From assembly GCA_019694345.1 (NCBI GenBank), contig JAIBCA010000047.1, positions 1 to 64,000 on the forward strand: DNA of 64,000 nucleotides, given 5' to 3'. This DNA comes from Pyrinomonadaceae bacterium (GTDB taxonomy: Bacteria > Acidobacteriota > Blastocatellia > Pyrinomonadales > Pyrinomonadaceae). Under the pieces are notes generated by a model, which saw only the letters and a list, made by a program, of their open reading frames with translations, did not search any database and was not told the origin of the DNA. Positions 1-64,000 of the stretch are shown here, one piece after another (position 1 is the first letter of the stretch; every line of letters starts with the position of its first letter). The position numbers were made by a program, and so were the translations under genes.

Positions 1-56
1 GTTTTCTATTGAGGGACAATTGAAAAATATTTACATTTTGTTGGAGGACTAACTTA

Positions 57-785
57 ATGGCTGAGACCGGACATGCTAAGAATGTTGCTAATTTTGAGAC
101 GATGATATCGTTTGTGACGGCGTATGGTGGCGATTATAAGCCTGCGAATGCGGCGATCAATTTGGCGAATTTGAATGCTGCTCTGGCGTCGGCTCAGGCA
201 ATGATCGATGGTGTTACGACCGGACTTATTGGTTGGAAAGTTAAGGTGAATGACCGCGAATCGGAGTTTGCTGGAATCGGCAAATTCATGACGCGATTGA
301 ACGCTTCGTTCGCGTCGTGCGGTGCTCCGCCAAATGCTGTCGAAGATATGAAAGGCTTTGCACGAAAGGTTGCCGGAGCCAGAAAAGGCAAGATCGAGAT
401 CGACGATCCGAACACGCCCGAGAACGAGGCCGCTCACAACTCTGTTTCCCAACGCAGCTATACGCAAGTCGTCGAGCATTTTGACGCCGCCATAGAGCTT
501 TGCATGAACACGCCGCAGTTTACCCCGAACGAAGCTGACCTGCAGGTCGCATCTATGCAGGCGAAATCTGCCGCGATGAAGGTCGCAAACACCAACGTCA
601 CAAACAGCGTCACCACACTCAGCAACAATCGCATCTCTCGCGACGACGTCCTCTACACCGACGCGACAAGCATTTTCGAACTCGCTCGGCTTGTTAAACT
701 TTACGTCAAGTCGCTCTACGGCCAAGGTTCGCCGCAGTTCAATCAGATCAGCGGCCTCAAATTCACCAAGCCACGCGGCCTCTAA
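57..785 (+). CDS. conserved hypothetical protein (242 aa)
   Basis: I do not recognise a characterised function. The protein is 242 residues, soluble, with no signal peptide or membrane segment, and rich in Ala, Asn and Thr. It looks mostly helical, with a lysine/arginine-rich stretch near residues 105-120 (KVAGARKGKIE). From memory, similar uncharacterised proteins of this size that open with an 'AKNVANFE' segment occur in Bacteroidetes; that is recollection, not a search. The start is well supported: GGAGG at 43-47 lies 9 nt before the ATG. The gene is monocistronic as far as can be seen, being followed by a strong hairpin terminator, and it faces away from the asd region. The upstream promoter lies at or beyond the window edge. 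Confidence 0.8.
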   Translation: MAETGHAKNVANFETMISFVTAYGGDYKPANAAINLANLNAALASAQAMIDGVTTGLIGWKVKVNDRESEFAGIGKFMTRLNASFASCGAPPNAVEDMKGFARKVAGARKGKIEIDDPNTPENEAAHNSVSQRSYTQVVEHFDAAIELCMNTPQFTPNEADLQVASMQAKSAAMKVANTNVTNSVTTLSNNRISRDDVLYTDATSIFELARLVKLYVKSLYGQGSPQFNQISGLKFTKPRGL

Positions 786-811
786 ACCTTGTCGTAATTG
801 AACTTTAGCGT

Positions 812-840
812 GTCGCGGTTTCTCACAGCCGCGACTTTTT
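812..840 (+). terminator. Rho-independent terminator
   Basis: A perfect 7-bp stem (GTCGCGG at 812-818, CCGCGAC at 829-835) with a 10-nt loop is followed directly by TTTTT (836-840). It lies 26 nt after the stop codon of the 242-residue protein, so it should end that transcript. Confidence 0.85.
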
Positions 841-937
841 ATTGCATTACTGTTCTGTTTTCTTGAAAGAGAAAGACCTTTTGTTTCAGCAGATTCTCGC
901 TATTTTGCACAGGTTTCTCGTTCCGTCACAACGCTTT

Positions 938-979
938 GACATTTCTGCGCACTCGCATGACATTCGTGCGCACTAGCAT
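938..979. repeat. imperfect 21-bp tandem direct repeat
   Basis: Two adjacent 21-nt units (938-958 and 959-979) share 18 of 21 positions; each begins GACATT, contains GCGCACT and ends GCAT. The block lies in the 219-bp gap between the terminator of the first gene and the 3' end of asd. Apart from this repeat and the terminator I see nothing else in the gap. Confidence 0.7.
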
Positions 980-1004
980 GACGCGTGACTTCACTGACGT
1001 GACG

Positions 1005-2045
1005 CTAGATAATTCCCTTCGATATCAGCAGCTCCGCATTCAGCACGGCCGAACCCGCAGCACCACGAACCGTGTTGTGGCTTAGCGATACGAACTTGTA
1101 GTCGAAAACGGTGTCGGGGAAGACGCGGCCGACGGTGACGGTCATGCCGTTGCCGTTATCGCGGTCGAGGCGTGTTTGCGGCCGCGAAGGCTCGTCCGTG
1201 ACCTCGATAAATTGCTTTGGCGACGAATGCAGATCGAGCGACGGGAATTCACGCATGGCGGCAACTACTTCTTCGAGCGTCGCGGTCTGTTTGAGATCGA
1301 CGCGGACCGAGACCATGTGGCCATCGACCACATTCACGCGGAAACACTGCGCCGAGACGGCGAAATCCGCAGTTTGAACGCCGCCCGCGACATATGCACC
1401 GAGGATCTTTTGAGCTTCGATCTCGACCTTTGGCTCTTCGCCGGCGATATACGGAAAGACGTTGTCGGTGATGTCGAGCGACGCAACCCCCGGATAACCT
1501 GCACCCGAAATAGCTTGCAAAGTCGTAACGACGCAAGATTCGATGCCGAATTTGCGGTGCAATGCCGCGAGCGGCGGAGCGAACGATACGACCGCACAGT
1601 TCGGATTGGTGACGATAAAGCCTTTGCCAAAACCGCGACGCGTCCGTTGGTTTTCGATCAGGCCGACATGGTCGTGATTGACCTCAGCGATCAGCAGCGG
1701 AACGTCTTCGTCCATGCGATAGACGGACGAATTCGAGATGACCGGGTATCCGGCACGAGCGAAAGCCTCTTCGGTCTCACGTGCGACGCTGCCAGGCAGA
1801 CTCGAGAAAACGATGTCGCAATCAAGCGGCGGCTCGATCGGCTGGACGACGATATCGCGGACATTGGCAGGAATATTCCCCGGCAATTTCCACGCACATG
1901 CTTCGGAATACGGCTTCCCGACCGAACGGTCCGACGCCGCCATTGCCGTTATCTCAAACTGCGGATGATGCTCCAACAGCTGCGCGAAACGCTGTCCAAC
2001 GGTCCCGGTCGCTCCGAGAATTCCTACACGGTATTTTCTGCTCAT
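1005..2045 (-). CDS. asd: aspartate-semialdehyde dehydrogenase
   Basis: This enzyme reduces L-aspartyl-4-phosphate to aspartate semialdehyde with NADPH, the branch point to lysine/DAP, threonine and methionine. The 346-residue protein starts with the nucleotide-binding loop GATGTVGQRF (residues 11-20) and carries the active-site motif TNPNCA with the nucleophile at Cys150. The EVNHDH segment (residues 121-126) and the overall form match the archaeal/fungal-type branch of the family rather than the E. coli type; this is a family-level judgement. Length is normal. The ATG at 2045 has no strong Shine-Dalgarno sequence. It lies about 7 kb from the lysC-dapD operon, on the same strand but separated by unrelated genes, so it is probably transcribed independently. 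Confidence 0.95.
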   Translation of the reverse strand: MSRKYRVGILGATGTVGQRFAQLLEHHPQFEITAMAASDRSVGKPYSEACAWKLPGNIPANVRDIVVQPIEPPLDCDIVFSSLPGSVARETEEAFARAGYPVISNSSVYRMDEDVPLLIAEVNHDHVGLIENQRTRRGFGKGFIVTNPNCAVVSFAPPLAALHRKFGIESCVVTTLQAISGAGYPGVASLDITDNVFPYIAGEEPKVEIEAQKILGAYVAGGVQTADFAVSAQCFRVNVVDGHMVSVRVDLKQTATLEEVVAAMREFPSLDLHSSPKQFIEVTDEPSRPQTRLDRDNGNGMTVTVGRVFPDTVFDYKFVSLSHNTVRGAAGSAVLNAELLISKGII

Positions 2046-2175
2046 AACAAAGAGTCGGCAACCGGTATTTTCTCACCAATTGACGGGGGGCGCAAAACGC
2101 CGACGAGATCATAGGGTTGATACCGTCGGCGAATCGAAAACTGATCTGAGCTATTGTCGACAGCGAAGAGATGAA

Positions 2176-2673
2176 CTACTCGTCGTCAATGTAATACAAA
2201 CCGTCATATGGCGGGTCACCGTAAAACTGGACCGGATCGATGCGATCGGTCGTGCCGTTTCCGCCGAGTTCGCGATTGCGAAACTCAAAATGCAGGTGTA
2301 CACAGCTTGCCTTTATGCCCTTTGAGTTGCCGGAATCGCCGACGTACCCGAGAATCGTGCCTGTGCTGGTGATCTCATCGCCGACATTTACCGCTACGCT
2401 CGCAAGATGAGCATAGAATGCCCAATAGGTGCTGCCTTGTTCTTTGAACTTCAGCGTGACCGTGATTCCATATTTGCTTCCCTCTTTGTCAAACCGTGTG
2501 ACACCGACGATCTTGCCGGTTGCCACAGGAAAGACCGGCGTCCACATCGGTGCAACAAAATCCCACCCTTTATGGAACCGGACGGAACCGTCTTTGTTTT
2601 TTCGAACCGGTCCAAATGTATTGTATTTGGTGCGGTTTAGTATTTGGTTGTATTCAAGCGGATATCTGACCAT
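2176..2673 (-). CDS. M23 (LytM-type) metallopeptidase
   Basis: The 165-residue protein is almost entirely a peptidase M23 domain, a zinc enzyme that in most characterised cases cuts peptide cross-links in peptidoglycan. Zinc-site motifs are visible: HxxxD (His34, Asp38 in HKGWDF) and HLHFE (His126, His128), with YAHL (His89) between them. Domain boundaries fill the protein, so there is no LysM or SH3 targeting domain. No signal peptide is visible; the start is at 2673 with an AGGGAGG-like element somewhat far upstream. It may be exported non-classically, act after lysis, or have another substrate. The C-terminal tail is acidic and aromatic. Neighbours (asd and an aminotransferase) do not suggest a role. 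Confidence 0.85.
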   Translation of the reverse strand: MVRYPLEYNQILNRTKYNTFGPVRKNKDGSVRFHKGWDFVAPMWTPVFPVATGKIVGVTRFDKEGSKYGITVTLKFKEQGSTYWAFYAHLASVAVNVGDEITSTGTILGYVGDSGNSKGIKASCVHLHFEFRNRELGGNGTTDRIDPVQFYGDPPYDGLYYIDDE

Positions 2674-2769
2674 TAACGATGAAATTCCTCCCTAATGTTA
2701 TTTAGGACGAGTTCACCAGATGATTTTTGCTGACGCGGGAGAGAAAAATGATGCGGCCGGAATTTTTTT

Positions 2770-3921
2770 TCACAGTTGCAATGCGACCTTCATTCGCTGC
2801 ACGCCTTCCGCCATCTTCTCTTCGGTATTGCAGAAAGATATACGTAAGAAGCCTTCTGCCTCTTGGCCAAATGCGACGCCCGGAACTGTTACAACGCGAT
2901 TCTGCAGGCACCGTTCAGCTACTTCGATATCGTCGCCAAGCGAACGGACATCGAGCATTGTGTAAAAAGCACCCTCAGGCGACGTCGCATGCAGGCCCAT
3001 TTCCTTTTCAAAAAGGTCAACGAGGAATTGGCCTCGTGCCTTATAGATCTGACGGGAGTGCTCTTTTGCGGCCTCGGCCTCATCGCTCCAGGCGATCAAA
3101 GACGCTTTCTGGGTGATGGTCGATGTACAGACAGTGTTAAATCCGTGAAGCACCTGAATGGCATTTATCACCTCGGCGTCCTTACAGGCTGCCCAACCAA
3201 GCCGCCAGCCGGTCATCGAGAGTGATTTGGAAAGGCCGCTGACGATGATGGTCTTTTCGTAGAATTCGCTGGCCGAGTGCGGCCGTTCGCCAAAATAAAG
3301 GTCGCTGTAGATCTCGTCCGAAATGAGCCAAATGCCGGTGCCGTCGAGTGCGGCGGCAATATCTCGAAGATTCTGCTCGGTCATTATCTTGCCCGTCGGA
3401 TTCGACGGTGAGATGACGACCGCAGCCTTGGTTCGATCAGTAATTTGAGATCTGAAGTTTGAGATATCAAACGCGAAATCGCCGTCCGCGGGCATCTTGT
3501 AATAAACCGGAACTCCCTGGGCAATGCGCGTGCAAGCATCATACGCCGGAAAGCTCGGGTCTGGCAGCAGCACCTCGTCGCCTTCGTCGACAACGCACAT
3601 GAATGCGTCGGTCATTGCCTCCTGCGAACCACAGGTCACTACGACGCCTGTCCGCGGTAAATTTAGATGCGGATATTGTTCGGCGATCTTGTCACGAAGT
3701 GCCGGCAAACCCGGATGCGACGTATAGCCGTTTTGCTCGTCGGCCGAGATCCGGGCGGCCTCGTCACGCAGAAATTGCGGCGTCGGCAGATCGGGCTCGC
3801 CAAGTCCGAAATTGATCGAATCAGGCAGTGCACGCTCGAAAAACTGACGGATCAGCGTCGGCTGCAGCCCCCGCATTCTCCGTGGAAGCACAAACTCTCT
3901 CATCTCTTTTGCGGGTATCAT
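2770..3921 (-). CDS. class I/II PLP-dependent aminotransferase
   Basis: A 383-residue fold-type I aminotransferase of the aspartate aminotransferase superfamily. Visible marks are SNPTG (substrate/PLP contact), the SDEIY motif, and the Schiff-base lysine in SGLSKSLSMTGWRLGW near residue 230. The protein is full length. The substrate cannot be read from sequence; aspartate, aromatic amino acids or N-succinyl-L,L-2-amino-6-oxopimelate (DapC role) are all possible, and no dedicated DapC is otherwise evident in the lysine operon. Its ATG at 3921 overlaps the stop codon of the upstream CsbD-like gene by 4 nt (ATGA), so the two are translationally coupled. A second enzyme of this superfamily lies at 61746-62906. 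Confidence 0.9.
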   Translation of the reverse strand: MIPAKEMREFVLPRRMRGLQPTLIRQFFERALPDSINFGLGEPDLPTPQFLRDEAARISADEQNGYTSHPGLPALRDKIAEQYPHLNLPRTGVVVTCGSQEAMTDAFMCVVDEGDEVLLPDPSFPAYDACTRIAQGVPVYYKMPADGDFAFDISNFRSQITDRTKAAVVISPSNPTGKIMTEQNLRDIAAALDGTGIWLISDEIYSDLYFGERPHSASEFYEKTIIVSGLSKSLSMTGWRLGWAACKDAEVINAIQVLHGFNTVCTSTITQKASLIAWSDEAEAAKEHSRQIYKARGQFLVDLFEKEMGLHATSPEGAFYTMLDVRSLGDDIEVAERCLQNRVVTVPGVAFGQEAEGFLRISFCNTEEKMAEGVQRMKVALQL

Positions 3922-4118
3922 TCTTCGTCAGCTGCGACACCTGTTTCTTCCAGATCTTCGCGAATATCGCCGACCTCGACATTAAACTCGCCCTCGGCCT
4001 GGGTGTTGGGGTCACCGGTCAACACACCGCCGATCGTTTCGATCTCGCCGATTATTTTTTGCCCTAGACCGGTGATGCTGTCTTTCAGCCCGGGCCTGTT
4101 TTCTTTTTCGGTGGACAT
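3918..4118 (-). CDS. CsbD-like small stress protein
   Basis: A 66-residue, strongly acidic protein. Its centre repeats a pattern typical of CsbD-family stress proteins: glycine-spaced short helices (GLGQKIIGEIE, VLTGDPNTQAEGEF, VEVGDIREDLEE). CsbD proteins are small and abundant under sigma-B or general stress in other bacteria; their molecular role is unknown. The match is by pattern only, since the usual lysine-rich half is replaced by acidic residues here. It overlaps the following aminotransferase gene by 4 nt (ATGA). Another reading is simply an uncharacterised small acidic protein. Confidence 0.6.
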   Translation of the reverse strand: MSTEKENRPGLKDSITGLGQKIIGEIETIGGVLTGDPNTQAEGEFNVEVGDIREDLEETGVAADEE

Positions 4119-4181
4119 AATCTTACCTCTCAGACCATCTTAGCCAATTTGACCGCGAGTTGAAACCCGCCGCCTTGTGCA

Positions 4182-5651
4182 TCAGATCACGGCAAAGTCG
4201 ATAAAGCCGTTATTCGGGTTGGCAGACAGCAGCCGAACGGTGACCTTGTCACCGACATCGAGCCCCTGCTCGCCGCGTACGATGCGGCCATCGACGGGCG
4301 GTCGCAAGATCCTGGCAAAGACACCGGCCGTCGTATCACCGGTCACGATCGCCTGAAATGTCTCGCCGATATGTCGTTGCATTACAGTCGCGGCGACGAT
4401 CTTTCGCATTTTGCGCTCGACTTTGCGCGACGCACGCTCCTGCATATTTGCATGCTCAGCGATCGAATCGAGTTCTTCGGCCGTGTACGGCGACGGCTCA
4501 TTTTGAATGACAGCCTTAACCAGCCGTTGGACGACAATGTCAGTAAATCGGCGATTCGGTGCCGTCGAATGGGCATAATCATTGACCGCCAGCCCAAAAT
4601 GCCCGCCGGCATCCTCGCCGACACGCTGGACAACGTACTCGCCGCTTCCAATCAACTTAATGATCGATAGCGAAAGGTCGGGGAAATGCTCGGGGTCGGC
4701 ACTTCGTCGCTTTTCAAGAAACGCCGCAAGTGACGGCTGATCGGGCTGTTCGGGCAGTTCCTCGCCGTATTCGGCCGCGATGCGCCGGATGCCATCCCAA
4801 CGCTCGGGCGTCTTGACAACGCGCCTAATTGATAACGCCCCGCTATTCTCCAAGAACTCGGCCATTTCGACATTGGTCGCGACCATAAAGTTCTCGATGA
4901 GCTTACGAGCCGAATTCGGCTCTACCGACCGGATCCCTTTTATCTGCCCGTCTTCGACCACTGCGGCGGACTCGATCGACTCGAATGCCAGAGCTCCCTT
5001 CGCCGTCCTGTACTTTTGCAGCCTGAGAGCGGCTTGTTGCTGCACCTCCAGCTGTTCGCTCAAACCCTGAACTCCGGAAACCCTATCGGGCACACTATTC
5101 TCGCCGTCGAGCCATGGGCCGATCTCCTCATACGAAAGCTTAGCGTAGTTGCGAACAAGTGCCCGGAAAAACGAGCTTTGCGGGACATCGCCGCTCTCCT
5201 TTACGATCATTTCCGCGACCACGGCCAGGCGGTCCTCACCCTTGTTAAGTGACGTGAGGTCGGTCGAGAGTTCCTCCGGCAACATCGGGAAAATTTTGCT
5301 CTCAGTATAAACAGTGACAGTATTTTGTGCGGCATGACGATCGATCGGCGAGCCTTTCTGAATAGCAGCGTCGACATCTGCAATTCCGACCAGAACTCGC
5401 AGATCACCGTTTGGCAGCATTTCTGCCCATTCTATCTGGTCGAGGTCACGTGACGTTGCGTTGTCGATCGAGGACCACAAAGTCGAACGCATATCGCGGA
5501 TCGACGGCTCGGACACTGTGCGGGCTTTTGCCCGGATGTTGTCGACCTGTTCGATGACCGCGGGCGAGAATTCCGGTTCAAATCCATTTTCCAGCATTGC
5601 ATCGTGGGCACGCAGGGTTAACCAATTGTCCGAATTCTGATCTTTCATCAT
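4182..5651 (-). CDS. RNB-domain exoribonuclease (RNase II/R family)
   Basis: A 489-residue 3'-to-5' exoribonuclease-like protein. The RNB catalytic signature with its acidic cluster is at residues 60-72 (SSIDNATSRDLDQ), and a conserved HSTAPNRRFTDIVVQ block occurs in the last third, as in RNase R and RNase II. A C-terminal S1-like segment (about residues 430-489) follows. The protein lacks the N-terminal cold-shock domains of RNase R (about 750-800 aa), so it belongs to the short RNB forms seen in some phyla. Start choice: the ATG at 5651 has GAGGAG 8 nt upstream; a TTG one codon earlier is also in frame but less likely. It probably degrades RNA in the cytoplasm; tRNA trimming or decay cannot be told apart. 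Confidence 0.88.
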   Translation of the reverse strand: MMKDQNSDNWLTLRAHDAMLENGFEPEFSPAVIEQVDNIRAKARTVSEPSIRDMRSTLWSSIDNATSRDLDQIEWAEMLPNGDLRVLVGIADVDAAIQKGSPIDRHAAQNTVTVYTESKIFPMLPEELSTDLTSLNKGEDRLAVVAEMIVKESGDVPQSSFFRALVRNYAKLSYEEIGPWLDGENSVPDRVSGVQGLSEQLEVQQQAALRLQKYRTAKGALAFESIESAAVVEDGQIKGIRSVEPNSARKLIENFMVATNVEMAEFLENSGALSIRRVVKTPERWDGIRRIAAEYGEELPEQPDQPSLAAFLEKRRSADPEHFPDLSLSIIKLIGSGEYVVQRVGEDAGGHFGLAVNDYAHSTAPNRRFTDIVVQRLVKAVIQNEPSPYTAEELDSIAEHANMQERASRKVERKMRKIVAATVMQRHIGETFQAIVTGDTTAGVFARILRPPVDGRIVRGEQGLDVGDKVTVRLLSANPNNGFIDFAVI

Positions 5652-5762
5652 CAATAAGACTCCTCGAAAATGACTTACTATCGGTAATCCAACAAAAGCC
5701 CATCATTTTACCAAGAGATTAGCGCACACTGCTCGGCCGAACTACCTCATTCGTACAATTCG

Positions 5763-5792
5763 TTGACTAGCCGCAGGTTCGGACGATATAGT
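5763..5792 (+). promoter_or_regulatory. candidate sigma70-type promoter for the repeat protein
   Basis: TTGACT (5763-5768) and TATAGT (5787-5792), each 5 of 6 matches to the -35 and -10 consensus, are separated by 18 bp. Transcription would start near 5799, about 50 nt before the chosen start codon at 5849. The rest of the 197-bp gap shows nothing else. Assigned by eye. Confidence 0.45.
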
Positions 5793-5848
5793 TAGGCCTA
5801 TCGGTCCCAAAAAAAATGCCTGGCCGCCCGGATCTGGAGCACAAGGAA

Positions 5849-8800
5849 ATGAAGTCTTACAAGTATTGCGTTTCACTCGTCATTTTGTCGTCGGTGATTA
5901 TTGTGACGGCCTCGAACGTCCTCGGTCAGCGGTACAGCCTGGCCAGCGATTTGACGGCCGTTGGGGCACTGCAAACGGCCGGATGCAACGACGGTTGGGA
6001 TACGACGTTTACCACAAACGGCGCTGACGACCAGGTAAACGCGATAGCTGCAGACGGCAACGGAAACATATATTTTGCCGGTGAATTCAATTCGATCCAG
6101 GGCATGCCAGCAAACGGGATCGCTAAATGGAATGGCTCTTCATGGTCTGCATTGGGAAACGGCATTAACGGTGATATTTTCGCCATTGCGGTCTCCGGAA
6201 ACGACGTTTATGTCGGCGGCAGTTTTAACGTCGCGGTTTCGGACGGCATGGCTCGGAACGTTGCAAAATGGGATGGAACTTCGTGGACCCGCCTTGGCAA
6301 TGGGCTTGGCGGTGGCACGCATATTGTTCGTTCGATCGCGGTTTACGGCAGCGACGTTTTTATTGGGGGAAGCTTTTCGGTCAGCGACGGCTCACCGGCA
6401 AACGGAATTGTTCGATGGGACGGCTCGGCTTACTCAGCTCTGTCACTCGCGTCCGGGGAGATCAGGTCGCTCGTTGTCTCCGGGGGAGCATTGTACGCGG
6501 GCGGCAACGTGGCGCTCGCTCCCGGGCCGAGTGTGGGCATCGTCAAATGGGATGGCTCGGCCTGGTCTTCGCTTGGAACGGCCGCCAACACGACGGTCAC
6601 GACGATCGCGGTATCTGGAACCGATATCTACGTCGGCGGCTCGATCATCCTTACCGGCCAGCAAAATTCTCACGTTGCAAAGTTTGACGGAACCGCATGG
6701 ACAAGATTGGGGTTTTTCTCAAACGGTATAGTAAACGCAGTTTCTTTTTTCAACGGTGAATTATATGTCGGCGGTTACTTGCCTGACCCACCGAACACGT
6801 TCAACCACCTCGCAAAATGGAATGGGTCCACCTGGACCGGCGTCGGTACCGGAGTTTCAGGCGGCACCAGTGTCAGCGAAACGGTGATGTCGCTCGCGAG
6901 CATTAATGGAACGCTCTATGTTGGCGGCAATTTCACCTCGGCCAACGGTATGGGCGCTCGGAATATGGCCAAATATGCTTCCGGCACATGGTCGTCGTTT
7001 GCCGGAACGGGTTTGGACAGTTCCGCTAATGCGATCGCCGTGTCGGGAACCGATATTTACGTCGGCGGCACTTTCACTTCCGCCGGTTCCGTTACGGCCA
7101 ATAAGATCGCCAAATGGAATAGCCTCACGAATGGGTGGACCGCTCTTGGAACCGGCGTTGCTACAGCCAATACCTCTATCAACGCGATCGCGGTCGCAGG
7201 TGACAAGGTCTTTGCGGGCGGGAATTTCACGACTATCGGCGGCGTAGGAGCTAATAACATCGCAGTTTGGAACGGCACGGCGTGGTCTGCTCTCGGCGCC
7301 GGTTTGAATGCTCCGGTAACGGCAATTATCGTTCGCGGCGAGGATGTTTATGTCGGCGGAAGTTTCACGACGGCGGGCGGCGTTGCCGCAAATCGTGTCG
7401 CCAAATGGAACGGGAACTCATGGAGCGGCCTGGATTCGGCTGTTTTGCCAAATACTGTGGTCAGCATGTCGTTTATGGGAAATGATCTTTATGTTGGGAT
7501 CCCGACGACAACGGTCGCCAATCCCGCATATTTTTCGAAATATGACGGCACAACGTGGACACAACTTGGGGCAGATCTTGGTGATCGAGGTGTGAGTTCG
7601 GTTGCCGTTTTGGGGTCCGATGTTTACGTTGCCGGTGGATTTGCCTCGATCAACGGAACAACGGTCAATCGCGTTGCTAAATGGAACGGGTCGACATGGT
7701 CCGCACTCGGCGGAGGATTGCCGAGCCCGACCGGACAACTTTCAGGCGTCAAGCTCGCGACGGCAGGGAACGAACTGATCGCGATCGGCGATTTCACGGT
7801 CGCCGGCGGCGGTCCTGCCGACAGGATCGCCAGATGGAACGGCACCGCGTGGTCGCCGCTCGGCACGGGATTGAATGGCGACGGCTCTGCGGTCGTATCG
7901 GCCGGCGGTGACATCCTGGTCGGCGGCGGTTTCATGACTGCGGGTTGTAATGCATCGCCGTATTTCGCCCGATTTCGAAATACGGTCTGGACCGCTGCGT
8001 CAAATTCCGATTGGCACACGATTGGCAACTGGTCTAATGGATCGATCCCGCCAGCCAATGGCACCGCCACAATCGTTTCCGGCGATGCGGTGATCTCGTC
8101 GGCCGATGTCACGTTGAACGATCTGGTCGTGACAGGTGGCAGGACGCTGACGATCGCTTCCGGGCGAACTCTGACCGTGAACGGACGGCTCGATCTGACG
8201 AACGGCACGCTTGCCGGCCCGGGCTCCGTCATCGTCAATGGCGGCTTGAACCTCACAGAGGGAAACATTGTCGGGCTTGCGGCCCTTACCGTCAATGGCA
8301 GTTTGGTGCTTGCGGGCAGCGGCATCGGCGGTGTTGGCCTTGTCAACCTGACGGACTGCCGAACAACTGCGCTTTCCGGCGGCGGAACGAGTACCTTCAT
8401 TAATGCACCGTTCCGACGATGCATCGACCGTTCCGGCGTTTACCGGTTCCCGGTTGGTTCTAACGGACTCTACGTCCCCGTCGAACTATCGAACGCGGTC
8501 GGCGGCGGTACATTCACGGTAGAACCGAAGAACGGAGCATATTCTGGAGCAGCAGTCGGACTGCCGTCAAATCGCCTTCAGCGTTGGTGGAACACGAATG
8601 CGGCTGGCGTGACACAAGCCGATCTCGCGTTCAATTACCAGGATTCTGAGGTTGTTGGGACCGAAGGGCGTTATCGAGCCTTCCGGATAGCGGGCGGCAA
8701 TTCACAGCTGTTACCTTCGACTACGGTGATCGCCACAAATCGAACGACGGTTCAAGGCGTCACGTCATTCGTGAGCTTTACGCTGGCCGAAGGGCCGGCA

Positions 8801-9064
8801 ACGTTCGAGACACTGAAGGGTAGGATCCGCACGCCGCGTAACCTCGGCGCAGACCGCGTGCTCGTCAGCCTGACAGACGGACTTGGCAACGTTCGATACG
8901 CAATGACCAACAATTTTGGATACTACAGGTTTGTGAATGTAGAGACCTGGAAACCTTACATGATAAGACTACAGTCGAAAAAATATTCGTTTTCGACGAC
9001 CGAACTGCTGGTGAATTTTATCGAAAGCAATCCGGACATAAACTTCGTGTCAACGGATCATTAA
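5849..9064 (+). CDS. secreted beta-propeller-like repeat protein with C-terminal regulatory-like domain
   Basis: A 1071-residue exported protein. The N-terminus ([19 protein letters not shown]...) is a signal peptide, probably cut near NVLGQ. Residues 40-700 contain about sixteen repeats of 40-45 residues with a recurring pattern: V..S/G.D.YVGG.F, a small linker, then .VAKWNG..W..LG. This is a propeller-type or related beta-repeat; the exact family is uncertain. Next comes a G/T-rich beta-helix-like segment (about 710-830), and then a carboxypeptidase-regulatory-like domain (about 985-1071; [16 protein letters not shown]). The start at 5849 (GGAG 9 nt upstream) is preferred over 5816, which would put charged residues before the signal peptide. 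It ends convergently with dapD, overlapping by 4 nt. It is likely a cell-surface or secreted protein; ligand unknown. Confidence 0.85.
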
Positions 9065-9891
9065 CGAAGATAGTCTTCGAGTTTCGTTGAAGCATCGGTC
9101 TTTTCGTCACGATATTTGACGATTATCGGGCAGTAGATCGACAGGCCGTTTCGCTTGCCGAATTCGTTTGAGACAGCACGTGACCCCTGCACGACAACGG
9201 CTCCTGCGGGAATCTCCAGCGATTTGCCGTCTTCGGCTTTAATTATCCGATTGTTCGGCAGATCAAACACTGGCGTCGAACGCGTCAGGATCACACCGCT
9301 CGCGAGCACGGCCCGTTCGCGAATGATCGTTCCCTCGTAAACGCCTGTGTTGCCGCCGACAAGGACGTCATCCTCGATGATCACAGGTGTTGCGTTCACA
9401 GGCTCAAGCACACCGCCGATCTGCGCCGCGGCTGAAAGGTGAACACGTTTCCCGATCTGCGCGCACGAACCGACGAGTGCGTGCGAATCGACCATCGTCC
9501 CCTCATCAACATACGCCCCAACATTAATATAAGCCGGCGGCACGACGACAACGCTTGGAGCCACATACGAACCGTCGCGGATCGCCGAACCGCCCATCAC
9601 GATCCGCACGCCATCCGCCAAAGTCATCGGCCGCAGCGGAAATGTGTCTTTGTCAAAAAATTGCAAGGTCTCAGTCGGCTTAGACATCTCGACCATCTTG
9701 CCCATCCGAAACCCGAGCAAAATCCCCTGCTTCACCCAAGAATTCGCCCGCCAAACGCCATCCGCACTTTTCTCTGCCGAACGTATCTCGCCGCGGCGAA
9801 GCGCCAACTTAAATGTTTCGTATATTTCGCGGTCGTCGTGGGAAAACTCCGGCTTTTCAAACAGTTTCTCTATTTCAGTCTTTAAATTCAC
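9061..9891 (-). CDS. dapD: 2,3,4,5-tetrahydropyridine-2,6-dicarboxylate N-succinyltransferase
   Basis: DapD transfers succinyl from succinyl-CoA to tetrahydrodipicolinate, committing DAP synthesis to the succinylase branch. The 276-residue length is standard. The C-terminal two thirds shows the left-handed beta-helix hexapeptide pattern ([32 protein letters not shown]), preceded by the signature [20 protein letters not shown] region. The start is GTG at 9891, supported by GGAG 8 nt upstream. It is the last gene of the lysine operon, 21 nt after a small membrane protein, and its stop overlaps that of the convergent repeat protein. DapD together with the dapE-like gene at 13309 argues for the succinylase rather than the aminotransferase (DapL) route. 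Confidence 0.95.
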
Positions 9892-9912
9892 AAATAAATC
9901 TCCGCCTTATAT

Positions 9913-10302
9913 CTAGTCGCGATCTGCAAACACGGCCCGCCCGATCAATCCGATGCCGCCCGCGAACAATATGAGCATGATCACGGTATTGAACAAACTC
10001 GTCGGCTGGAAATATATCTGCAGATTCATCAAAATGCCAGAAGCGATGACGACGATGCTGATCGCGATCAGGATCCAGCCGATGATCGACTTGCCGTTAA
10101 AGAAAACGAACGCGATGCCGAAGATCAGCGGCACGAGCGACAAGCCAAAAGTGTTGTAACCGCCCCAATTCCAAAACCCGCTGGTCACGATCACGCGACT
10201 GATGAGCATATAACCGCCAGCGATGGTCATGATGAATCCGATCACGAACTCCGCCAAACCACCCGACGTTCCTCCGGGCCTTTTTAGATCTTCAAATTCC
10301 AT
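9913..10302 (-). CDS. small integral membrane protein of unknown function
   Basis: A 129-residue protein with four predicted membrane segments: roughly residues 18-38, 50-68, 72-92 and 102-122, the last ending in ARG/ASP-rich FADRD. No catalytic motif is seen. I do not recognise the family. It sits between the SnoaL-like gene (10-nt gap from its stop at 10313) and dapD (21-nt gap), so it is co-transcribed with the lysine operon, although no lysine-pathway role is known for such a protein. The ATG at 10302 is chosen; a TTG at 10308 is an in-frame alternative two codons longer. Confidence 0.75.
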   Translation of the reverse strand: MEFEDLKRPGGTSGGLAEFVIGFIMTIAGGYMLISRVIVTSGFWNWGGYNTFGLSLVPLIFGIAFVFFNGKSIIGWILIAISIVVIASGILMNLQIYFQPTSLFNTVIMLILFAGGIGLIGRAVFADRD

Positions 10303-10312
10303 ATTCAATATT

Positions 10313-10786
10313 TCAGGACTTTGGTTCTGCTATCCTTGCGGTTTGCAGCACCACGATCTGCCATCGCCCTTTTCGCTTTTCCCAAACGCTTGTATAACGC
10401 ATCGCCATAGGCGATCGCTTGCCTCCGACCTCGAAGACCATCCTTACAACCGCTGTAATAACGGCGGTCTTGGATCCGTCGTATATACGAACTCTGATAT
10501 CTTCGTTCGAAACCGAAACGGTCTTTACCGTGTCCGACGGTCTTAATAGGTCGAGTTCTTCCTTCTTTCCCCGGGTTCCGCCGCCAAAGTCAGTTATAAA
10601 GAGGTCATCGGCAAACAGTGCGTCAAGTGCGGCAGTGTCACGATCCTTAACCGCCTCCGCCCATTTCCCGAGTGCAGACCGCAGATCGGTCTCGTCGCGT
10701 GACATTTTAGTAGATTGTCCTAGCAACGAGAATGCGGACAATGCGATCGCTAGAATTACGCCGGCGTATCGGTAGAAAAACGTCAT
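10313..10786 (-). CDS. exported SnoaL/DUF4440-like (NTF2-fold) protein
   Basis: A 157-residue protein with an N-terminal signal peptide or anchor (FYRYAGVILAIALSAFSLLG) followed by an NTF2-like domain. The pattern is a helix with W.EA...RD..ALD.LFADD, then strands ending RYTSVWEKRKGRWQIVVLQ, typical of DUF4440/SnoaL-like proteins. Such proteins bind small ligands or have no known activity. Its ATG overlaps the stop of dapA by 4 nt, so it is translationally coupled to dapA. That tight linkage of an exported protein with cytoplasmic lysine enzymes is odd. It may simply have been carried into the operon. Confidence 0.8.
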   Translation of the reverse strand: MTFFYRYAGVILAIALSAFSLLGQSTKMSRDETDLRSALGKWAEAVKDRDTAALDALFADDLFITDFGGGTRGKKEELDLLRPSDTVKTVSVSNEDIRVRIYDGSKTAVITAVVRMVFEVGGKRSPMAMRYTSVWEKRKGRWQIVVLQTARIAEPKS

Positions 10787-11685
10787 TTGCCGATTACTCC
10801 TTTCATTACCGCTTTCAGTCTCGCGCGAGTCTCGCCCGACACGGGAACTAGCGGTAACCGCAGATTCTCCTCCAAAAGGCCCATTTCCTTCATTACAAAT
10901 TTACACGGAGCCGGCGATGATTCGGCGAAATTTGCCTCCATCAACGGTAAAAGCCTGTAGTGGAGTTTACGGGCAAAATGAAACGACCCGTTCAGCGAAT
11001 GCACGACCATTCGAGCGGTCTCCCTCGGCATTTCATTGGCACATACTGACACAAGGCCGTCGGCACCGAGAACGGCGAGCGGCAGCGTCGATGCGTCATC
11101 GCCCGAAAATACCTTGAATTCTCTCGGCCGGTCCGCGAGGATGTGCATCACCTGGGAAAGGTCTCCGGAAGCTTCCTTGGTCGCAACAATATTGCTGTGC
11201 GTTTCGGCAAGACGCAGTGTTGTTGCGGCGGTAATATTCGCCGCGGTCCGCGACGGCACGTTATACAACATGATCGGAAGGTCCTTGACGCTCTTGGCGA
11301 TCTCCGAAAAGTGGGCGAACAGTCCTTCCTGCGTCGGTTTGTTGTAATACGGTGCCACGATCAACGCCGCGTCGGCACCGGCCTCGCGGGCTTTTCGCGT
11401 AAAATCTATCGTCGCCGACGTGCTGTTACTACCCGTTCCGGCGATAACGTGAGCCCCAAGACATTTCGCCACGCCGACCGTCAGCGATATCACGTGCAAT
11501 CGCTCGGCTTCGTTCATCGTCACACTTTCACCGGTCGTGCCGCATGGGACGAGCAGCTTCACGCCGCCTTTTATTTGCCGCTCGACCAGTTTCAGATAGC
11601 AATCTTCGTCGATCGACCCGTCTTTATGAAATGGTGTTACCAGAGCAGTCGCGCATCCACGCATCCAATCAGTTTTCATTGTCAT
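10783..11685 (-). CDS. dapA: 4-hydroxy-tetrahydrodipicolinate synthase
   Basis: DapA condenses pyruvate with aspartate semialdehyde, the first step dedicated to lysine/DAP. The 300-residue TIM-barrel protein has the Schiff-base lysine at Lys170 (ATKEASGD), the catalytic tyrosine at Tyr141 (YNVPSRT), the GTTGES motif at 49-54, and Arg146 after the tyrosine, matching the E. coli catalytic set. Length is normal. It follows the trpF-like gene by a 132-bp gap that holds part of a dispersed repeat, and it overlaps the downstream SnoaL-like gene by 4 nt. That gap is the widest inside the operon, so an internal promoter is possible. Confidence 0.96.
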   Translation of the reverse strand: MTMKTDWMRGCATALVTPFHKDGSIDEDCYLKLVERQIKGGVKLLVPCGTTGESVTMNEAERLHVISLTVGVAKCLGAHVIAGTGSNSTSATIDFTRKAREAGADAALIVAPYYNKPTQEGLFAHFSEIAKSVKDLPIMLYNVPSRTAANITAATTLRLAETHSNIVATKEASGDLSQVMHILADRPREFKVFSGDDASTLPLAVLGADGLVSVCANEMPRETARMVVHSLNGSFHFARKLHYRLLPLMEANFAESSPAPCKFVMKEMGLLEENLRLPLVPVSGETRARLKAVMKGVIGK

Positions 11686-11712
11686 AATTCAAAAATGGAA
11701 CCAAGGACGACC

Positions 11713-11735
11713 ACAGATTAACACAGATGATAAGA
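11713..11735. repeat. dispersed intergenic repeat fragment (copy A)
   Basis: The segment ACCACAGATTAACACA (within 11713-11735) is the reverse complement of TGTGTTAATCTGTGGT near 17971-17987, a 16-nt identity between two unrelated intergenic gaps. It lies between the trpF-like gene and dapA. The remainder of this gap shows no other feature. Confidence 0.6.
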
Positions 11736-11817
11736 GAACCTAATCAGGTCTATTTAGGATCTTTGTAATGAAACAGTGAGTAACTGCGGTCTGTTTCCAT
11801 AGCCATTTGATCCAGTA

Positions 11818-12468
11818 TCAAACCGCTTCGATCGCAGAGAAAAATCGATCCAGTTTACGAATATCGAGTTTTCCGTCTGTTCGCACGCCTGAACAAATAT
11901 CGAGACCAAACGGCTGTACCGAGTAGATCGCTTCGCGGACATTGTCGGCATTCAATCCTCCGGCTAGGAAAATCGGCTTTTTGCAGGCCAACACGATCCG
12001 TCTCGACAGTCTCCAATCATGCCTTCGGCCCGTCCCGCCAAGTTCCTTGACCTCCAGCGTTGGGTTGCCGCTGTCGAGCAGTATCGCGTCGACAAATTCC
12101 GCTAATTCCACCGCTTCGTCGACTGACCGTTCGCCGGTTACATGTACGACCTGCACTAATTTCACATGCGGCAATGCGTTGCGGATCGAGTCGTATTCGC
12201 GGCCGATCAGTTCGTCGACGATCTGGATCGTGTTTGTCTTGGTACGATGATGGTGTTCGATTATGCCTTGTGGCGTTTGTTCGGAGGTCAGCAAGAAAGT
12301 CGCGATCGGCGGCGGCACTCTCCGTGTTATCGAATAGATCAATTCGTCTGATATCGGCCCAGGCCCGGAAGGCATCCTGCCAACCAGACCAACAGCGTCG
12401 GCACCGGCATTTATTGCCATTGCGGCCTCTCCTTCGCTGGAAATACAACAGATCTTGATCCTCGGCAT
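11818..12468 (-). CDS. trpF: phosphoribosylanthranilate isomerase-like protein (divergent TrpF)
   Basis: TrpF isomerises N-(5'-phosphoribosyl)anthranilate in tryptophan synthesis. The 216-residue protein keeps the N-terminal KICCI motif (catalytic cysteine), the LLDS aspartate, the GGTGRRHDW phosphate-binding loop, LAGGLNADNV, and the closing GLDICSGVRTDGKLD. It differs where canonical enzymes read QLHG: here the sequence is QIVDEL. No other trp gene is in the window and the gene lies between dapB and dapA, so its substrate may not be phosphoribosylanthranilate. The ATG at 12468 is chosen over a TTG directly before it. It could be the organism's only TrpF placed out of context, or a paralogue with a new role. 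Confidence 0.8.
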   Translation of the reverse strand: MPRIKICCISSEGEAAMAINAGADAVGLVGRMPSGPGPISDELIYSITRRVPPPIATFLLTSEQTPQGIIEHHHRTKTNTIQIVDELIGREYDSIRNALPHVKLVQVVHVTGERSVDEAVELAEFVDAILLDSGNPTLEVKELGGTGRRHDWRLSRRIVLACKKPIFLAGGLNADNVREAIYSVQPFGLDICSGVRTDGKLDIRKLDRFFSAIEAV

Positions 12469-12532
12469 CAATATTCGTGAATCGCTCTTTCACCGAACTC
12501 CCATCGGAGCACATCGGCAGATGATCGCGGCA

Positions 12533-13228
12533 TCATACACCTACGATCTCGCCGATGACATCGGTGAATTCGTGGAAGCCCTTCCTGCCTTCGATCCATT
12601 CGGCTGCCAGAATTGCACCGAGCGCAAAGCCGTCTCGCGACCGTGCCGTATGCTCAAGCAAGATCTGATCGGCCGGCCCGTCAAATCCGACGCGGTGAGT
12701 TCCGGGAATGTTGCCGGCTCTGGTTGCGGAAATATCGCCGACCTCGACGTGCTTCGAGATAACATTTTTGAGTTTCAATGCCGTACCGGACGGAGCGTCT
12801 TTTTTGCGAGAGTGATGCTGCTCCTCAACGAAGGCATCGTATTCGGGAAATTTGGCGAATATCTCAGCCGCATATTCGGCCACCTTGTAAAAGAGGTTCA
12901 CACCGATGGAAAAATTGGCTCCGAAAACGAAGCCGCCGTTCCCGGAACTGACGACATTCTCGATCTCGCTTCTATGATCGTTCCAGCCGGTCGTGCCCTC
13001 GACCAATGGTACGCCCGCCATGACACAGGCTTCCACATTACGCCGCACTGCCGACGCTATTGTGAAATCTATTGCAGCGTTAGCGCCTTTCAGCTTCAGA
13101 GCCAGTTCAGCGGAAGATAACGCAGAATCCGCGTCGTCGACAACGACAGCGATCTCGTGGCCGCGTTCGATTGCAACGGACCCGACCAATCTTCCCATTG
13201 CCCCATAACCTATTAGTGCAATCTTCAT
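12533..13228 (-). CDS. dapB: 4-hydroxy-tetrahydrodipicolinate reductase
   Basis: DapB reduces the DapA product to tetrahydrodipicolinate with NAD(P)H. The 231-residue protein has an N-terminal Rossmann loop (GYGAMGR, residues 7-13), the catalytic histidine pair at 138-139 (EQHHSRKKDAPSGTAL) with Lys143, and the GTTGW segment at 78-82. It is shorter than the E. coli enzyme (273 aa), as is common for the short DapB forms; after the Rossmann loop the insert is reduced. It sits 80 nt after the dapE-like gene and 64 nt before the trpF-like gene. Confidence 0.95.
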   Translation of the reverse strand: MKIALIGYGAMGRLVGSVAIERGHEIAVVVDDADSALSSAELALKLKGANAAIDFTIASAVRRNVEACVMAGVPLVEGTTGWNDHRSEIENVVSSGNGGFVFGANFSIGVNLFYKVAEYAAEIFAKFPEYDAFVEEQHHSRKKDAPSGTALKLKNVISKHVEVGDISATRAGNIPGTHRVGFDGPADQILLEHTARSRDGFALGAILAAEWIEGRKGFHEFTDVIGEIVGV

Positions 13229-13308
13229 AAATTTCTAACCACATTGAATCACGGGACACATCGATCTGTTTTCAGATAATTATTGTGCCGTATCAAAATA
13301 TTTTCGAC

Positions 13309-14325
13309 CTATGTTTCGTTGTTCCGATGTGGTAAAAGTCTATTCACCAAGGCGACGTACAAGTCCACAGCGGTTCCCAAGTCCTCTTTTAGAACGAACT
13401 CGTCTTTTGTGTGAGCGACCAAGATCGAACCGGGCCCGAGCAGCAACGGCTGGCCCCAATTTGGCAAATGCGGAATGTCGGTGGTAAATCGCACGACCTT
13501 CTGGCGAAAACCCTCGACCTCATGCATCCGAACGGGTTCACTCGCCGACAATATCTCGATCTCGCCGCGGTCGCGAACAACGTTGCGGACCGCTTCTTCG
13601 ATCGGCTCTCGTTTTGTCGTCAGGCGTATCGCCAGGCCCGCCTCAGCGACTGGAGGGATCACGTTGAGGGCCACGCCGCCTTCGATCGTGCCGATGTTGA
13701 CCGTGGTTTCGCCAAAGAAATCGTCATTCGGAAATCGCGTGTGGCGAATATCGTCGAGTATATCGAGCAGCTTTTCGATCGCGGATTCGCCCTCTTCCGG
13801 GTAAGCCGAGTGTGCCGCCTTACCCGCGGTCCTTATGTTAAGCCGAAACGTTCCCTTTGACCCGATCGCCAGATCGTTGTCGGTTGGCTCGCCGTTGATC
13901 AGGAATTGACATCTTGTCGCCATCGGATGAACATTCGCCACCTTTGCCCCGGTCGAAGCACGCTCCTCCTCAACGGTGAAAAGCAAACCGATGTCTTCAA
14001 TTCCGACTGCACGCAGTTGCTCCGCCGCAGTTATCTGAGCCGCGATTATGCCCTTTGCATCGCACGCCCCGCGGCCGTATATCTTGTCCTCGTCCTCCGT
14101 CGGTGGGATGAACGGCGGCACCGTGTCCATGTGCGTCGACAGCCAAACGCGCGGGCTGTCGTTCAGATACGCGATGACGTTGTTTTGGTTCTCCGATACC
14201 GCCTGCAGTTCGACCGTCCAACCGAGCGATTCGAGATGGTCACGCAGATAGAGCCCGACCGCCTTCTCATCGCCGGAAACTGACGGTATCGACATCAATG
14301 ACTTAGTTAATTCGAAAAGACCCAT
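13309..14325 (-). CDS. dapE: M20-family deacylase, probable succinyl-diaminopimelate desuccinylase
   Basis: A 338-residue metal-dependent amidohydrolase of the M20/DapE/ArgE family. Metal ligands are visible: STHMDTVPP (His, Asp), GRGACDAKG (bridging Asp), VEEERA (catalytic and ligand Glu), GEPTDND (Glu) and a C-terminal AHTKDE (His). A lid domain lies between. Sequence alone does not separate DapE, ArgE and LysK; the position between lysC and dapB, with dapD in the same operon, makes desuccinylation of N-succinyl-L,L-DAP the best guess. It is somewhat shorter than E. coli DapE (375 aa). Gaps of 90 and 80 nt separate it from lysC and dapB. Confidence 0.8.
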   Translation of the reverse strand: MGLFELTKSLMSIPSVSGDEKAVGLYLRDHLESLGWTVELQAVSENQNNVIAYLNDSPRVWLSTHMDTVPPFIPPTEDEDKIYGRGACDAKGIIAAQITAAEQLRAVGIEDIGLLFTVEEERASTGAKVANVHPMATRCQFLINGEPTDNDLAIGSKGTFRLNIRTAGKAAHSAYPEEGESAIEKLLDILDDIRHTRFPNDDFFGETTVNIGTIEGGVALNVIPPVAEAGLAIRLTTKREPIEEAVRNVVRDRGEIEILSASEPVRMHEVEGFRQKVVRFTTDIPHLPNWGQPLLLGPGSILVAHTKDEFVLKEDLGTAVDLYVALVNRLLPHRNNET

Positions 14326-14415
14326 TGCGGAAAGTCCGTTAAATCAATCTGCGCAATGGCAGATGTAAATTCCTGTACCTCAATAATTGGCAGTAATATA
14401 CTGCGGCAACCCGAA

Positions 14416-15780
14416 TCAAAAGAACTGCTTATGCAGTTTCTGTATTACTGCAGAGGCCACATCTTCTTTGACAACAAACGTCAGATTTACGCTCGACGCC
14501 CCGTGTGAAACGAGAGCAACATTTACGTCGTCAATGGTAGAAAAGACCTTTGCGGCCAGACCGGTCGAGGCTCTCAGGCCCTCGCCGACAACGCAAATAA
14601 CGGCATAGCCAGATTCGACCTCGACATCGCCGAGGCGTTCGAGTTCGGTGACGATCTTTTCGAGTTCGGCGGTGTTATCGAGCGTCAAGGCGACCGAAAC
14701 CTCTGATGTCGAGATAACGTCGATCACAGTCCGGTAGCGTTCAAAAACCTGAAAGAGCGCGCTCATAAACCCGTAGCTGCCCAGCATCCGGGCCGAGGTG
14801 ATCCGGAGGATCGTAATGTTCTTCTTGTGGGCGATCGATTTGATCTTGTTCGGCGCCTCGGCGGAATCTGCGAGAACCATAGTACCGACCGCATCAGGTT
14901 CAAATGTGTTGCAAACTCTGACCGGGATGGCATGATCGACAGCAGGCTTAATTGTTTTCGGGTGGAGGACCTTTGCACCAAAATACGCAAGTTCGGCCGC
15001 TTCTTCATAGCTTAGAACCGGGATCGTTCGTGCTTCGGCACATATACGCGGGTCGCAGGTCATCACCCCTGTAACATCGGTCCAGATTTGCAGCTCTCCA
15101 CCTTGCAATGCCGCCGCGACCATTGCGGCCGAATAATCGGAACCACCTCGCCCGAGCGTCGTCGTTTCGCCTCCGCGATTGGCCGCGATAAAGCCACCCA
15201 TCACAGGAACTTCCAAATCGGCGATGATCGGGCCGAGTTCGAGCCTAATAAGTTCCTCGGTCTCGTTCCAAATCGGCTGTGCCGCCCCGTATTCGTCGTC
15301 TGTAACTATTAGCCGACGTGAGTCGACCTGTCGGGCCCTGATTCCCTTTGCTTTGAGGACCTCCGCAAGCAAACGCGATGAGAGTTGTTCACCGTAAGAT
15401 ACGATCGCGTCCTTGAGCATCGATAGCGGCAGGCTCCGTCGCGAGACACGCATTAATAGATCAGAAAGTTCTCCTCGGGCAAGTTCAAGTTCACCTCCAA
15501 ATGCATTTGGGCGGCCGTCCGTGATAAAGTGCCGGGATACGTCTGCGTGACGTTCAAAATGCGGTTCGAGCGAAAGAAATGCCTCGGCGAAATCACCCTT
15601 TTTGGCGATCTCAAATGCCGAAAGCAGAGCATCCGTGACCTTGGTCATCGCCGAAACCACGACGACCGGCTGCTTCTGAAGTTGTGACGAGACAATCTGA
15701 AATACGCGTTCGAATGCGGCCACGTCGCCTACCGACGTACCGCCAAACTTCATCACCGTTGGAGTTTGGGATTGATTCAC
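14416..15780 (-). CDS. lysC: aspartate kinase
   Basis: LysC phosphorylates aspartate, the first step toward lysine, threonine and methionine. The 454-residue monofunctional protein opens with the kinase signature VMKFGGTSVGD (residues 9-19), contains GRGGSDYSA near residue 205, and ends with tandem ACT domains (from about residue 305), the usual site of feedback inhibition. Its length matches the lysine-sensitive LysC class. A GTG at 15780 is the longest start; an ATG at 15753 would begin the protein at MKFGG and cannot be excluded, as neither has a clear ribosome binding site. First gene of the DAP operon; the 127 bp upstream are too short for, and show no sign of, a lysine riboswitch. Confidence 0.95.
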   Translation of the reverse strand: MNQSQTPTVMKFGGTSVGDVAAFERVFQIVSSQLQKQPVVVVSAMTKVTDALLSAFEIAKKGDFAEAFLSLEPHFERHADVSRHFITDGRPNAFGGELELARGELSDLLMRVSRRSLPLSMLKDAIVSYGEQLSSRLLAEVLKAKGIRARQVDSRRLIVTDDEYGAAQPIWNETEELIRLELGPIIADLEVPVMGGFIAANRGGETTTLGRGGSDYSAAMVAAALQGGELQIWTDVTGVMTCDPRICAEARTIPVLSYEEAAELAYFGAKVLHPKTIKPAVDHAIPVRVCNTFEPDAVGTMVLADSAEAPNKIKSIAHKKNITILRITSARMLGSYGFMSALFQVFERYRTVIDVISTSEVSVALTLDNTAELEKIVTELERLGDVEVESGYAVICVVGEGLRASTGLAAKVFSTIDDVNVALVSHGASSVNLTFVVKEDVASAVIQKLHKQFF

Positions 15781-15907
15781 AGCTACTAAGTAAATTTAAG
15801 GTAAATCGGCCGGGTTAGCAAAGCGTTTGCTTCAAATCGGTGAGTTCCGGCGGCAATTGCGTACCGGTCTGAAGGCCATCGCGGACGTGAGATCGCCACC
15901 GTTCGTA

Positions 15908-16990
15908 TTAGCTCGTCATGGTTGACGAATGCGTCTGGCCGAGCCGCCCGATCGTCTGATATCCGAATAGCTCGATATTCGGCGATAGATATCCGTCCTT
16001 TACGGGCTCGTCACGCACGAGATCCGTGCTTAGATATTTTTTGTTGTCATCGCAAAATACGGTTGTTACGATCGCGTCAGCACCTAGTTTTTCCTGGGCG
16101 ATCAGCGCCCCGAGGAAATTTGCCCCCGACGAGATACCGACCGCAAGGCCCAACTGGCTGGCGAGCTTTTGTGCCATCAGGATCGAATCACCGTCCGACA
16201 CGCCAATGACCTCATCGAGGTGGTCGAGTTCACAGATCGCCGGAACAAATTCGTCCGAAATGCCCTGTATCCGATGACTTCCCACCTTATGGCCGGTGGA
16301 CATTGTCGGTGATTCGAGCGGTTCCAGCGGATACAGCTTGATGTCCTTACTCATTTGGGCAAAATACCTCGCCACGCCCATGATCGTTCCGCCGGTCCCG
16401 ACGCCGGCAACAAATGCGTCCGGTTCAAATCCGACATGATCCAGCTGCTCCCAAATCTCAGGCGCAGTTGTGAGGTAATGAGCCTCCGGGTTAGCCTCAT
16501 TTGAAAACTGATGCGGCAGGAATACATGCTCGTGCTCCCGTTTGAACTCCTCGCACATCTCGATCGACCCGAGAAATCCACCCTGCTCATGGCTCACCAG
16601 CGTGACCTCGGCACCGTAGCTCTTTATCAGCGAGATCCGCTCCTTACTCATCCAATCCGGCATAAAAATGTGGACCGGATTGCCGAACGCATGGCCGATC
16701 GCGGCAAACGCGATGCCGGTATTGCCGCTTGTGGCCTCGACGATCGTATCGCCTTTCTTGATCTCGCCGTCTCGATATGCAGTGCTAATTATGTGGAGAG
16801 CCATCCGGTCCTTGATACTGCCGGACAGGTTGAGGTGCTCTGCCTTCGCAAAGATCGTCCGTCGCTTGCCGAAGTAATGAAAGTGAAGAGCCAGCAACGG
16901 TGTGTTGCCGATCAAGTTTTCTACATAGCTTGTGTTTACCGGCACGGCGGCGAAATGATTTTGAAACTCGTCAAGTCTGCTCATGTTCAT
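15908..16990 (-). CDS. cysteine synthase / cystathionine beta-synthase-type PLP enzyme
   Basis: A 360-residue fold-type II PLP enzyme. It has the PLP-lysine motif SGSIKDR (residues 56-62), the EATSGNTG substrate loop, the [11 protein letters not shown] phosphate-binding loop, and GISSGAN near the C-terminus. Overall it resembles O-acetylserine sulfhydrylase (CysK) with about 40 extra C-terminal residues. It lacks CBS regulatory domains, so a catalytic core of cystathionine beta-synthase type is also possible. The gene starts 101 nt after the SDR gene ends and ends 127 nt before lysC; co-transcription with the DAP operon is possible but not shown. Confidence 0.88.
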
Positions 16991-17091
16991 ACGTGGATAT
17001 CCTCACTCTCTGCCCCCAATGGAGGCGCTATGCTAAAGCGATATCACGAAGACGACAGTTTTTATGTGAGGCATGTCACAAAACAGACCCA

Positions 17092-17880
17092 TTAGCCGCA
17101 AAGGACGGCTCCACCGTTAATATTGAGTATCTCGCCGGTGATGTGCCGCGACCAGTCAGACAGCAGAAAGCAGATTGACAACGCAATGTCGTCAGTCGTC
17201 GCGATACGTTTGAGCGGTATCGAATCGATCACGCTTTGCTCATACGCTTTGTCCTCAAAAACCGGCCTGACCATCGCCGTTTCTATCCAGCCGGGAGCGA
17301 CGGCGTTGACGCGTATCCTTGGGCAAAGTTCGCTGGCGAGAGCTTTGGTAAACGATATTTGTCCGCCCTTTGAGGCGGCGTAGTTCGAATATCCCGATTC
17401 GCCGCGTTGTCCGGCCGTCGACGAAACAAGCACGATCGCCGCCGAATCACACTTCTTCATCGCGGGCACACAGGCCTTGGTCATCGCCCATGCTGACTTA
17501 AGATTGGTGTTAATGACCTTGTTCCAGAGTTCTTCGCTCATGAGTTCGATCGGGGCCCCGTCCCAAATACCGGCATTGCACACTAAGAGATCGATGCGGC
17601 CAAACCTCTCAACTGTCTGCTTTGCGATCTTATGCGCACCTTCAAACTCGGACACATCGGCAGATACGGCGATCGCTTCAACACCCTTTTCCATGCAAAG
17701 GCGCACCGTCTCATCAGCCTCGGCGTGATTGCTCAAATAGTTGACCACCACGTTCGCCCCGCCCTCGGCCAGCCGCAATGCCGTCGCTCGGCCAACGCCT
17801 CGCGAAGCACCTGTGATGATCGCTGTTTTGCCCGCAAACAGACTTCCAGGCAATCCTATACTTGTTCCCTGCTCAGTCAT
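17092..17880 (-). CDS. short-chain dehydrogenase/reductase (FabG-like)
   Basis: A 262-residue classical SDR. It shows the cofactor loop TGASRGVGR, the NAG motif (CNAGIW), the catalytic Ser in VLVSSTAG and YxxxK in YSNYAASKGG, and a C-terminal GGAVLCG typical of 3-oxoacyl-ACP reductase-like members. A basic residue follows the glycine loop, suggesting NADPH. Substrate is not clear; fatty acid synthesis or a secondary alcohol oxidation are both possible. It is divergent from the acyl-CoA synthetase at 17999, separated by 118 bp holding an inverted repeat. Confidence 0.88.
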   Translation of the reverse strand: MTEQGTSIGLPGSLFAGKTAIITGASRGVGRATALRLAEGGANVVVNYLSNHAEADETVRLCMEKGVEAIAVSADVSEFEGAHKIAKQTVERFGRIDLLVCNAGIWDGAPIELMSEELWNKVINTNLKSAWAMTKACVPAMKKCDSAAIVLVSSTAGQRGESGYSNYAASKGGQISFTKALASELCPRIRVNAVAPGWIETAMVRPVFEDKAYEQSVIDSIPLKRIATTDDIALSICFLLSDWSRHITGEILNINGGAVLCG

Positions 17881-17892
17881 TTTGGATATTTT

Positions 17893-17987
17893 GCCACGAA
17901 TTGCACGAATGACACGAATTCGAATGACCCATTATTCATGCTATTCGTGACATTCGTGGCTAATTTCTTTTGTGTTAATCTGTGGTT
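17893..17987. repeat. imperfect inverted repeat plus dispersed repeat copy B
   Basis: GCCACGAAT (17893-17901) and ATTCGTGGC (17952-17960) form a perfect 9-bp inverted repeat with further broken pairing between CACGAAT and ATTCGTG units inside. The following bases contain TGTGTTAATCTGTGGT, shared with the gap upstream of dapA. The block fills the divergent gap between the SDR and acyl-CoA synthetase genes. It looks like a small non-autonomous repeat, but no target duplication or transposase is visible. Confidence 0.6.
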
Positions 17988-17998
17988 TCAATTACCTT

Positions 17999-20284
<2,286 letters not shown>

Positions 20285-20307
20285 GATTTTTGATACAATT
20301 ACGGTGG

Positions 20308-21258
20308 ATGAACTACAAAGTTGGAGCCGCAACGGTTCTAAATTCGAACGATCCGGCCGACTGGTTCGAACGTAGTTTGCGCTCGCTTTTCGACGCTGCC
20401 TTTCTCCAACTCCCAAACGCCTTGGACCCGGCTCTAATCGAAGGCATACATGACATGCGTGTCGCCACGCGGCGGCTCCGCAGTGCTCTACGCGACATCG
20501 AGCTCGCGGTTGGCAAACGTCCGGCAAAGCATGCGTTAGCTGGGCTTAATACCTTGGCTCACGCCCTTGGCTCGGTACGTGACGAGGACGTCGCGATCGA
20601 GGAGATGGATCGTTTGTTGACCGAGCCCGGCGCGGAACACGTCCGAAGCGGCATCGACTCTCTTATCAGAAATCGCCGCGTTCGCCGCGAAGCAGCGTTC
20701 AACGACCTTTGCCGCATGCTTTCGGTCAATTTTCAACAGGAACTGCGTCACCGCTTCGAGACGTCTCTCGAATTGGTTTTGATCGAAATCGGTCGATCTC
20801 GGTTCGTCGACGTCCGAAGATTTGGCAGCTACATCGCCAGGTCACGTCTTGACGAACTTAGACCGCTTTTGGTCCGGCTTTATGACCCTTTTGATCGTAA
20901 AACACTGCATAATGCCCGAATTGCCGCCAAGCGGCTCCGTTACTCGATCGACATGTTTTCCGAACACTTAGGAATTGCTGCAGCGTCGTTCTCAAAGGAA
21001 ATTGCAAGATTACAGGGCTATCTCGGTGATGCGCACGACCGTGATGTTTGGCTGGGCGATCTCTGCAAATTGATCCTCACTGAAAAGAGGTCTGGCCGCG
21101 AACCCGACGGCAAATTGGAGGCCGCCAAGTGGCTGATCGCGGAATTCTCTAGATCCCGTACAAAGAACTTTCGCTATGCTTTAAGCTTATTATCTGATTG
21201 GGACAGAACTGAATTCTTCCTGAACGTGGAAAAATTCTTAAGAGTGAGAATAGTATGA
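20308..21258 (+). CDS. CHAD-domain protein
   Basis: A 316-residue protein made of a CHAD domain, an alpha-helical fold with many conserved histidines and arginines that binds polyphosphate or other anions. Typical motifs are IHDMRVATRRLRSALRD near residue 45 and HNARIAAKRLRYSIDMF near residue 208. There is no CYTH phosphatase domain in front, so no enzymatic activity is implied. The start at 20308 (ATG) is preferred over an in-frame TTG at 20290. It follows the acyl-CoA synthetase by 23 nt and overlaps the DUF488 gene by 4 nt (ATGA), suggesting a three-gene transcript. Confidence 0.88.
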   Translation: MNYKVGAATVLNSNDPADWFERSLRSLFDAAFLQLPNALDPALIEGIHDMRVATRRLRSALRDIELAVGKRPAKHALAGLNTLAHALGSVRDEDVAIEEMDRLLTEPGAEHVRSGIDSLIRNRRVRREAAFNDLCRMLSVNFQQELRHRFETSLELVLIEIGRSRFVDVRRFGSYIARSRLDELRPLLVRLYDPFDRKTLHNARIAAKRLRYSIDMFSEHLGIAAASFSKEIARLQGYLGDAHDRDVWLGDLCKLILTEKRSGREPDGKLEAAKWLIAEFSRSRTKNFRYALSLLSDWDRTEFFLNVEKFLRVRIV

Positions 21259-21713
21259 GTACGACCATCTACTCGATCGGCCACGGCAGGCATCCGTTCG
21301 AATATTTTCTCAGGCTGCTTAAAAAATACAAGATCGAGTTCGTTTGTGATGTACGGGCATTTGCCCGTTCGCGATGGCCCCATTTTAATGGGCATGTCTT
21401 GGCGGAGTTGCTCGCTGATCACGGCATAGGATACGAACATTTGCCCGAGACCGGCGGCAAGAACAATCCTGACCCTGCCGACGTCGAATGGGGTGTCAAC
21501 CGGCTGATCGAGACAGCCTCAGAGATGCGAACGGCGATGATGTGCTCTGAATCGAAACCGCTTACCGACCACAAACAACCGCGTGCCAACTGCCATCGCG
21601 TTGGCAAGCTTGCTCCGCTGCTGCGAGCTAAAGGTGTCGATCGAATCATCCATATTTTACCGGATGGCGAGACTGCAGAATTTGATGAAGCTGCCTTCCC
21701 ATCGATCTGGTAG
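21255..21713 (+). CDS. DUF488 domain protein
   Basis: A 152-residue DUF488 protein of unknown function. The family signature IYSIGHGRHPFEYFLRLLK opens the protein, followed by CDVRAFARSRW and a cysteine/histidine segment MMCSESKP...NCHR that could bind a metal. Cellular role in the family is not established. It overlaps the CHAD gene by 4 nt and ends 4 nt before the convergent molybdopterin oxidoreductase stop codon. Confidence 0.85.
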   Translation: MSTTIYSIGHGRHPFEYFLRLLKKYKIEFVCDVRAFARSRWPHFNGHVLAELLADHGIGYEHLPETGGKNNPDPADVEWGVNRLIETASEMRTAMMCSESKPLTDHKQPRANCHRVGKLAPLLRAKGVDRIIHILPDGETAEFDEAAFPSIW

Positions 21714-21716
21714 GAA

Positions 21717-23798
21717 TCAGGCCATTATTCTGACCATTACACTGCTGAACGCTGTGTTTCCCGTCAATTCGTCTATAACCGTTTCGTCTGTCAGGTCATT
21801 GATCGAAACCCCGGCGTTTTCGGCAGCGACGTCCAGGATTACGCCATCTCGTCCGTGGCCGTATCCGTGCGGCATCGAGACCACTCCGATCATGATGCTG
21901 TCCGTCAGTTCGACCGGCAACTCAACCGAACCCACACGGGAAACTACTCGCACCAATTGTCCGTTAGCGATCGACATCCGATCAGCGTCATGGCTGTTCA
22001 TCATCAGCGTGCATCGGTTCTTTCCCTTGATCAGCGTGTTGCTGTTGTGCAGCCACGAATTACAGTCTCGTAAGTGCCTGCGGCCGATCAGTGTAAAGGG
22101 CATATCCTTATCCCCATAAGATCCGGCACTACTTTTCAATCGATCAACGTCTCTTACCAGAAGCTCAGGTGCGATGTCGATGCGCTTATTGGGCGTCAAT
22201 AATCGATCAGGAAGACAAGGCTTCAATTCACCCAGATCCATCCCGTGAAGCGATTGTTTTAGCGTGTCGAGAGACATTTGATACTTCCCGAACTGTAGTC
22301 CGAGGCCCAACTTGAGTTCCGGTGGCTCAGATCGAGTAGTTTGCTCAACGTCCGTCAACCGTGCGGTCAATTCCTGAAAGATCTCCCAGTCGTATCGAGA
22401 ATTTTGCGGCTTTTCGAAAAGCGGACTCGAATATTTGGCGGTATTTCTGACCGCGAAAGTATTAAATATTACGTCATAATGCGAACTCTCAAGATTGGTG
22501 GCCGGAGGCAGGATAATGTCGGCATGGCGAGTAGTTTCGTTGATGTAAAAGTCGATCGAAACCATAAAATCCAGCCCGCCCAGCGCGCGGTCAAGTTGTC
22601 GGCCATTCGGGGTCGACAGCACAGGGTTTCCGCAACTCGTCACCACTGCCCGGATCCGGCAATCGCCATCGGTGAGGATCTCTTCGGCAAGCGCCGCGAC
22701 CGGTAATTCGCCCATAAATTCTGGTAGCTTTCGAATCCGACTTTGCCAGCGGTTATGAATATTGCCCCACTTCGCGCCCTGTAACAGGTCGAATGCAGGG
22801 GCCGTGAACATTGCTCCGCCGGCCCGGTCGAAATTACCGGTTAGGATATTTACCGCGTTGATCAACCACTGACAGAGCCCGCCGAACATCTGCGTCGACA
22901 GGCCAATTCGACCATAACAGACAGCGCTTTCGGCCGATGCAAATTCTCGCGTCATCCTGACGATCTCCGCCGCCGGGATACCCGTTATCGTTTCGGCATT
23001 GTCCGGAGAAACGTCTTGCGAAATCGCTCTCAGAGTTTCGATGCCGTCGGTAAAGCCGGACGATCGGCCGAGATCTACTAATCCCTCTCGAAAAAGAGTG
23101 TGAATTATCGCCAGCAGCAGAAAAGCATCGGACGACGGCCTTATGAAATGATGCTCAGCCGCAATGCGAGCAGTTTCGGTTCGTCGTGGATCGACCAGCA
23201 CAACCCTGCCGCCGCGCTTTCGGATACTTGTCAAGCGGTTAATGATGTCCGGCGAGGTCATCAGGCTCCCGTTCGATGCGATCGGGTTCGCTCCCAAAAT
23301 CAGAAAATACTTAGTCCGGTCGACGTCAGGTATCGGTATCAGAAACGGGTGGCCGAACATCGTCCAACTTGCAAAATGGTGCGGCAATTGGTCGACGGAC
23401 GTTGCCGAAAAATTGTTCTTCGTCCCCAAAGCCTTTAACAGATCGCGGCTGTTGAGCATCGTGCCGAGATTATGAACGGTTGGATTTCCTTGATAAACGC
23501 CAACCGCGTCGCGACCATACCTGGCTTGTATCTCTGATAGCCGCCTCGCAGTTTCATCGAACGCCTCTTCCCAACTGATCTCTTGCCAGCCATTGTCGAT
23601 TTGTTTGACCGGTGCTTTTAGACGATTCGGGTCTTCGTAAATATCTCGTAGGGCGACCGCCTTTGGACAAATGTGTCCGCGAGAAAACGGGTCGAGTTTG
23701 TCACCCGTGATCGAGATTATCTTATTGTCTTCGTGAGTGATCTCGATGCCGCAAATGGCTTCGCATAGATTGCAATTGCGATAATGTTTCTCCTGCAT
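21717..23798 (-). CDS. molybdopterin-dependent oxidoreductase (formate dehydrogenase/nitrate reductase superfamily)
   Basis: A 693-residue cytoplasmic molybdopterin oxidoreductase of the DMSO reductase superfamily. An N-terminal 4Fe-4S site is formed by Cys9, Cys12, Cys16 and Cys44 (RNCNLCEAIC ... HICPKA). A pterin-domain block with ILGANP (about residue 172) and a C-terminal molydopterin dinucleotide-binding domain (about 580-693, HDADRMSIANGQ) follow. The Mo-ligand region reads SATSVDQLPHH, unlike Sec/Cys formate dehydrogenases. No Tat signal is seen. No electron-transfer or membrane subunit adjoins it, so the partner and substrate are unknown. The start ATG has GAGG upstream. Confidence 0.9.
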   Translation of the reverse strand: MQEKHYRNCNLCEAICGIEITHEDNKIISITGDKLDPFSRGHICPKAVALRDIYEDPNRLKAPVKQIDNGWQEISWEEAFDETARRLSEIQARYGRDAVGVYQGNPTVHNLGTMLNSRDLLKALGTKNNFSATSVDQLPHHFASWTMFGHPFLIPIPDVDRTKYFLILGANPIASNGSLMTSPDIINRLTSIRKRGGRVVLVDPRRTETARIAAEHHFIRPSSDAFLLLAIIHTLFREGLVDLGRSSGFTDGIETLRAISQDVSPDNAETITGIPAAEIVRMTREFASAESAVCYGRIGLSTQMFGGLCQWLINAVNILTGNFDRAGGAMFTAPAFDLLQGAKWGNIHNRWQSRIRKLPEFMGELPVAALAEEILTDGDCRIRAVVTSCGNPVLSTPNGRQLDRALGGLDFMVSIDFYINETTRHADIILPPATNLESSHYDVIFNTFAVRNTAKYSSPLFEKPQNSRYDWEIFQELTARLTDVEQTTRSEPPELKLGLGLQFGKYQMSLDTLKQSLHGMDLGELKPCLPDRLLTPNKRIDIAPELLVRDVDRLKSSAGSYGDKDMPFTLIGRRHLRDCNSWLHNSNTLIKGKNRCTLMMNSHDADRMSIANGQLVRVVSRVGSVELPVELTDSIMIGVVSMPHGYGHGRDGVILDVAAENAGVSINDLTDETVIDELTGNTAFSSVMVRIMA

Positions 23799-23885
23799 TC
23801 AAACCTCGACTGTTTAACTGTCCTGGCCGCCTTCTGAGGAAGGTGAGTAACCCGGAAAACGCGGGATCCAGCACATTACGGAGCG

Positions 23886-24749
23886 CTAATATTTCAGGTA
23901 GGGTTCGCCGAACCGCCGAGCAAGATCCTCTTCCTCAAGCGGCCTAAATATCAGCTGCCATATGAACGAACCCATCAACGCGTAAATTGCGACTAGCGGG
24001 GAACCGAGGAAAAGGGCGACCGCCAGTCCTTGCCCGATCCCTGAGACCGCCATTGGATTACGAACAAACGCATACGGCCCCCGAATGACCAGGTATTTTG
24101 CATGGTCGAGCGGAAGCGGAGTCCCTTTCCCAATTCTCGACATAACGATCGAGCCCCAGACACCCAATGAACTGATCGCGACGAATAGCACCGCGGCCAA
24201 TAACCTTTGAAATGCGAATTGCAATCTCACGACACCCAACTTCTCTTCTAGGATCGCTATCAAATAGGGAAAGACAACAAGGATGATCAACCAAATCACA
24301 ACGATCTGGGTCATTGTTTTGAGCAATATCCAATTGGTGGACGTTTCGGCCGCCTCGCGAAACATTGTCTTTTCAAACGCAAGCCCGACGGCAAAAACCC
24401 CACTCCAGATCATCGCCGAAAACATCAAGGTCACGCCAAGCCAGCCAATGTCCGTCATTAAGGTGAATTCAAGACAATTTATTGAAGCGTAGCTAACCGC
24501 ACCTGTAACAAACCAAACAGCAATTCGCGAGTGTTCGTTATCGTAGAAGCAAAGCCAAGCCGCTGTCAGCGAACCCATTCCCAGGAACGAGAGGTCCGCG
24601 AGCCAATAGGACATCAGCGAGATATCCGATGACTTCTCGAGCAAAAAGTACTGCCGCGAATACGGAAAGAAAAAGAGGACCGCCCACCATGCAATTACAG
24701 CTGCACCTTGGAGGGCGAAATAGATCGCAGCTGCATACCGAACCTTCAT
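23886..24749 (-). CDS. isoprenylcysteine carboxyl methyltransferase-like membrane protein
   Basis: A 287-residue integral membrane protein with about seven hydrophobic segments. The C-terminus carries the ICMT/PEMT-family pattern: RGPYAFVRNPMAVSGIGQG, a hydrophobic span, then FRPLEEEDLARRFGEPYLKY, the cofactor-binding end of this methyltransferase superfamily. The substrate in bacteria is seldom known. The start at 24749 is chosen because an in-frame extension to 24971 is strongly basic and lies over the neighbouring HEAT-repeat gene. It begins 13 nt after that gene's stop, so the two are likely co-transcribed. Confidence 0.82.
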   Translation of the reverse strand: MKVRYAAAIYFALQGAAVIAWWAVLFFFPYSRQYFLLEKSSDISLMSYWLADLSFLGMGSLTAAWLCFYDNEHSRIAVWFVTGAVSYASINCLEFTLMTDIGWLGVTLMFSAMIWSGVFAVGLAFEKTMFREAAETSTNWILLKTMTQIVVIWLIILVVFPYLIAILEEKLGVVRLQFAFQRLLAAVLFVAISSLGVWGSIVMSRIGKGTPLPLDHAKYLVIRGPYAFVRNPMAVSGIGQGLAVALFLGSPLVAIYALMGSFIWQLIFRPLEEEDLARRFGEPYLKY

Positions 24750-24762
24750 GTAATACCGTCCG

Positions 24763-25392
24763 TTAGAATCCGACGACCTTCTTGATGACCTTCTCAACCC
24801 TCTTCCTACCGGTTTCTTTCTCGATCTCATCCAGCCGCGACGATAATATCTGAACAAAAATATCGCGATTTGCGGCCTGAACAATCGGCATTGCTCGTTC
24901 CGCATACATTGCCAGTTGATTTGTCGGACACGTCGACAGTTGTTTCGCAAGTTGTGCAAATGCGTCGTCAACGTATCTGTGATCGGATGCGAGTGATATC
25001 AAAATATTTACACAATGGTCGCGCGTTATGACCGAGCCTTTGTCAGAGGCATCAATGATCCTAGGCAAATCGGCGAATATCTCGTATGGCTTGACCTTTG
25101 CGATGCACCCAAGTGCTGTCATCGCTCCCCACTGGAGGCGGTTGTCTTTGCTGGATAACAGCGTTAGAAATACCGCTGCGTGATCCGCAATCAGTTTCGG
25201 TTCGACATTGCCGATCTCATAAAGCACCTTGATACAATCGCTTCGGATACCTTTGTGTTTGCTCGAAAGATTCTCGACGAGTTCCTTCACGGCGCCATCA
25301 TCATTAGAGGCAACTATCTCGGCCGCGAGTTCCTGATTGGGAACTTCGTCGCGGCGATTGAGCGAGGTCGCAAGTTTCGGGATAATGCTCAT
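24763..25392 (-). CDS. HEAT-repeat-like protein
   Basis: A 209-residue soluble protein built of alpha-helical HEAT/armadillo-like units (SSKHKGIRSDCIKVLYEIGN, SKDNRLQWGAMTALGCIA, ITRDHCVNILISLAS), each about 37-40 residues. Such proteins act as protein-binding scaffolds; no catalytic site is visible. Start at 25392 (ATG, MSIIPKLATS) is preferred over 25512, because the longer reading would overlap the start region of the divergent glycosylase gene. Only 30 bp separate the two divergent starts, so promoters must overlap. Function unknown. Confidence 0.78.
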   Translation of the reverse strand: MSIIPKLATSLNRRDEVPNQELAAEIVASNDDGAVKELVENLSSKHKGIRSDCIKVLYEIGNVEPKLIADHAAVFLTLLSSKDNRLQWGAMTALGCIAKVKPYEIFADLPRIIDASDKGSVITRDHCVNILISLASDHRYVDDAFAQLAKQLSTCPTNQLAMYAERAMPIVQAANRDIFVQILSSRLDEIEKETGRKRVEKVIKKVVGF

Positions 25393-25422
25393 AATCTGCT
25401 TGGCCGCAATTGTATTCGCAAT

Positions 25423-26058
25423 ATGGAAAAAACAAAAGCTATAAGCGAAGCGAATATTTCGGTGATCTGCCGCGAACTTGCCGCAACCGACGAGCGTCTG
25501 TGCCATATTCATGCGATTTATGGAACTCCACCGCTTTGGGCCCGGCCGGCCGGTTTTGCCACGCTGCTGCAGATCATTCTCGAACAGCAGGTCTCGCTCG
25601 CATCCGCAAAGGCGTGTTTTGACAAACTCGCCGCCCTATTAGGCGAGGTGACCCCCGAGCGATTTCTTACCTTAAGTGATGTCGAACTGAAGGCGATCGG
25701 CTTTAGCCGTCAAAAGATCACTTATTCCCGTTATCTTTCCGACGCGATAATGGAACACCGCATCGACCTGGGATCGATACATACGTTGCCCGACGATGAG
25801 GCACGCGAGGAACTCGTCAAGCTAAAGGGCATCGGCGCTTGGACAGCAGACGTGTATCTGCTGATGGCAATGCTCCGGCCGGACGTAATGCCCCGCGGCG
25901 ATATTGCTCTGCATGCGGCCTATCAAAAACTAACCAGCGCTGAAAAACGACCCGGTTCGGACGAATTCATCGAGATCGCCGAACGCTGGCGGCCGTATAG
26001 ATCAGTAGCGGCTCGCCTCCTGTGGCACTTTTATTTGAGTGAAAAGGCAGCAAGGTAG
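25423..26058 (+). CDS. DNA-3-methyladenine glycosylase-like (HhH-GPD, AlkA family)
   Basis: A 211-residue base-excision repair glycosylase. The helix-hairpin-helix motif LKGIGAWTADVYLL (about 142-155) is followed by MPRGDIALHAAY with the catalytic aspartate in the GD pair, as in the AlkA/GPD group. No iron-sulfur cysteine cluster is present, unlike MutY/Nth. It probably removes alkylated bases from DNA. Chosen start 25423 (ATG, MEKTKAIS); the longer reading to 25180 lies inside the divergent HEAT gene and is unlikely. Confidence 0.88.
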   Translation: MEKTKAISEANISVICRELAATDERLCHIHAIYGTPPLWARPAGFATLLQIILEQQVSLASAKACFDKLAALLGEVTPERFLTLSDVELKAIGFSRQKITYSRYLSDAIMEHRIDLGSIHTLPDDEAREELVKLKGIGAWTADVYLLMAMLRPDVMPRGDIALHAAYQKLTSAEKRPGSDEFIEIAERWRPYRSVAARLLWHFYLSEKAAR

Positions 26059-26143
26059 AACGGTAAAGTAAGTTAGATCGACGCCGCTGGTCACTTTCGT
26101 TTCACTTTTGCACTTTTGTTCGTTTTCACATAGCTTTAACCCA

Positions 26144-26728
26144 ATGACCAAGATCCTTGATGTCGGATGTGGAGCAAATAAGACTGAAGGTGCTATTGGC
26201 CTGGATAACAATCCGCGAACAGCGGCCGATGTGATACACGATCTTGGCGATATTCCCTATCCGTTCGCCGACAACGAATTTGACCTGGTCGTTTCAAATC
26301 ACGTTGTCGAACACGTGCCCGACGTCATGGCATTTATCACCGAATTACATCGGATCACCCGGCACGGCGGCAAGATCAAGCTGCTGACGCCGCATTACAC
26401 AAACCCGGACTGGGCCAATGACCCGACTCACCGAAACCACATTAACTCGTTTACTTTCAATACTTTTCTGGCTGATCGGCAAGTGTTCGACTTTTATACG
26501 CAAGTGCGGCTTAGGCTGGTCGACCGACACACGTCCTTGCTTGGGCTTTGGAAAGCGGTCGGGATCCAATACTTGGTGAATCTTGACCGGAAACTCCCTT
26601 CGATGCGGTTTTTGCGCAAATTTTGGGAACACTATTTGAGCAATGTTTGCCGCGGAAAGGAACTGCGCTTTGAGTTCGAGGTCATTAAGGACGTTCCGAA
26701 CGATCAGATCGTCGATAAGGACGCGTGA
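26144..26728 (+). CDS. SAM-dependent methyltransferase (class I)
   Basis: A 194-residue class I methyltransferase of the Methyltransf_11 type. Motif I is KILDVGCGANKTEGAIGLD (residues 3-21), the acidic post-I end is IGLDNN, and motif IV is EFDLVVSNHVVEHV. Substrate is unknown; the C-terminal half is basic and aromatic (FLRKFWEHYL). The start at 26144 is directly before the fold's first strand. It lies 86 nt after the glycosylase gene; a shared transcript is possible. Confidence 0.85.
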   Translation: MTKILDVGCGANKTEGAIGLDNNPRTAADVIHDLGDIPYPFADNEFDLVVSNHVVEHVPDVMAFITELHRITRHGGKIKLLTPHYTNPDWANDPTHRNHINSFTFNTFLADRQVFDFYTQVRLRLVDRHTSLLGLWKAVGIQYLVNLDRKLPSMRFLRKFWEHYLSNVCRGKELRFEFEVIKDVPNDQIVDKDA

Positions 26729-26851
26729 TCAATTGCCGCGGCTACCGGTCGCCCTCCCTCGGAATTCGTTTTTTCCGGCAAACTATTCCCGAACTTCTGC
26801 GCATCTGTTATCGTTAGAGTCGGTGTGATTTTACGCACAGAGGTATTGTTA

Positions 26852-27910
26852 ATGAAAAGTTCGAAGTTTACTTTCGCCGCACTGGCGATGTTGATGGTTG
26901 GGATCATTGGTTTCGGCATGGTCAAGACTCCGTCGAGTTCGGCAAAGTCGCGCCAATCGACGGCACTCATTGGCCTGCTTCCTGCATCGGACGCGGTCAT
27001 GGGATTTGACTCAAGACGCTTCTTCAATGAGGCTATGCCGCAAATTTTGTCGGCCAATAAGCCGATGCTCTCGAAGATCGCAATTCAGCTCGACGAGATA
27101 AACAACAAAACCGGTATAGATCTTCGTAAGTTCGATTCCTTCGCCGTCGGACTGGCTGTGACGCGGGTCAAAGATAACGAATTCGACTTTGACCCGGTAG
27201 CAATTGGACGGGGTGACATTAACAGCGGGGCTCTGATCGCTATCGCCAAGTTGGCGGCAAATGGGAAGTATCGCGAAGAGAAGGTCGGCGAGCGAACTAT
27301 TTACGTGTTTGCCGCCGATTCGGCAAAAGTAGCGATCAGCCAAACGGCCGGAAAGACGGGCCCGGCGGTTGATGACCTGATCGGACGCACGATAGACGGA
27401 TTTACAAAGGAAATGGCGATCTCCGCGATCGACGGCAATACGCTCGCCATCGGGTCTCTGGCGCGCGTTCGTGCGACGCTTGAGGGGGCCACTAAGGTTT
27501 CGCCTGAGATCACGACATTGTTGGCGGGTAAAGAGAACTCGGTAATGTCGTTTGCAATGTCTGCTCCGGCCGGAATGTCAAAAATGATACCTCTCGACAA
27601 CGACGAGCTCGGTGCAAACATTGACTCGATCAAATTCGTTTCCGGGTCGATGGATGTAGTTGCGGCCGGTACATCGCTCGCGGTTTCGGCCCAAACGGTC
27701 AAACCCGAACAGGCAAAGTCGATCTCCGAAATGCTCGAAGGGCTCCAGATGCTTGGTAAGTCGTTTCTCGGAAATTCAAAACGTGCCGATCAAAAGGTAT
27801 ATGCCCGAATGATCGGATCAGCAAAGATCCGAAACTCTGCGAACAACGTCTCACTGGATCTGCTTATTGCTCAACCCGATATTGACGTGATCGTTGGCGC
27901 GGTCAAGTAA
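26852..27910 (+). CDS. exported hypothetical protein (352 aa)
   Basis: A 352-residue exported protein of unknown function. An N-terminal hydrophobic stretch (FTFAALAMLMVGIIGFGMV) acts as a signal peptide or anchor, followed by a Ser/Lys-rich linker and a mixed alpha/beta body with repeated GxxDxxxLAIGS-like turns. It carries no motif I recognise. AGAGG about 9 nt before the ATG at 26852 supports the start over 26825. It is followed by a strong terminator. Flanks (methyltransferase, helicase) give no functional hint. Confidence 0.75.
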   Translation: MKSSKFTFAALAMLMVGIIGFGMVKTPSSSAKSRQSTALIGLLPASDAVMGFDSRRFFNEAMPQILSANKPMLSKIAIQLDEINNKTGIDLRKFDSFAVGLAVTRVKDNEFDFDPVAIGRGDINSGALIAIAKLAANGKYREEKVGERTIYVFAADSAKVAISQTAGKTGPAVDDLIGRTIDGFTKEMAISAIDGNTLAIGSLARVRATLEGATKVSPEITTLLAGKENSVMSFAMSAPAGMSKMIPLDNDELGANIDSIKFVSGSMDVVAAGTSLAVSAQTVKPEQAKSISEMLEGLQMLGKSFLGNSKRADQKVYARMIGSAKIRNSANNVSLDLLIAQPDIDVIVGAVK

Positions 27911-27934
27911 CCCGGCGGATTTCTAACACTGAAC

Positions 27935-27970
27935 GGCCCCGTGATCTGATTGAGATACGGGGCCATTTTT
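27935..27970 (+). terminator. Rho-independent terminator
   Basis: GGCCCCGT (27935-27942) pairs perfectly with ACGGGGCC (27957-27964) around a 14-nt loop, followed by A then TTTTT (27966-27970). It lies 24 nt after the stop of the exported protein and before the convergent helicase gene. Confidence 0.88.
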
Positions 27971-27984
27971 CCTTTGCTTGGTGT

Positions 27985-28857
27985 CTATCTCCGGCGGCGG
28001 CCAAAATGCGGCGGCCGGCCGGGAGCAAACTGCTCCAGATCGCGGTTAAATTTGCCGTCTTCGCTAAGAAGCGGAAACAACTGAAGATCCGGCGAGAGAT
28101 ATGCGGCCCTGAGTTCTACCGGCCGCGGACCGGCCTTGATAACCCGAACTGTGGTGCCACGCACCTCTTCGATCCAGGCTGCAAACTCCTCTGCCCGGCC
28201 TACCGTCGCTGACAGCAGTAAGAGCCTTATCCGTTTTGGCGAAAGTATGATCGCCTCTTCCCAAACATGGCCGCGTTCTTGATCGGCGAGGTAATGCGCT
28301 TCGTCAAGGATCACAAAGTCGGCCTCGACATTGTCTCCATTACGCATCGAATCAAATAACAGATTTCGATAGATCTCTGTAGTTCCAACGATGAGTGGTG
28401 CTGAGGAGTTTTCCTTGCGGTCGCCGGTGAGAATTCCGACGCTCTCTGATCCAAACTCATCACTGAATTCGGCGTACTTTGAGTTGGTTAGAGCCTTGAG
28501 CGGAGTCGTGTACCAAGCCCGCTTTCCAGAGGCAAGCAGACGACGGATCTCTTCTCGGGCGATCCACGTTTTTCCGCTGCCCGTCGGCGCCGTGACCAGC
28601 ACGTCCTCGTTCTCGATGGCCGCCAGAGCCTCCAATTGAAAGTCGTCGGGCTTGAATGGTCTGGCGATTGGAACGCCGATACCCGCTAGCAAGCGCTCGA
28701 CGGCTCGCAGCTGTTGGGGCGATTGAGGTTTTGGTGCCGTTCGCACGGAACTTTCACCTGCAAAAAAGCGTTTACCTTTACGTTCCTTACTACGGCCGTC
28801 TTGCGGGCGACGGGGGCGGTGTTTGCCGCCGGATCCTTTGTTTCGGGAACGTGTCAT
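27985..28857 (-). CDS. Ski2-like DEAD/DEAH helicase, only first RecA domain present
   Basis: A 290-residue protein with the N-terminal half of a superfamily 2 helicase. After a very basic lead (about residues 1-55) come the Q-like motif, motif I APTGSGKT, motif Ia TPLKALTNSK, motif II DEAH (VILDEAHYLAD), and motif III SAT (LLSATVGRA). The second RecA domain with motifs IV-VI is absent: the frame stops after FGRRRR, 74 nt past the point where the fold would continue being only a terminator and the convergent gene. Full-length relatives run to about 700 residues or more. Either a truncation by deletion or a stand-alone ATPase domain. ATG at 28857 is chosen; 28887 is an alternative. Confidence 0.8.
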   Translation of the reverse strand: MTRSRNKGSGGKHRPRRPQDGRSKERKGKRFFAGESSVRTAPKPQSPQQLRAVERLLAGIGVPIARPFKPDDFQLEALAAIENEDVLVTAPTGSGKTWIAREEIRRLLASGKRAWYTTPLKALTNSKYAEFSDEFGSESVGILTGDRKENSSAPLIVGTTEIYRNLLFDSMRNGDNVEADFVILDEAHYLADQERGHVWEEAIILSPKRIRLLLLSATVGRAEEFAAWIEEVRGTTVRVIKAGPRPVELRAAYLSPDLQLFPLLSEDGKFNRDLEQFAPGRPPHFGRRRR

Positions 28858-28906
28858 CAACGAAATGTTAGTTGTTTGAAGACGCAAAGTCTAATCCTTC
28901 CATTTT

Positions 28907-28920
28907 CATTATCGATAATG
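28907..28920. promoter_or_regulatory. 14-bp perfect palindrome in a divergent gap
   Basis: CATTATCGATAATG is a perfect self-complementary 14-mer in the 165-bp gap between the helicase gene and the divergent membrane protein gene. It could be an operator for a dimeric regulator. No promoter was clear to me around it. Confidence 0.4.
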
Positions 28921-29022
28921 GTAAAATTGTAAGTTGGTTCGCAACGAATCAAGCGAACAATGCGTCTAAAATCAGAGGCTTTGCATTTTCAGGCCGTATT
29001 CATATTGGGACGCTAGATATAT

Positions 29023-30414
29023 ATGTTTGAGCAGCAATTATTTAATACCGACGAGACCGCTCGACCTGTCGAAACTAACGAAGACGGGCTCTTTGGTAAT
29101 TATGAGATCAGATCTTGGGAGTTATCGCCGCGTATATACAAGATCTTAGGTGCTTCGGCGATCGTGAATTTGCTTGCGTTGCTCGTTTTCGCACAGACAT
29201 CGCTCCTGACAATGAAGGGCTGTGACAGCCCGCTGGTTGGTAGTGTTTGTCAGGCGCTGGACACGGTCTATGTCGGCGCTATGCTATTCGGAACTGACCG
29301 TGAATACGTCGATGCGGCCTATGAAAAGACGGATCTTGCCGATGCCGAGATCACTTACATCGACGTGACCGGAGTAACCCCTCCGTTGTCGTATCCGGAA
29401 GGTTACTTTCAGATCGCCAACCCGGTGCAGTGGGAGATGATCCAGCAGGCTCAACAGAACTCAACGTTGCCCGACGGAATGCTCGCTCCCGGAATTCCGG
29501 CATATACCCCACCGCCACCGTCATCGTTTCCGCCGCCGCAACGAGGCGGGCTATTGGCAACGACTCCAAAGCCGCCGAAGCCGCGCGCGGATGTGGTTGA
29601 TGACAATGATCTGCCGACGATCGAAGATTCGGCCGTGGGTGACACAAAGCCGGGGCTGACCAAAAAGCGGCCCGGTAAAGTGAATGCTAATGTACCCCAG
29701 ACGAATCCGGACGGCTCGATACCAGGCATCCCCGGCTCCGGGCCAAAAAAGGATCCGGCAGCTGACACGCAAGCCGCCGCTACCAACCCGGATGGATCAC
29801 CGATCATTAATAAGCGGCCGTTCGTTGACCTCGCCAATAGCGTCAATGAATTGCTCGATAAGAACCAGGTTCGTCTCGATTCGGCATTCATTGTGAACGC
29901 GAATGGAAAACTGACGAAGGATAACAAGCTTGACCCGAAGTCGTTTCGATATGTTCAGGCTGCGAGTAACGATGAAAAGATCATCGACGTCGTTAAGGAG
30001 TCTATTGAGGCTATCAACGACAGCGGTTATTTGCAGTACCTTACAGGCCTTAGCGGTAAGGACTTCGGATTGTTGATCCAACAGGATGATGTCAATATCA
30101 CGGGGGTCGTTCAGTCCGAAATGGAGAGCGAAACACGTGCCAGATCGATAAAGAGCAGCTTGGATTTCGCGATCGGCCTCGCCAAAAGTGCCAAAACAGG
30201 AGCTAATGCCGACCAAAACGACAAGGACGATCTGGTGCTGCTCGAAGGCGCCAAGATCGAGGTCGAAGGCAAAAAGGTCGTCATCCGTTTTGTCATTCCC
30301 AAGCAAGTCGCATTGCCGATGATCCAACGCAAGCTCGCCGAGCAAAAGGCCGCGCCGAAACAGCCGAACGGAAACGCGACACTGCGTCCGGGCGATAATA
30401 CGGCCAAGAAATAG
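29023..30414 (+). CDS. proline-rich single-pass membrane protein, unknown function
   Basis: A 463-residue protein. The first 45 residues are cytoplasmic, followed by one membrane segment (about 45-65, ILGASAIVNLLALLVF), then a long periplasmic part with proline-rich low-complexity sequence (about 140-220, TPPPPSSFPPPQ, PKPPKPRADVV), and a globular C-terminal domain (about 265-440). The architecture resembles TonB-like proteins, but the C-terminal domain is not a recognised TonB domain. It lies 3 nt before the next gene, with which it must be co-transcribed, and upstream of secA. Function unknown. Confidence 0.78.
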   Translation: MFEQQLFNTDETARPVETNEDGLFGNYEIRSWELSPRIYKILGASAIVNLLALLVFAQTSLLTMKGCDSPLVGSVCQALDTVYVGAMLFGTDREYVDAAYEKTDLADAEITYIDVTGVTPPLSYPEGYFQIANPVQWEMIQQAQQNSTLPDGMLAPGIPAYTPPPPSSFPPPQRGGLLATTPKPPKPRADVVDDNDLPTIEDSAVGDTKPGLTKKRPGKVNANVPQTNPDGSIPGIPGSGPKKDPAADTQAAATNPDGSPIINKRPFVDLANSVNELLDKNQVRLDSAFIVNANGKLTKDNKLDPKSFRYVQAASNDEKIIDVVKESIEAINDSGYLQYLTGLSGKDFGLLIQQDDVNITGVVQSEMESETRARSIKSSLDFAIGLAKSAKTGANADQNDKDDLVLLEGAKIEVEGKKVVIRFVIPKQVALPMIQRKLAEQKAAPKQPNGNATLRPGDNTAKK

Positions 30415-30417
30415 GAT

Positions 30418-30861
30418 TTGACAAAAAGCAAGAACCACAATTCGATACTTGTTCTGGCGACACTAGGCGTATATCTCGGCCTGGTGCTTGTCGGCGCGAC
30501 GCCACAGTTGCTCGCACAGGCGGCGATGACCCGGCAGTTCGACGTCAAGGACGAGATGGAGTTCAAGGACGATCTCGATACTAAGCCCGATCTATCATCG
30601 GACGATATAGTACGCGGTCCGAAATCCGTCCCCGACGGCAAAGTAACTGCCTCAATTCACAGATTTCTCGATCAATTTCGCACAATCGGAGAACATTCGG
30701 CCTTCCTGATACCGAAATCCGGGATCATCGATCTCGTCGATCCGGGCTCGGCCCGCTCGACAGACAACGCATCCCTTCCAATTGCTCCGAACATTTCATT
30801 TTTCCGACTCGTTTCGGTCACAAATCTGCCTCGTGCCGGCCTCGACCCGCTGATTTCCTAG
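30418..30861 (+). CDS. small exported/membrane-anchored protein, TTG start
   Basis: A 147-residue protein read from a TTG at 30418, three bases after the previous stop. Residues 9-35 form a hydrophobic segment ending in ALLAQAA, a likely signal peptide; the remainder is acidic near residues 42-62 and of unknown fold. An alternative start at the first ATG (30523) would remove the hydrophobic segment, which makes the TTG more likely. It seems to be a partner of the upstream proline-rich protein. No family recognised. Confidence 0.65.
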   Translation: MTKSKNHNSILVLATLGVYLGLVLVGATPQLLAQAAMTRQFDVKDEMEFKDDLDTKPDLSSDDIVRGPKSVPDGKVTASIHRFLDQFRTIGEHSAFLIPKSGIIDLVDPGSARSTDNASLPIAPNISFFRLVSVTNLPRAGLDPLIS

Positions 30862-30895
30862 ACCTCGGCAGCGGCGAGCAGGCCATTCAGATCTC

Positions 30896-30929
30896 AAGGC
30901 CTCCGCCTTTTTCATCAGTTTTTTTTCCG
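30896..30929 (+). terminator. possible weak terminator before secA
   Basis: A short hairpin (AAGGC at 30896-30900, GCCTT at 30905-30909) is followed by a T run and, after a short gap, eight further T residues (to 30926 or so). It would end the two-gene unit before secA. The stem is only 5 bp, so the call is tentative. The remaining 140 bp to secA hold no clear feature beyond its ribosome binding site AAGAGGA. Confidence 0.4.
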
Positions 30930-31068
30930 TTAGGAGTTGCGTGCCGGCGCGCCATACTGCAATCTATTGCATTGCATGATCGGTGCACGATCGGACTTGT
31001 CAGCGTTACCAGCGGGATATCGACAGGTTTTTGACGATGTAGATTTGTCAGGCCTTTAAGAGGAAATA

Positions 31069-33876
31069 ATGGCAGTTAATAGTTTTGCAGATAAGTTAGT
31101 TAAGAAGATATTTGGATCGTCGAGTGACATCTTTTTGAAGAATGTAAAGCCGATCATCCAGCAGATCAACGATTGGGAGCCAAAGCTCCAGGCATTGTCC
31201 GACGACGATTTGAAGGCTCAGACGCCCAAATTCAAGGAAATGATCGCCCGCCATATCGAGGGGATCGAGGACAAGGACGACCGCCGAAAGGCGGAGCAGG
31301 AGATCTTGCACCAGATCTTGCCGGAGGCCTTTGCGACCGTTCGTGAGGGCTCACGCCGGGTCACGGGAATGCGTCATTTCGACGTGCAGATGATCGGCGG
31401 CGTAGCCCTTCATCAGGGCCGTATCGCCGAAATGAGAACCGGTGAAGGTAAGACGCTCGTCGCAACGCTGCCGTCATATTTGAACGGCCTGACCGGACGC
31501 GGGGTTCACGTCGTCACGGTCAACGATTACCTTGCCTCACGTGATGCCGAGTGGATGGGCAAGATACATACGTTCCTCGGACTGACCGTTGGGTGTATCC
31601 AGAACGACATGGACGATATCGAGCGCAAGGATGCTTATGCGTGCGATATTACATATGGCACGAACAACGAATTCGGCTTCGATTATCTTCGCGATAATAT
31701 GAAATTCGATGTCGAATCGCTGGTTCAGCCCGACCATTATTTTGCGATCATCGACGAGGTCGACTCGATCCTTATCGACGAAGCCCGGACACCGCTGATC
31801 ATTTCTGGTGCGTCCGACGAAGCTACGGACAAGTATTTCACGGCTAACGAGATCATCCCGCATCTCGAACGCGGCCACAAGGATGAGGAGACAAAGGTCA
31901 CGACGGGTGATTATTTGCTGGACGAAAAGAATCACTCGTCGGTCCTCACCGAGGCTGGCGTGTCAAAGGCGGAACGTCTGTTGGGCGTTTCAAATCTCTA
32001 TGACCCGGCAAATATGGACCTGCTCCACTGCGTAGAACAGGCTCTCAAAGCTCATACGCTCTACAAGGTCGATCATCATTACGTCGTTCAGGACGGCGAA
32101 GTTATCATCGTTGACGACTTTACGGGACGACTTATGCATGGCCGGCGTTGGTCTGACGGGCTCCATCAGGCTGTTGAGGCAAAAGAGGGCGTCAAGATCG
32201 AACGTGAAAATCAGACGCTGGCGACCATCACGCTGCAGAACTACTTTCGTATGTACGAAAAGCTCGGCGGCATGACCGGTACGGCCGAGACCGAGGCGGA
32301 AGAGTTCGGTTCGGTTTACGGGCTCGACGTGGTAATGATCCCGACCAACCAGCCGATGGTCCGAAAGGACACGCCGGATGTCATTTACCGCACATTGCCC
32401 GAAAAATGGGAGGCCGTCGTCGACGAGATAAAGGACCTGCATGCCGAGGGCCGTCCAGTTCTGGTGGGTACCGTGTCGGTCGAAAATTCTGAGCTTATTT
32501 CAAGCAAGCTCAAATCGATCGGCGTGCCTCACAAGGTGCTGAACGCCAAATACCATGAACAGGAAGCCGAGATCATCGCCCAGGCCGGCCGAAAGGGAGC
32601 CGTGACGATCGCGACCAACATGGCTGGCCGCGGAACCGATATTTTGCTTGGCGGCAATCCCGAGTCATTGGCTCGCGATTACCTAAAGCGGATGGAGATC
32701 AATCCCGACGAGGCGACCGCGGAACAGTTCGAAGAGCAGCTGCGTAAGGCCAAAGCGGTCGTCGCCGAAGAGCACAAAGAGGTGACGGCCATCGGAGGGC
32801 TCCACATTCTCGGAACCGAGCGTCACGAGTCACGCCGAATCGATAATCAGCTCCGCGGACGCGCCGGCCGTCAGGGCGACCCAGGAAGTTCTCGGTTCGT
32901 CCTTTCGCTCGAAGATGACCTGATGCGTATCTTTGCGGGTGACAAGGTACGCTCGATGATGGAGTGGCTCGGAATGGAGAAGGGCGTCGCCATCGAGTCC
33001 AAGACGGTTTCGAAACAGATCGAACGCGCGCAGAAGGCGGTCGAGGCCCGCAACTTCGAGACTCGAAAACACGTCCTCAAATACGACGACGTCATGAACC
33101 GCCAACGCGAGACTATCTATGGTCTTCGGCGGCAATTGATGTTCGAACCGGAACATCGCGAATACCTTTTGGGCGAAAACGGAGTCGCCCGCGACCTGCT
33201 TCACGATCTGACGGACAGTATGCTGAGCCTAACGATCGCGCCGGACCAATGGGACGTGAACACCTACGCGGCTGAGATCGAGAACATCTATGCGATCGAT
33301 CCGGCACGCGATGCGGGCGTTAATTTCAAGACAATGAAGCCCGACGAGATCCAGGAACGCATCTGGGAAAAGGCCTCTGCAAACTACGCCGAAAAAGAGA
33401 AACTTGCCGGGGGCGAGTCGCTGCGTGCATACGAACGCTACATCATGCTAAACATCATCGACAGCCAGTGGAAGGACCATCTGTTGTCGATCGACCACGT
33501 CAAACAGGGCATCGGCCTTGTCGGCTACGGGCAGAAGGATCCGCTTGTCGAGTATAAAAAACAATCGTTCGATATGTTTCAAGATATGCTTGACCGTATC
33601 GACACCAATACGGTGAAGGCACTGTTCAATCTTGAGATCGTCCAGCGTGACGAACAGGAGGAGATCGAACGGCTAGAACGTCTTGAGATGCAGCGGGCTC
33701 GCCGTCAGGCGGCCGGTATGGCATTCACCGGAGCTATGTCGGGTGCCGAGGCCGCCGGTGCCGAGGCGGCCCGTCACACTCCGTTCGTCCGCGACAGCCC
33801 GAAGATGAAACCCAATGATCCTTGTCATTGCGGCTCGGGCAAGAAGTTCAAAAAATGCCACGGCGCCGGAGCGTAG
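31069..33876 (+). CDS. secA: preprotein translocase ATPase SecA
   Basis: SecA is the motor of the Sec translocon that pushes unfolded preproteins through SecYEG. The 935-residue protein is full length, with nucleotide-binding fold 1 (TGEGKT, residues 124-129; DEVDSILIDEA), the preprotein cross-linking region, nucleotide-binding fold 2 (NMAGRGTDILLGG; RIDNQLRGRAGRQGD), the helical scaffold, and a C-terminal zinc-binding SEC-C motif (CHCGSGKKFKKCHG). This many exported proteins in the window fit an active Sec pathway. A good ribosome binding site precedes the ATG. It is followed by 19 nt and a TonB-C-like gene. Confidence 0.97.
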   Translation: MAVNSFADKLVKKIFGSSSDIFLKNVKPIIQQINDWEPKLQALSDDDLKAQTPKFKEMIARHIEGIEDKDDRRKAEQEILHQILPEAFATVREGSRRVTGMRHFDVQMIGGVALHQGRIAEMRTGEGKTLVATLPSYLNGLTGRGVHVVTVNDYLASRDAEWMGKIHTFLGLTVGCIQNDMDDIERKDAYACDITYGTNNEFGFDYLRDNMKFDVESLVQPDHYFAIIDEVDSILIDEARTPLIISGASDEATDKYFTANEIIPHLERGHKDEETKVTTGDYLLDEKNHSSVLTEAGVSKAERLLGVSNLYDPANMDLLHCVEQALKAHTLYKVDHHYVVQDGEVIIVDDFTGRLMHGRRWSDGLHQAVEAKEGVKIERENQTLATITLQNYFRMYEKLGGMTGTAETEAEEFGSVYGLDVVMIPTNQPMVRKDTPDVIYRTLPEKWEAVVDEIKDLHAEGRPVLVGTVSVENSELISSKLKSIGVPHKVLNAKYHEQEAEIIAQAGRKGAVTIATNMAGRGTDILLGGNPESLARDYLKRMEINPDEATAEQFEEQLRKAKAVVAEEHKEVTAIGGLHILGTERHESRRIDNQLRGRAGRQGDPGSSRFVLSLEDDLMRIFAGDKVRSMMEWLGMEKGVAIESKTVSKQIERAQKAVEARNFETRKHVLKYDDVMNRQRETIYGLRRQLMFEPEHREYLLGENGVARDLLHDLTDSMLSLTIAPDQWDVNTYAAEIENIYAIDPARDAGVNFKTMKPDEIQERIWEKASANYAEKEKLAGGESLRAYERYIMLNIIDSQWKDHLLSIDHVKQGIGLVGYGQKDPLVEYKKQSFDMFQDMLDRIDTNTVKALFNLEIVQRDEQEEIERLERLEMQRARRQAAGMAFTGAMSGAEAAGAEAARHTPFVRDSPKMKPNDPCHCGSGKKFKKCHGAGA

Positions 33877-33895
33877 GTTTACTCGGCCGCACATC

Positions 33896-34651
33896 ATGCG
33901 TTTTTGTTTGGCAATGCTGGTTCTGGTTTTCACGGCTGCGTTTTCAGCCGTGAAAGCTCAGAGCCCGCTTACGAAAGACGGTTTTGAGAAATACCGTGAA
34001 AAGGACTTCGCGGGTGCGATCCGCCTCTTGAACGAAAGTAACGACCCGGTCGATCTACGTATTCTCGGGCTTTCACTGGATGCGACCGGGAAACGAAAAG
34101 ACGCTCTGTCGGCATTTGATCGTTCATTCAAGAACGGCTACGCATTGTTTGAAGAGTCATTCGAGAAATGGAAGGGCGACCCCGCCAAGCCGTCTTTTCT
34201 TTCCGCTCTCAATGGAATGGCGGATTCTGTTTCGGCCAGTTTGGCAAGCGCCGAGAGCGCGTTCGATCTCAGGTCAGGGACATATTACGAGAACGAATGG
34301 CGTCACAAGGCAAATATCCTGTTCAACTTGAATAAGATCATCAAGTCAGGAACTGAGTTTTATCGTTCAACCGAAACGGATACGGGCGTAAAACTTCTCA
34401 CAAAGCCCAGACCTGCCATATCCGCAACCAACTGCGTGGAACGATTCGGTCTGGATGTGACGGTGCAGCTTCAAGTCCTCTTTTTTCCGGACGGCAAAAC
34501 GGTCATCGCCATCCCGACGTCGAAGTGGCGCAAGAATTGCAGCGAATGGTCTGTCGATGCGGCTACCCGCATGACGTTCGAATCTGCCTCGAAAAACGGA
34601 AAGGCCGTCGGTTCCATAAAATTAGTTGAATATTCGTTCCAGGTCAGATAA
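33896..34651 (+). CDS. exported protein with TonB C-terminal-like domain
   Basis: A 251-residue exported protein with a signal peptide (MRFCLAMLVLVFTAAFSAVKAQS). The middle (about 25-130) is helical with TPR-like spacing (GFEKYREKDFAGAIRLLNESN; DALSAFDRSFKNGY). The C-terminal 80 residues (VERFGLDVTVQLQVLFFPDG to YSFQVR) resemble the TonB C-terminal domain, though without a membrane anchor or proline-rich spacer. The start at 33896 is chosen; the longer reading overlaps the secA 3' end. Function unknown; possibly part of an envelope assembly. Confidence 0.75.
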   Translation: MRFCLAMLVLVFTAAFSAVKAQSPLTKDGFEKYREKDFAGAIRLLNESNDPVDLRILGLSLDATGKRKDALSAFDRSFKNGYALFEESFEKWKGDPAKPSFLSALNGMADSVSASLASAESAFDLRSGTYYENEWRHKANILFNLNKIIKSGTEFYRSTETDTGVKLLTKPRPAISATNCVERFGLDVTVQLQVLFFPDGKTVIAIPTSKWRKNCSEWSVDAATRMTFESASKNGKAVGSIKLVEYSFQVR

Positions 34652-34748
34652 GACTTCGATCACTGGCTACCTAAATTGACCAATAGATCAGATGGGCCTC
34701 TTTTCAGCAACTACTGCCATTGACGAAGGGAATACGGATCGTGGTGAA

Positions 34749-35765
34749 CTACGGCTGTTCCGTGCGAGATCTGATCTCCGGACGCCCTTCAGAGGACTGG
34801 CCTCGGTCGTCGGAATACCTAAGGATCGTCCCGCCGAAGCCAACGGCCCAGCCTTTTCCTTTGTTGAAGTAAACTCGCTCGAGGCGATGCTCGGTGAGGC
34901 TATTGGCCGCGATCCACTGTCCGCCGCCATTAGTTGTCCGGATGATCGTACCTCGATCACCGACGGCCCAGCCCCGGCGGTCATTTGTAAAGAAAACATC
35001 GGTCAGTTCGGCATCCACGCCCGACAACTGTTCACGCCAGAGGCGTCCGCTGCCGACTGATGCGATGATCGCTCCGCCGGTGCCGACCGCCCAACCGTAT
35101 TTGCGACTGGAAAAAAAAACCGAATTGAATCTTGCCGCCTTGTTGCCAAGCAACGTGGCCGGTTCCCACGTTACGCCGTAATCATCAGTAAACATAACTG
35201 TGCCGCCCGCTCCGACTATCGCACCGAACGACCCGTCGAAAAAGTCACCGCCGAGCAACAGATATTTGATCGAGGAGCCCGAACGTTTCCACGCTTTTCC
35301 GTCCTCCGACAATCGATAGAAGATTCCGCCTTCACCTATCGCGACCGCGCTTCCCTTGTCGTCAAACAACAATCGCGCGACCCGCTCACGGCGACCGGCT
35401 TCAAACTCGACCGTTTCCCACGAGCGGCCGCCGTCGATCGTCTTGCGTAAATACGAAACTGATCTATCGCCCCGGCTGTAAATATCGCGTTGACAAAGGA
35501 TCCACCCTGTATTCTCGTCGGTAAAGTGTATTGCGGTGAGATTGTCGTTCGTGAACTTGCGTACGGGTGCCCACGTCGTACCACCGTCAGTTGTCGCAAG
35601 CACTGTTCCGCCTGATCCGACGATCCAACCGTTATTCTCGCTGGCAAAAGTCACATCGTGAAACCACGCCAAGCTGGCCGAACGTAGTTTGACCCAATCG
35701 GCGTTGGCTGTTTGGGTCAAGATCATCGCGAACGCGATGAGGAATAATTGCCGTAGGATCCGCAT
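34749..35765 (-). CDS. Ycf48-like beta-propeller protein in the exopolysaccharide operon
   Basis: A 338-residue exported seven-bladed propeller of the Ycf48/Hcf136 type, with a signal peptide (RILRQLFLIAFAMILTQTANA) and repeats of GW.VG..GT...T..GG..W. In oxygenic phototrophs Ycf48 is a photosystem II assembly factor; here that role is not available, so it likely acts as a periplasmic or surface scaffold. It is the last gene of the exosortase/exopolysaccharide operon, 20 nt after the Wza-type gene. ATG at 35765 is used; a TTG two codons earlier is in frame. Confidence 0.82.
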   Translation of the reverse strand: MRILRQLFLIAFAMILTQTANADWVKLRSASLAWFHDVTFASENNGWIVGSGGTVLATTDGGTTWAPVRKFTNDNLTAIHFTDENTGWILCQRDIYSRGDRSVSYLRKTIDGGRSWETVEFEAGRRERVARLLFDDKGSAVAIGEGGIFYRLSEDGKAWKRSGSSIKYLLLGGDFFDGSFGAIVGAGGTVMFTDDYGVTWEPATLLGNKAARFNSVFFSSRKYGWAVGTGGAIIASVGSGRLWREQLSGVDAELTDVFFTNDRRGWAVGDRGTIIRTTNGGGQWIAANSLTEHRLERVYFNKGKGWAVGFGGTILRYSDDRGQSSEGRPEIRSRTEQP

Positions 35766-35785
35766 CGTCAAACCATTTTACTTAA

Positions 35786-36550
35786 CTAGAACGGGCTGCC
35801 GAACAACATTCTGGCGACGCTGACCTTTGAAATTATGTCGAACACCTTGTCGATGCTGAATCCTTTGCCCGAGACAAAGACCTGATCGCCGGGGCTGAGA
35901 AAGACCATCTCGCCGCGGCCGGCCTGGATTTCCTTGAGATTGACTAGCTTCGAGGTGACCTTGCCCTGCCCGTTGTAGCTGTAAATGAAAATCTTCTTGG
36001 CGTCGCCATCCTTGGCAATGCCTCCGGATTCAACTACCGCCTCGTAGACGCTCACCTTTCGGTCGAGAACACGAACGCCGGGTGAAACGACCTTGCCCAG
36101 AACGCTGTACCGGGCCGACATGGCCTTTTCGAGCGTAACGGTCACTTTTGGATCGATGATAAACTCATCAAGCTTCTTTGTGATCTCAGCGGCAACTTCG
36201 TCAACGGTCTTTCCGCCGACCATCACGCCTTCACGTATAAGGGGATATGAGATTTTTGCCGTTGGCGGGACGTTGATACCGGTTTTGCAATAGTCCGGAC
36301 ACTGGCCAAAGACCTCGACGGTTATCACATCATTAGGTCCGAGCCGGTATTCCTTGAGATAGTTGTTGTAGTAGGGCAGAATAGCCGCCGCCTCGGGCGA
36401 TCCGTCGATCGCCGCCTCCGGCGTCGGTGTAGGAGCCGGAGAGGTTTCCGCCGATTTCCACGTTTCGACAGATGTTCCCGACTGAGCCCGCAAATCGACG
36501 CCCGCTGACAGTATCACCGCTGCCAATATCAAGATCAGTTTGGTTCGCAT
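35786..36550 (-). CDS. polysaccharide export protein (Wza/BexD-type)
   Basis: A 254-residue exported protein with a signal peptide (MRTKLILILAAVILSAGVDLRAQ). It contains a poly-export domain (YRLGPNDVITVEVFG, KISYPLIREGVMVGGKTVDEVAAEI) and an SLBB-type region (YSVLGKVVSPGVRVLDRKVSVYEAVVESGG). In Wza-type systems this makes the outer-membrane or periplasmic export channel for polysaccharide. No lipobox cysteine is present after the signal, unlike E. coli Wza. The start at 36550 is chosen; the longer reading to 36685 overlaps the sugar transferase gene. Confidence 0.88.
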   Translation of the reverse strand: MRTKLILILAAVILSAGVDLRAQSGTSVETWKSAETSPAPTPTPEAAIDGSPEAAAILPYYNNYLKEYRLGPNDVITVEVFGQCPDYCKTGINVPPTAKISYPLIREGVMVGGKTVDEVAAEITKKLDEFIIDPKVTVTLEKAMSARYSVLGKVVSPGVRVLDRKVSVYEAVVESGGIAKDGDAKKIFIYSYNGQGKVTSKLVNLKEIQAGRGEMVFLSPGDQVFVSGKGFSIDKVFDIISKVSVARMLFGSPF

Positions 36551-36635
36551 ATTCTTACTTTTGTTCAAAGGCCGATCGACCGCTCTCGTAAAACACCCCA
36601 TATCAATACCAGATACCGCTATCCCCCGCACTAAT

Positions 36636-38027
36636 TTATCGAGCCCCTGAACCGAATAGAACGGTTTTGATGGTGTCAAACACAATGACGATGTCCAGCG
36701 TCAAACTTTGATTCTTAATGTAATAGAGGTCGTACTGCAGTTTCTGGATCGCATCGTCAACCGACGCCCCATAAGGGTATTTGACCTGTGCCCAACCCGT
36801 CAGCCCCGGAGCGACGAGGTGCCGATGTTCGTAAAAGGGGATCTCCTGCGCCAACTGCCGGACAAAATGCGGGCGCTCGGGCCGCGGCCCGACAAAGCTC
36901 ATCTCGCCCTTGATGATATTCCAAAACTGCGGGATCTCGTCCACTCGGATCTTTCTGATAATGCTTCCGACCAATGTCGTTCGCTCGTCGTTCGACGCGG
37001 CCCAGACCGGCTTACCATCGGCCTCTGCATCGACCTTCATTGACCTGAACTTGATCACATTGAAAATGTGCCCGTTCTTGCCGACGCGCTCCTGATAATA
37101 AAATATGGGCCCTCGAGAGGTCAGCTTGATCAGAACGGCCGTAATTATGGCGATCGGCAGCGACAAGATCAGCCCGACCAATGCAAGTCCTCGGTGAACC
37201 ACCTCGCGAAACACGGTTCTCAGTCTGGTATCGCGACGCCGCCCGGCAAATATCAGCCACGAAGGCCGGAGCATGTCGACGTGCACCTTTCCGGTGATCC
37301 GTTCATAGAACGATGTACATTCTTCGATCGAGACATCGCCGGCCAGACTCATTTTCAATAGAGCCTCAGTTGGAAAGGCACCGCGGCGTTCCCGCACCGC
37401 GATGACGACACGATCGATACTCTCACTTCTGATTATCTCCTCGAGGTCGATCGCCTTGCCGAGGATCTCGGACTGTCCCAATTTTTCCTTCGGTTTTGCT
37501 CCGTTCTCGGAAACAAAACCCGCGATCCGATAACCAGCGTCCCGCCGATCCCAAACTGCCTCGGCCGTGTCCAGAGCGGCCTTGCCGGTACCGACGACCA
37601 GGATCTTTTCGCCTATCTCAGGATGCCCGGTCAGGCTATGGATCGCGATTCGCCACCCGAGCAAGAGGAAGAGTACGAGCGGAACTGAGATCATCGAAAC
37701 CCCGCGTCCGACCATAAGCGGCGGTACGAGATAGAACAAGAGTGCAAGCAACGCCCAAGCAATGCCGAGAGCCTGCACCATTCTGAGCAGCAGTTCCCGC
37801 CGATTGGTCATCACGACGTAGTCGTACAGGTCATAGAAATATAGGTTGATGATACATACGGCCGAGACGAGGCCGATCTTGTACCAGCCGTTTCGTTCGT
37901 TCAGTTCATATGGCGGGCCATCCCAACCCAATCGCAGATACATCGCTAGAATAACGCCGCCATAGATTATGGCAGCATCTGCGAGTATCAACGAAAATTT
38001 GCGTGGACTAAGCCGGGCCGCACCCAT
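36636..38027 (-). CDS. undecaprenyl-phosphate sugar phosphotransferase (initiating sugar transferase)
   Basis: A 463-residue membrane protein of the polyprenyl glycosylphosphotransferase family (EpsB/WcaJ/TIGR03013 type) that places the first sugar phosphate on undecaprenyl phosphate. The N-terminal part has about four membrane segments and a Rossmann-like domain (ILVVGTGKAALDTAEAVWDRR); another membrane segment precedes the C-terminal catalytic domain with KFRSM, RKIRVDEIPQFWNIIKGEMSFVGPRPERP and a closing GLTGWAQV. The gene is 10 nt from the BY-kinase gene, in the exopolysaccharide operon. The sugar is not readable from sequence. Confidence 0.93.
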   Translation of the reverse strand: MGAARLSPRKFSLILADAAIIYGGVILAMYLRLGWDGPPYELNERNGWYKIGLVSAVCIINLYFYDLYDYVVMTNRRELLLRMVQALGIAWALLALLFYLVPPLMVGRGVSMISVPLVLFLLLGWRIAIHSLTGHPEIGEKILVVGTGKAALDTAEAVWDRRDAGYRIAGFVSENGAKPKEKLGQSEILGKAIDLEEIIRSESIDRVVIAVRERRGAFPTEALLKMSLAGDVSIEECTSFYERITGKVHVDMLRPSWLIFAGRRRDTRLRTVFREVVHRGLALVGLILSLPIAIITAVLIKLTSRGPIFYYQERVGKNGHIFNVIKFRSMKVDAEADGKPVWAASNDERTTLVGSIIRKIRVDEIPQFWNIIKGEMSFVGPRPERPHFVRQLAQEIPFYEHRHLVAPGLTGWAQVKYPYGASVDDAIQKLQYDLYYIKNQSLTLDIVIVFDTIKTVLFGSGAR

Positions 38028-38037
38028 TTTTCACCTG

Positions 38038-39051
38038 TCATCCATTCGGATCTTGTATGCGATTGTAATTGTAATAACCGTAGTTATAATGTGATTCGTC
38101 CATGACATCTTCGCTCTGATTGAGCACGACACCCAACATCCGTTCCTTCGGCAGTTGTTCAAGGACGCGTTCCAGTGATGCGTATTTGGTACGATTGGCT
38201 CTGACGACAAGCATCGCTCCGTCTGCATGATTGATCAGCACCGTCGCATCCGTAAATATACCGAGCGGCGGAGCGTCGATGATCACATAATCGAACATTT
38301 CCCGGGCCTGAAGTAATATTTGTTTGAACTTTGGCCCCGATATTAATTCGGCGACATCGTTCCTGGCCTCACCTCCGGGCAGAATATGCAACCCCGACGG
38401 CTCAAGCTTTATGATCGTGTCGGCAAGCGTCGCATCGGCAGTAAGTACATCTGAAAGGCCCTTCTCTGCCTCGATCCCCAGATAATCGACAAGGCTGGGC
38501 ATACGTAGATCACAGTCGATGACCAAACAGCGGACACCGTCTGTTTGCGCCAACAACCACGAAAGATTCAGTGCGGTGATCGATTTGCCCTCACTGGGGT
38601 TGACGCTCGCGACCACGATCGACTGCAGTTTCTTTCGCTGGCTTTTGTGCAGGACATGGGTTCTCAGACTGCGGTACTCCTCGCAGTACGACGAGTTTGG
38701 ATGAGTTATCGCCACGAGACGAGGCTCAACGCGCTCGACGTCAATACTCCAGCTGACAAAGTCAGGAAGCTGTTTGACGATCGAGCGCGCTGAGCTTTCG
38801 ACGTTCAATTTTGCCCCGGCAGTTAATCCCGTTTCCAAATCAGGGAGTGCCGTCCCGATCATAGATCCCGGCTGCCCATTGAACGACGAATCTGAACCGC
38901 CGATCCTGAGATCTGGTTGCGAAAAGAGTTCGGGCGGCGTATTCGGCCGGCGGTTACTCGTATCGAACGGTACAACGTTCGGATTCGCAAACAAGTCAGT
39001 CCCATTAGGATCTTCGGCTCGTTTCCTTTGCAGTGCTTTTAGGATACTCAT
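38038..39051 (-). CDS. tyrosine-protein autokinase (BY-kinase, CpsD/EpsG type)
   Basis: A 337-residue cytoplasmic kinase of the XrtA-associated exopolysaccharide type. Walker A is NPSEGKS (about residues 151-157), the A' motif is LVIDCDLRMPS, and Walker B is YVIIDAPPLG. The C-terminus carries a tyrosine-rich autophosphorylation cluster (YNYGYYNYNR). A basic N-terminal tail precedes the kinase. The kinase has no membrane adaptor of its own, so the Wzz/GumC protein encoded two genes upstream would supply it, as in split Gram-positive-like systems. It controls polymer length or export by phosphorylation. Confidence 0.9.
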   Translation of the reverse strand: MSILKALQRKRAEDPNGTDLFANPNVVPFDTSNRRPNTPPELFSQPDLRIGGSDSSFNGQPGSMIGTALPDLETGLTAGAKLNVESSARSIVKQLPDFVSWSIDVERVEPRLVAITHPNSSYCEEYRSLRTHVLHKSQRKKLQSIVVASVNPSEGKSITALNLSWLLAQTDGVRCLVIDCDLRMPSLVDYLGIEAEKGLSDVLTADATLADTIIKLEPSGLHILPGGEARNDVAELISGPKFKQILLQAREMFDYVIIDAPPLGIFTDATVLINHADGAMLVVRANRTKYASLERVLEQLPKERMLGVVLNQSEDVMDESHYNYGYYNYNRIQDPNG

Positions 39052-39113
39052 ATTCCAATACTCCGTTTCTACGGCGTAGATGTTTTAACGGATGCCCAGG
39101 CGGGCGGTCTCCA

Positions 39114-40199
39114 TCAGTGAAAACCGCCAACCTCTTTACTGTCGCTTTCCAACTCGCGCTCGAGCTCGTCGATATCAAGTTCGAAGTAGTCCGGTTCACG
39201 CATCGGCTTGCCGGCTGCATTCACAGACCGATGGCCAATAATGTTCCCGTCATCGGTGTCGGGCTTAAACATTCTCGGCCTGATCGCCGCCGCACCGGCT
39301 TGTCCGGCCTTCCAAAGTTCTTCGACTGGATCGCTGCTGATGCCGCGCGGGGCCTGCTCGGCATTAGCCGATTGCGATGTCGGATTTCCTTGCGGCAGAA
39401 GATCTAGATTCTCAGCGACCTCCTCAACGATCTTTCGCCCGATCTTGTGCATTCCGGCCCCATATGCCGTCAGCATCGCGTTGTCGCAAATATTGTTGAT
39501 ATTACGCGGGATACCCTCTGAACATTGAAATATCAGGTCGACGGCGTCCCTTGTAAAAACATTCGGTTGGTTCGAGCCCGCGATCAAAAGGCGCTCGGTG
39601 ATGTAGCGTTCGACCTCGTCGACATTGGGATAGGCGTGCATGCTACACCTCAGGGCCACACGCTGCTTCAGCTGTCGTAAGTTCGGTTGATTCAACTTCT
39701 CGCGAAGTTCGGGCTGTCCGGTCAGCACGATCTGAAGGTGCTTGGCGTTGTCCGACTCGAAATTGAGCAGCAGACGTATCTCTTCAAGCACAAAATCAGA
39801 CAACTCATGAGCTTCATCAATGATGATCACCGTGCGGAGTCCGCGGCGATGCCGTTCTTCAAGAACCTTCCCCATCAAGCTAAGCAGTTCTGCCTTGTTG
39901 TTCCAGCCTTTGAGCCCAAGCATCTGGGTCACATGGTGGTAAAACTCGTCAATAGAAAGTCGCGGATTAAAAACGTACGCTGCCAGCACGCTGGAATCGA
40001 GCCGCCGCAGGATCCACCGAAGCGCAGTCGTTTTTCCGGTCCCAACCTCGCCCGTAAGCACGATCAGCCCCTTGGCGCTTTCGAGCCCGTAATACAAACT
40101 CGCCAGCACCTCGTTATAACTTGGCGTGAATACAATAAACCGCGGATCAGGCGTCAATGTGAACGGCGTATCGTCCAGGCCGAAGAATTCTCTGTACAT
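39114..40199 (-). CDS. ExeA-like AAA+ ATPase of the exosortase/exopolysaccharide cluster
   Basis: A 361-residue AAA ATPase of the TIGR03015-type family found beside XrtA systems and related to ExeA/GspA. Walker A is TGEVGTGKTTA (49-59), Walker B is VIIIDEAHEL (about 126-135), followed by VLTGQPEL sensor region and RCSMHAYPNVDEVERYI. The C-terminal about 90 residues are acidic, ending in DIDELERELESDSK. In these clusters it is thought to power or assemble the export apparatus; direct data are few. Ribosome binding site AGAGGT precedes the ATG. Confidence 0.9.
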   Translation of the reverse strand: MYREFFGLDDTPFTLTPDPRFIVFTPSYNEVLASLYYGLESAKGLIVLTGEVGTGKTTALRWILRRLDSSVLAAYVFNPRLSIDEFYHHVTQMLGLKGWNNKAELLSLMGKVLEERHRRGLRTVIIIDEAHELSDFVLEEIRLLLNFESDNAKHLQIVLTGQPELREKLNQPNLRQLKQRVALRCSMHAYPNVDEVERYITERLLIAGSNQPNVFTRDAVDLIFQCSEGIPRNINNICDNAMLTAYGAGMHKIGRKIVEEVAENLDLLPQGNPTSQSANAEQAPRGISSDPVEELWKAGQAGAAAIRPRMFKPDTDDGNIIGHRSVNAAGKPMREPDYFELDIDELERELESDSKEVGGFH

Positions 40200-40242
40200 A
40201 CTTACCTCTTATGAACCAAATGTCCCTTTTCCCAGGCTCTGA

Positions 40243-41901
40243 TTATGAGACCAGCCTTTCCAGTAAACGTGTAACCTGCAATAAGAGCACGATAAGTGGA
40301 ATGATCGCGATCGCCGCGACGACCCCGCCCGCCAGTTTCAACCAACCGGTACGGTTGAGCCACGTTCGCTCAGCATGGGTCAGAAGTGGCGGAACCGACG
40401 CCAATACCGGCAGTCCAGTGTAGTGTTTGGCGTCAGCGATATTTTGGATCTTGAACAACCTAGGGATCTCAAAGAAGGCGGCCAATACGAGACCAAGAAA
40501 AAGTCCGATTCCCGTACCGACGAGGGTCAGCATAAACCGCTTCGGCGCGACCGGCGACTGCGGAACGTTCGCAGGATCCTGCACACGGATCGTCTCACCC
40601 TGGGCATTGGTCTCAACTCCGACTACAGTTTCCGCCTCGTTCTTTTTCTTCAGGATCTCGTCATACGTCTGCTTGGCCGATTGGTACTGGGCTGTTATGC
40701 CCTCAAGCGCGACCTTAACGTTCGGGATCGAGTTGATCCGCTGTTCGAGGGCGGCGACCTGGCCTGCGTTCTGCCGCAGGTCCGCATCCTTTGCGGTCAT
40801 TTGCTGTTCGATCTGCCCGATCTGCGCCTGGATCCGCTGATTTTCAAGCTCGAGACTCTTTTTCTGCAGTTCCGCCTTCCGGCCGCTCGCCTGTGTGGCG
40901 GTTTGAACGCGTCGATCAGAGTTCTTCTTAAGCCCTTCGATCTCCTCGTTGATCCTCGCGATCTCGCTCTCCTTTGCGATCACGGACGGGTGCTTGTCCT
41001 TATACACCTTTCGCAGATTGTCGAGCTGGCCGTTAAGATCGGCCCGCTTTTGAACGAGTTGGGCATATGCGGGCGTATCTTCGATCTGACTGGCGGCACG
41101 AGCAGTGTCCTGTGTTTCTTTTTCGCCAAAGTCCTCGATCAGGCGCATTTGTCGGTTATTTGCTCCGATCGCATCACTTAGACGGCCGCGCTCGTTCATA
41201 AGCGACTCTTTCTCTTTCATGATGTTGGACTCGCGGTCGCGGAGCCCGCTGAGCTGCGCCACCAGCCCCTGTTCGGATTCGGGCAGGGTCGCGACATTCG
41301 CGGTCATGATATCGAGCCGCTGCTTTTCCAGTTCGTCCAGTGCCTGTTTCTTTTCATTCAGCTGGCGTTCGAAGAGGTCCTTGGTCGATTCGGCGATCTC
41401 GGTCTGGGTCTGAACCTGAGCATTTACGTACTTGCTGGCAAGTTCCGCTGTTACATTTCTGGTCGCCTGAGGGTCTCGGTCGCGATACCTGATTCGAAAG
41501 GCAGCAACCTTCTCATTGCCGGTCTCTTCCAGATCGACCTTGATGTTCTTGTACATCTTGTCGACTATTAGTTCCATCGGCATGCCGCTGGCACGTTCCG
41601 CTTTGTAAAGGTCATACTTCTGAACGAGCGGTTCGAGCGAGGAACGGCTCAAAACTTCCTGATTGATAGTTTGCAACCGCTGCGAGAGATCTTCGTTGGT
41701 CAACGATTGGACCAGATTTGACGAAATGGTCGGTGGTTTGACCGTCAGCAACGACGTTGACTCGTAGATACTCGGCAGTCTATATACGACATAACCGATC
41801 GCAGCCGTCATCGTGATCATCGGCAAGATGATCAGCCACTTTTGCCGCTTGATGATTCCGATGAGTTCACCGGCACTTCGTTGTCTGAATTCAATACTCA
41901 T
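40243..41901 (-). CDS. polysaccharide chain-length determinant / GumC-type (Wzz)
   Basis: A 552-residue inner-membrane protein. A membrane segment at about 28-46 and another near 455-475 flank a long periplasmic region with coiled coils (about 165-235 and 280-390). Wzz domain features are seen at both ends, and a proline-rich motif (PANVPQSPVAPKRFM) sits before the second membrane segment, as in Wzz/GumC proteins that set polymer length. It has an additional membrane span at the C-terminus (about 525-545). Located after the small PEP-CTERM-like gene; RBS AGGTGG 6 nt before the ATG. Confidence 0.92.
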   Translation of the reverse strand: MSIEFRQRSAGELIGIIKRQKWLIILPMITMTAAIGYVVYRLPSIYESTSLLTVKPPTISSNLVQSLTNEDLSQRLQTINQEVLSRSSLEPLVQKYDLYKAERASGMPMELIVDKMYKNIKVDLEETGNEKVAAFRIRYRDRDPQATRNVTAELASKYVNAQVQTQTEIAESTKDLFERQLNEKKQALDELEKQRLDIMTANVATLPESEQGLVAQLSGLRDRESNIMKEKESLMNERGRLSDAIGANNRQMRLIEDFGEKETQDTARAASQIEDTPAYAQLVQKRADLNGQLDNLRKVYKDKHPSVIAKESEIARINEEIEGLKKNSDRRVQTATQASGRKAELQKKSLELENQRIQAQIGQIEQQMTAKDADLRQNAGQVAALEQRINSIPNVKVALEGITAQYQSAKQTYDEILKKKNEAETVVGVETNAQGETIRVQDPANVPQSPVAPKRFMLTLVGTGIGLFLGLVLAAFFEIPRLFKIQNIADAKHYTGLPVLASVPPLLTHAERTWLNRTGWLKLAGGVVAAIAIIPLIVLLLQVTRLLERLVS

Positions 41902-41925
41902 TTTCGTCCACCTACGCCCATTTCG

Positions 41926-42117
41926 TTACGAAATCGAATCTCTCAGTTCCTCGTCGGTTTTCCGCTCATCCTTGACCCGCAAAGCCCACCGCAGGAGCCC
42001 CGCACCGACGATCAAGACCACACCAAATGCCATCAAGCCGGCTGCCTCCGGGATACGTGTGACGAGTCCCTCAAGGATCGCAAGATCGAATAGTGATGCT
42101 GTAAATGCAAGATTCAT
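41926..42117 (-). CDS. 63-residue protein with PEP-CTERM-like membrane segment
   Basis: A small protein of unknown function between prsT (18-nt gap) and the chain-length gene (24-nt gap), all on one strand. Residues 22-47 read like an exosortase sorting signal: I-P-E-A-A, a hydrophobic span of about 17 residues (GLMAFGVVLIVGAGLL), then R-W-A-L-R and further charged residues. Canonical PEP-CTERM signals have P-E-P, a membrane span and a basic C-terminus; here the P-E is kept and 16 charged/polar residues follow. There is no clear signal peptide. It may be a reduced exosortase substrate or merely a single-pass membrane protein. Confidence 0.55.
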   Translation of the reverse strand: MNLAFTASLFDLAILEGLVTRIPEAAGLMAFGVVLIVGAGLLRWALRVKDERKTDEELRDSIS

Positions 42118-42135
42118 CTCTCGATCACCGATCCC

Positions 42136-44502
42136 TTAAAGCGACTCCAGCACGCGTTTGGCATCGTTTGCTTCGCTTTGACTCAAAGCCGTTTGATCTC
42201 TCAGCGATGCTTCGGCTTCACGCCTTGCCCCGGATTTGTCCCCGGCAGACGCAAGCGCCATGGCAAGTCGGACACGGTATCCGGAGGCGGCCTTGTTTCC
42301 AGCCTTTTCATCCATCAAAACTGCCTTTCTGAGCTGTTCGACGGCAGGCAGATACAAGCCCTTTTTCAGATATACATAGCCCAACGTGTCATAAAAGCCC
42401 GCAACGTCGGGATTTCGATTCACCGATGCGGATGCGAGTTGCAATGCTTCATCGAGATTGCCCTGATTCTCAGCGATCAGCCACGCGAGATTATTTGCGG
42501 CGATAGTTGAGTCCGGTGACAGTTCAAGAGCTCTCCTGTAACAAATTTCAGCTTCGGTCTGATTGCTGCGGGAATCCTCAAGTATCCCGATCAGCGTGAA
42601 TACCGGTGCGGTCGGATTCTTTGCAACGATCGCCCGATATTGTTCGATCGCGGAGGCGGTCTCGTTTCTGGCAACGAGCAGAGCAGCGTACGCCGAATAT
42701 GCCGGAAGGTAACCGTTATCGAGTTCAATGGCGGTGCGCAGTTCGGTCTCGGCCGCAGATCGATCTTTTTCGGCGGTATAAACACCTGATCTGAGGTAAT
42801 GGAGAGCCGCAAGCAACCCGTTGTTGCCAACATTGGCGGCCATGACCGCGTCGAGTTTCATATGAGCTTGCTTGGTCTGGCCCATTGCGATCGACACGCT
42901 TACCAATCCACTTAATGCATCAAAATTGCGTGCATCGACACCCAACGCCTTTTCGTACAGGGCCAATGCATCGGCCGGCTTTCTTTCGGCGATATCTACC
43001 TTTGCCAGATTCAACATTCCTGAAACGGACTTCGGCGACTTTCGAAGGATCTCTTCGAGATCTGATCGGGCCTCGGCCAGACGGCCCATTTCCAAATATG
43101 CGAGTCCCCTTGCCGAAAGGGCCCGCATCTGCAGTTCCTGAAGCCTCCCAACGGTAAGTTCCGCGTTCGGGGTCGCCGAACTCGCCCTCAAATACAGATC
43201 AGACGCTTGTTTGAGTGCTCCGGCCGTATCGCCGCCGGCCATCGCCGCCTGGATCTTCAGCAAACCTACCCTCAAGAATGACGGATGAAATTTCTCCAGA
43301 TCGGCGATGAATGCTCTTGCCTGGTCGAGTTGACCGATCGTGATCTTGGCCTGCGAGATATAGAACAAGGCATCGCGTTCGCTTGGGCGTTTTTTGAGAA
43401 TATCTTCAAGATCCGTGATCGCGTCATTTGGCCGGTTGTCCAGCATTCTGACCCGAGCCCGAAGCATAAGTGCCTCGACATCGTTATTATTGATCTTCAA
43501 AAGTGCATCGACCTGTTCGTTGACCTTCGCCGAATCCTTGGCGTCAAGATAGATCTGGCCCAGGCGATATCGAGCCCTCGTATAGTCTGGCGTCTCTCGG
43601 ATTATTTCGAGGAGCGTCGCTTCGGCAACATCGGGCCGATCGGTGATCACGTAGAACTCTGCCAGGTCCAAACGACTCTCAGCACTGTTGTCCTGGACGC
43701 GCACCAGTTCCTGATATGCAGCCTCGGCCTTTTCGTATTGACGCGTGGCAACATAAAAGTCGGCGATCGCTTCGTTAGCCTCGATATTTGTCGGCTCAGC
43801 CGCAATCGCATTTCGAAACTGCACCTCGGCCTCAGGATTTCGAGCCGCATACGTCAGAAAGCGGCCGTATTCGACCAACCCAACAGCCGAACCCGGACTT
43901 GCATCGATTCCTTGTTTGATCGTGTCTTCGGCTTCGCGTGCCATATCGCGGCTGACGTAATATCGCGACAGGCTTAAATAGGTCTCCGTGCGCTTCGAAT
44001 CGATCGCGATCGCCTCTCTCATTTTGGCAACGACCTCAGTCTCGGGACGATTTTGGGCGGCCAGAATGGAAGCTTTGAGTACGTGGCCTTCGATAAATTT
44101 GGGATCGATAGAGATGATCTCCTGCTGGACCTTTTCCGACTCGTCGATCATTGGCGGATCAATGAGTAGAAAGTAGTTGCCGAGCCTGGCTTTTGCATCT
44201 AGGTGTTTCGGGTCAAGTTCTACCGTCTTTCGCAATTCATCCAGAGTGTCATTAAAGCGACCAAGATTCTCGTATGAACGAGCGAGCCCCCAATGAGCCT
44301 TGGCAGAGTCCCTGTCATATTCGGCGGCTGAGCGAAATTGCATCATCGCGTCATAGAACTTGCGTTTTTTGAGGTATTCTTCGCCTTTTGAAATGAACTT
44401 TTCGCTGGACTGGCCGCAGCCGAACATAAAAAGACCCGCGAAAAACAGCAGAGACAGCTGTCCTAGGCGGATCTTGAAATTGGGGCACTCAATGTAACGC
44501 AT
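42136..44502 (-). CDS. prsT: TPR lipoprotein, PrsT-like (exosortase system)
   Basis: A 788-residue lipoprotein. The N-terminal signal ends in a lipobox LFMFGC with the modified cysteine at residue 29. From residue 36 on it is a continuous superhelix of about twenty TPR units (34-residue, such as AHWGLARSYENLGRF; IEANEAIADFYVATRQYEKAEAAYQEL). This matches the PEP-CTERM-system TPR lipoprotein (PrsT) in length, lipobox and context. Such proteins are thought to be needed for exopolysaccharide synthesis or transport. The promoter is likely in the 291-bp gap upstream. Confidence 0.88.
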   Translation of the reverse strand: MRYIECPNFKIRLGQLSLLFFAGLFMFGCGQSSEKFISKGEEYLKKRKFYDAMMQFRSAAEYDRDSAKAHWGLARSYENLGRFNDTLDELRKTVELDPKHLDAKARLGNYFLLIDPPMIDESEKVQQEIISIDPKFIEGHVLKASILAAQNRPETEVVAKMREAIAIDSKRTETYLSLSRYYVSRDMAREAEDTIKQGIDASPGSAVGLVEYGRFLTYAARNPEAEVQFRNAIAAEPTNIEANEAIADFYVATRQYEKAEAAYQELVRVQDNSAESRLDLAEFYVITDRPDVAEATLLEIIRETPDYTRARYRLGQIYLDAKDSAKVNEQVDALLKINNNDVEALMLRARVRMLDNRPNDAITDLEDILKKRPSERDALFYISQAKITIGQLDQARAFIADLEKFHPSFLRVGLLKIQAAMAGGDTAGALKQASDLYLRASSATPNAELTVGRLQELQMRALSARGLAYLEMGRLAEARSDLEEILRKSPKSVSGMLNLAKVDIAERKPADALALYEKALGVDARNFDALSGLVSVSIAMGQTKQAHMKLDAVMAANVGNNGLLAALHYLRSGVYTAEKDRSAAETELRTAIELDNGYLPAYSAYAALLVARNETASAIEQYRAIVAKNPTAPVFTLIGILEDSRSNQTEAEICYRRALELSPDSTIAANNLAWLIAENQGNLDEALQLASASVNRNPDVAGFYDTLGYVYLKKGLYLPAVEQLRKAVLMDEKAGNKAASGYRVRLAMALASAGDKSGARREAEASLRDQTALSQSEANDAKRVLESL

Positions 44503-44793
44503 AATTTAACCCGATCTACGCTTCCTTGTCGATCCGACCTCGTTCGCCGGGGCATTGGCGGACATGATATCGGATGGACACCGCGTTTTGCATTTCCGAA
44601 GTACCGTCGGGGCAAATCGCCGGTATCTCCAAGATGCAGATCAATTAATTATCATAACCTATAAAAATTCCGATTATTTAACCGGCTGATGAAAAATACG
44701 GTCAATCGACATCACATTTCAGTTTTTTTTGACGATGTCGCCGGCTGGAATGACGAATGGCCGTTTCCGGAACTTGGCTCGCGGGAGTTACTA
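44503..44793. promoter_or_regulatory. 291-bp gap upstream of prsT; weak candidate promoter
   Basis: No gene is supported in this gap; an antisense reading from 44689 on the plus strand overlaps the exosortase gene and lacks any recognisable fold. Read on the minus strand, TTGACC (44705-44700) and TTAAAT (44681-44676), 18 bp apart, make a modest candidate promoter for prsT, in an AT-rich tract (44640-44700). A sigma-54 -24/-12 pair, which drives prsT in some organisms, was looked for and not seen. Confidence 0.35.
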
Positions 44794-46374
44794 CTATTCC
44801 GGTATGAAGGCCGGAAGCTGCTCGGCCAATCGAGCCGCCAGATCGGAAGCCGCGCTGAGAGCCTCATTTTGGTCAGCACCGACGCTGGTCATCACTCGGA
44901 CCATCGCACCGTCGGTCCGTCTACGGGTGATGCTATCGAAGACCGTATTAAGTTTGTCTTCGTATTCGCTGGCTTCGATGCGGCCACGCCCTTGATACCA
45001 GTAGATCATTACCTCGTTATAGACACCATTCTTAAGCAAATATCGATTGGCATTGAAAGTCCGCCCGTCAGAGGTCGTGATTGTGACTATCTGCGGATCG
45101 CTCATCACCCAACCGGCGCCAGGCAGGCAGTTTTGCGGGCTATGATAGGTTGCCCCGGTTCTCTGCGTCGAGTAGTAGCCGATGTAGATGTTGGCAACGC
45201 GTCCGCTTTGGGAGGTGTATTCTCGCATAGTGTAGTCGGTGGTTCTAAGGACCGCCTCGACATCCTTCCCAAATTTGATCTCATCGCCACGCTGCCCCCA
45301 AGTGCCGAGAGTTTTCGGCAGTTCTGAGAGCATCGTTCGGCTAACCTGCACCTCGCCGCGGCCGACGAACCAATTGACCGCAAGGCCTCCCAGGATCAAA
45401 GCCGCAATTACCGGCAGAGCTCCGGCTCGCGACGGATTTACCTTGAACCCTTTCTTGGTCTCCGGAGAAGCCGAACTATCTCGAAGCAGGCGTCTTAAAA
45501 CGAAATTCGCAATGATCAGAATGGCCAATGCGGCAACGTAGACCAACCACCCCGAGACATCATGCCAGATCCCGTCGGTTGCCGACCTTCCATAATAGAA
45601 CGTCAATATCCCGGTGCCCATTACTCTTCCGGCATTCGTGAAAACGGCGATCGGAACTGCTGCCACCATCAACAGTATTGTCCGTCCAAGGTCGGCCAAG
45701 GTAAATCCTCCGTAAGGCCCGTCGTCGTTGCGTCGCGTGAAATATGAGAGCACCAATGCTAGTGTGACAAGCGTCATCAGCGACCGGATACCACTACACG
45801 CCTCGACCACCTCGAGTGAAAGTGTCTGGGTGGCCCCTCGAGGCAAGATGTCTATGACGTTCCCCTTCCGGACCACCGGAATCTCAAAGAGCCTGATTCC
45901 CCACACCGACACTTGTGAGGCCCAAAGCTGAAGCGGAAAGGCGATCCGGTTGAATATGATCTGCGGTATCGGGATAGCGAGAAACAACAGGCCGAACGGA
46001 ACCGCTAAGTTCAAAAGCATCCGTCGCCCGAAAAAGTAGGTCACGATAGCCGCGGCCATGACCAAGAGTGATATCCGCTGTGTGAAGAGTTCCGATCCTA
46101 ATGTCCCGGCCAAAAGCAGCACGAACGCGGCCGCGATCGATATCGACCCAATCAGTTTGGAACCGCCATCTGAATAGGCCGCGAGTTTTTCGCGTTCGAG
46201 CCACAAGATGACACCGATAACAATTGGCACGAGAAGGCCGTGCGAGTAGTTTTCGTCGGTCCACCAGTCGTAACCGAGTTTGGATATTACTGAAAAATAC
46301 AAAAATCCGACCGCACCGACGATAGCCGCGGGTGTGGCCCATTTGAGACTTGTATTTGATCGAAGGCCCGGCAT
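44794..46374 (-). CDS. exosortase fused to EpsI domain
   Basis: A 526-residue fusion. The N-terminal 300 residues form a multi-span exosortase (EpsH/Xrt) with the catalytic triad in place: Cys193 (EACSGIRSL), Arg250 (NAGRV) and His271 (WHDVSGWLVY). It would cut sorted proteins at the PEP-CTERM-type signal in the membrane. After a linker the C-terminal 200 residues are an EpsI (DUF3485) domain, beginning after a last membrane segment and containing CLPGAGW with Cys416. Such exosortase-EpsI fusions are known in a subset of exosortase families. The gene is 60 nt downstream of the polyprenyl synthase gene. Confidence 0.92.
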   Translation of the reverse strand: MPGLRSNTSLKWATPAAIVGAVGFLYFSVISKLGYDWWTDENYSHGLLVPIVIGVILWLEREKLAAYSDGGSKLIGSISIAAAFVLLLAGTLGSELFTQRISLLVMAAAIVTYFFGRRMLLNLAVPFGLLFLAIPIPQIIFNRIAFPLQLWASQVSVWGIRLFEIPVVRKGNVIDILPRGATQTLSLEVVEACSGIRSLMTLVTLALVLSYFTRRNDDGPYGGFTLADLGRTILLMVAAVPIAVFTNAGRVMGTGILTFYYGRSATDGIWHDVSGWLVYVAALAILIIANFVLRRLLRDSSASPETKKGFKVNPSRAGALPVIAALILGGLAVNWFVGRGEVQVSRTMLSELPKTLGTWGQRGDEIKFGKDVEAVLRTTDYTMREYTSQSGRVANIYIGYYSTQRTGATYHSPQNCLPGAGWVMSDPQIVTITTSDGRTFNANRYLLKNGVYNEVMIYWYQGRGRIEASEYEDKLNTVFDSITRRRTDGAMVRVMTSVGADQNEALSAASDLAARLAEQLPAFIPE

Positions 46375-46434
46375 AGCTGCTCCGTTAGAAAAGGCCGAAT
46401 TAAAGGAATATTCCTAACTTGATCGATCCAGGGA

Positions 46435-47322
46435 TCAGAACGTGCGGTTTAGGGTGTGATCGACGATCTCGCTTAGGAGCGTCGTGTTTACCGCGAGCCG
46501 CCCCAGTTCCAACTTGGCATCGTTCGCCGCTTCCGATGCCAATTCGCGCGTACGCTCGATCCCGAAGTGGCCCGGATAGGTTGCCTTCTGAGCATTTTCA
46601 TCCTTCCCCGCAGTCTTACCAAGCGTTTCGGTGGTCTGAGTGATGTCGATAATGTCGTCAGTGATCTGAAAGAGCAGCCCGAGTTTTCCCGCAAATCGTT
46701 TGAGCGTAGCGACGTCTTCATCGACTGCCCCGCCGATCAGCCCACCAGACACTGCAGACGCGGCGATCAACGCCCCTGTTTTCCAGGAGTGGATGCGTTG
46801 CAGATGATCAAAATCAACGTCCCGACCCTCAGCATCCAGATCCATTTGCTGCCCTGCGACCATTCCCACCGGCGAGCCCGAGGCTTCGGCGATCATTGAT
46901 ATTAGCCGTGTCCGCACCTCAAAACTTAGTCCCTGGTCGTCGGCGATCGCCTTGAATGCCAGCGTCTGAAGAGCGTCACCGGCAAGTATCGCAGTCGCCT
47001 CGCCGTACTTTTTGTGACACGTCAAACGACCACGGCGAAGGTCATCGTCGTCCATCGCGGGTAGGTCGTCGTGGATCAGCGAAAATGTATGGATCAGTTC
47101 GATCGCGGCAGCCGTGCGCACCAACTTTTCTTCCTCTGCACCGAACGCAATGCCCGCTGCAAACAAGAGCGCCGGGCGAAAGCGCTTTCCGCCGGCGAAC
47201 AAACTCCATCTTATCGCCTCGTGCAGACGCACCGGCTCGATGTCGGCCGATGGCACTAGCCGATCCAGTACGGAATCCACGAGGTCTCGCGATTCGACAA
47301 TGAACTTTGACAGATCAACCAC
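46435..47322 (-). CDS. ispA: polyprenyl diphosphate synthase (farnesyl/geranylgeranyl type)
   Basis: A 295-residue trans-polyprenyl diphosphate synthase that condenses isopentenyl diphosphate with allylic diphosphates. The first aspartate-rich motif is DDLPAMDDDDLRRG (about 93-106), the second DDIID (about 222-226). Length matches FPP/short-chain synthases. It starts with GTG at 47322 (no strong ribosome binding site). It sits upstream of the exosortase gene with a 60-nt gap; its product can feed undecaprenyl carrier or quinone synthesis. Chain length of the product cannot be told from sequence. Confidence 0.93.
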   Translation of the reverse strand: MVDLSKFIVESRDLVDSVLDRLVPSADIEPVRLHEAIRWSLFAGGKRFRPALLFAAGIAFGAEEEKLVRTAAAIELIHTFSLIHDDLPAMDDDDLRRGRLTCHKKYGEATAILAGDALQTLAFKAIADDQGLSFEVRTRLISMIAEASGSPVGMVAGQQMDLDAEGRDVDFDHLQRIHSWKTGALIAASAVSGGLIGGAVDEDVATLKRFAGKLGLLFQITDDIIDITQTTETLGKTAGKDENAQKATYPGHFGIERTRELASEAANDAKLELGRLAVNTTLLSEIVDHTLNRTF

Positions 47323-47435
47323 CTGTTAGAAGGATATCTTTTTAATACGCATAGCCGCAAAGCTGACAACCTTTGTTTTGTTGACGGTTTGCCGTTTTTT
47401 AGATAGCGTTTAGTTTCTGAACCGATTACACTTCT

Positions 47436-47933
47436 ATGCCGATCACCAACGACGAGTTTCGAGCCGCCCTTTCAAAGTTTGCAAGCGGTATTACCGTTAT
47501 CACGACTCGCGATGCAGACGGCCGTCTGCATGGAATAACGGTTTCGGCGTTTGCGTCGGTCTCACTTGAACCGCCGATCGTGCTTGTCTGCATCGACAAT
47601 GCTACCGCAAGCCATTACGCTTTTGGTGAATCGGGCTTATTTGTCGCGAATATTCTGAAAAGCGATCAGATCGCCGTTTCGCAGCAATTCGCAAATCCAT
47701 TTCTTGATAAGTTCGACGGCGTCGGTTACGAACTGTCCGAAACGGGGATCCCAATCCTGGGTGGTACGTTGGCGTCGCTTGAATGCCGCATTTCCGATCC
47801 CGTCGTTAGAGGCGACCACACGGTCTTTTTTGGCGAGGTCGAAAGAGCGATCATAAATAGCGGCGAGCCGTTGACCTACTTTAACGGATCATATCGGCAC
47901 TTAGGGGCATTTCCGCCTGTGGATCACAACTGA
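47436..47933 (+). CDS. flavin reductase-like protein
   Basis: A 165-residue FMN-binding split-barrel protein of the flavin reductase (HpaC/FRP) domain family. Typical blocks are SGITVITTRDADGRLHGITVSAFASVSLEPP and TYFNGSYRHLGAF at the C-terminus. It may reduce free flavin with NAD(P)H for a two-component monooxygenase, though none adjoins it. Its coding end overlaps the convergent hslO by 10 bp. Confidence 0.88.
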   Translation: MPITNDEFRAALSKFASGITVITTRDADGRLHGITVSAFASVSLEPPIVLVCIDNATASHYAFGESGLFVANILKSDQIAVSQQFANPFLDKFDGVGYELSETGIPILGGTLASLECRISDPVVRGDHTVFFGEVERAIINSGEPLTYFNGSYRHLGAFPPVDHN

Positions 47934-48811
47934 ACCAACATCTGCCTGAGATCGTCGCCGGACACCACGAACGACTCATTGCAATAGCCGCAGTGCATTG
48001 TGGCCCCACCATCGTGTTCGATTATCGACTTGATCTCGTCACGGCCAAGCGACGCTATCGTCTTCAACGCTCTTTCATTGGAACAACTGCACTTAAAACT
48101 AACCGGTTTTTCGTACAGGATCTCGTAATCAATGACGCCGAGTGCGAGTTTGACGAGATCTTCCGTTCCGGCACCCTCCCTGATGGCCTCGGTAATATGC
48201 GGTGCATGGATGATCGTGTCTTCTATCATCGTGATGATATGGTCATTTGCCCCCGGCATCATCTGCACCAACACACCGCCCGATGCGGCAACAAAGGGTT
48301 CTCGGTTGTTCAGTAGAACACCGAGAAGAACGGCAGAGGGTATCTGTTCTGATTTGGCAAGGTAATAAGCCAGGTCTTCGGCGATCTCGCCCGATGTTAT
48401 CGGCACCGAACCGACATATGGTTCGTGCTTCATTCCGATCTTGACGCCCGCTTCACGGATCACGTGCAGCATTCCTTCCCCGACAATTCCACTGACATCA
48501 AACTTCCCGTTCGGCTTGAGTGGCACCTCCGCAAGGGGCTCTTTGACGAATCCGCGAACCTCACCAGCCGCGTTCGCCTCGGCGGTCACACCGCCTATCG
48601 GACCCGCACACTCTATTCGCGTCGTGAGGCGATCATCATTCTTTAACGTTGACCCGAGCAGCAGGGCTCCGGTCATCAGCCGTCCGAGTGCCGCGGAGGC
48701 AGTTGGCGATGTCCCGTGCCGGCGTATTGCCTCGGCTGTCGTATCGGTTGTAATGGCCGCTAGCACTCTGACTGTACCGTCAGCCGCAGTGCCGTGAATC
48801 AACTTGTCCAT
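47924..48811 (-). CDS. hslO: Hsp33 redox-regulated chaperone
   Basis: A 295-residue Hsp33, a holdase chaperone switched on by oxidation. The four zinc-binding cysteines are visible at the C-terminus as CxC (KCSCSNERAL) and CxxC (HCGYCNES), which form disulfides under oxidative stress. The N-terminal substrate domain includes GRLMTGALLLGSTLK and GPIGGVTAEANAAGEVRG. It is divergent from nrdJ across a 323-bp regulatory gap and overlaps the flavin reductase gene tail to tail. Confidence 0.95.
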   Translation of the reverse strand: MDKLIHGTAADGTVRVLAAITTDTTAEAIRRHGTSPTASAALGRLMTGALLLGSTLKNDDRLTTRIECAGPIGGVTAEANAAGEVRGFVKEPLAEVPLKPNGKFDVSGIVGEGMLHVIREAGVKIGMKHEPYVGSVPITSGEIAEDLAYYLAKSEQIPSAVLLGVLLNNREPFVAASGGVLVQMMPGANDHIITMIEDTIIHAPHITEAIREGAGTEDLVKLALGVIDYEILYEKPVSFKCSCSNERALKTIASLGRDEIKSIIEHDGGATMHCGYCNESFVVSGDDLRQMLVQL

Positions 48812-48922
48812 ACTATCGAGTGTCGATAAATGCGGCTGGGATTGTCAAATCTGCCGCGGAATCGCCATAAGTTAATAGTTTACATCAACTTATCCTCGTA
48901 GTTGTTGTAATGATTAACATTA

Positions 48923-48938
48923 CCACAACATATTGTGG
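48923..48938. promoter_or_regulatory. NrdR-box-like palindrome 1
   Basis: CCACAACATATTGTGG has perfectly paired 6-bp arms around CATA and fits the core of the NrdR-box consensus (ACAC[AT]ATATAT[AT]GTGT) at most conserved positions. NrdR represses ribonucleotide reductase genes. It lies just upstream of the candidate -35 element. Confidence 0.55.
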
Positions 48939-48966
48939 CCGATTTTTGTTGACAATCTCTTTCAGG

Positions 48967-48982
48967 GTGTGAGATATTGTGT
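48967..48982. promoter_or_regulatory. NrdR-box-like site 2
   Basis: GTGTGAGATATTGTGT has a well-matched right half (ATATTGTGT) and a weaker left half. It overlaps the candidate -10 element of the nrdJ promoter and starts 44 bp from box 1, about four helical turns, a usual arrangement for paired NrdR boxes though slightly off the 31-32 or 41-42 bp norm. Confidence 0.5.
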
Positions 48983-49134
48983 TCGTTTCGTTTCGGGCCC
49001 CTGACAAACACGTACCCCTGGCTGCCGCAAAATGTTAGGTTTTAACATTCCGGATTTTCGGCTCGAATGTTAAACTCTTGTTACAGAATACAAGCCGATT
49101 TTCAGATAGATTGATCAGAGGAGATTTTCAGCAA

Positions 49135-51639
49135 ATGAGCACAGTTACCGAATCCGCCGGCTTTTCGATCCAGCAAAATGGTAATGGCAATGGAGCTGCA
49201 GCAGCAGTCGGCCGCGACGTCGCGCCCCTTGGCCTTAACGCTCAGAAAGTCGTAACTCTCAGGTATTCACTTAAGGACGAGCATGGGAATGCGCTCGAGA
49301 CCTGGCCCGATATTGTCCGACGAGTTGTCGGCCATGTCTCTAAGGCCGAAACCGATCCGGCAAAACAGCATAGATTTTATGCGGATATGACGAACGTCAT
49401 GCTGGCACGAGAGTTCATTCCGAACACACCTTGTCTGGTAAACGCCGGAAAACCTAAAGGTCAACTTGCAGCGTGTTTTGTGCTAAACGTTCCTGATTCG
49501 ATCGAGGGGATAATGGAACACGCTCAAAACGTGGCGATCATCCACCAAACGGGCGGCGGTACGGGGATGACTTATGAGTTCCTTCGGCCGGCCGGCTCGA
49601 TGGTCAATTCAACTCGCGGTGTCGCTTCCGGACCTGTGAGTTTCATGAATATCGTGAATCAGACGACTGAGGTAGTTAAGCAGGGCGGCGTCCGTCGCGG
49701 TGCCAACATGGGAATTCTCAGTGTATCTCACCCTGACATTCTCAGGTTCATTCACGCCAAGAACGATCAATCGAGCTTGACCAATTTCAATATCTCGGTA
49801 ACGGTCACCGATCTATTTATGGACGCGGTGGATAGCGGCGTCTGGTTTCAAACCGAATTCAAGGGCGAGCCCTGGACTCAATCTGTATATGACGCTGTTA
49901 CGGGTCGTGATTACGCCGTCTACCGCCGTCCGGACGGATCGACCGTCACCTTTGCCGACAAACTAGCTTTTGAAACGGCTGACCTTACGGATTGTATTAT
50001 CGAAGAACCGCCGATGCCGGGAATGGTCTTCGCACCGGACATCTGGAACCGGATCATAGCCTCGGCCCACAAATACGCTGAGCCCGGCATCATATTCATT
50101 GACGAAGTTAACCGCCACAACCATCTGATGGCCTCGATGGGTCCGATTTACGCATGTAACCCGTGCGGCGAACAGCAGCTGCACTTTAACAACTCCTGCA
50201 ATCTCGGCTCGATCGATGTAGCAAAGTTCTTTACGACCATCAACGGCGAAGGCACCATCGATTGGGAACGCCTTTCGCACACGACTCATTTGAGCACTCG
50301 ATTCTTGGATAATGTCGTTGACGCGGGTTACTTTCCGCTGCCGGAAATAGACGATGTTGTTAAGCGGACCCGTCCGGTCGGTCTCGGAATTATGGGCTTT
50401 GCCGACCTATGCCTAAAGTTGGGCATTACCTACGGCAGCGACAAATCTTTGGTCCTGATGGAACGGCTCATGGGCTTCGTCCGACGCGAGTCTTGGCTCG
50501 CTTCGCTTAGCCTCGGACGCGAAAAAGGCGTATTCCCCGAGTTTGAAGCGAATCGCGAATCGTATTCGAAGTTCATTTATGACGAGATTGGGATCCCGCG
50601 CGACATTCCGTTGACACCGAGAAATTATGAGGTTACGACGATCGCCCCGACCGGGACTATATCGCTTGTCGCAGAAACATCGTCCGGCATCGAGCCCAAT
50701 TTCTCATGGGCGTACGTCCGTCAGGATACGCTCGGCACGAGGACGTACGTTCATACCGCCGCCGCAAAGGCACTTGGGATCGATGTTGATCAGACTGATG
50801 AAGCATCGATCAAATCGGCTGCAGAATATGTCGTCGAGCATGAGTCAGACTTGCCCGAGCAGTTCATTTCAGCGATGAGTATCAGTTCGCTAGATCATGT
50901 CAGGGTCCTGGCCGCTGCTCAGAAGCATGTAGACAATGCGATCTCGAAAACATGCAACGGATCTAATGACGACACCATTGAGTCTGTCGACGAACTTTAT
51001 CACCTTGCCAGAAAACTCGGCTGCAAGGCGGTCAGTTACTATCGCGACGGCAGCCGTGAGGGTCAGGTGCTGAACAGCATGAAGGCATCCTCCAATACTG
51101 GATCCAAGGAAGCGGCCGAAGCTGAGCACGAACCGGTTAAGATGGACGCAAACGTTGACTCCGCCCTTAGGGTCGAACGGCCCCGTGAATTGCAAGGTTC
51201 GACATGGCGAATACCGTTCGAAGGCCAGAACCTATACGTCACGGTCAACCACGACGGGCAGCGGATCCTCGAAGTGTTCGTTGCCGGACCGATAAGTGCT
51301 GGCGTCGGCCTATTGGCGTCAAAAATGCTCCGCGGCGGCTTTGACGCAAAGGACGTAGCTCGCAGCCTCAACAAGGTGACCGCGACCCACGCTGTTTGGT
51401 TCAACGAACGGTTGCTTACTTCGCCGGAACAGGCGGTAGCCGAATGTCTCTTGCTTATCGACCGGCGGCTGAAGAACCTCCCTGAATCGGAACGCGCGAT
51501 CGCCAAATCGATGGCGACTGAGACGTCAACGCCCTCCATGTCGTCAATGATAAGCGAGTGTCCCGAATGCGGCGGCCAACTTGAACACGTTTCCGGCTGT
51601 GATTCATGTCGCGACTGCGGATACTCAAAATGTAAGTAG
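49135..51639 (+). CDS. nrdJ: adenosylcobalamin-dependent (class II) ribonucleotide reductase
   Basis: NrdJ reduces ribonucleotides to deoxyribonucleotides with adenosylcobalamin, so no oxygen is needed. The 834-residue protein shows [20 protein letters not shown] (active-site loop and thiyl-radical region), [15 protein letters not shown] (phosphate-binding), and a C-terminal pair of zinc-like cysteine motifs ([25 protein letters not shown] region). The N-terminal low-complexity lead (about residues 10-35) is variable. The ATG at 49135 with AGAGGAG 11 nt upstream is chosen over a TTG at 49078. No nrdR or other nrd gene is in the window. Confidence 0.95.
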
Positions 51640-51662
51640 GCGTCGCGATAATAGAGCCAATG

Positions 51663-51700
51663 AAAATGCCGAGCAGTCCTGAAACTGCCCGGCATTTTTT
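51663..51700 (+). terminator. terminator after nrdJ, possibly bidirectional
   Basis: An imperfect stem GCCG-A-GCAGT / ACTGC-C-CGGC with a 6-nt loop is followed by TTTTTT on the plus strand and preceded by AAAA, so it could also serve the convergent peroxidase gene at 51726. It begins 24 nt after the nrdJ stop. Confidence 0.8.
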
Positions 51701-51725
51701 CATTTATCCAACTCCGAATTTCAAA

Positions 51726-54539
51726 CTATCGCACGAAAGCACCGGGCACCGGCTGGTCACCCGCCTGTCCAAACTGCTGGATCAAAGTCCCGGCGGTCGA
51801 CCTGGCCGCATACCAAGTTGAGTTTGATCCACGGAATACGGCCGCGTCGATCTTGCCGTCACCGTCATAATCGCCGGCAACTGGGACGTCGCCAGTGGTT
51901 CCGAACGGAAACGCGTAGAATGACAGATTCTCGCTCCTCAGGATAGTCCAAAAACCGGTCGACGGCCTGAAATAGGCAATGTCTGCCTTGCCGTCGCCCG
52001 TGAAGTCACCCGGAACGGTCTTGTCACCGCTTTGACCGAATTGTACCGCCAAGAGGCCCGCCGTACTTCGCTGTATCCACCATTGCCCGAGCGAGGGACG
52101 GAAAATACCGATGTCTGCCTTGCCGTCGCCGTCATAATCAGCCGCAACAGGCAGGTCCCCGGACGAACCGAATTGGGCGATCGTTGTACCTCCGCCCGAA
52201 TTCGAGATATACCATGTCGAGTTGGACGGACGGAAAATGCCGGCGTCGGCCTTGCCGTCTGCATCGTAGTCGGCCGAGACTGGTACATCACCATTCGCCC
52301 CGAACGGAAACGCGTAGAACGAGTAATCATCACTGCGAAGAACATACCAGAACCCGGTCGACGGCCGGAAAAACGCGATGTCGGTCTTGCCGTCGCCTGT
52401 ATAGTCGGCAGGCACTATCGTATCTGTCGACGAACCGAACTGCGTCGCCCCGTTTCCGCCTGTGGTGCTCTTCAAATACCACCATTCCCCTTGAGCAGGC
52501 CGAAATATTGAGAGATCTGTCTTGGTGTCACCGTCAAAATCGAAGGGCGTTCGCTGACCGGTCGACGATCCGAAGATCGTAAATTGAAAAACCTGGGACA
52601 CGGAAAAGCCGTTCACTGCAGCCGCGTCGGTCACGTACCAGCGACCATAAAAGGTCTGCCCGATCAGTACCGGATTGTTTGGGATGGGAAGGCTGACGGA
52701 CGCCGTTCCGTTCCCGCCGCCCGAACCGATCAAAGTAGTCTCGACCCGGGCAAACGATCCCGATGAGGGGATCGACGCTCCAAGCCCTGGGTCACTTGAG
52801 CTGATAACTAGAACGGCAGGCGATGCTCCGAGGGCATTTGAAACTGCCACCGTGAAACTCGGATTGCCAACTAACGGTGGTTCAATGGCCGTAACAAACG
52901 GTACCGCACCTCCCGTTCCTGCCCTTCCGCTTCCGGAAACGACGGGCACGCGGTTCGATTCGGAATAAAGTTGCGGGCGATCGAATGGGGGCAACTCATT
53001 TTGTACCCGGGGGTCGGTGAGTGGCCGCTTAAGAAATGCCGCAAGGTCCGACTTTTCCTGTGGGGTCATGTTCAACGGCCTAATAAGGTCGTGGTCAATA
53101 TTCGGTGCGTCAAAATCGCCGCCGCGGTTATAAAATTCTACGACGTCTTCGACTGTCGCGAAGCGTCCGTTGTGCATAAATGGCCCGCGTATCGAGAGAT
53201 TTCTGAGGTTCGGCGTCTTAAAGCTCCCGTTGTCGATCGTCTGATTTGTGATGCCCCCGCGACCAAGGTCTTCGCTTTGCGGCCGAACTCCAATGTTGTG
53301 AAACGCATGATCACTCAAAAGGGCTCCGTTGTGGCACGAGTTGCAGTTCCGATCGATAAACACATTCCGGCCGTTATTCTCCGGCTCTGTCAGAGGAGTG
53401 ATCCCCTGCAGGTCGAGGTCCAGCGGGGTCCGGTCCGAAAAAAGTGTCCGCTCGTGCGTTCCGATCGCCATCGCGATCCTTGCCGGAGTTACATCCGGGG
53501 TTCCAAATGCTTCCTCAAACAATTCCGGGTATGATCGCCCGCCGATCCATGCATTGAGTGCAGCCGGAACATTCGAGGCGAGAGCGAGTGGCTTTGACAC
53601 CTGCATGCGTGCGGCAACCTGTGTCCAATTTCGGTTACCGTGCGACATCTCAGCCGGCGAAAGCGGCGGGCCGAGTGATTGGCTTTCAAGCGCTGCCATC
53701 GACGCGATCAGTACAGAGTTGGTGATCGGGTCACGAAACGCGTCTGTTGCACGTCCATCCCAAAACAGTCCATTGGGTGCATAGCCGGCATTTAGATAAC
53801 TGGGAGATTTGCGCCCGGTAACCTGCTCCTTGAAACCGAAAAGTGCATTCCATGTATAGGTGCCGTCCAGGTTATTTTGCGGCACACCTGGCGACCCGAA
53901 CACGTCATCAAGCGTAGCAAACGTCGCGTCCGGCCCGGGGTTTATCCGCCTCGTGCCTGCAACCGCCGTACGTGGATCTGATCCGCCCGCGGCAGGCTGG
54001 TGACAAGTACCACACGAAACTGTGCGAGTCGAAGACATCTGTTCGTCCCAAAAGAGGGCCTTTCCAAGATACGCCTTTGCGGCAGTGACAGGATTCTCCG
54101 CCGATGCGGGCGGCGGTTCAAGCGGGTCAAAGATACCGGGAAATACCACGCCCACCGCACGAGATCCCTGATCGGGCAAACTCAGAAGGCTCGTCGCAGC
54201 TCCGTTTTCGGCTCTTACCCAATAGTAGTAGTTTTGCCCGGCCACGGCCGTTGCGTCGAAAAAGTAATTGGCTTGCGTTGTGCCGACATCGGTCGCAGTG
54301 CCGGGGTTGTTCGTCGAATTTCTGAAGATTCGATACAGTGTAGCTCCCCGCATCGTATGCCAATTGACCCCGACCTTGGTGACATAATTGTTGTCAGAAG
54401 CCGTAACACCGGTCGGCGCCGCGAGATCAATGGTCGGGCTCGCGCCGGTGACCCGGTGCGAAAAAGGCTGATCGAGGAAAAACAAAAGCGTAAAAAATGA
54501 AAAAACCGCAATGATCGAGATCTTGAACTTACTTTTCAT
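51726..54539 (-). CDS. di-heme cytochrome c peroxidase (MauG-like) fused to FG-GAP repeats
   Basis: A 937-residue exported protein. An N-terminal signal/anchor (about 7-25) is followed by a fibronectin type III-like domain (about 36-130; VTKVGVNWHTMRGATLYRIFR), then a di-heme peroxidase domain (about 130-530) with two c-type heme motifs, CGTCH (176-180) and CNSCH (399-403), and MauG/CCP landmarks (FWDGRATDAF, MHNGRFATVEDVVEFYNRGG). From about 660 to the end it has FG-GAP/VCBS units, each starting DYDGDGKADIGIFRPS-like with Asp-rich calcium-binding loops. The heme domain suggests peroxide reduction or protein oxidation outside the membrane; the repeats suggest adhesion or scaffolding. Confidence 0.9.
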   Translation of the reverse strand: MKSKFKISIIAVFSFFTLLFFLDQPFSHRVTGASPTIDLAAPTGVTASDNNYVTKVGVNWHTMRGATLYRIFRNSTNNPGTATDVGTTQANYFFDATAVAGQNYYYWVRAENGAATSLLSLPDQGSRAVGVVFPGIFDPLEPPPASAENPVTAAKAYLGKALFWDEQMSSTRTVSCGTCHQPAAGGSDPRTAVAGTRRINPGPDATFATLDDVFGSPGVPQNNLDGTYTWNALFGFKEQVTGRKSPSYLNAGYAPNGLFWDGRATDAFRDPITNSVLIASMAALESQSLGPPLSPAEMSHGNRNWTQVAARMQVSKPLALASNVPAALNAWIGGRSYPELFEEAFGTPDVTPARIAMAIGTHERTLFSDRTPLDLDLQGITPLTEPENNGRNVFIDRNCNSCHNGALLSDHAFHNIGVRPQSEDLGRGGITNQTIDNGSFKTPNLRNLSIRGPFMHNGRFATVEDVVEFYNRGGDFDAPNIDHDLIRPLNMTPQEKSDLAAFLKRPLTDPRVQNELPPFDRPQLYSESNRVPVVSGSGRAGTGGAVPFVTAIEPPLVGNPSFTVAVSNALGASPAVLVISSSDPGLGASIPSSGSFARVETTLIGSGGGNGTASVSLPIPNNPVLIGQTFYGRWYVTDAAAVNGFSVSQVFQFTIFGSSTGQRTPFDFDGDTKTDLSIFRPAQGEWWYLKSTTGGNGATQFGSSTDTIVPADYTGDGKTDIAFFRPSTGFWYVLRSDDYSFYAFPFGANGDVPVSADYDADGKADAGIFRPSNSTWYISNSGGGTTIAQFGSSGDLPVAADYDGDGKADIGIFRPSLGQWWIQRSTAGLLAVQFGQSGDKTVPGDFTGDGKADIAYFRPSTGFWTILRSENLSFYAFPFGTTGDVPVAGDYDGDGKIDAAVFRGSNSTWYAARSTAGTLIQQFGQAGDQPVPGAFVR

Positions 54540-54705
54540 AAACCACTTGCCAAAGATCCACCGGCGATCTGGGCCGCAATTGATCGAATTATGGATGCGC
54601 CGGAAGAAAAGATGATTTTATCATCACCGATACCAGCCTCCAAGCACATTATGCGAAAGGTATATTCGTTTTGATTGAGAGCTTTTTCGCGATAAACTCC
54701 AGCTA

Positions 54706-56334
54706 ATGAAATACCGCCCAAACCTCTTACTTGCGATCAGTTTGTTGAGTGCCCTCACGTTGTTCACTTTCGCGCCTCTGAGCGGGATAGGACAGACCGG
54801 CGGACGCCCGCGGGCAATTGCCGGCCCGACCGTCGCATCGCCGACGCCTACGCCTGCCGCGACTCCGGCCGCGGCGCAGACCATCGACTTGCTTCAGACA
54901 AAGGTTAGGCAGCGGCTTTTCGCCCCGGAGGTCCGACGCGGGCGCGTCGGCGTAAAGATCGTTTCACTCAATACCGGGAAGGTGGTATTCGAAAGCGACT
55001 CGGAGAAGTACTTTATGCCCGCGTCAAATATGAAGAACTTCACCGTCGCTGCGGCGATAGAAAAGCTGTCGCCGGATTTTCGATTTGTTACTACCATCAA
55101 GGCTCCGACGGCTCCCGATGCTGCCGGCACTGTCAAAGGTAATCTTACCGTGGTTGGCGGCGGCGATATTTCTATCTCGACCACCTTTGACCCAGCATTT
55201 CCGCAGGTCATTAACCATTACTGGGGCGTTGATCGGATCGTCGCGGCTATCGCAGCTGCCGGCGTCAAACGCATCGAGGGCGACCTGGTTGCTGACGAAA
55301 GCTATTTTCGTGGTTACTCATTGCCCGCGACGTGGGAATGGGACGATCTGCAGTCATATTATGGAGCCGGAATTTCCGCCCTTCCGTTCAACGATAACGC
55401 AGTTGACCTTAGTGTCATCCCGGGCTCTGCAGGCAATCAATGTATCGTTCGAATTTCGCCGGTGAATGCTCTGATACGAATTGTCAACAAATGCACAACT
55501 TCGGCAAAAGGCTCGAAGCGGTCGGTCGCCGTCTTCAAGCACCTCGACGAAAATGTGATCGATGTCTCGGGCACCATCGCCGCAGGTGACAATGAATATG
55601 TCGAGTCGGTCGCGATCACGCGTCCTGCCGAGCTGCTTATCACTTTGCTCAAACAACGTTTAGAGTCAAAGGGCATTGTTATCACGGGCAACGCAAGACT
55701 TGGGGACAACGCACTCCAAACGATATGCCCGACATGTCCTCCGCCGACATCTGTCGTTGTTTCGAAGATCGAATCGCCGCCGTTGAGCGCGATCGCCGCC
55801 AAGACGATGAAGCCCAGTCAGAACATGTACACTGAAACGTTACTGTGGACGCTTGGCGAGCAGATCGGACGAAAGTCTGGACAGAGCGGCGACAGCTCGG
55901 CTCTGGGACTATCAGTGGTCCGGGCTTTCCTTAAGGACGCTGGGATCGCCCCTGACTCGGTGGTCCAATACGACGGTAGCGGGCTTTCCCGGCACGATCT
56001 GATAACGCCTTCGGCAGTTACGGCACTCTACACTTACATGGCCAAGCAGAGCCGTTTTTCACAGGTTTGGCGAGATAGTTTGACTATCGGCGGAGTGGAC
56101 GGCACATTGAGAAACAGATTTAAGGGCACAGCTGCCAGCGGCAATATCCGTGGTAAGACCGGCACGATCGACCAGGTTTCCGCCTTGTCGGGTTATCTCA
56201 CAACCGCGGGCGGCGAACAGATCGTGATCTCGATCTTGGTGAATGGCGTACCCGAGCTACGCAATCGGCTGTCGCTTATCGATGGAATTGTCGTCGACCT
56301 TGCGAATTTTGACGGTAAGATCGACCAGAATTAG
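54706..56334 (+). CDS. dacB: D-alanyl-D-alanine carboxypeptidase/endopeptidase (PBP4 type)
   Basis: A 542-residue penicillin-binding protein of the S13 family that trims or opens peptidoglycan cross-links. A signal peptide (about 8-29) is followed by a Pro/Ala/Thr linker. The active-site motifs are SNMK (Ser107, Lys110), SGLS (YDGSGLSRHD, near 424) in place of SxN, and KTGT (GKTGTIDQVSALSGY, near 487). The large insert between the first two motifs is as in S13 enzymes. It is followed by a strong terminator and is divergent from the peroxidase gene. Confidence 0.93.
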   Translation: MKYRPNLLLAISLLSALTLFTFAPLSGIGQTGGRPRAIAGPTVASPTPTPAATPAAAQTIDLLQTKVRQRLFAPEVRRGRVGVKIVSLNTGKVVFESDSEKYFMPASNMKNFTVAAAIEKLSPDFRFVTTIKAPTAPDAAGTVKGNLTVVGGGDISISTTFDPAFPQVINHYWGVDRIVAAIAAAGVKRIEGDLVADESYFRGYSLPATWEWDDLQSYYGAGISALPFNDNAVDLSVIPGSAGNQCIVRISPVNALIRIVNKCTTSAKGSKRSVAVFKHLDENVIDVSGTIAAGDNEYVESVAITRPAELLITLLKQRLESKGIVITGNARLGDNALQTICPTCPPPTSVVVSKIESPPLSAIAAKTMKPSQNMYTETLLWTLGEQIGRKSGQSGDSSALGLSVVRAFLKDAGIAPDSVVQYDGSGLSRHDLITPSAVTALYTYMAKQSRFSQVWRDSLTIGGVDGTLRNRFKGTAASGNIRGKTGTIDQVSALSGYLTTAGGEQIVISILVNGVPELRNRLSLIDGIVVDLANFDGKIDQN

Positions 56335-56353
56335 CGGCGTCAATTGAACGCAA

Positions 56354-56396
56354 AAAGGGAAAAGCCCGGATCGAAGGCCCGCGGGCTTTTCCCTTT
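56354..56396. terminator. strong bidirectional terminator between dacB and the RRM gene
   Basis: A perfect 15-bp inverted repeat (AAAGGGAAAAGCCCG at 56354-56368, CGGGCTTTTCCCTTT at 56382-56396) with a 13-nt loop. Both arms end in A/T-rich tracts, so it can work for the two convergent genes. Confidence 0.85.
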
Positions 56397-56416
56397 CTTA
56401 GCAGATCTGAAAAGAA

Positions 56417-56764
56417 CTACCAGCGATCGTCGCCGCCGTAATCACCGCGGCTTCCACCGCGATTACCCCCGCCGTAACCGCCGCCGCGGCCGCCGCGATG
56501 CCCCCCGCCGCGATCCTCGCGAGGACGGGCCTCATTTACAACGATATTCCGACCATCGTAGTCCTGCCCGTTGAATTGCGCGATCGCGGCCGTTGCAGCG
56601 TCATCTGACGCCATTTCGACAAAGCCGAAACCGCGTGATCGGCCGGTTTCGCGATCATATACCACATTGGCCGACTCGACCGGTCCGGCGGCTCCAAAAT
56701 ACTCCTGCAGATCTTCGCTGGATACGCGAAACGATAAATTTCCGACGTAAAGTTTAGTTCCCAT
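56417..56764 (-). CDS. RRM-type RNA-binding protein with glycine-rich tail
   Basis: A 115-residue protein with one RNA recognition motif (residues 3-80), RNP2 as LYVGNL and RNP1 as RGFGFVEM, followed by a glycine/arginine/aspartate-rich C-terminal tail. Such proteins in cyanobacteria and other phyla are often cold-induced RNA chaperones. Length and architecture are normal. The 254-bp gap upstream contains no gene I can support. Confidence 0.92.
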   Translation of the reverse strand: MGTKLYVGNLSFRVSSEDLQEYFGAAGPVESANVVYDRETGRSRGFGFVEMASDDAATAAIAQFNGQDYDGRNIVVNEARPREDRGGGHRGGRGGGYGGGNRGGSRGDYGGDDRW

Positions 56765-57018
56765 TTCCTATTTTTTCCCAAGAAATATGCGAAGCAGCGG
56801 GCAGGCGTTTTGAGGAATACGAACTCGCGGATCCCATCAACATAGCGGCACGTCCTGCGCCGAAAAGGCAAATGCTTCAGTTCCAAATAACCTACTCCCT
56901 TGACCGAACCGATGAGCACCGCACAATCTAGCCGGACGGACGTATCAAATCGTGATAGCAACGAGAGCAAAATCAATTGGAATTATGCGCGTTTTCCAAC
57001 CATTAGGCAAGAAAAATC

Positions 57019-58425
57019 TTAATTCCGAAGAGCAGTGAGCATCTTGTCATGTATGCCTCCAAAACCGCCGTTGGACATTATCGCGACCACATCACCGCTC
57101 CTTAATTCCGGTGCCAGATGCTTGACTATCGCATCCGCATCGGCAAGTGTCAAAGCCGGTTTACCGGCGGCGTTGATACCGTCGATCAGGCGGCCGACAT
57201 CGAGCACGTCCCCATAGGTCTTGGCATCTTCAGGATTGAAGACGCCTGCGATTATCACCTTGTCGGCATGACGAAATGCCTCTCGATATTTGTCTTCGAA
57301 GACGGACAAACGCGACGATCTCGAGCGCGGCTCGAAGACCGCGATCAGACGATTGTCCGCATACCTTTGCCGCAACGCCTTTAGCGTTTCATCGACAGCG
57401 GTCGGGTGATGAGCAAAATCATCGATGACAGTCACTCCCGCCTCGACTCCACGTATTTCCATTCGTCGTTTGACCGATCGAAACGTATCGAATGCCTTTT
57501 GGATCAGTTCCCTTGAGATGCCCCAAGCATCTGCGGCGATTATCACCGCCAGGCAATTTCGTACATTGAATTCGCCGATCATCCCGGTCGAGAATTCAGC
57601 CCATTTCGTGTTTTCGCAGAATACGCTGAACCGCGTCCCGTCGGCGCCGAAATTCAGATCGCGGGCCTGCCATTTCGCCCCGTCCGACAAACCGTATGTT
57701 TCGACCGTGGTAAAGAGTCTTCCGGACATCGAGTTGAGCACCTCGACCACCGCCGGAGAATCTATTCCGCAGATCAAACGTCCATTGCCCGGGACTAAAT
57801 TCATCAATCGCGAAAATTGCCATTTGATCGCGTCCAGATCCTTGTAAATATCAGCATGATCGAATTCAATATTCCCGACAATGGCTATCTCGGGTAGATA
57901 GGACATGAATTTCGGTTTCTTATCAAAAAATGCCGTGTCATATTCATCGCCTTCGATCACGAAATGATCGCTCCTCGTCACCCTGAAACTCTGTCCGAAA
58001 TTCTGCACGACACCGCCCACAAGAAATGTCGGGTCGAGTCCGCCGACCTCGCAGACCCATGCAGCCAAACTGGTCGTTGTGGTCTTGCCGTGGGTCCCGG
58101 CAACTACCAGTGAACGACGGCCGCGTATGAACTCCTCGCGGACGACCTCAGCTTGCGAACGATAGAGCAACTTTCGGTTCATCACCTCCTCGAGTTCGGG
58201 GTTGCCCCGCATTATCGTATTGCCGACAACGGTGATATCTCGCGGCAGATCAGTATTTTCGGCCTTGTAGCCATTCATTAGTTCTATGCCGAGCGATTCA
58301 AGCTGGGTCGACATCGGCGGGTATACATTCTGGTCCGAGCCCGTAACCCGATGCCCTGCCGACTGCAGCATTCCCGCCAGGCTGGCCATCGCCGTCCCAC
58401 ATATTCCGATCAAATGATAGTGCAT
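57019..58425 (-). CDS. mpl: UDP-N-acetylmuramate:L-alanyl-gamma-D-glutamyl-meso-diaminopimelate ligase
   Basis: Mpl reuses murein tripeptide by ligating it to UDP-MurNAc, an ATP-dependent murein-recycling step. The 468-residue protein has the Mur-ligase P-loop GTHGKTTTTS (110-119), an N-terminal GICGTAMASLAGMLQSAGHRVTGSD, and C-terminal FAHHPTAVDETLKALR, features that distinguish Mpl from MurC. It matches the DAP supply from the lysine operon and the peptidoglycan enzyme dacB nearby. The gene is divergent from an exported protein of unknown function. Confidence 0.92.
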   Translation of the reverse strand: MHYHLIGICGTAMASLAGMLQSAGHRVTGSDQNVYPPMSTQLESLGIELMNGYKAENTDLPRDITVVGNTIMRGNPELEEVMNRKLLYRSQAEVVREEFIRGRRSLVVAGTHGKTTTTSLAAWVCEVGGLDPTFLVGGVVQNFGQSFRVTRSDHFVIEGDEYDTAFFDKKPKFMSYLPEIAIVGNIEFDHADIYKDLDAIKWQFSRLMNLVPGNGRLICGIDSPAVVEVLNSMSGRLFTTVETYGLSDGAKWQARDLNFGADGTRFSVFCENTKWAEFSTGMIGEFNVRNCLAVIIAADAWGISRELIQKAFDTFRSVKRRMEIRGVEAGVTVIDDFAHHPTAVDETLKALRQRYADNRLIAVFEPRSRSSRLSVFEDKYREAFRHADKVIIAGVFNPEDAKTYGDVLDVGRLIDGINAAGKPALTLADADAIVKHLAPELRSGDVVAIMSNGGFGGIHDKMLTALRN

Positions 58426-58511
58426 AATTGACGTTTGCCATTCAGCAATGGCATATTCATTCTCGTTACGACAGTAACCAAAGTCAAAATCGACCGACAG
58501 AACGGATAATA

Positions 58512-58976
58512 ATGAAAAGTAAAACTCTTATATTCACGACCGCGTTTGCGGCTGTCCTAGCGTTTGCCGGCCTTACGTCGGCTCAGATAAAATGCACCGA
58601 GACGGGTACCATCAGGAGCGTTTCAAAAGCCTCATCGGGCAATTTTGAGACCGTCACTTTTGATGTAATGATCAAAGATCCCGACTTCAAGGTGTCAAAG
58701 GCCCGACCGCCATTCAGCCAATATGGCTCGGAAAACCGTTTGCGGATCCGGGGAAACTACTTCCAAAGCATCGTTTTCCGCGGCATCAACTGGGAATGTA
58801 AGATCGCGGAGGCATTGTCCGCCAAAACCTCAAATATCAAGGCCGTAAAAAATATCGAGCAGTTTGAAGGTCAGGTCGAATACATAATCGGATACGATAA
58901 ACGCGGTAGCTATGTTGGTCGATCGGTCGTACGAACCCGTAAAGGAAGCAGAGTGACCCTCAAATTTAGAAAATAA
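58512..58976 (+). CDS. exported hypothetical protein (154 aa)
   Basis: A 154-residue protein with a signal peptide (TLIFTTAFAAVLAFAGLTSAQ), after which a mostly beta body (ETVTFDVMIKDPDFKVSKARPP ... KGSRVTLKFRK) is compatible with an AMIN-like fold; the call is tentative. A pair of cysteines (CTETG near the N-terminus and NWECKIAE) may form a disulfide. ATG at 58512 is preferred over 58428 because the signal peptide starts there. Function unknown. Confidence 0.7.
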   Translation: MKSKTLIFTTAFAAVLAFAGLTSAQIKCTETGTIRSVSKASSGNFETVTFDVMIKDPDFKVSKARPPFSQYGSENRLRIRGNYFQSIVFRGINWECKIAEALSAKTSNIKAVKNIEQFEGQVEYIIGYDKRGSYVGRSVVRTRKGSRVTLKFRK

Positions 58977-58996
58977 GGACGTTCTAGGCAAATTTG

Positions 58997-59034
58997 TGGC
59001 CGCCGGTGGGAAGTTCTTTCCGCAACGGCGGCCA
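58997..59034. terminator. inverted repeat between convergent genes
   Basis: A perfect 9-bp inverted repeat TGGCCGCCG (58997-59005) / CGGCGGCCA (59026-59034) with a 20-nt loop lies in the convergent gap between the exported protein and the S46 peptidase. There is no T run on either side, so it is a hairpin of uncertain terminator activity. Confidence 0.5.
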
Positions 59035-59040
59035 TGGTAT

Positions 59041-59083
59041 TGCCCGTCAACTCACGGTCAAAAGACTATTTGCCCGTCAACTC
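59041..59083. repeat. 13-bp direct repeat at the 3' end of the S46 peptidase gene
   Basis: TGCCCGTCAACTC occurs at 59041-59053 and again at 59071-59083, 30 bp apart. The second copy encodes the last codons of the peptidase; the first lies just past its stop codon. It looks like a small tandem duplication. Confidence 0.75.
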
Positions 59084-61135
59084 CTTGACCAGCGGGGCCG
59101 CATCATAGACCTTTCGCAAGGCCTCGAGAATGCCGGCAGTATGAACGCCGACGGCCCGCGAGCCCTCGTCTTCCTCGATATACCAGTACCGATTCGAGAG
59201 TTTTTGATTATTACTGTCGAAATTCAGTCCGACGATCTCGCCCGCGCGGTTGATCACTGGCGAGCCGCTATTACCGCCGATGGTGTCGGCCGAATAAACG
59301 AAATTAAGCGGCGTCGACAGATCGATCCGATCCTTGCGTGCTTTGAGGCTCGGGGCAAGGTCGAACGGCGCCTTTTCTCCAAAACTGAAAGCCCGGTCAA
59401 AAAGGCCGTAAAAGGTCGTCTTGTAGGGGACGAGTGTCGTATCTTCGTCATAGCCGAGGACCTTTCCGAACTCGATCCTGAGTTGTGAATTCGCGTCCGG
59501 CGGCATTGTCTTGCCGTAAACAGCAAATCTGGCCTGGGCGATCTTGGTCCCGTTCGCCGTCTCAACATTCAAGATCGTCTTCTCGTTCCAATCGCGAAGT
59601 TCGCGGATGATCGGCTCGACCCGTTTGGCCAGCGTCACCATGGGGTCCGTCGAGGCAGCAACGGCTGACGCCCCGCCGTCAAATAATGCACGCCTTGCCG
59701 CCGGATCGACCAATTTGGTCTCACGGACCGCACGCTTGACCACCTCGGCCGGCTCGGCATCGCCGATCGCGGCCTTGATGAACGGGTCATTCGGCCCCAG
59801 CGTCTTGACCGCTTCCTGCATCCAGAAGAGCAGTGCTGCCTCTTCCATGTCCAGGTAGATCGGGGCGGGCGACGCAAGTGACGACTTGATGCCTTCGAGA
59901 CGAGTGTCGCGAAATTCCGGATATCTGGAATCGTTCGGTTTGGCGACCTCGATCGAATAGGTTACGATCTGCTGCGCGATCGACGCTAACCGCGACGACG
60001 AGAGGCTTGAGAAAGCCAGTCGGTTTGCCATAGGCGGCAGTTTTGAATACGCGTCGCCGATATTCTTCCAGGCGGGTGCAAATTGCTTATCAAGTTCTGG
60101 CTTCCCTGCGAGTTTGTCGCGAAGATCCTTTTCCTCGGCAACTTTGCGTGCAAAATTTCGGGGATTCAACAGGCCGTCCTGCTGGCCCTCAAGCCGTTTC
60201 AGCGAATTAGCAAAGCTTCGCATTCCGGGCCACGCCTGACGACGTTGCTCCTCGCCCAATTTCGAGTAATTTTCAAGGGCCTTTCGGCGAAGCTCCCAAA
60301 CCTTTTTTTGCAACGGATTGCCGATATCGCGCTGATAGGTTAGCTGCGAAACGGTCAGAAGCCGTGCGGTCGATCCCGGATAGCCGGAAACAAGGATAAA
60401 CTCGCCGTCGGCCGCCCCCTTTTCGGACCATTTGAAATAGTTTGGGGTCACTGCCGGTTTGTCGTTCTCGTACGCACGCAGAAATGTGAAATCGAGATCG
60501 TGACGCGGATAGACGAAGTTGTCGTAGTCGCCGCCGAAGAAAGCGGCTTGTTCCTCAGGGGCCATTACCAACCTTATGTCGCGATAAACCTTATTCTTGT
60601 AAAGCCAGTATTCGCCGCCGCTGTAGAACGAGACCACTTCGCATCGCAGGCCGCCCGACCCGGCAGTACAGTCTTTTTCGATCGTCGATATTTCGGCTGA
60701 ACGCTTTGCCGCCATCTCGGCGTCAGTCTTTCCTGCCTTTGCAGCGTTGTGGACACGATCCGTAACATTGTCAAATGAGACCAGCACCGAGGCACTCGCG
60801 TCCGGTATCTTGATCTCATCCGCTTGTGATCCCGCGTAAAAGCCGGTCTTAAGGAGGTCACGCTCCTTACTCGAAACTCGTTCGATATATCCGGCCGCAA
60901 CGTGATGGTTGGTGGCGATCAGCCCGTTTGGCGACACGAATCCGGCCGAGGCTCCGTTGACCTTTGGCGAGGCAAGCCGCACATTATCGAGCCACTCCTT
61001 CGAAGGTTCAAAATTATATCTATCCTTCCATTGCTTAAGAGGCGGATTGTCGAATGTCCACATCCCCTCGTCAGCAAGGACGGTGAAGTTGAGTACAAAA
61101 CAGATCAGTAGCAGGGCGGAAATGGTACGTTTCAT
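59066..61135 (-). CDS. S46 family dipeptidyl peptidase (DPP7/DPP11-like)
   Basis: A 689-residue exported serine peptidase that removes dipeptides from peptide N-termini. A signal peptide (about 1-21) is followed by the chymotrypsin-fold halves with the S46 helical insert. The catalytic histidine is in ATNHHVAAGYI (about residue 78) and the serine in GGNSGSPVIN (near 640). Family members usually read NHHCGY; this one reads NHHVAAGY. DPP7 versus DPP11 specificity cannot be told. The gene is the third of a tight unit (5-nt gaps) with an exported protein and an aminotransferase, suggesting use of peptides as nutrients. Confidence 0.9.
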   Translation of the reverse strand: MKRTISALLLICFVLNFTVLADEGMWTFDNPPLKQWKDRYNFEPSKEWLDNVRLASPKVNGASAGFVSPNGLIATNHHVAAGYIERVSSKERDLLKTGFYAGSQADEIKIPDASASVLVSFDNVTDRVHNAAKAGKTDAEMAAKRSAEISTIEKDCTAGSGGLRCEVVSFYSGGEYWLYKNKVYRDIRLVMAPEEQAAFFGGDYDNFVYPRHDLDFTFLRAYENDKPAVTPNYFKWSEKGAADGEFILVSGYPGSTARLLTVSQLTYQRDIGNPLQKKVWELRRKALENYSKLGEEQRRQAWPGMRSFANSLKRLEGQQDGLLNPRNFARKVAEEKDLRDKLAGKPELDKQFAPAWKNIGDAYSKLPPMANRLAFSSLSSSRLASIAQQIVTYSIEVAKPNDSRYPEFRDTRLEGIKSSLASPAPIYLDMEEAALLFWMQEAVKTLGPNDPFIKAAIGDAEPAEVVKRAVRETKLVDPAARRALFDGGASAVAASTDPMVTLAKRVEPIIRELRDWNEKTILNVETANGTKIAQARFAVYGKTMPPDANSQLRIEFGKVLGYDEDTTLVPYKTTFYGLFDRAFSFGEKAPFDLAPSLKARKDRIDLSTPLNFVYSADTIGGNSGSPVINRAGEIVGLNFDSNNQKLSNRYWYIEEDEGSRAVGVHTAGILEALRKVYDAAPLVKELTGK

Positions 61136-61140
61136 AATAT

Positions 61141-61740
61141 TTACCTGATGCCGGCGAACTTTGCGAACGGCAATTCTTTCGTTTTCTTGTATTTATCAAA
61201 GCCGAGATATCCGTTGGTCTCGGCCTTCATTTCGTCGGTCATTTGCTTCGGCTTCTTTGTCCTTAGATCGAAATATTTCACTGTCCGTCGGATCCGGCGT
61301 CCGGACTCGCTGAAGTAAATTGATTGCTTGATGATGTAGTCACCGTAAAAAGTTCGCAATTCCGAATCAACCTTTGCGAGCGAACCATTCAACCGAAAAT
61401 AATGATCCGTGTATCGGGCCCAGTCGCCTGACGGTGTAAAATAAGCGGCCTTCACTCCTACTATCTTGGATCCGATCTTCCAACAGAAGAACATCGTGTA
61501 GATCTCCGACGACTCACGAAACCTCTCGAGTGACCTGGTCGAGCCAAACTTTCGCCAATTTGGGTCGCCTGACTGATAGTCGGAAGTGTCGGCGAAGATA
61601 AGTTTCGACGGGGCTTTGGCGATCCGCTCGACCCTCCTTACATGGTCATCGATCGTTCGCACGGACGACTGAGCCGGCATCACGATCGATGCGGACAACA
61701 CCACCATGGTCAAACCAATAAATGTGAGCGATTTTCTCAC
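61141..61740 (-). CDS. exported hypothetical protein (199 aa), GTG start
   Basis: A 199-residue exported protein with a signal peptide (SLTFIGLTMVVLSASIVMPAQS). The body is basic and rich in aromatic residues, with no recognised family or catalytic motif. It starts with GTG at 61740, 5 nt after the aminotransferase stop, and ends 5 nt before the S46 peptidase gene, so all three are on one transcript. Confidence 0.78.
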   Translation of the reverse strand: MRKSLTFIGLTMVVLSASIVMPAQSSVRTIDDHVRRVERIAKAPSKLIFADTSDYQSGDPNWRKFGSTRSLERFRESSEIYTMFFCWKIGSKIVGVKAAYFTPSGDWARYTDHYFRLNGSLAKVDSELRTFYGDYIIKQSIYFSESGRRIRRTVKYFDLRTKKPKQMTDEMKAETNGYLGFDKYKKTKELPFAKFAGIR

Positions 61741-61745
61741 GTTCT

Positions 61746-62906
61746 CTAAGCCAGCACACGCTTGAGCTTTTCCATTGCGCCTTCAAGGACCGCATCTTCC
61801 CGGGCAATGCAAATGCGGACGTGAGCATCCCACATGTCGTTGTCGGCAAATGCACTACCGGGCGTCATTCCGACCCCGGCGTCACGCATCAGCATCTCGT
61901 TGAATGCGATCGCGTCGTCAAACTTTCGAGGTATACGGGCCCACAAATAGAAACATGACCCCGAATCGTAAATTTCAAACCCAAGACCCGTGAGTATCTC
62001 AGACGTGAAGCAGCGTTTGCCGTCAAACTTGTCGCGCAAGGCCGGATAGTATCCCTCGTCTGCCATTAACACCCGCGAAAGGGCCGACTGCAGTGGCGTC
62101 ACCGGGCAAACATATATGACATTTGCCGCAGCATTTATCGGAGCGATCAGATCGCCCTTTCCATAAGCATAGCCCAGACGCCAGCCCGAGATATTCCAGG
62201 ATTTCGAGAAGGAATTGACGGTGATCGTCCTTTCCCACATATCGGGCATTGTTGCGATCGGCGTATGCGGGTTCTCGCCGGTAACATAATGCTCGTAAAC
62301 CTCGTCAGAGACCACCAGGAGGTCCAACTCCTTGGCAACGTCTGCGATCGCTTCGAGTTCGGCCGGCGACATTACCTTTCCGCTAGGGTTTGCCGGTGTG
62401 CAAACGATGATCATCCTGAGGGGAAATGAGGTGCGGTCCTTCAGCTGTTTGCAGCGTGCCAAAAGCGCGTCTTTTTCAAAGGACAACGCTTCGTCGAGTT
62501 CGAAAGTCTCGGTCTTGGCTCCAAAGTCCTCTAAAATTCGCCGATGATACGGATAATACGGCTCAAAAACCAATGCCGAGTAACCGCGAAGGTAACTTTG
62601 GGCGACGCCGATCAAGGCACCGGTTCCGCCATTGGTTATCATTACCTCGAAAGGCCGGGCATCGACATCAACCTCGATGCCGTTGTATCGTGCGATCTTG
62701 GCGGCCACGGCCTTGCGAAGATCCGCGTTGCCCTCGCTGCCACCATAGTGATTCTGGCTGGCGGCGATTATCGACGCAGCTTCAGCCGCGAGTTGTGGGT
62801 CGATCGGCAGCTCGGATTGACCTTGTACCAAATTGCCGCTTGGCGGTACAAGTCGTGTGATCGCACGGATGTCCGGTTTCACTTTCATAAGCTTTGGTTC
62901 TGTCAT
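61746..62906 (-). CDS. class I PLP-dependent aminotransferase
   Basis: A 386-residue aminotransferase. Marks are TPANPSGK (about 165-172), SDEVYEHYV (about 195), and the PLP lysine in NSFSKSWNISGWRLGY near residue 228. The 'YGGSEGNADLR' opening is typical of the aspartate aminotransferase family. It is distinct from the aminotransferase at 2770. Co-transcription with an exported protein and an S46 peptidase suggests breakdown of amino acids from peptides. Substrate unknown. Confidence 0.9.
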   Translation of the reverse strand: MTEPKLMKVKPDIRAITRLVPPSGNLVQGQSELPIDPQLAAEAASIIAASQNHYGGSEGNADLRKAVAAKIARYNGIEVDVDARPFEVMITNGGTGALIGVAQSYLRGYSALVFEPYYPYHRRILEDFGAKTETFELDEALSFEKDALLARCKQLKDRTSFPLRMIIVCTPANPSGKVMSPAELEAIADVAKELDLLVVSDEVYEHYVTGENPHTPIATMPDMWERTITVNSFSKSWNISGWRLGYAYGKGDLIAPINAAANVIYVCPVTPLQSALSRVLMADEGYYPALRDKFDGKRCFTSEILTGLGFEIYDSGSCFYLWARIPRKFDDAIAFNEMLMRDAGVGMTPGSAFADNDMWDAHVRICIAREDAVLEGAMEKLKRVLA

Positions 62907-62975
62907 ACTCTATAAATTAGCAGTTTTTGCATTAAATCTCTAAGTTGACCAGTTCAGTTATCAGCTTTGCATTAA

Positions 62976-64000
62976 GTGAAAAAGCGGTCTGACACTAAAT
63001 TACCACCGTCACCGCCAGCCGGCATTTTCGGCGGCCATTTGCGGCAGTTTTGGCGCGACCGGACCGTTTTCCTTGAGCGGCAATCAGCGCTCGGCGACGT
63101 CACATTCCATCGAATGGGCCCGCAGCCCGTGTTCTTCATCAACCATCCGGACATGATCCGTGATCTTTTCGTTGTGAATGCCCACAAATTTACCAAGGGC
63201 CGTGCACTTAAGCGTGCAAAGGTTCTGTTGGGGAATGGCCTCCTCACCAACGAGGGGAAATCCCATCTTCGGCAGAGGCGAATGATCCAGCCTGCGTTCC
63301 ACCGAACGAGGATCGCTGAATACGCCCGTTCGATGACAGTTTTCGGCGACCGGATGGCCAATGATTGGACAAACGGCATGAAACTCGACATCGATCGTGA
63401 AATGATGCGTCTGACGCTTCAGATAGTCGCAAAGACACTGTTCAGCGCCGAGGTCGATAATGAGGCAGATCGCGTCGGCAAGGCAATGACGACTATGGTC
63501 GAGCTGTTCAATTTTCTGCTGCTGCCATTTTCCGAACTGCTCGAAAAGCTCCCGTTGCCGCAATCTCGCCGATTCAGGAATGCAAGAAACACGCTTGATA
63601 GCGTTATTTATTCGATCATCGATGACCGCCGGCGATCGGGCGAAGACAAGGGTGATCTTCTGTCGATGCTGCTGATGGCTCAAGACGAGGATGACGGCGG
63701 CACAATGACCGATCAGCAGGTCCGTGACGAGGCCTTGACGCTCTTTCTTGCGGGCCACGAGACGACCGCCAATGCAATGACCTGGACGTGGTACCTTCTG
63801 TCGCAAAATCCGGCGGCTGAGGCGGCTCTGCATTCAGAGATCGACACCGTTCTGCAAGGACGTATCCCGACGATCGAAGACGTGCCAAAGCTCAAATTCA
63901 CCGAATCGGTGTTGGCTGAATCAATGCGGCTCTATCCGCCGGCGTGGGCGATCGGCCGCAACACGGTCGAAGAACACGATTTCGGCGGTTTCACCGCAAT
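62976..64000 (+). CDS. cytochrome P450 (3' end outside the window)
   Basis: A reading frame open to the window end, so 341 residues are seen of probably 440-460. The P450 I-helix oxygen-binding motif AGHETT is at residues 259-264 and the K-helix ExxR motif ESMR at 315-318; the heme-cysteine loop lies beyond 64000. An early segment reads FHRMGPQPVFFINHPD as in bacterial fatty-acid or terpene-type P450s. No N-terminal membrane anchor is seen. GTG at 62976 follows an in-frame TAA immediately upstream, so it is the earliest start, without a clear ribosome binding site. Divergent from the aminotransferase gene. Substrate unknown; no redox partner in view. Confidence 0.88.
   Translation, partial: MKKRSDTKLPPSPPAGIFGGHLRQFWRDRTVFLERQSALGDVTFHRMGPQPVFFINHPDMIRDLFVVNAHKFTKGRALKRAKVLLGNGLLTNEGKSHLRQRRMIQPAFHRTRIAEYARSMTVFGDRMANDWTNGMKLDIDREMMRLTLQIVAKTLFSAEVDNEADRVGKAMTTMVELFNFLLLPFSELLEKLPLPQSRRFRNARNTLDSVIYSIIDDRRRSGEDKGDLLSMLLMAQDEDDGGTMTDQQVRDEALTLFLAGHETTANAMTWTWYLLSQNPAAEAALHSEIDTVLQGRIPTIEDVPKLKFTESVLAESMRLYPPAWAIGRNTVEEHDFGGFTA

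Follow-up and report, generated by a model that had tools for sequence, protein, structure and literature searches.

A conserved, free-standing PEP-CTERM-like protein in the exosortase-linked exopolysaccharide operon of Pyrinomonadaceae

What might a protein that looks like a sorting signal, with next to nothing attached to it, be doing within an exosortase locus? The question is raised by a short reading frame in the window, by which we mean the whole 64,000-nucleotide stretch of Pyrinomonadaceae bacterium DNA that was analysed here. An original prediction, made from the letters of this DNA, had suggested that the frame could encode a very small substrate or a regulatory decoy of the adjacent exosortase. 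The parts that it described (a 63-residue protein with IPEAA, a 16-17-residue hydrophobic span, RWALR and a 16-residue charged tail) agree exactly with the translation of window:41926-42117(-), which yields 63 amino acids and a stop, MNLAFTASLFDLAILEGLVTRIPEAAGLMAFGVVLIVGAGLLRWALRVKDERKTDEELRDSIS, with IPEAA at residues 22-26. When modelled as a single chain with AlphaFold2, the protein forms one helix (residues 3-62), with best support over the span.

The host locus is an exosortase-linked exopolysaccharide (EPS) operon on the minus strand, in a member of the Pyrinomonadaceae (Acidobacteriota). Its genes encode, in order, an exosortase-EpsI fusion, a PrsT-like TPR protein, the small protein, a chain-length determinant, an ATPase, a tyrosine kinase, a sugar transferase, an export protein and a Ycf48-like protein. 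The exosortase of the window matches PF09721 at 1.6e-60, and the named relatives of the chain-length gene are metagenome-assembled genomes (MAGs) of Pyrinomonadaceae / Acidobacteriota. Because the small gene, on the same strand as its neighbours, is separated by only 18 bp from the TPR stop and by 24 bp from the chain-length start, it is very likely co-transcribed with them.

Table 1. Position in the window of the small gene, the parts of its product and the neighbouring genes.
Feature	Coordinates	Strand	Basis or remark
Exosortase-EpsI fusion	44794..46374	(-)	XrtD-like, below that model's cut-off; Cys/Arg/His present
PrsT-like TPR protein	42136..44502	(-)	Gene directly upstream of small gene
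Bitopic PEP-CTERM-like protein, 63 aa	41926..42117 including stop	(-)	Translation; homologues in same slot
N-terminal segment, residues 1-21	42055..42117	(-)	Predicted periplasmic; variable; K/R-poor; no cargo
P23-E24 of IPEA motif	42046..42051	(-)	P-E in 19/19 genus members; acidic residue in 31/31 of family
16-residue hydrophobic span GLMAFGVVLIVGAGLL, residues 27-42	41992..42039	(-)	Translation; AF2 helix
Basic end RWALR, residues 43-47	41977..41991	(-)	R43 invariant
Charged tail, residues 48-63 (16 residues)	41929..41976	(-)	Predicted cytoplasmic
Polysaccharide chain-length determinant	40243..41901	(-)	Gene directly downstream of small gene

An initial search of relatives gave matches in the window's genus, fourteen of which lay between the TPR and chain-length genes. 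Profile A1, comprising 15 members, was run against 162 genomes of the class and the loci were then read. The small gene was found in the TPR-to-chain-length slot of 32 genomes from nine genera; the window's genus accounts for 19 carriers and eight other genera for 13. This total includes G095, whose reading frame is degenerate and 38 residues long. In the phylum as a whole, sampled evenly with 396 genomes, the bare small gene was found only in the Pyrinomonadaceae, and the matches outside the family in the four genomes that were read proved to be VPEP or IPEP ends of larger proteins. A fully supported split in a tree of the TPR protein has all carriers on one side; of the 31 tips there, 30 have the small gene, the single exception being G033. 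It is also missing from G083, a genome absent from the tree, in which the TPR and chain-length genes are nearly adjacent. Two losses can thus be read in the loci (L084, 13690-13830, and L163; G033 and G083), each with nearly adjacent flanking genes and an exosortase retained in the genome; the small gene is dispensable.

The gene bears the marks of selection on a protein. Values of dN/dS are 0.02-0.05 in the three closest pairs of homologues, and genus members are 23-39% identical to the window protein. P23, E24 and R43 are the sole invariant columns among 15 genus members (R43 is likewise invariant in a 28-row alignment), and within the small family the conserved P is encoded by all four Pro codons and the E by both Glu codons. 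By these measures the gene is real but fast-evolving. The invariant P, E and R, the synonymous variation, the dN/dS values and the profile matches at PEP-CTERM ends described below together place the pattern of P-E, transmembrane span and R beyond chance. Conservation of P-E among homologues had been proposed as a check on the original prediction and was borne out, with P-E kept in 19/19 genus members and R43 invariant; no full-length homologue that would make this an unrelated protein turned up.

Conventional searches place the small protein poorly. Taken by itself, the pattern of P-E, transmembrane span and R in the window protein is not significant: its sequence has no NCBIfam family match and no match to a Pfam PEP-CTERM model at E<=1, and it is not among the PF07589 matches in its own genome at E<=10. 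Single-sequence family matches (Phage_holin_3_6, 0.0086; TraQ, 0.13) were weak and uninformative and were discarded. PF07589 weakly matched three of 15 individual small-family members (best E 0.031), and member-by-member family scans returned scattered sub-threshold matches, PEP-CTERM included.

A clearer relationship emerges from the canonical substrate of the genus. This protein, usually present as one ortholog per genome, consists of a signal peptide, an internal hydrophobic segment, a Pro-Thr-rich stalk, [VI]PEP, a LLFGTGLAS-type span, a basic cluster and a charged tail. The small-family HMM matches 17/17 of these substrates, once each, at the PEP-CTERM end; their signal peptides and internal hydrophobic segments, which act as built-in controls, gave no match. 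With hhalign, the small family and the canonical PEP-CTERM ends matched at 95.6% over 39 columns, tail included. By these profile comparisons, the small protein derives from a PEP-CTERM helix; it lacks both cargo and signal peptide. A conserved PEP-CTERM substrate that has the internal hydrophobic segment and the stalk rich in Pro and Thr, one to a genome, is seen at L099-L115 and L209-L221. Neither the canonical substrate nor the gene that comes after it in relatives was found in the window's genome; since that following gene is missing too, a gap in the assembly is no less likely than loss of the substrate, and the notion that the small protein is the sole exosortase target of this genome was not accepted.

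The small protein resembles PEP-CTERM domain proteins (PF07589 / TIGR02595; Haft et al., 2006, PMC1569441) in the order and predicted orientation of its P-E, the hydrophobic span directly after the motif and the basic cluster after the span, in its profile match to the canonical ends of the genus, and in having an exosortase in the same genome, here in the same operon. By the defining features, however, it is not a PEP-CTERM protein: the full and near-invariant Pro-Glu-Pro is replaced by PEA in the window protein and its third Pro is mostly absent from the family, the PF07589 cut-off is not reached, and signal peptide and exported cargo are lacking in all 31 members, as judged by their N-terminus of 11-22 residues before the motif, which is poor in K/R. 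Nor does the domain lie at the extreme C-terminus, as its 16-residue tail exceeds the median of three residues after the domain and the fewer than ten found in 87% of PEP-CTERM proteins (Haft et al., 2006, PMC1569441). This tail had been thought unlike canonical signals, a view that we reject because the genus's own canonical substrates also end in charged tails, which are a local habit.

Complete PEP-CTERM proteins are also found within EPS loci of the family. In another genus, L175 (G136:C6) and L176 (G137:C83) carry them between the TPR and chain-length genes, as 216/248-aa frames with a signal-peptide-like start. L178 has a 72-residue frame with such a start. A second locus type in the window's genus (L077-L083; G030, G060, G024, G006, G062, G005) places the gene of a short PEP-CTERM protein immediately upstream of the exosortase and lacks a TPR gene between exosortase and chain-length gene. 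The locus-borne proteins (L077-L082 beside the exosortase; L175 and L176 in the slot) share with the small protein a PEP-CTERM end within the same kind of EPS locus, and differ from it in their signal-peptide-like start, frames of 96-248 aa and full PEP motif. We infer that the bare small protein may have arisen from a locus-borne PEP-CTERM protein of this kind by losing the signal peptide and cargo.

How closely, then, does the motif of the small family follow that of real substrates? [VI]PEP is present in all 29 canonical substrates (17 from the genus and 12 from other genera). Small proteins retain an acidic residue in 31/31 cases and the first Pro in 26/31, whereas the third Pro is found in 5/31 against 29/29 in the substrates (Fisher 2.5e-12); IPEP is complete in three members. 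Outside the window's genus, P-E drifts to LDD, LSD, IDE, ASE and VSE. The first Pro is missing from the small proteins of G145, G079, G109, G108 and G092. In the first four of these the catalytic Cys, Arg and His of the locus exosortase are intact, and in G079, G108, G109 and G092 the canonical substrate still has [VI]PEP; no canonical substrate was found in G145, a genome that is 81% complete. Since substrates keep [VI]PEP where the small protein has lost its Pro, the exosortase's preferred motif has not changed, and a different constraint acts on the small protein. To judge by the motif, it does not behave as an ordinary substrate, and the 'very small substrate' of the original prediction is not supported in that ordinary sense: the third Pro is usually absent, and P-E has decayed in five species, of which four keep an intact exosortase in the locus.

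The distribution of basic residues bears on topology. The 31 homologues together have eight K/R residues on the N side of the span and 168 on the C side. Because basic residues lie nearly all on the C side, the positive-inside rule would place the N-terminus in the periplasm and P-E at the outer face of the inner membrane. The small protein is thus predicted to be N-out/C-in, as a PEP-CTERM domain would be before processing. The putative catalytic residues of exosortases have been placed at the same outer face of the inner membrane (Haft et al., PMC1569441).

An exosortase is detectable in 31 of the 32 carriers (19/19 in the genus and 12/13 in the others), so the idea of a PEP-CTERM-like small protein belonging to an exosortase locus describes something real and conserved. 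In the lone carrier without a detectable exosortase, G105, the contig stops just upstream of the TPR gene, and the enzyme may therefore be merely unassembled. The exosortase lies outside the stretch read in some carriers, for example G095, and also in G028 and G032 as assembled. Five further genomes of the window's genus (G010, G015, G020, G021 and G031) have no exosortase above the cut-off; upstream of the chain-length gene they have a 94-132-residue frame with a PEP-like C-terminal helix, in which the motif is mostly degraded (SFES, SAEP; DPEP in G015). Their loci are L173 (G010), L169 (G015), L172 (G020), L168 (G021) and L170 (G031). Because these genomes keep the helix before the chain-length gene, they suggest that the EPS machinery can make use of a PEP-like helix even where no exosortase takes part.

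Our tentative reading of this evidence is that the small protein stands alone as a PEP-CTERM helix and, rather than being exported cargo, most likely serves the EPS operon as a docking or assembly subunit. Its ancestor or model would have been a PEP-CTERM sorting domain, of which only P-E, the transmembrane span, the basic end and the charged tail remain. The helix and its cytoplasmic side would bind the polysaccharide machinery, with the chain-length determinant and the TPR protein as putative partners. In most species the P-E face might be held by the exosortase, either as a tether or as an uncut or slowly cut pseudosubstrate. The 'regulatory decoy' of the original prediction comes close to one form of this docking or tether explanation. 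With greater reserve, we consider it possible that a clade of Acidobacteriota uses a cargo-less PEP-CTERM domain as a dedicated exosortase pseudosubstrate or tether, through which the sorting enzyme is coupled to the complex that assembles the polysaccharide. Three findings speak against docking: P-E in 19/19 genus members is equally expected from selection as a substrate, three small-family members have the full IPEP, and G033 and G083 do without the gene although they have an exosortase.

The first two of these findings lend some weight to the best-surviving alternative, which we regard as rather unlikely, namely that the small protein is a true minimal exosortase substrate, cut at P-E so that the 11-22-residue N-terminal peptide is released or transferred. 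The invariance of P, E and R in the 15 aligned genus members, the predicted topology and the near-constant company of an exosortase also fit such a substrate. It would, however, be one without a signal peptide and with almost no cargo, since the N-terminal segment is short and variable, and the rarity of the third Pro and the loss of the first in five species, four with an intact locus exosortase, set it apart from real substrates.

Next in order, and in our estimate nearly as likely, the small protein would be an ordinary single-pass subunit of the polysaccharide machinery which today has no connection with the exosortase, its P-E inherited from a PEP-CTERM ancestor and kept for helix capping or membrane positioning. 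The position of the gene directly before the chain-length gene, the persistence of PEP-like helices there where no exosortase is detectable, and the drift of P-E outside the genus are in keeping with such a role; retention of P-E in every genus member despite 23-39% identity, and an exosortase that is nearly always present in carriers, are not. A precedent comes from the cellulose operon of E. coli, whose short membrane protein BcsF recruits BcsE (PMC7439463). BcsF and the small protein are both short membrane proteins of EPS operons, and the comparison, in which a partner is recruited to the membrane, is one of how they might work, with no homology claimed; BcsF belongs to a different EPS system, and the genes identified in the window locus are not bcs genes. 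We know of no exosortase link for BcsF. Finally, that the frame is spurious, or part of a non-coding spacer separating its two neighbours in the operon, might be suggested by the shortness of the gene and the antisense ORFs overlapping it, but is refuted by the conservation of frame, start and slot across nine genera, the low dN/dS and the synonymous variation at P-E.

A conserved, cargo-free sorting signal among EPS assembly genes would offer a small, testable link between exosortase sorting and EPS operons, and bears on how exosortases and their substrates come together and on why exosortase genes are found in such operons. No description of cargo-less PEP-CTERM helices was found in the open-access literature searched; if true, the tether or pseudosubstrate reading would add an exosortase partner of a kind for which we found no description. 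Annotation by PF07589 or TIGR02595 alone overlooks such proteins.

For the exosortase-EpsI fusion of the window (44794-46374) the best model is XrtD, with 362.6 bits against a cut-off of 400, and the fusion may represent an exosortase type that has yet to be named. Some relatives (L086, L166) encode the exosortase as a stand-alone protein of ~310 residues.
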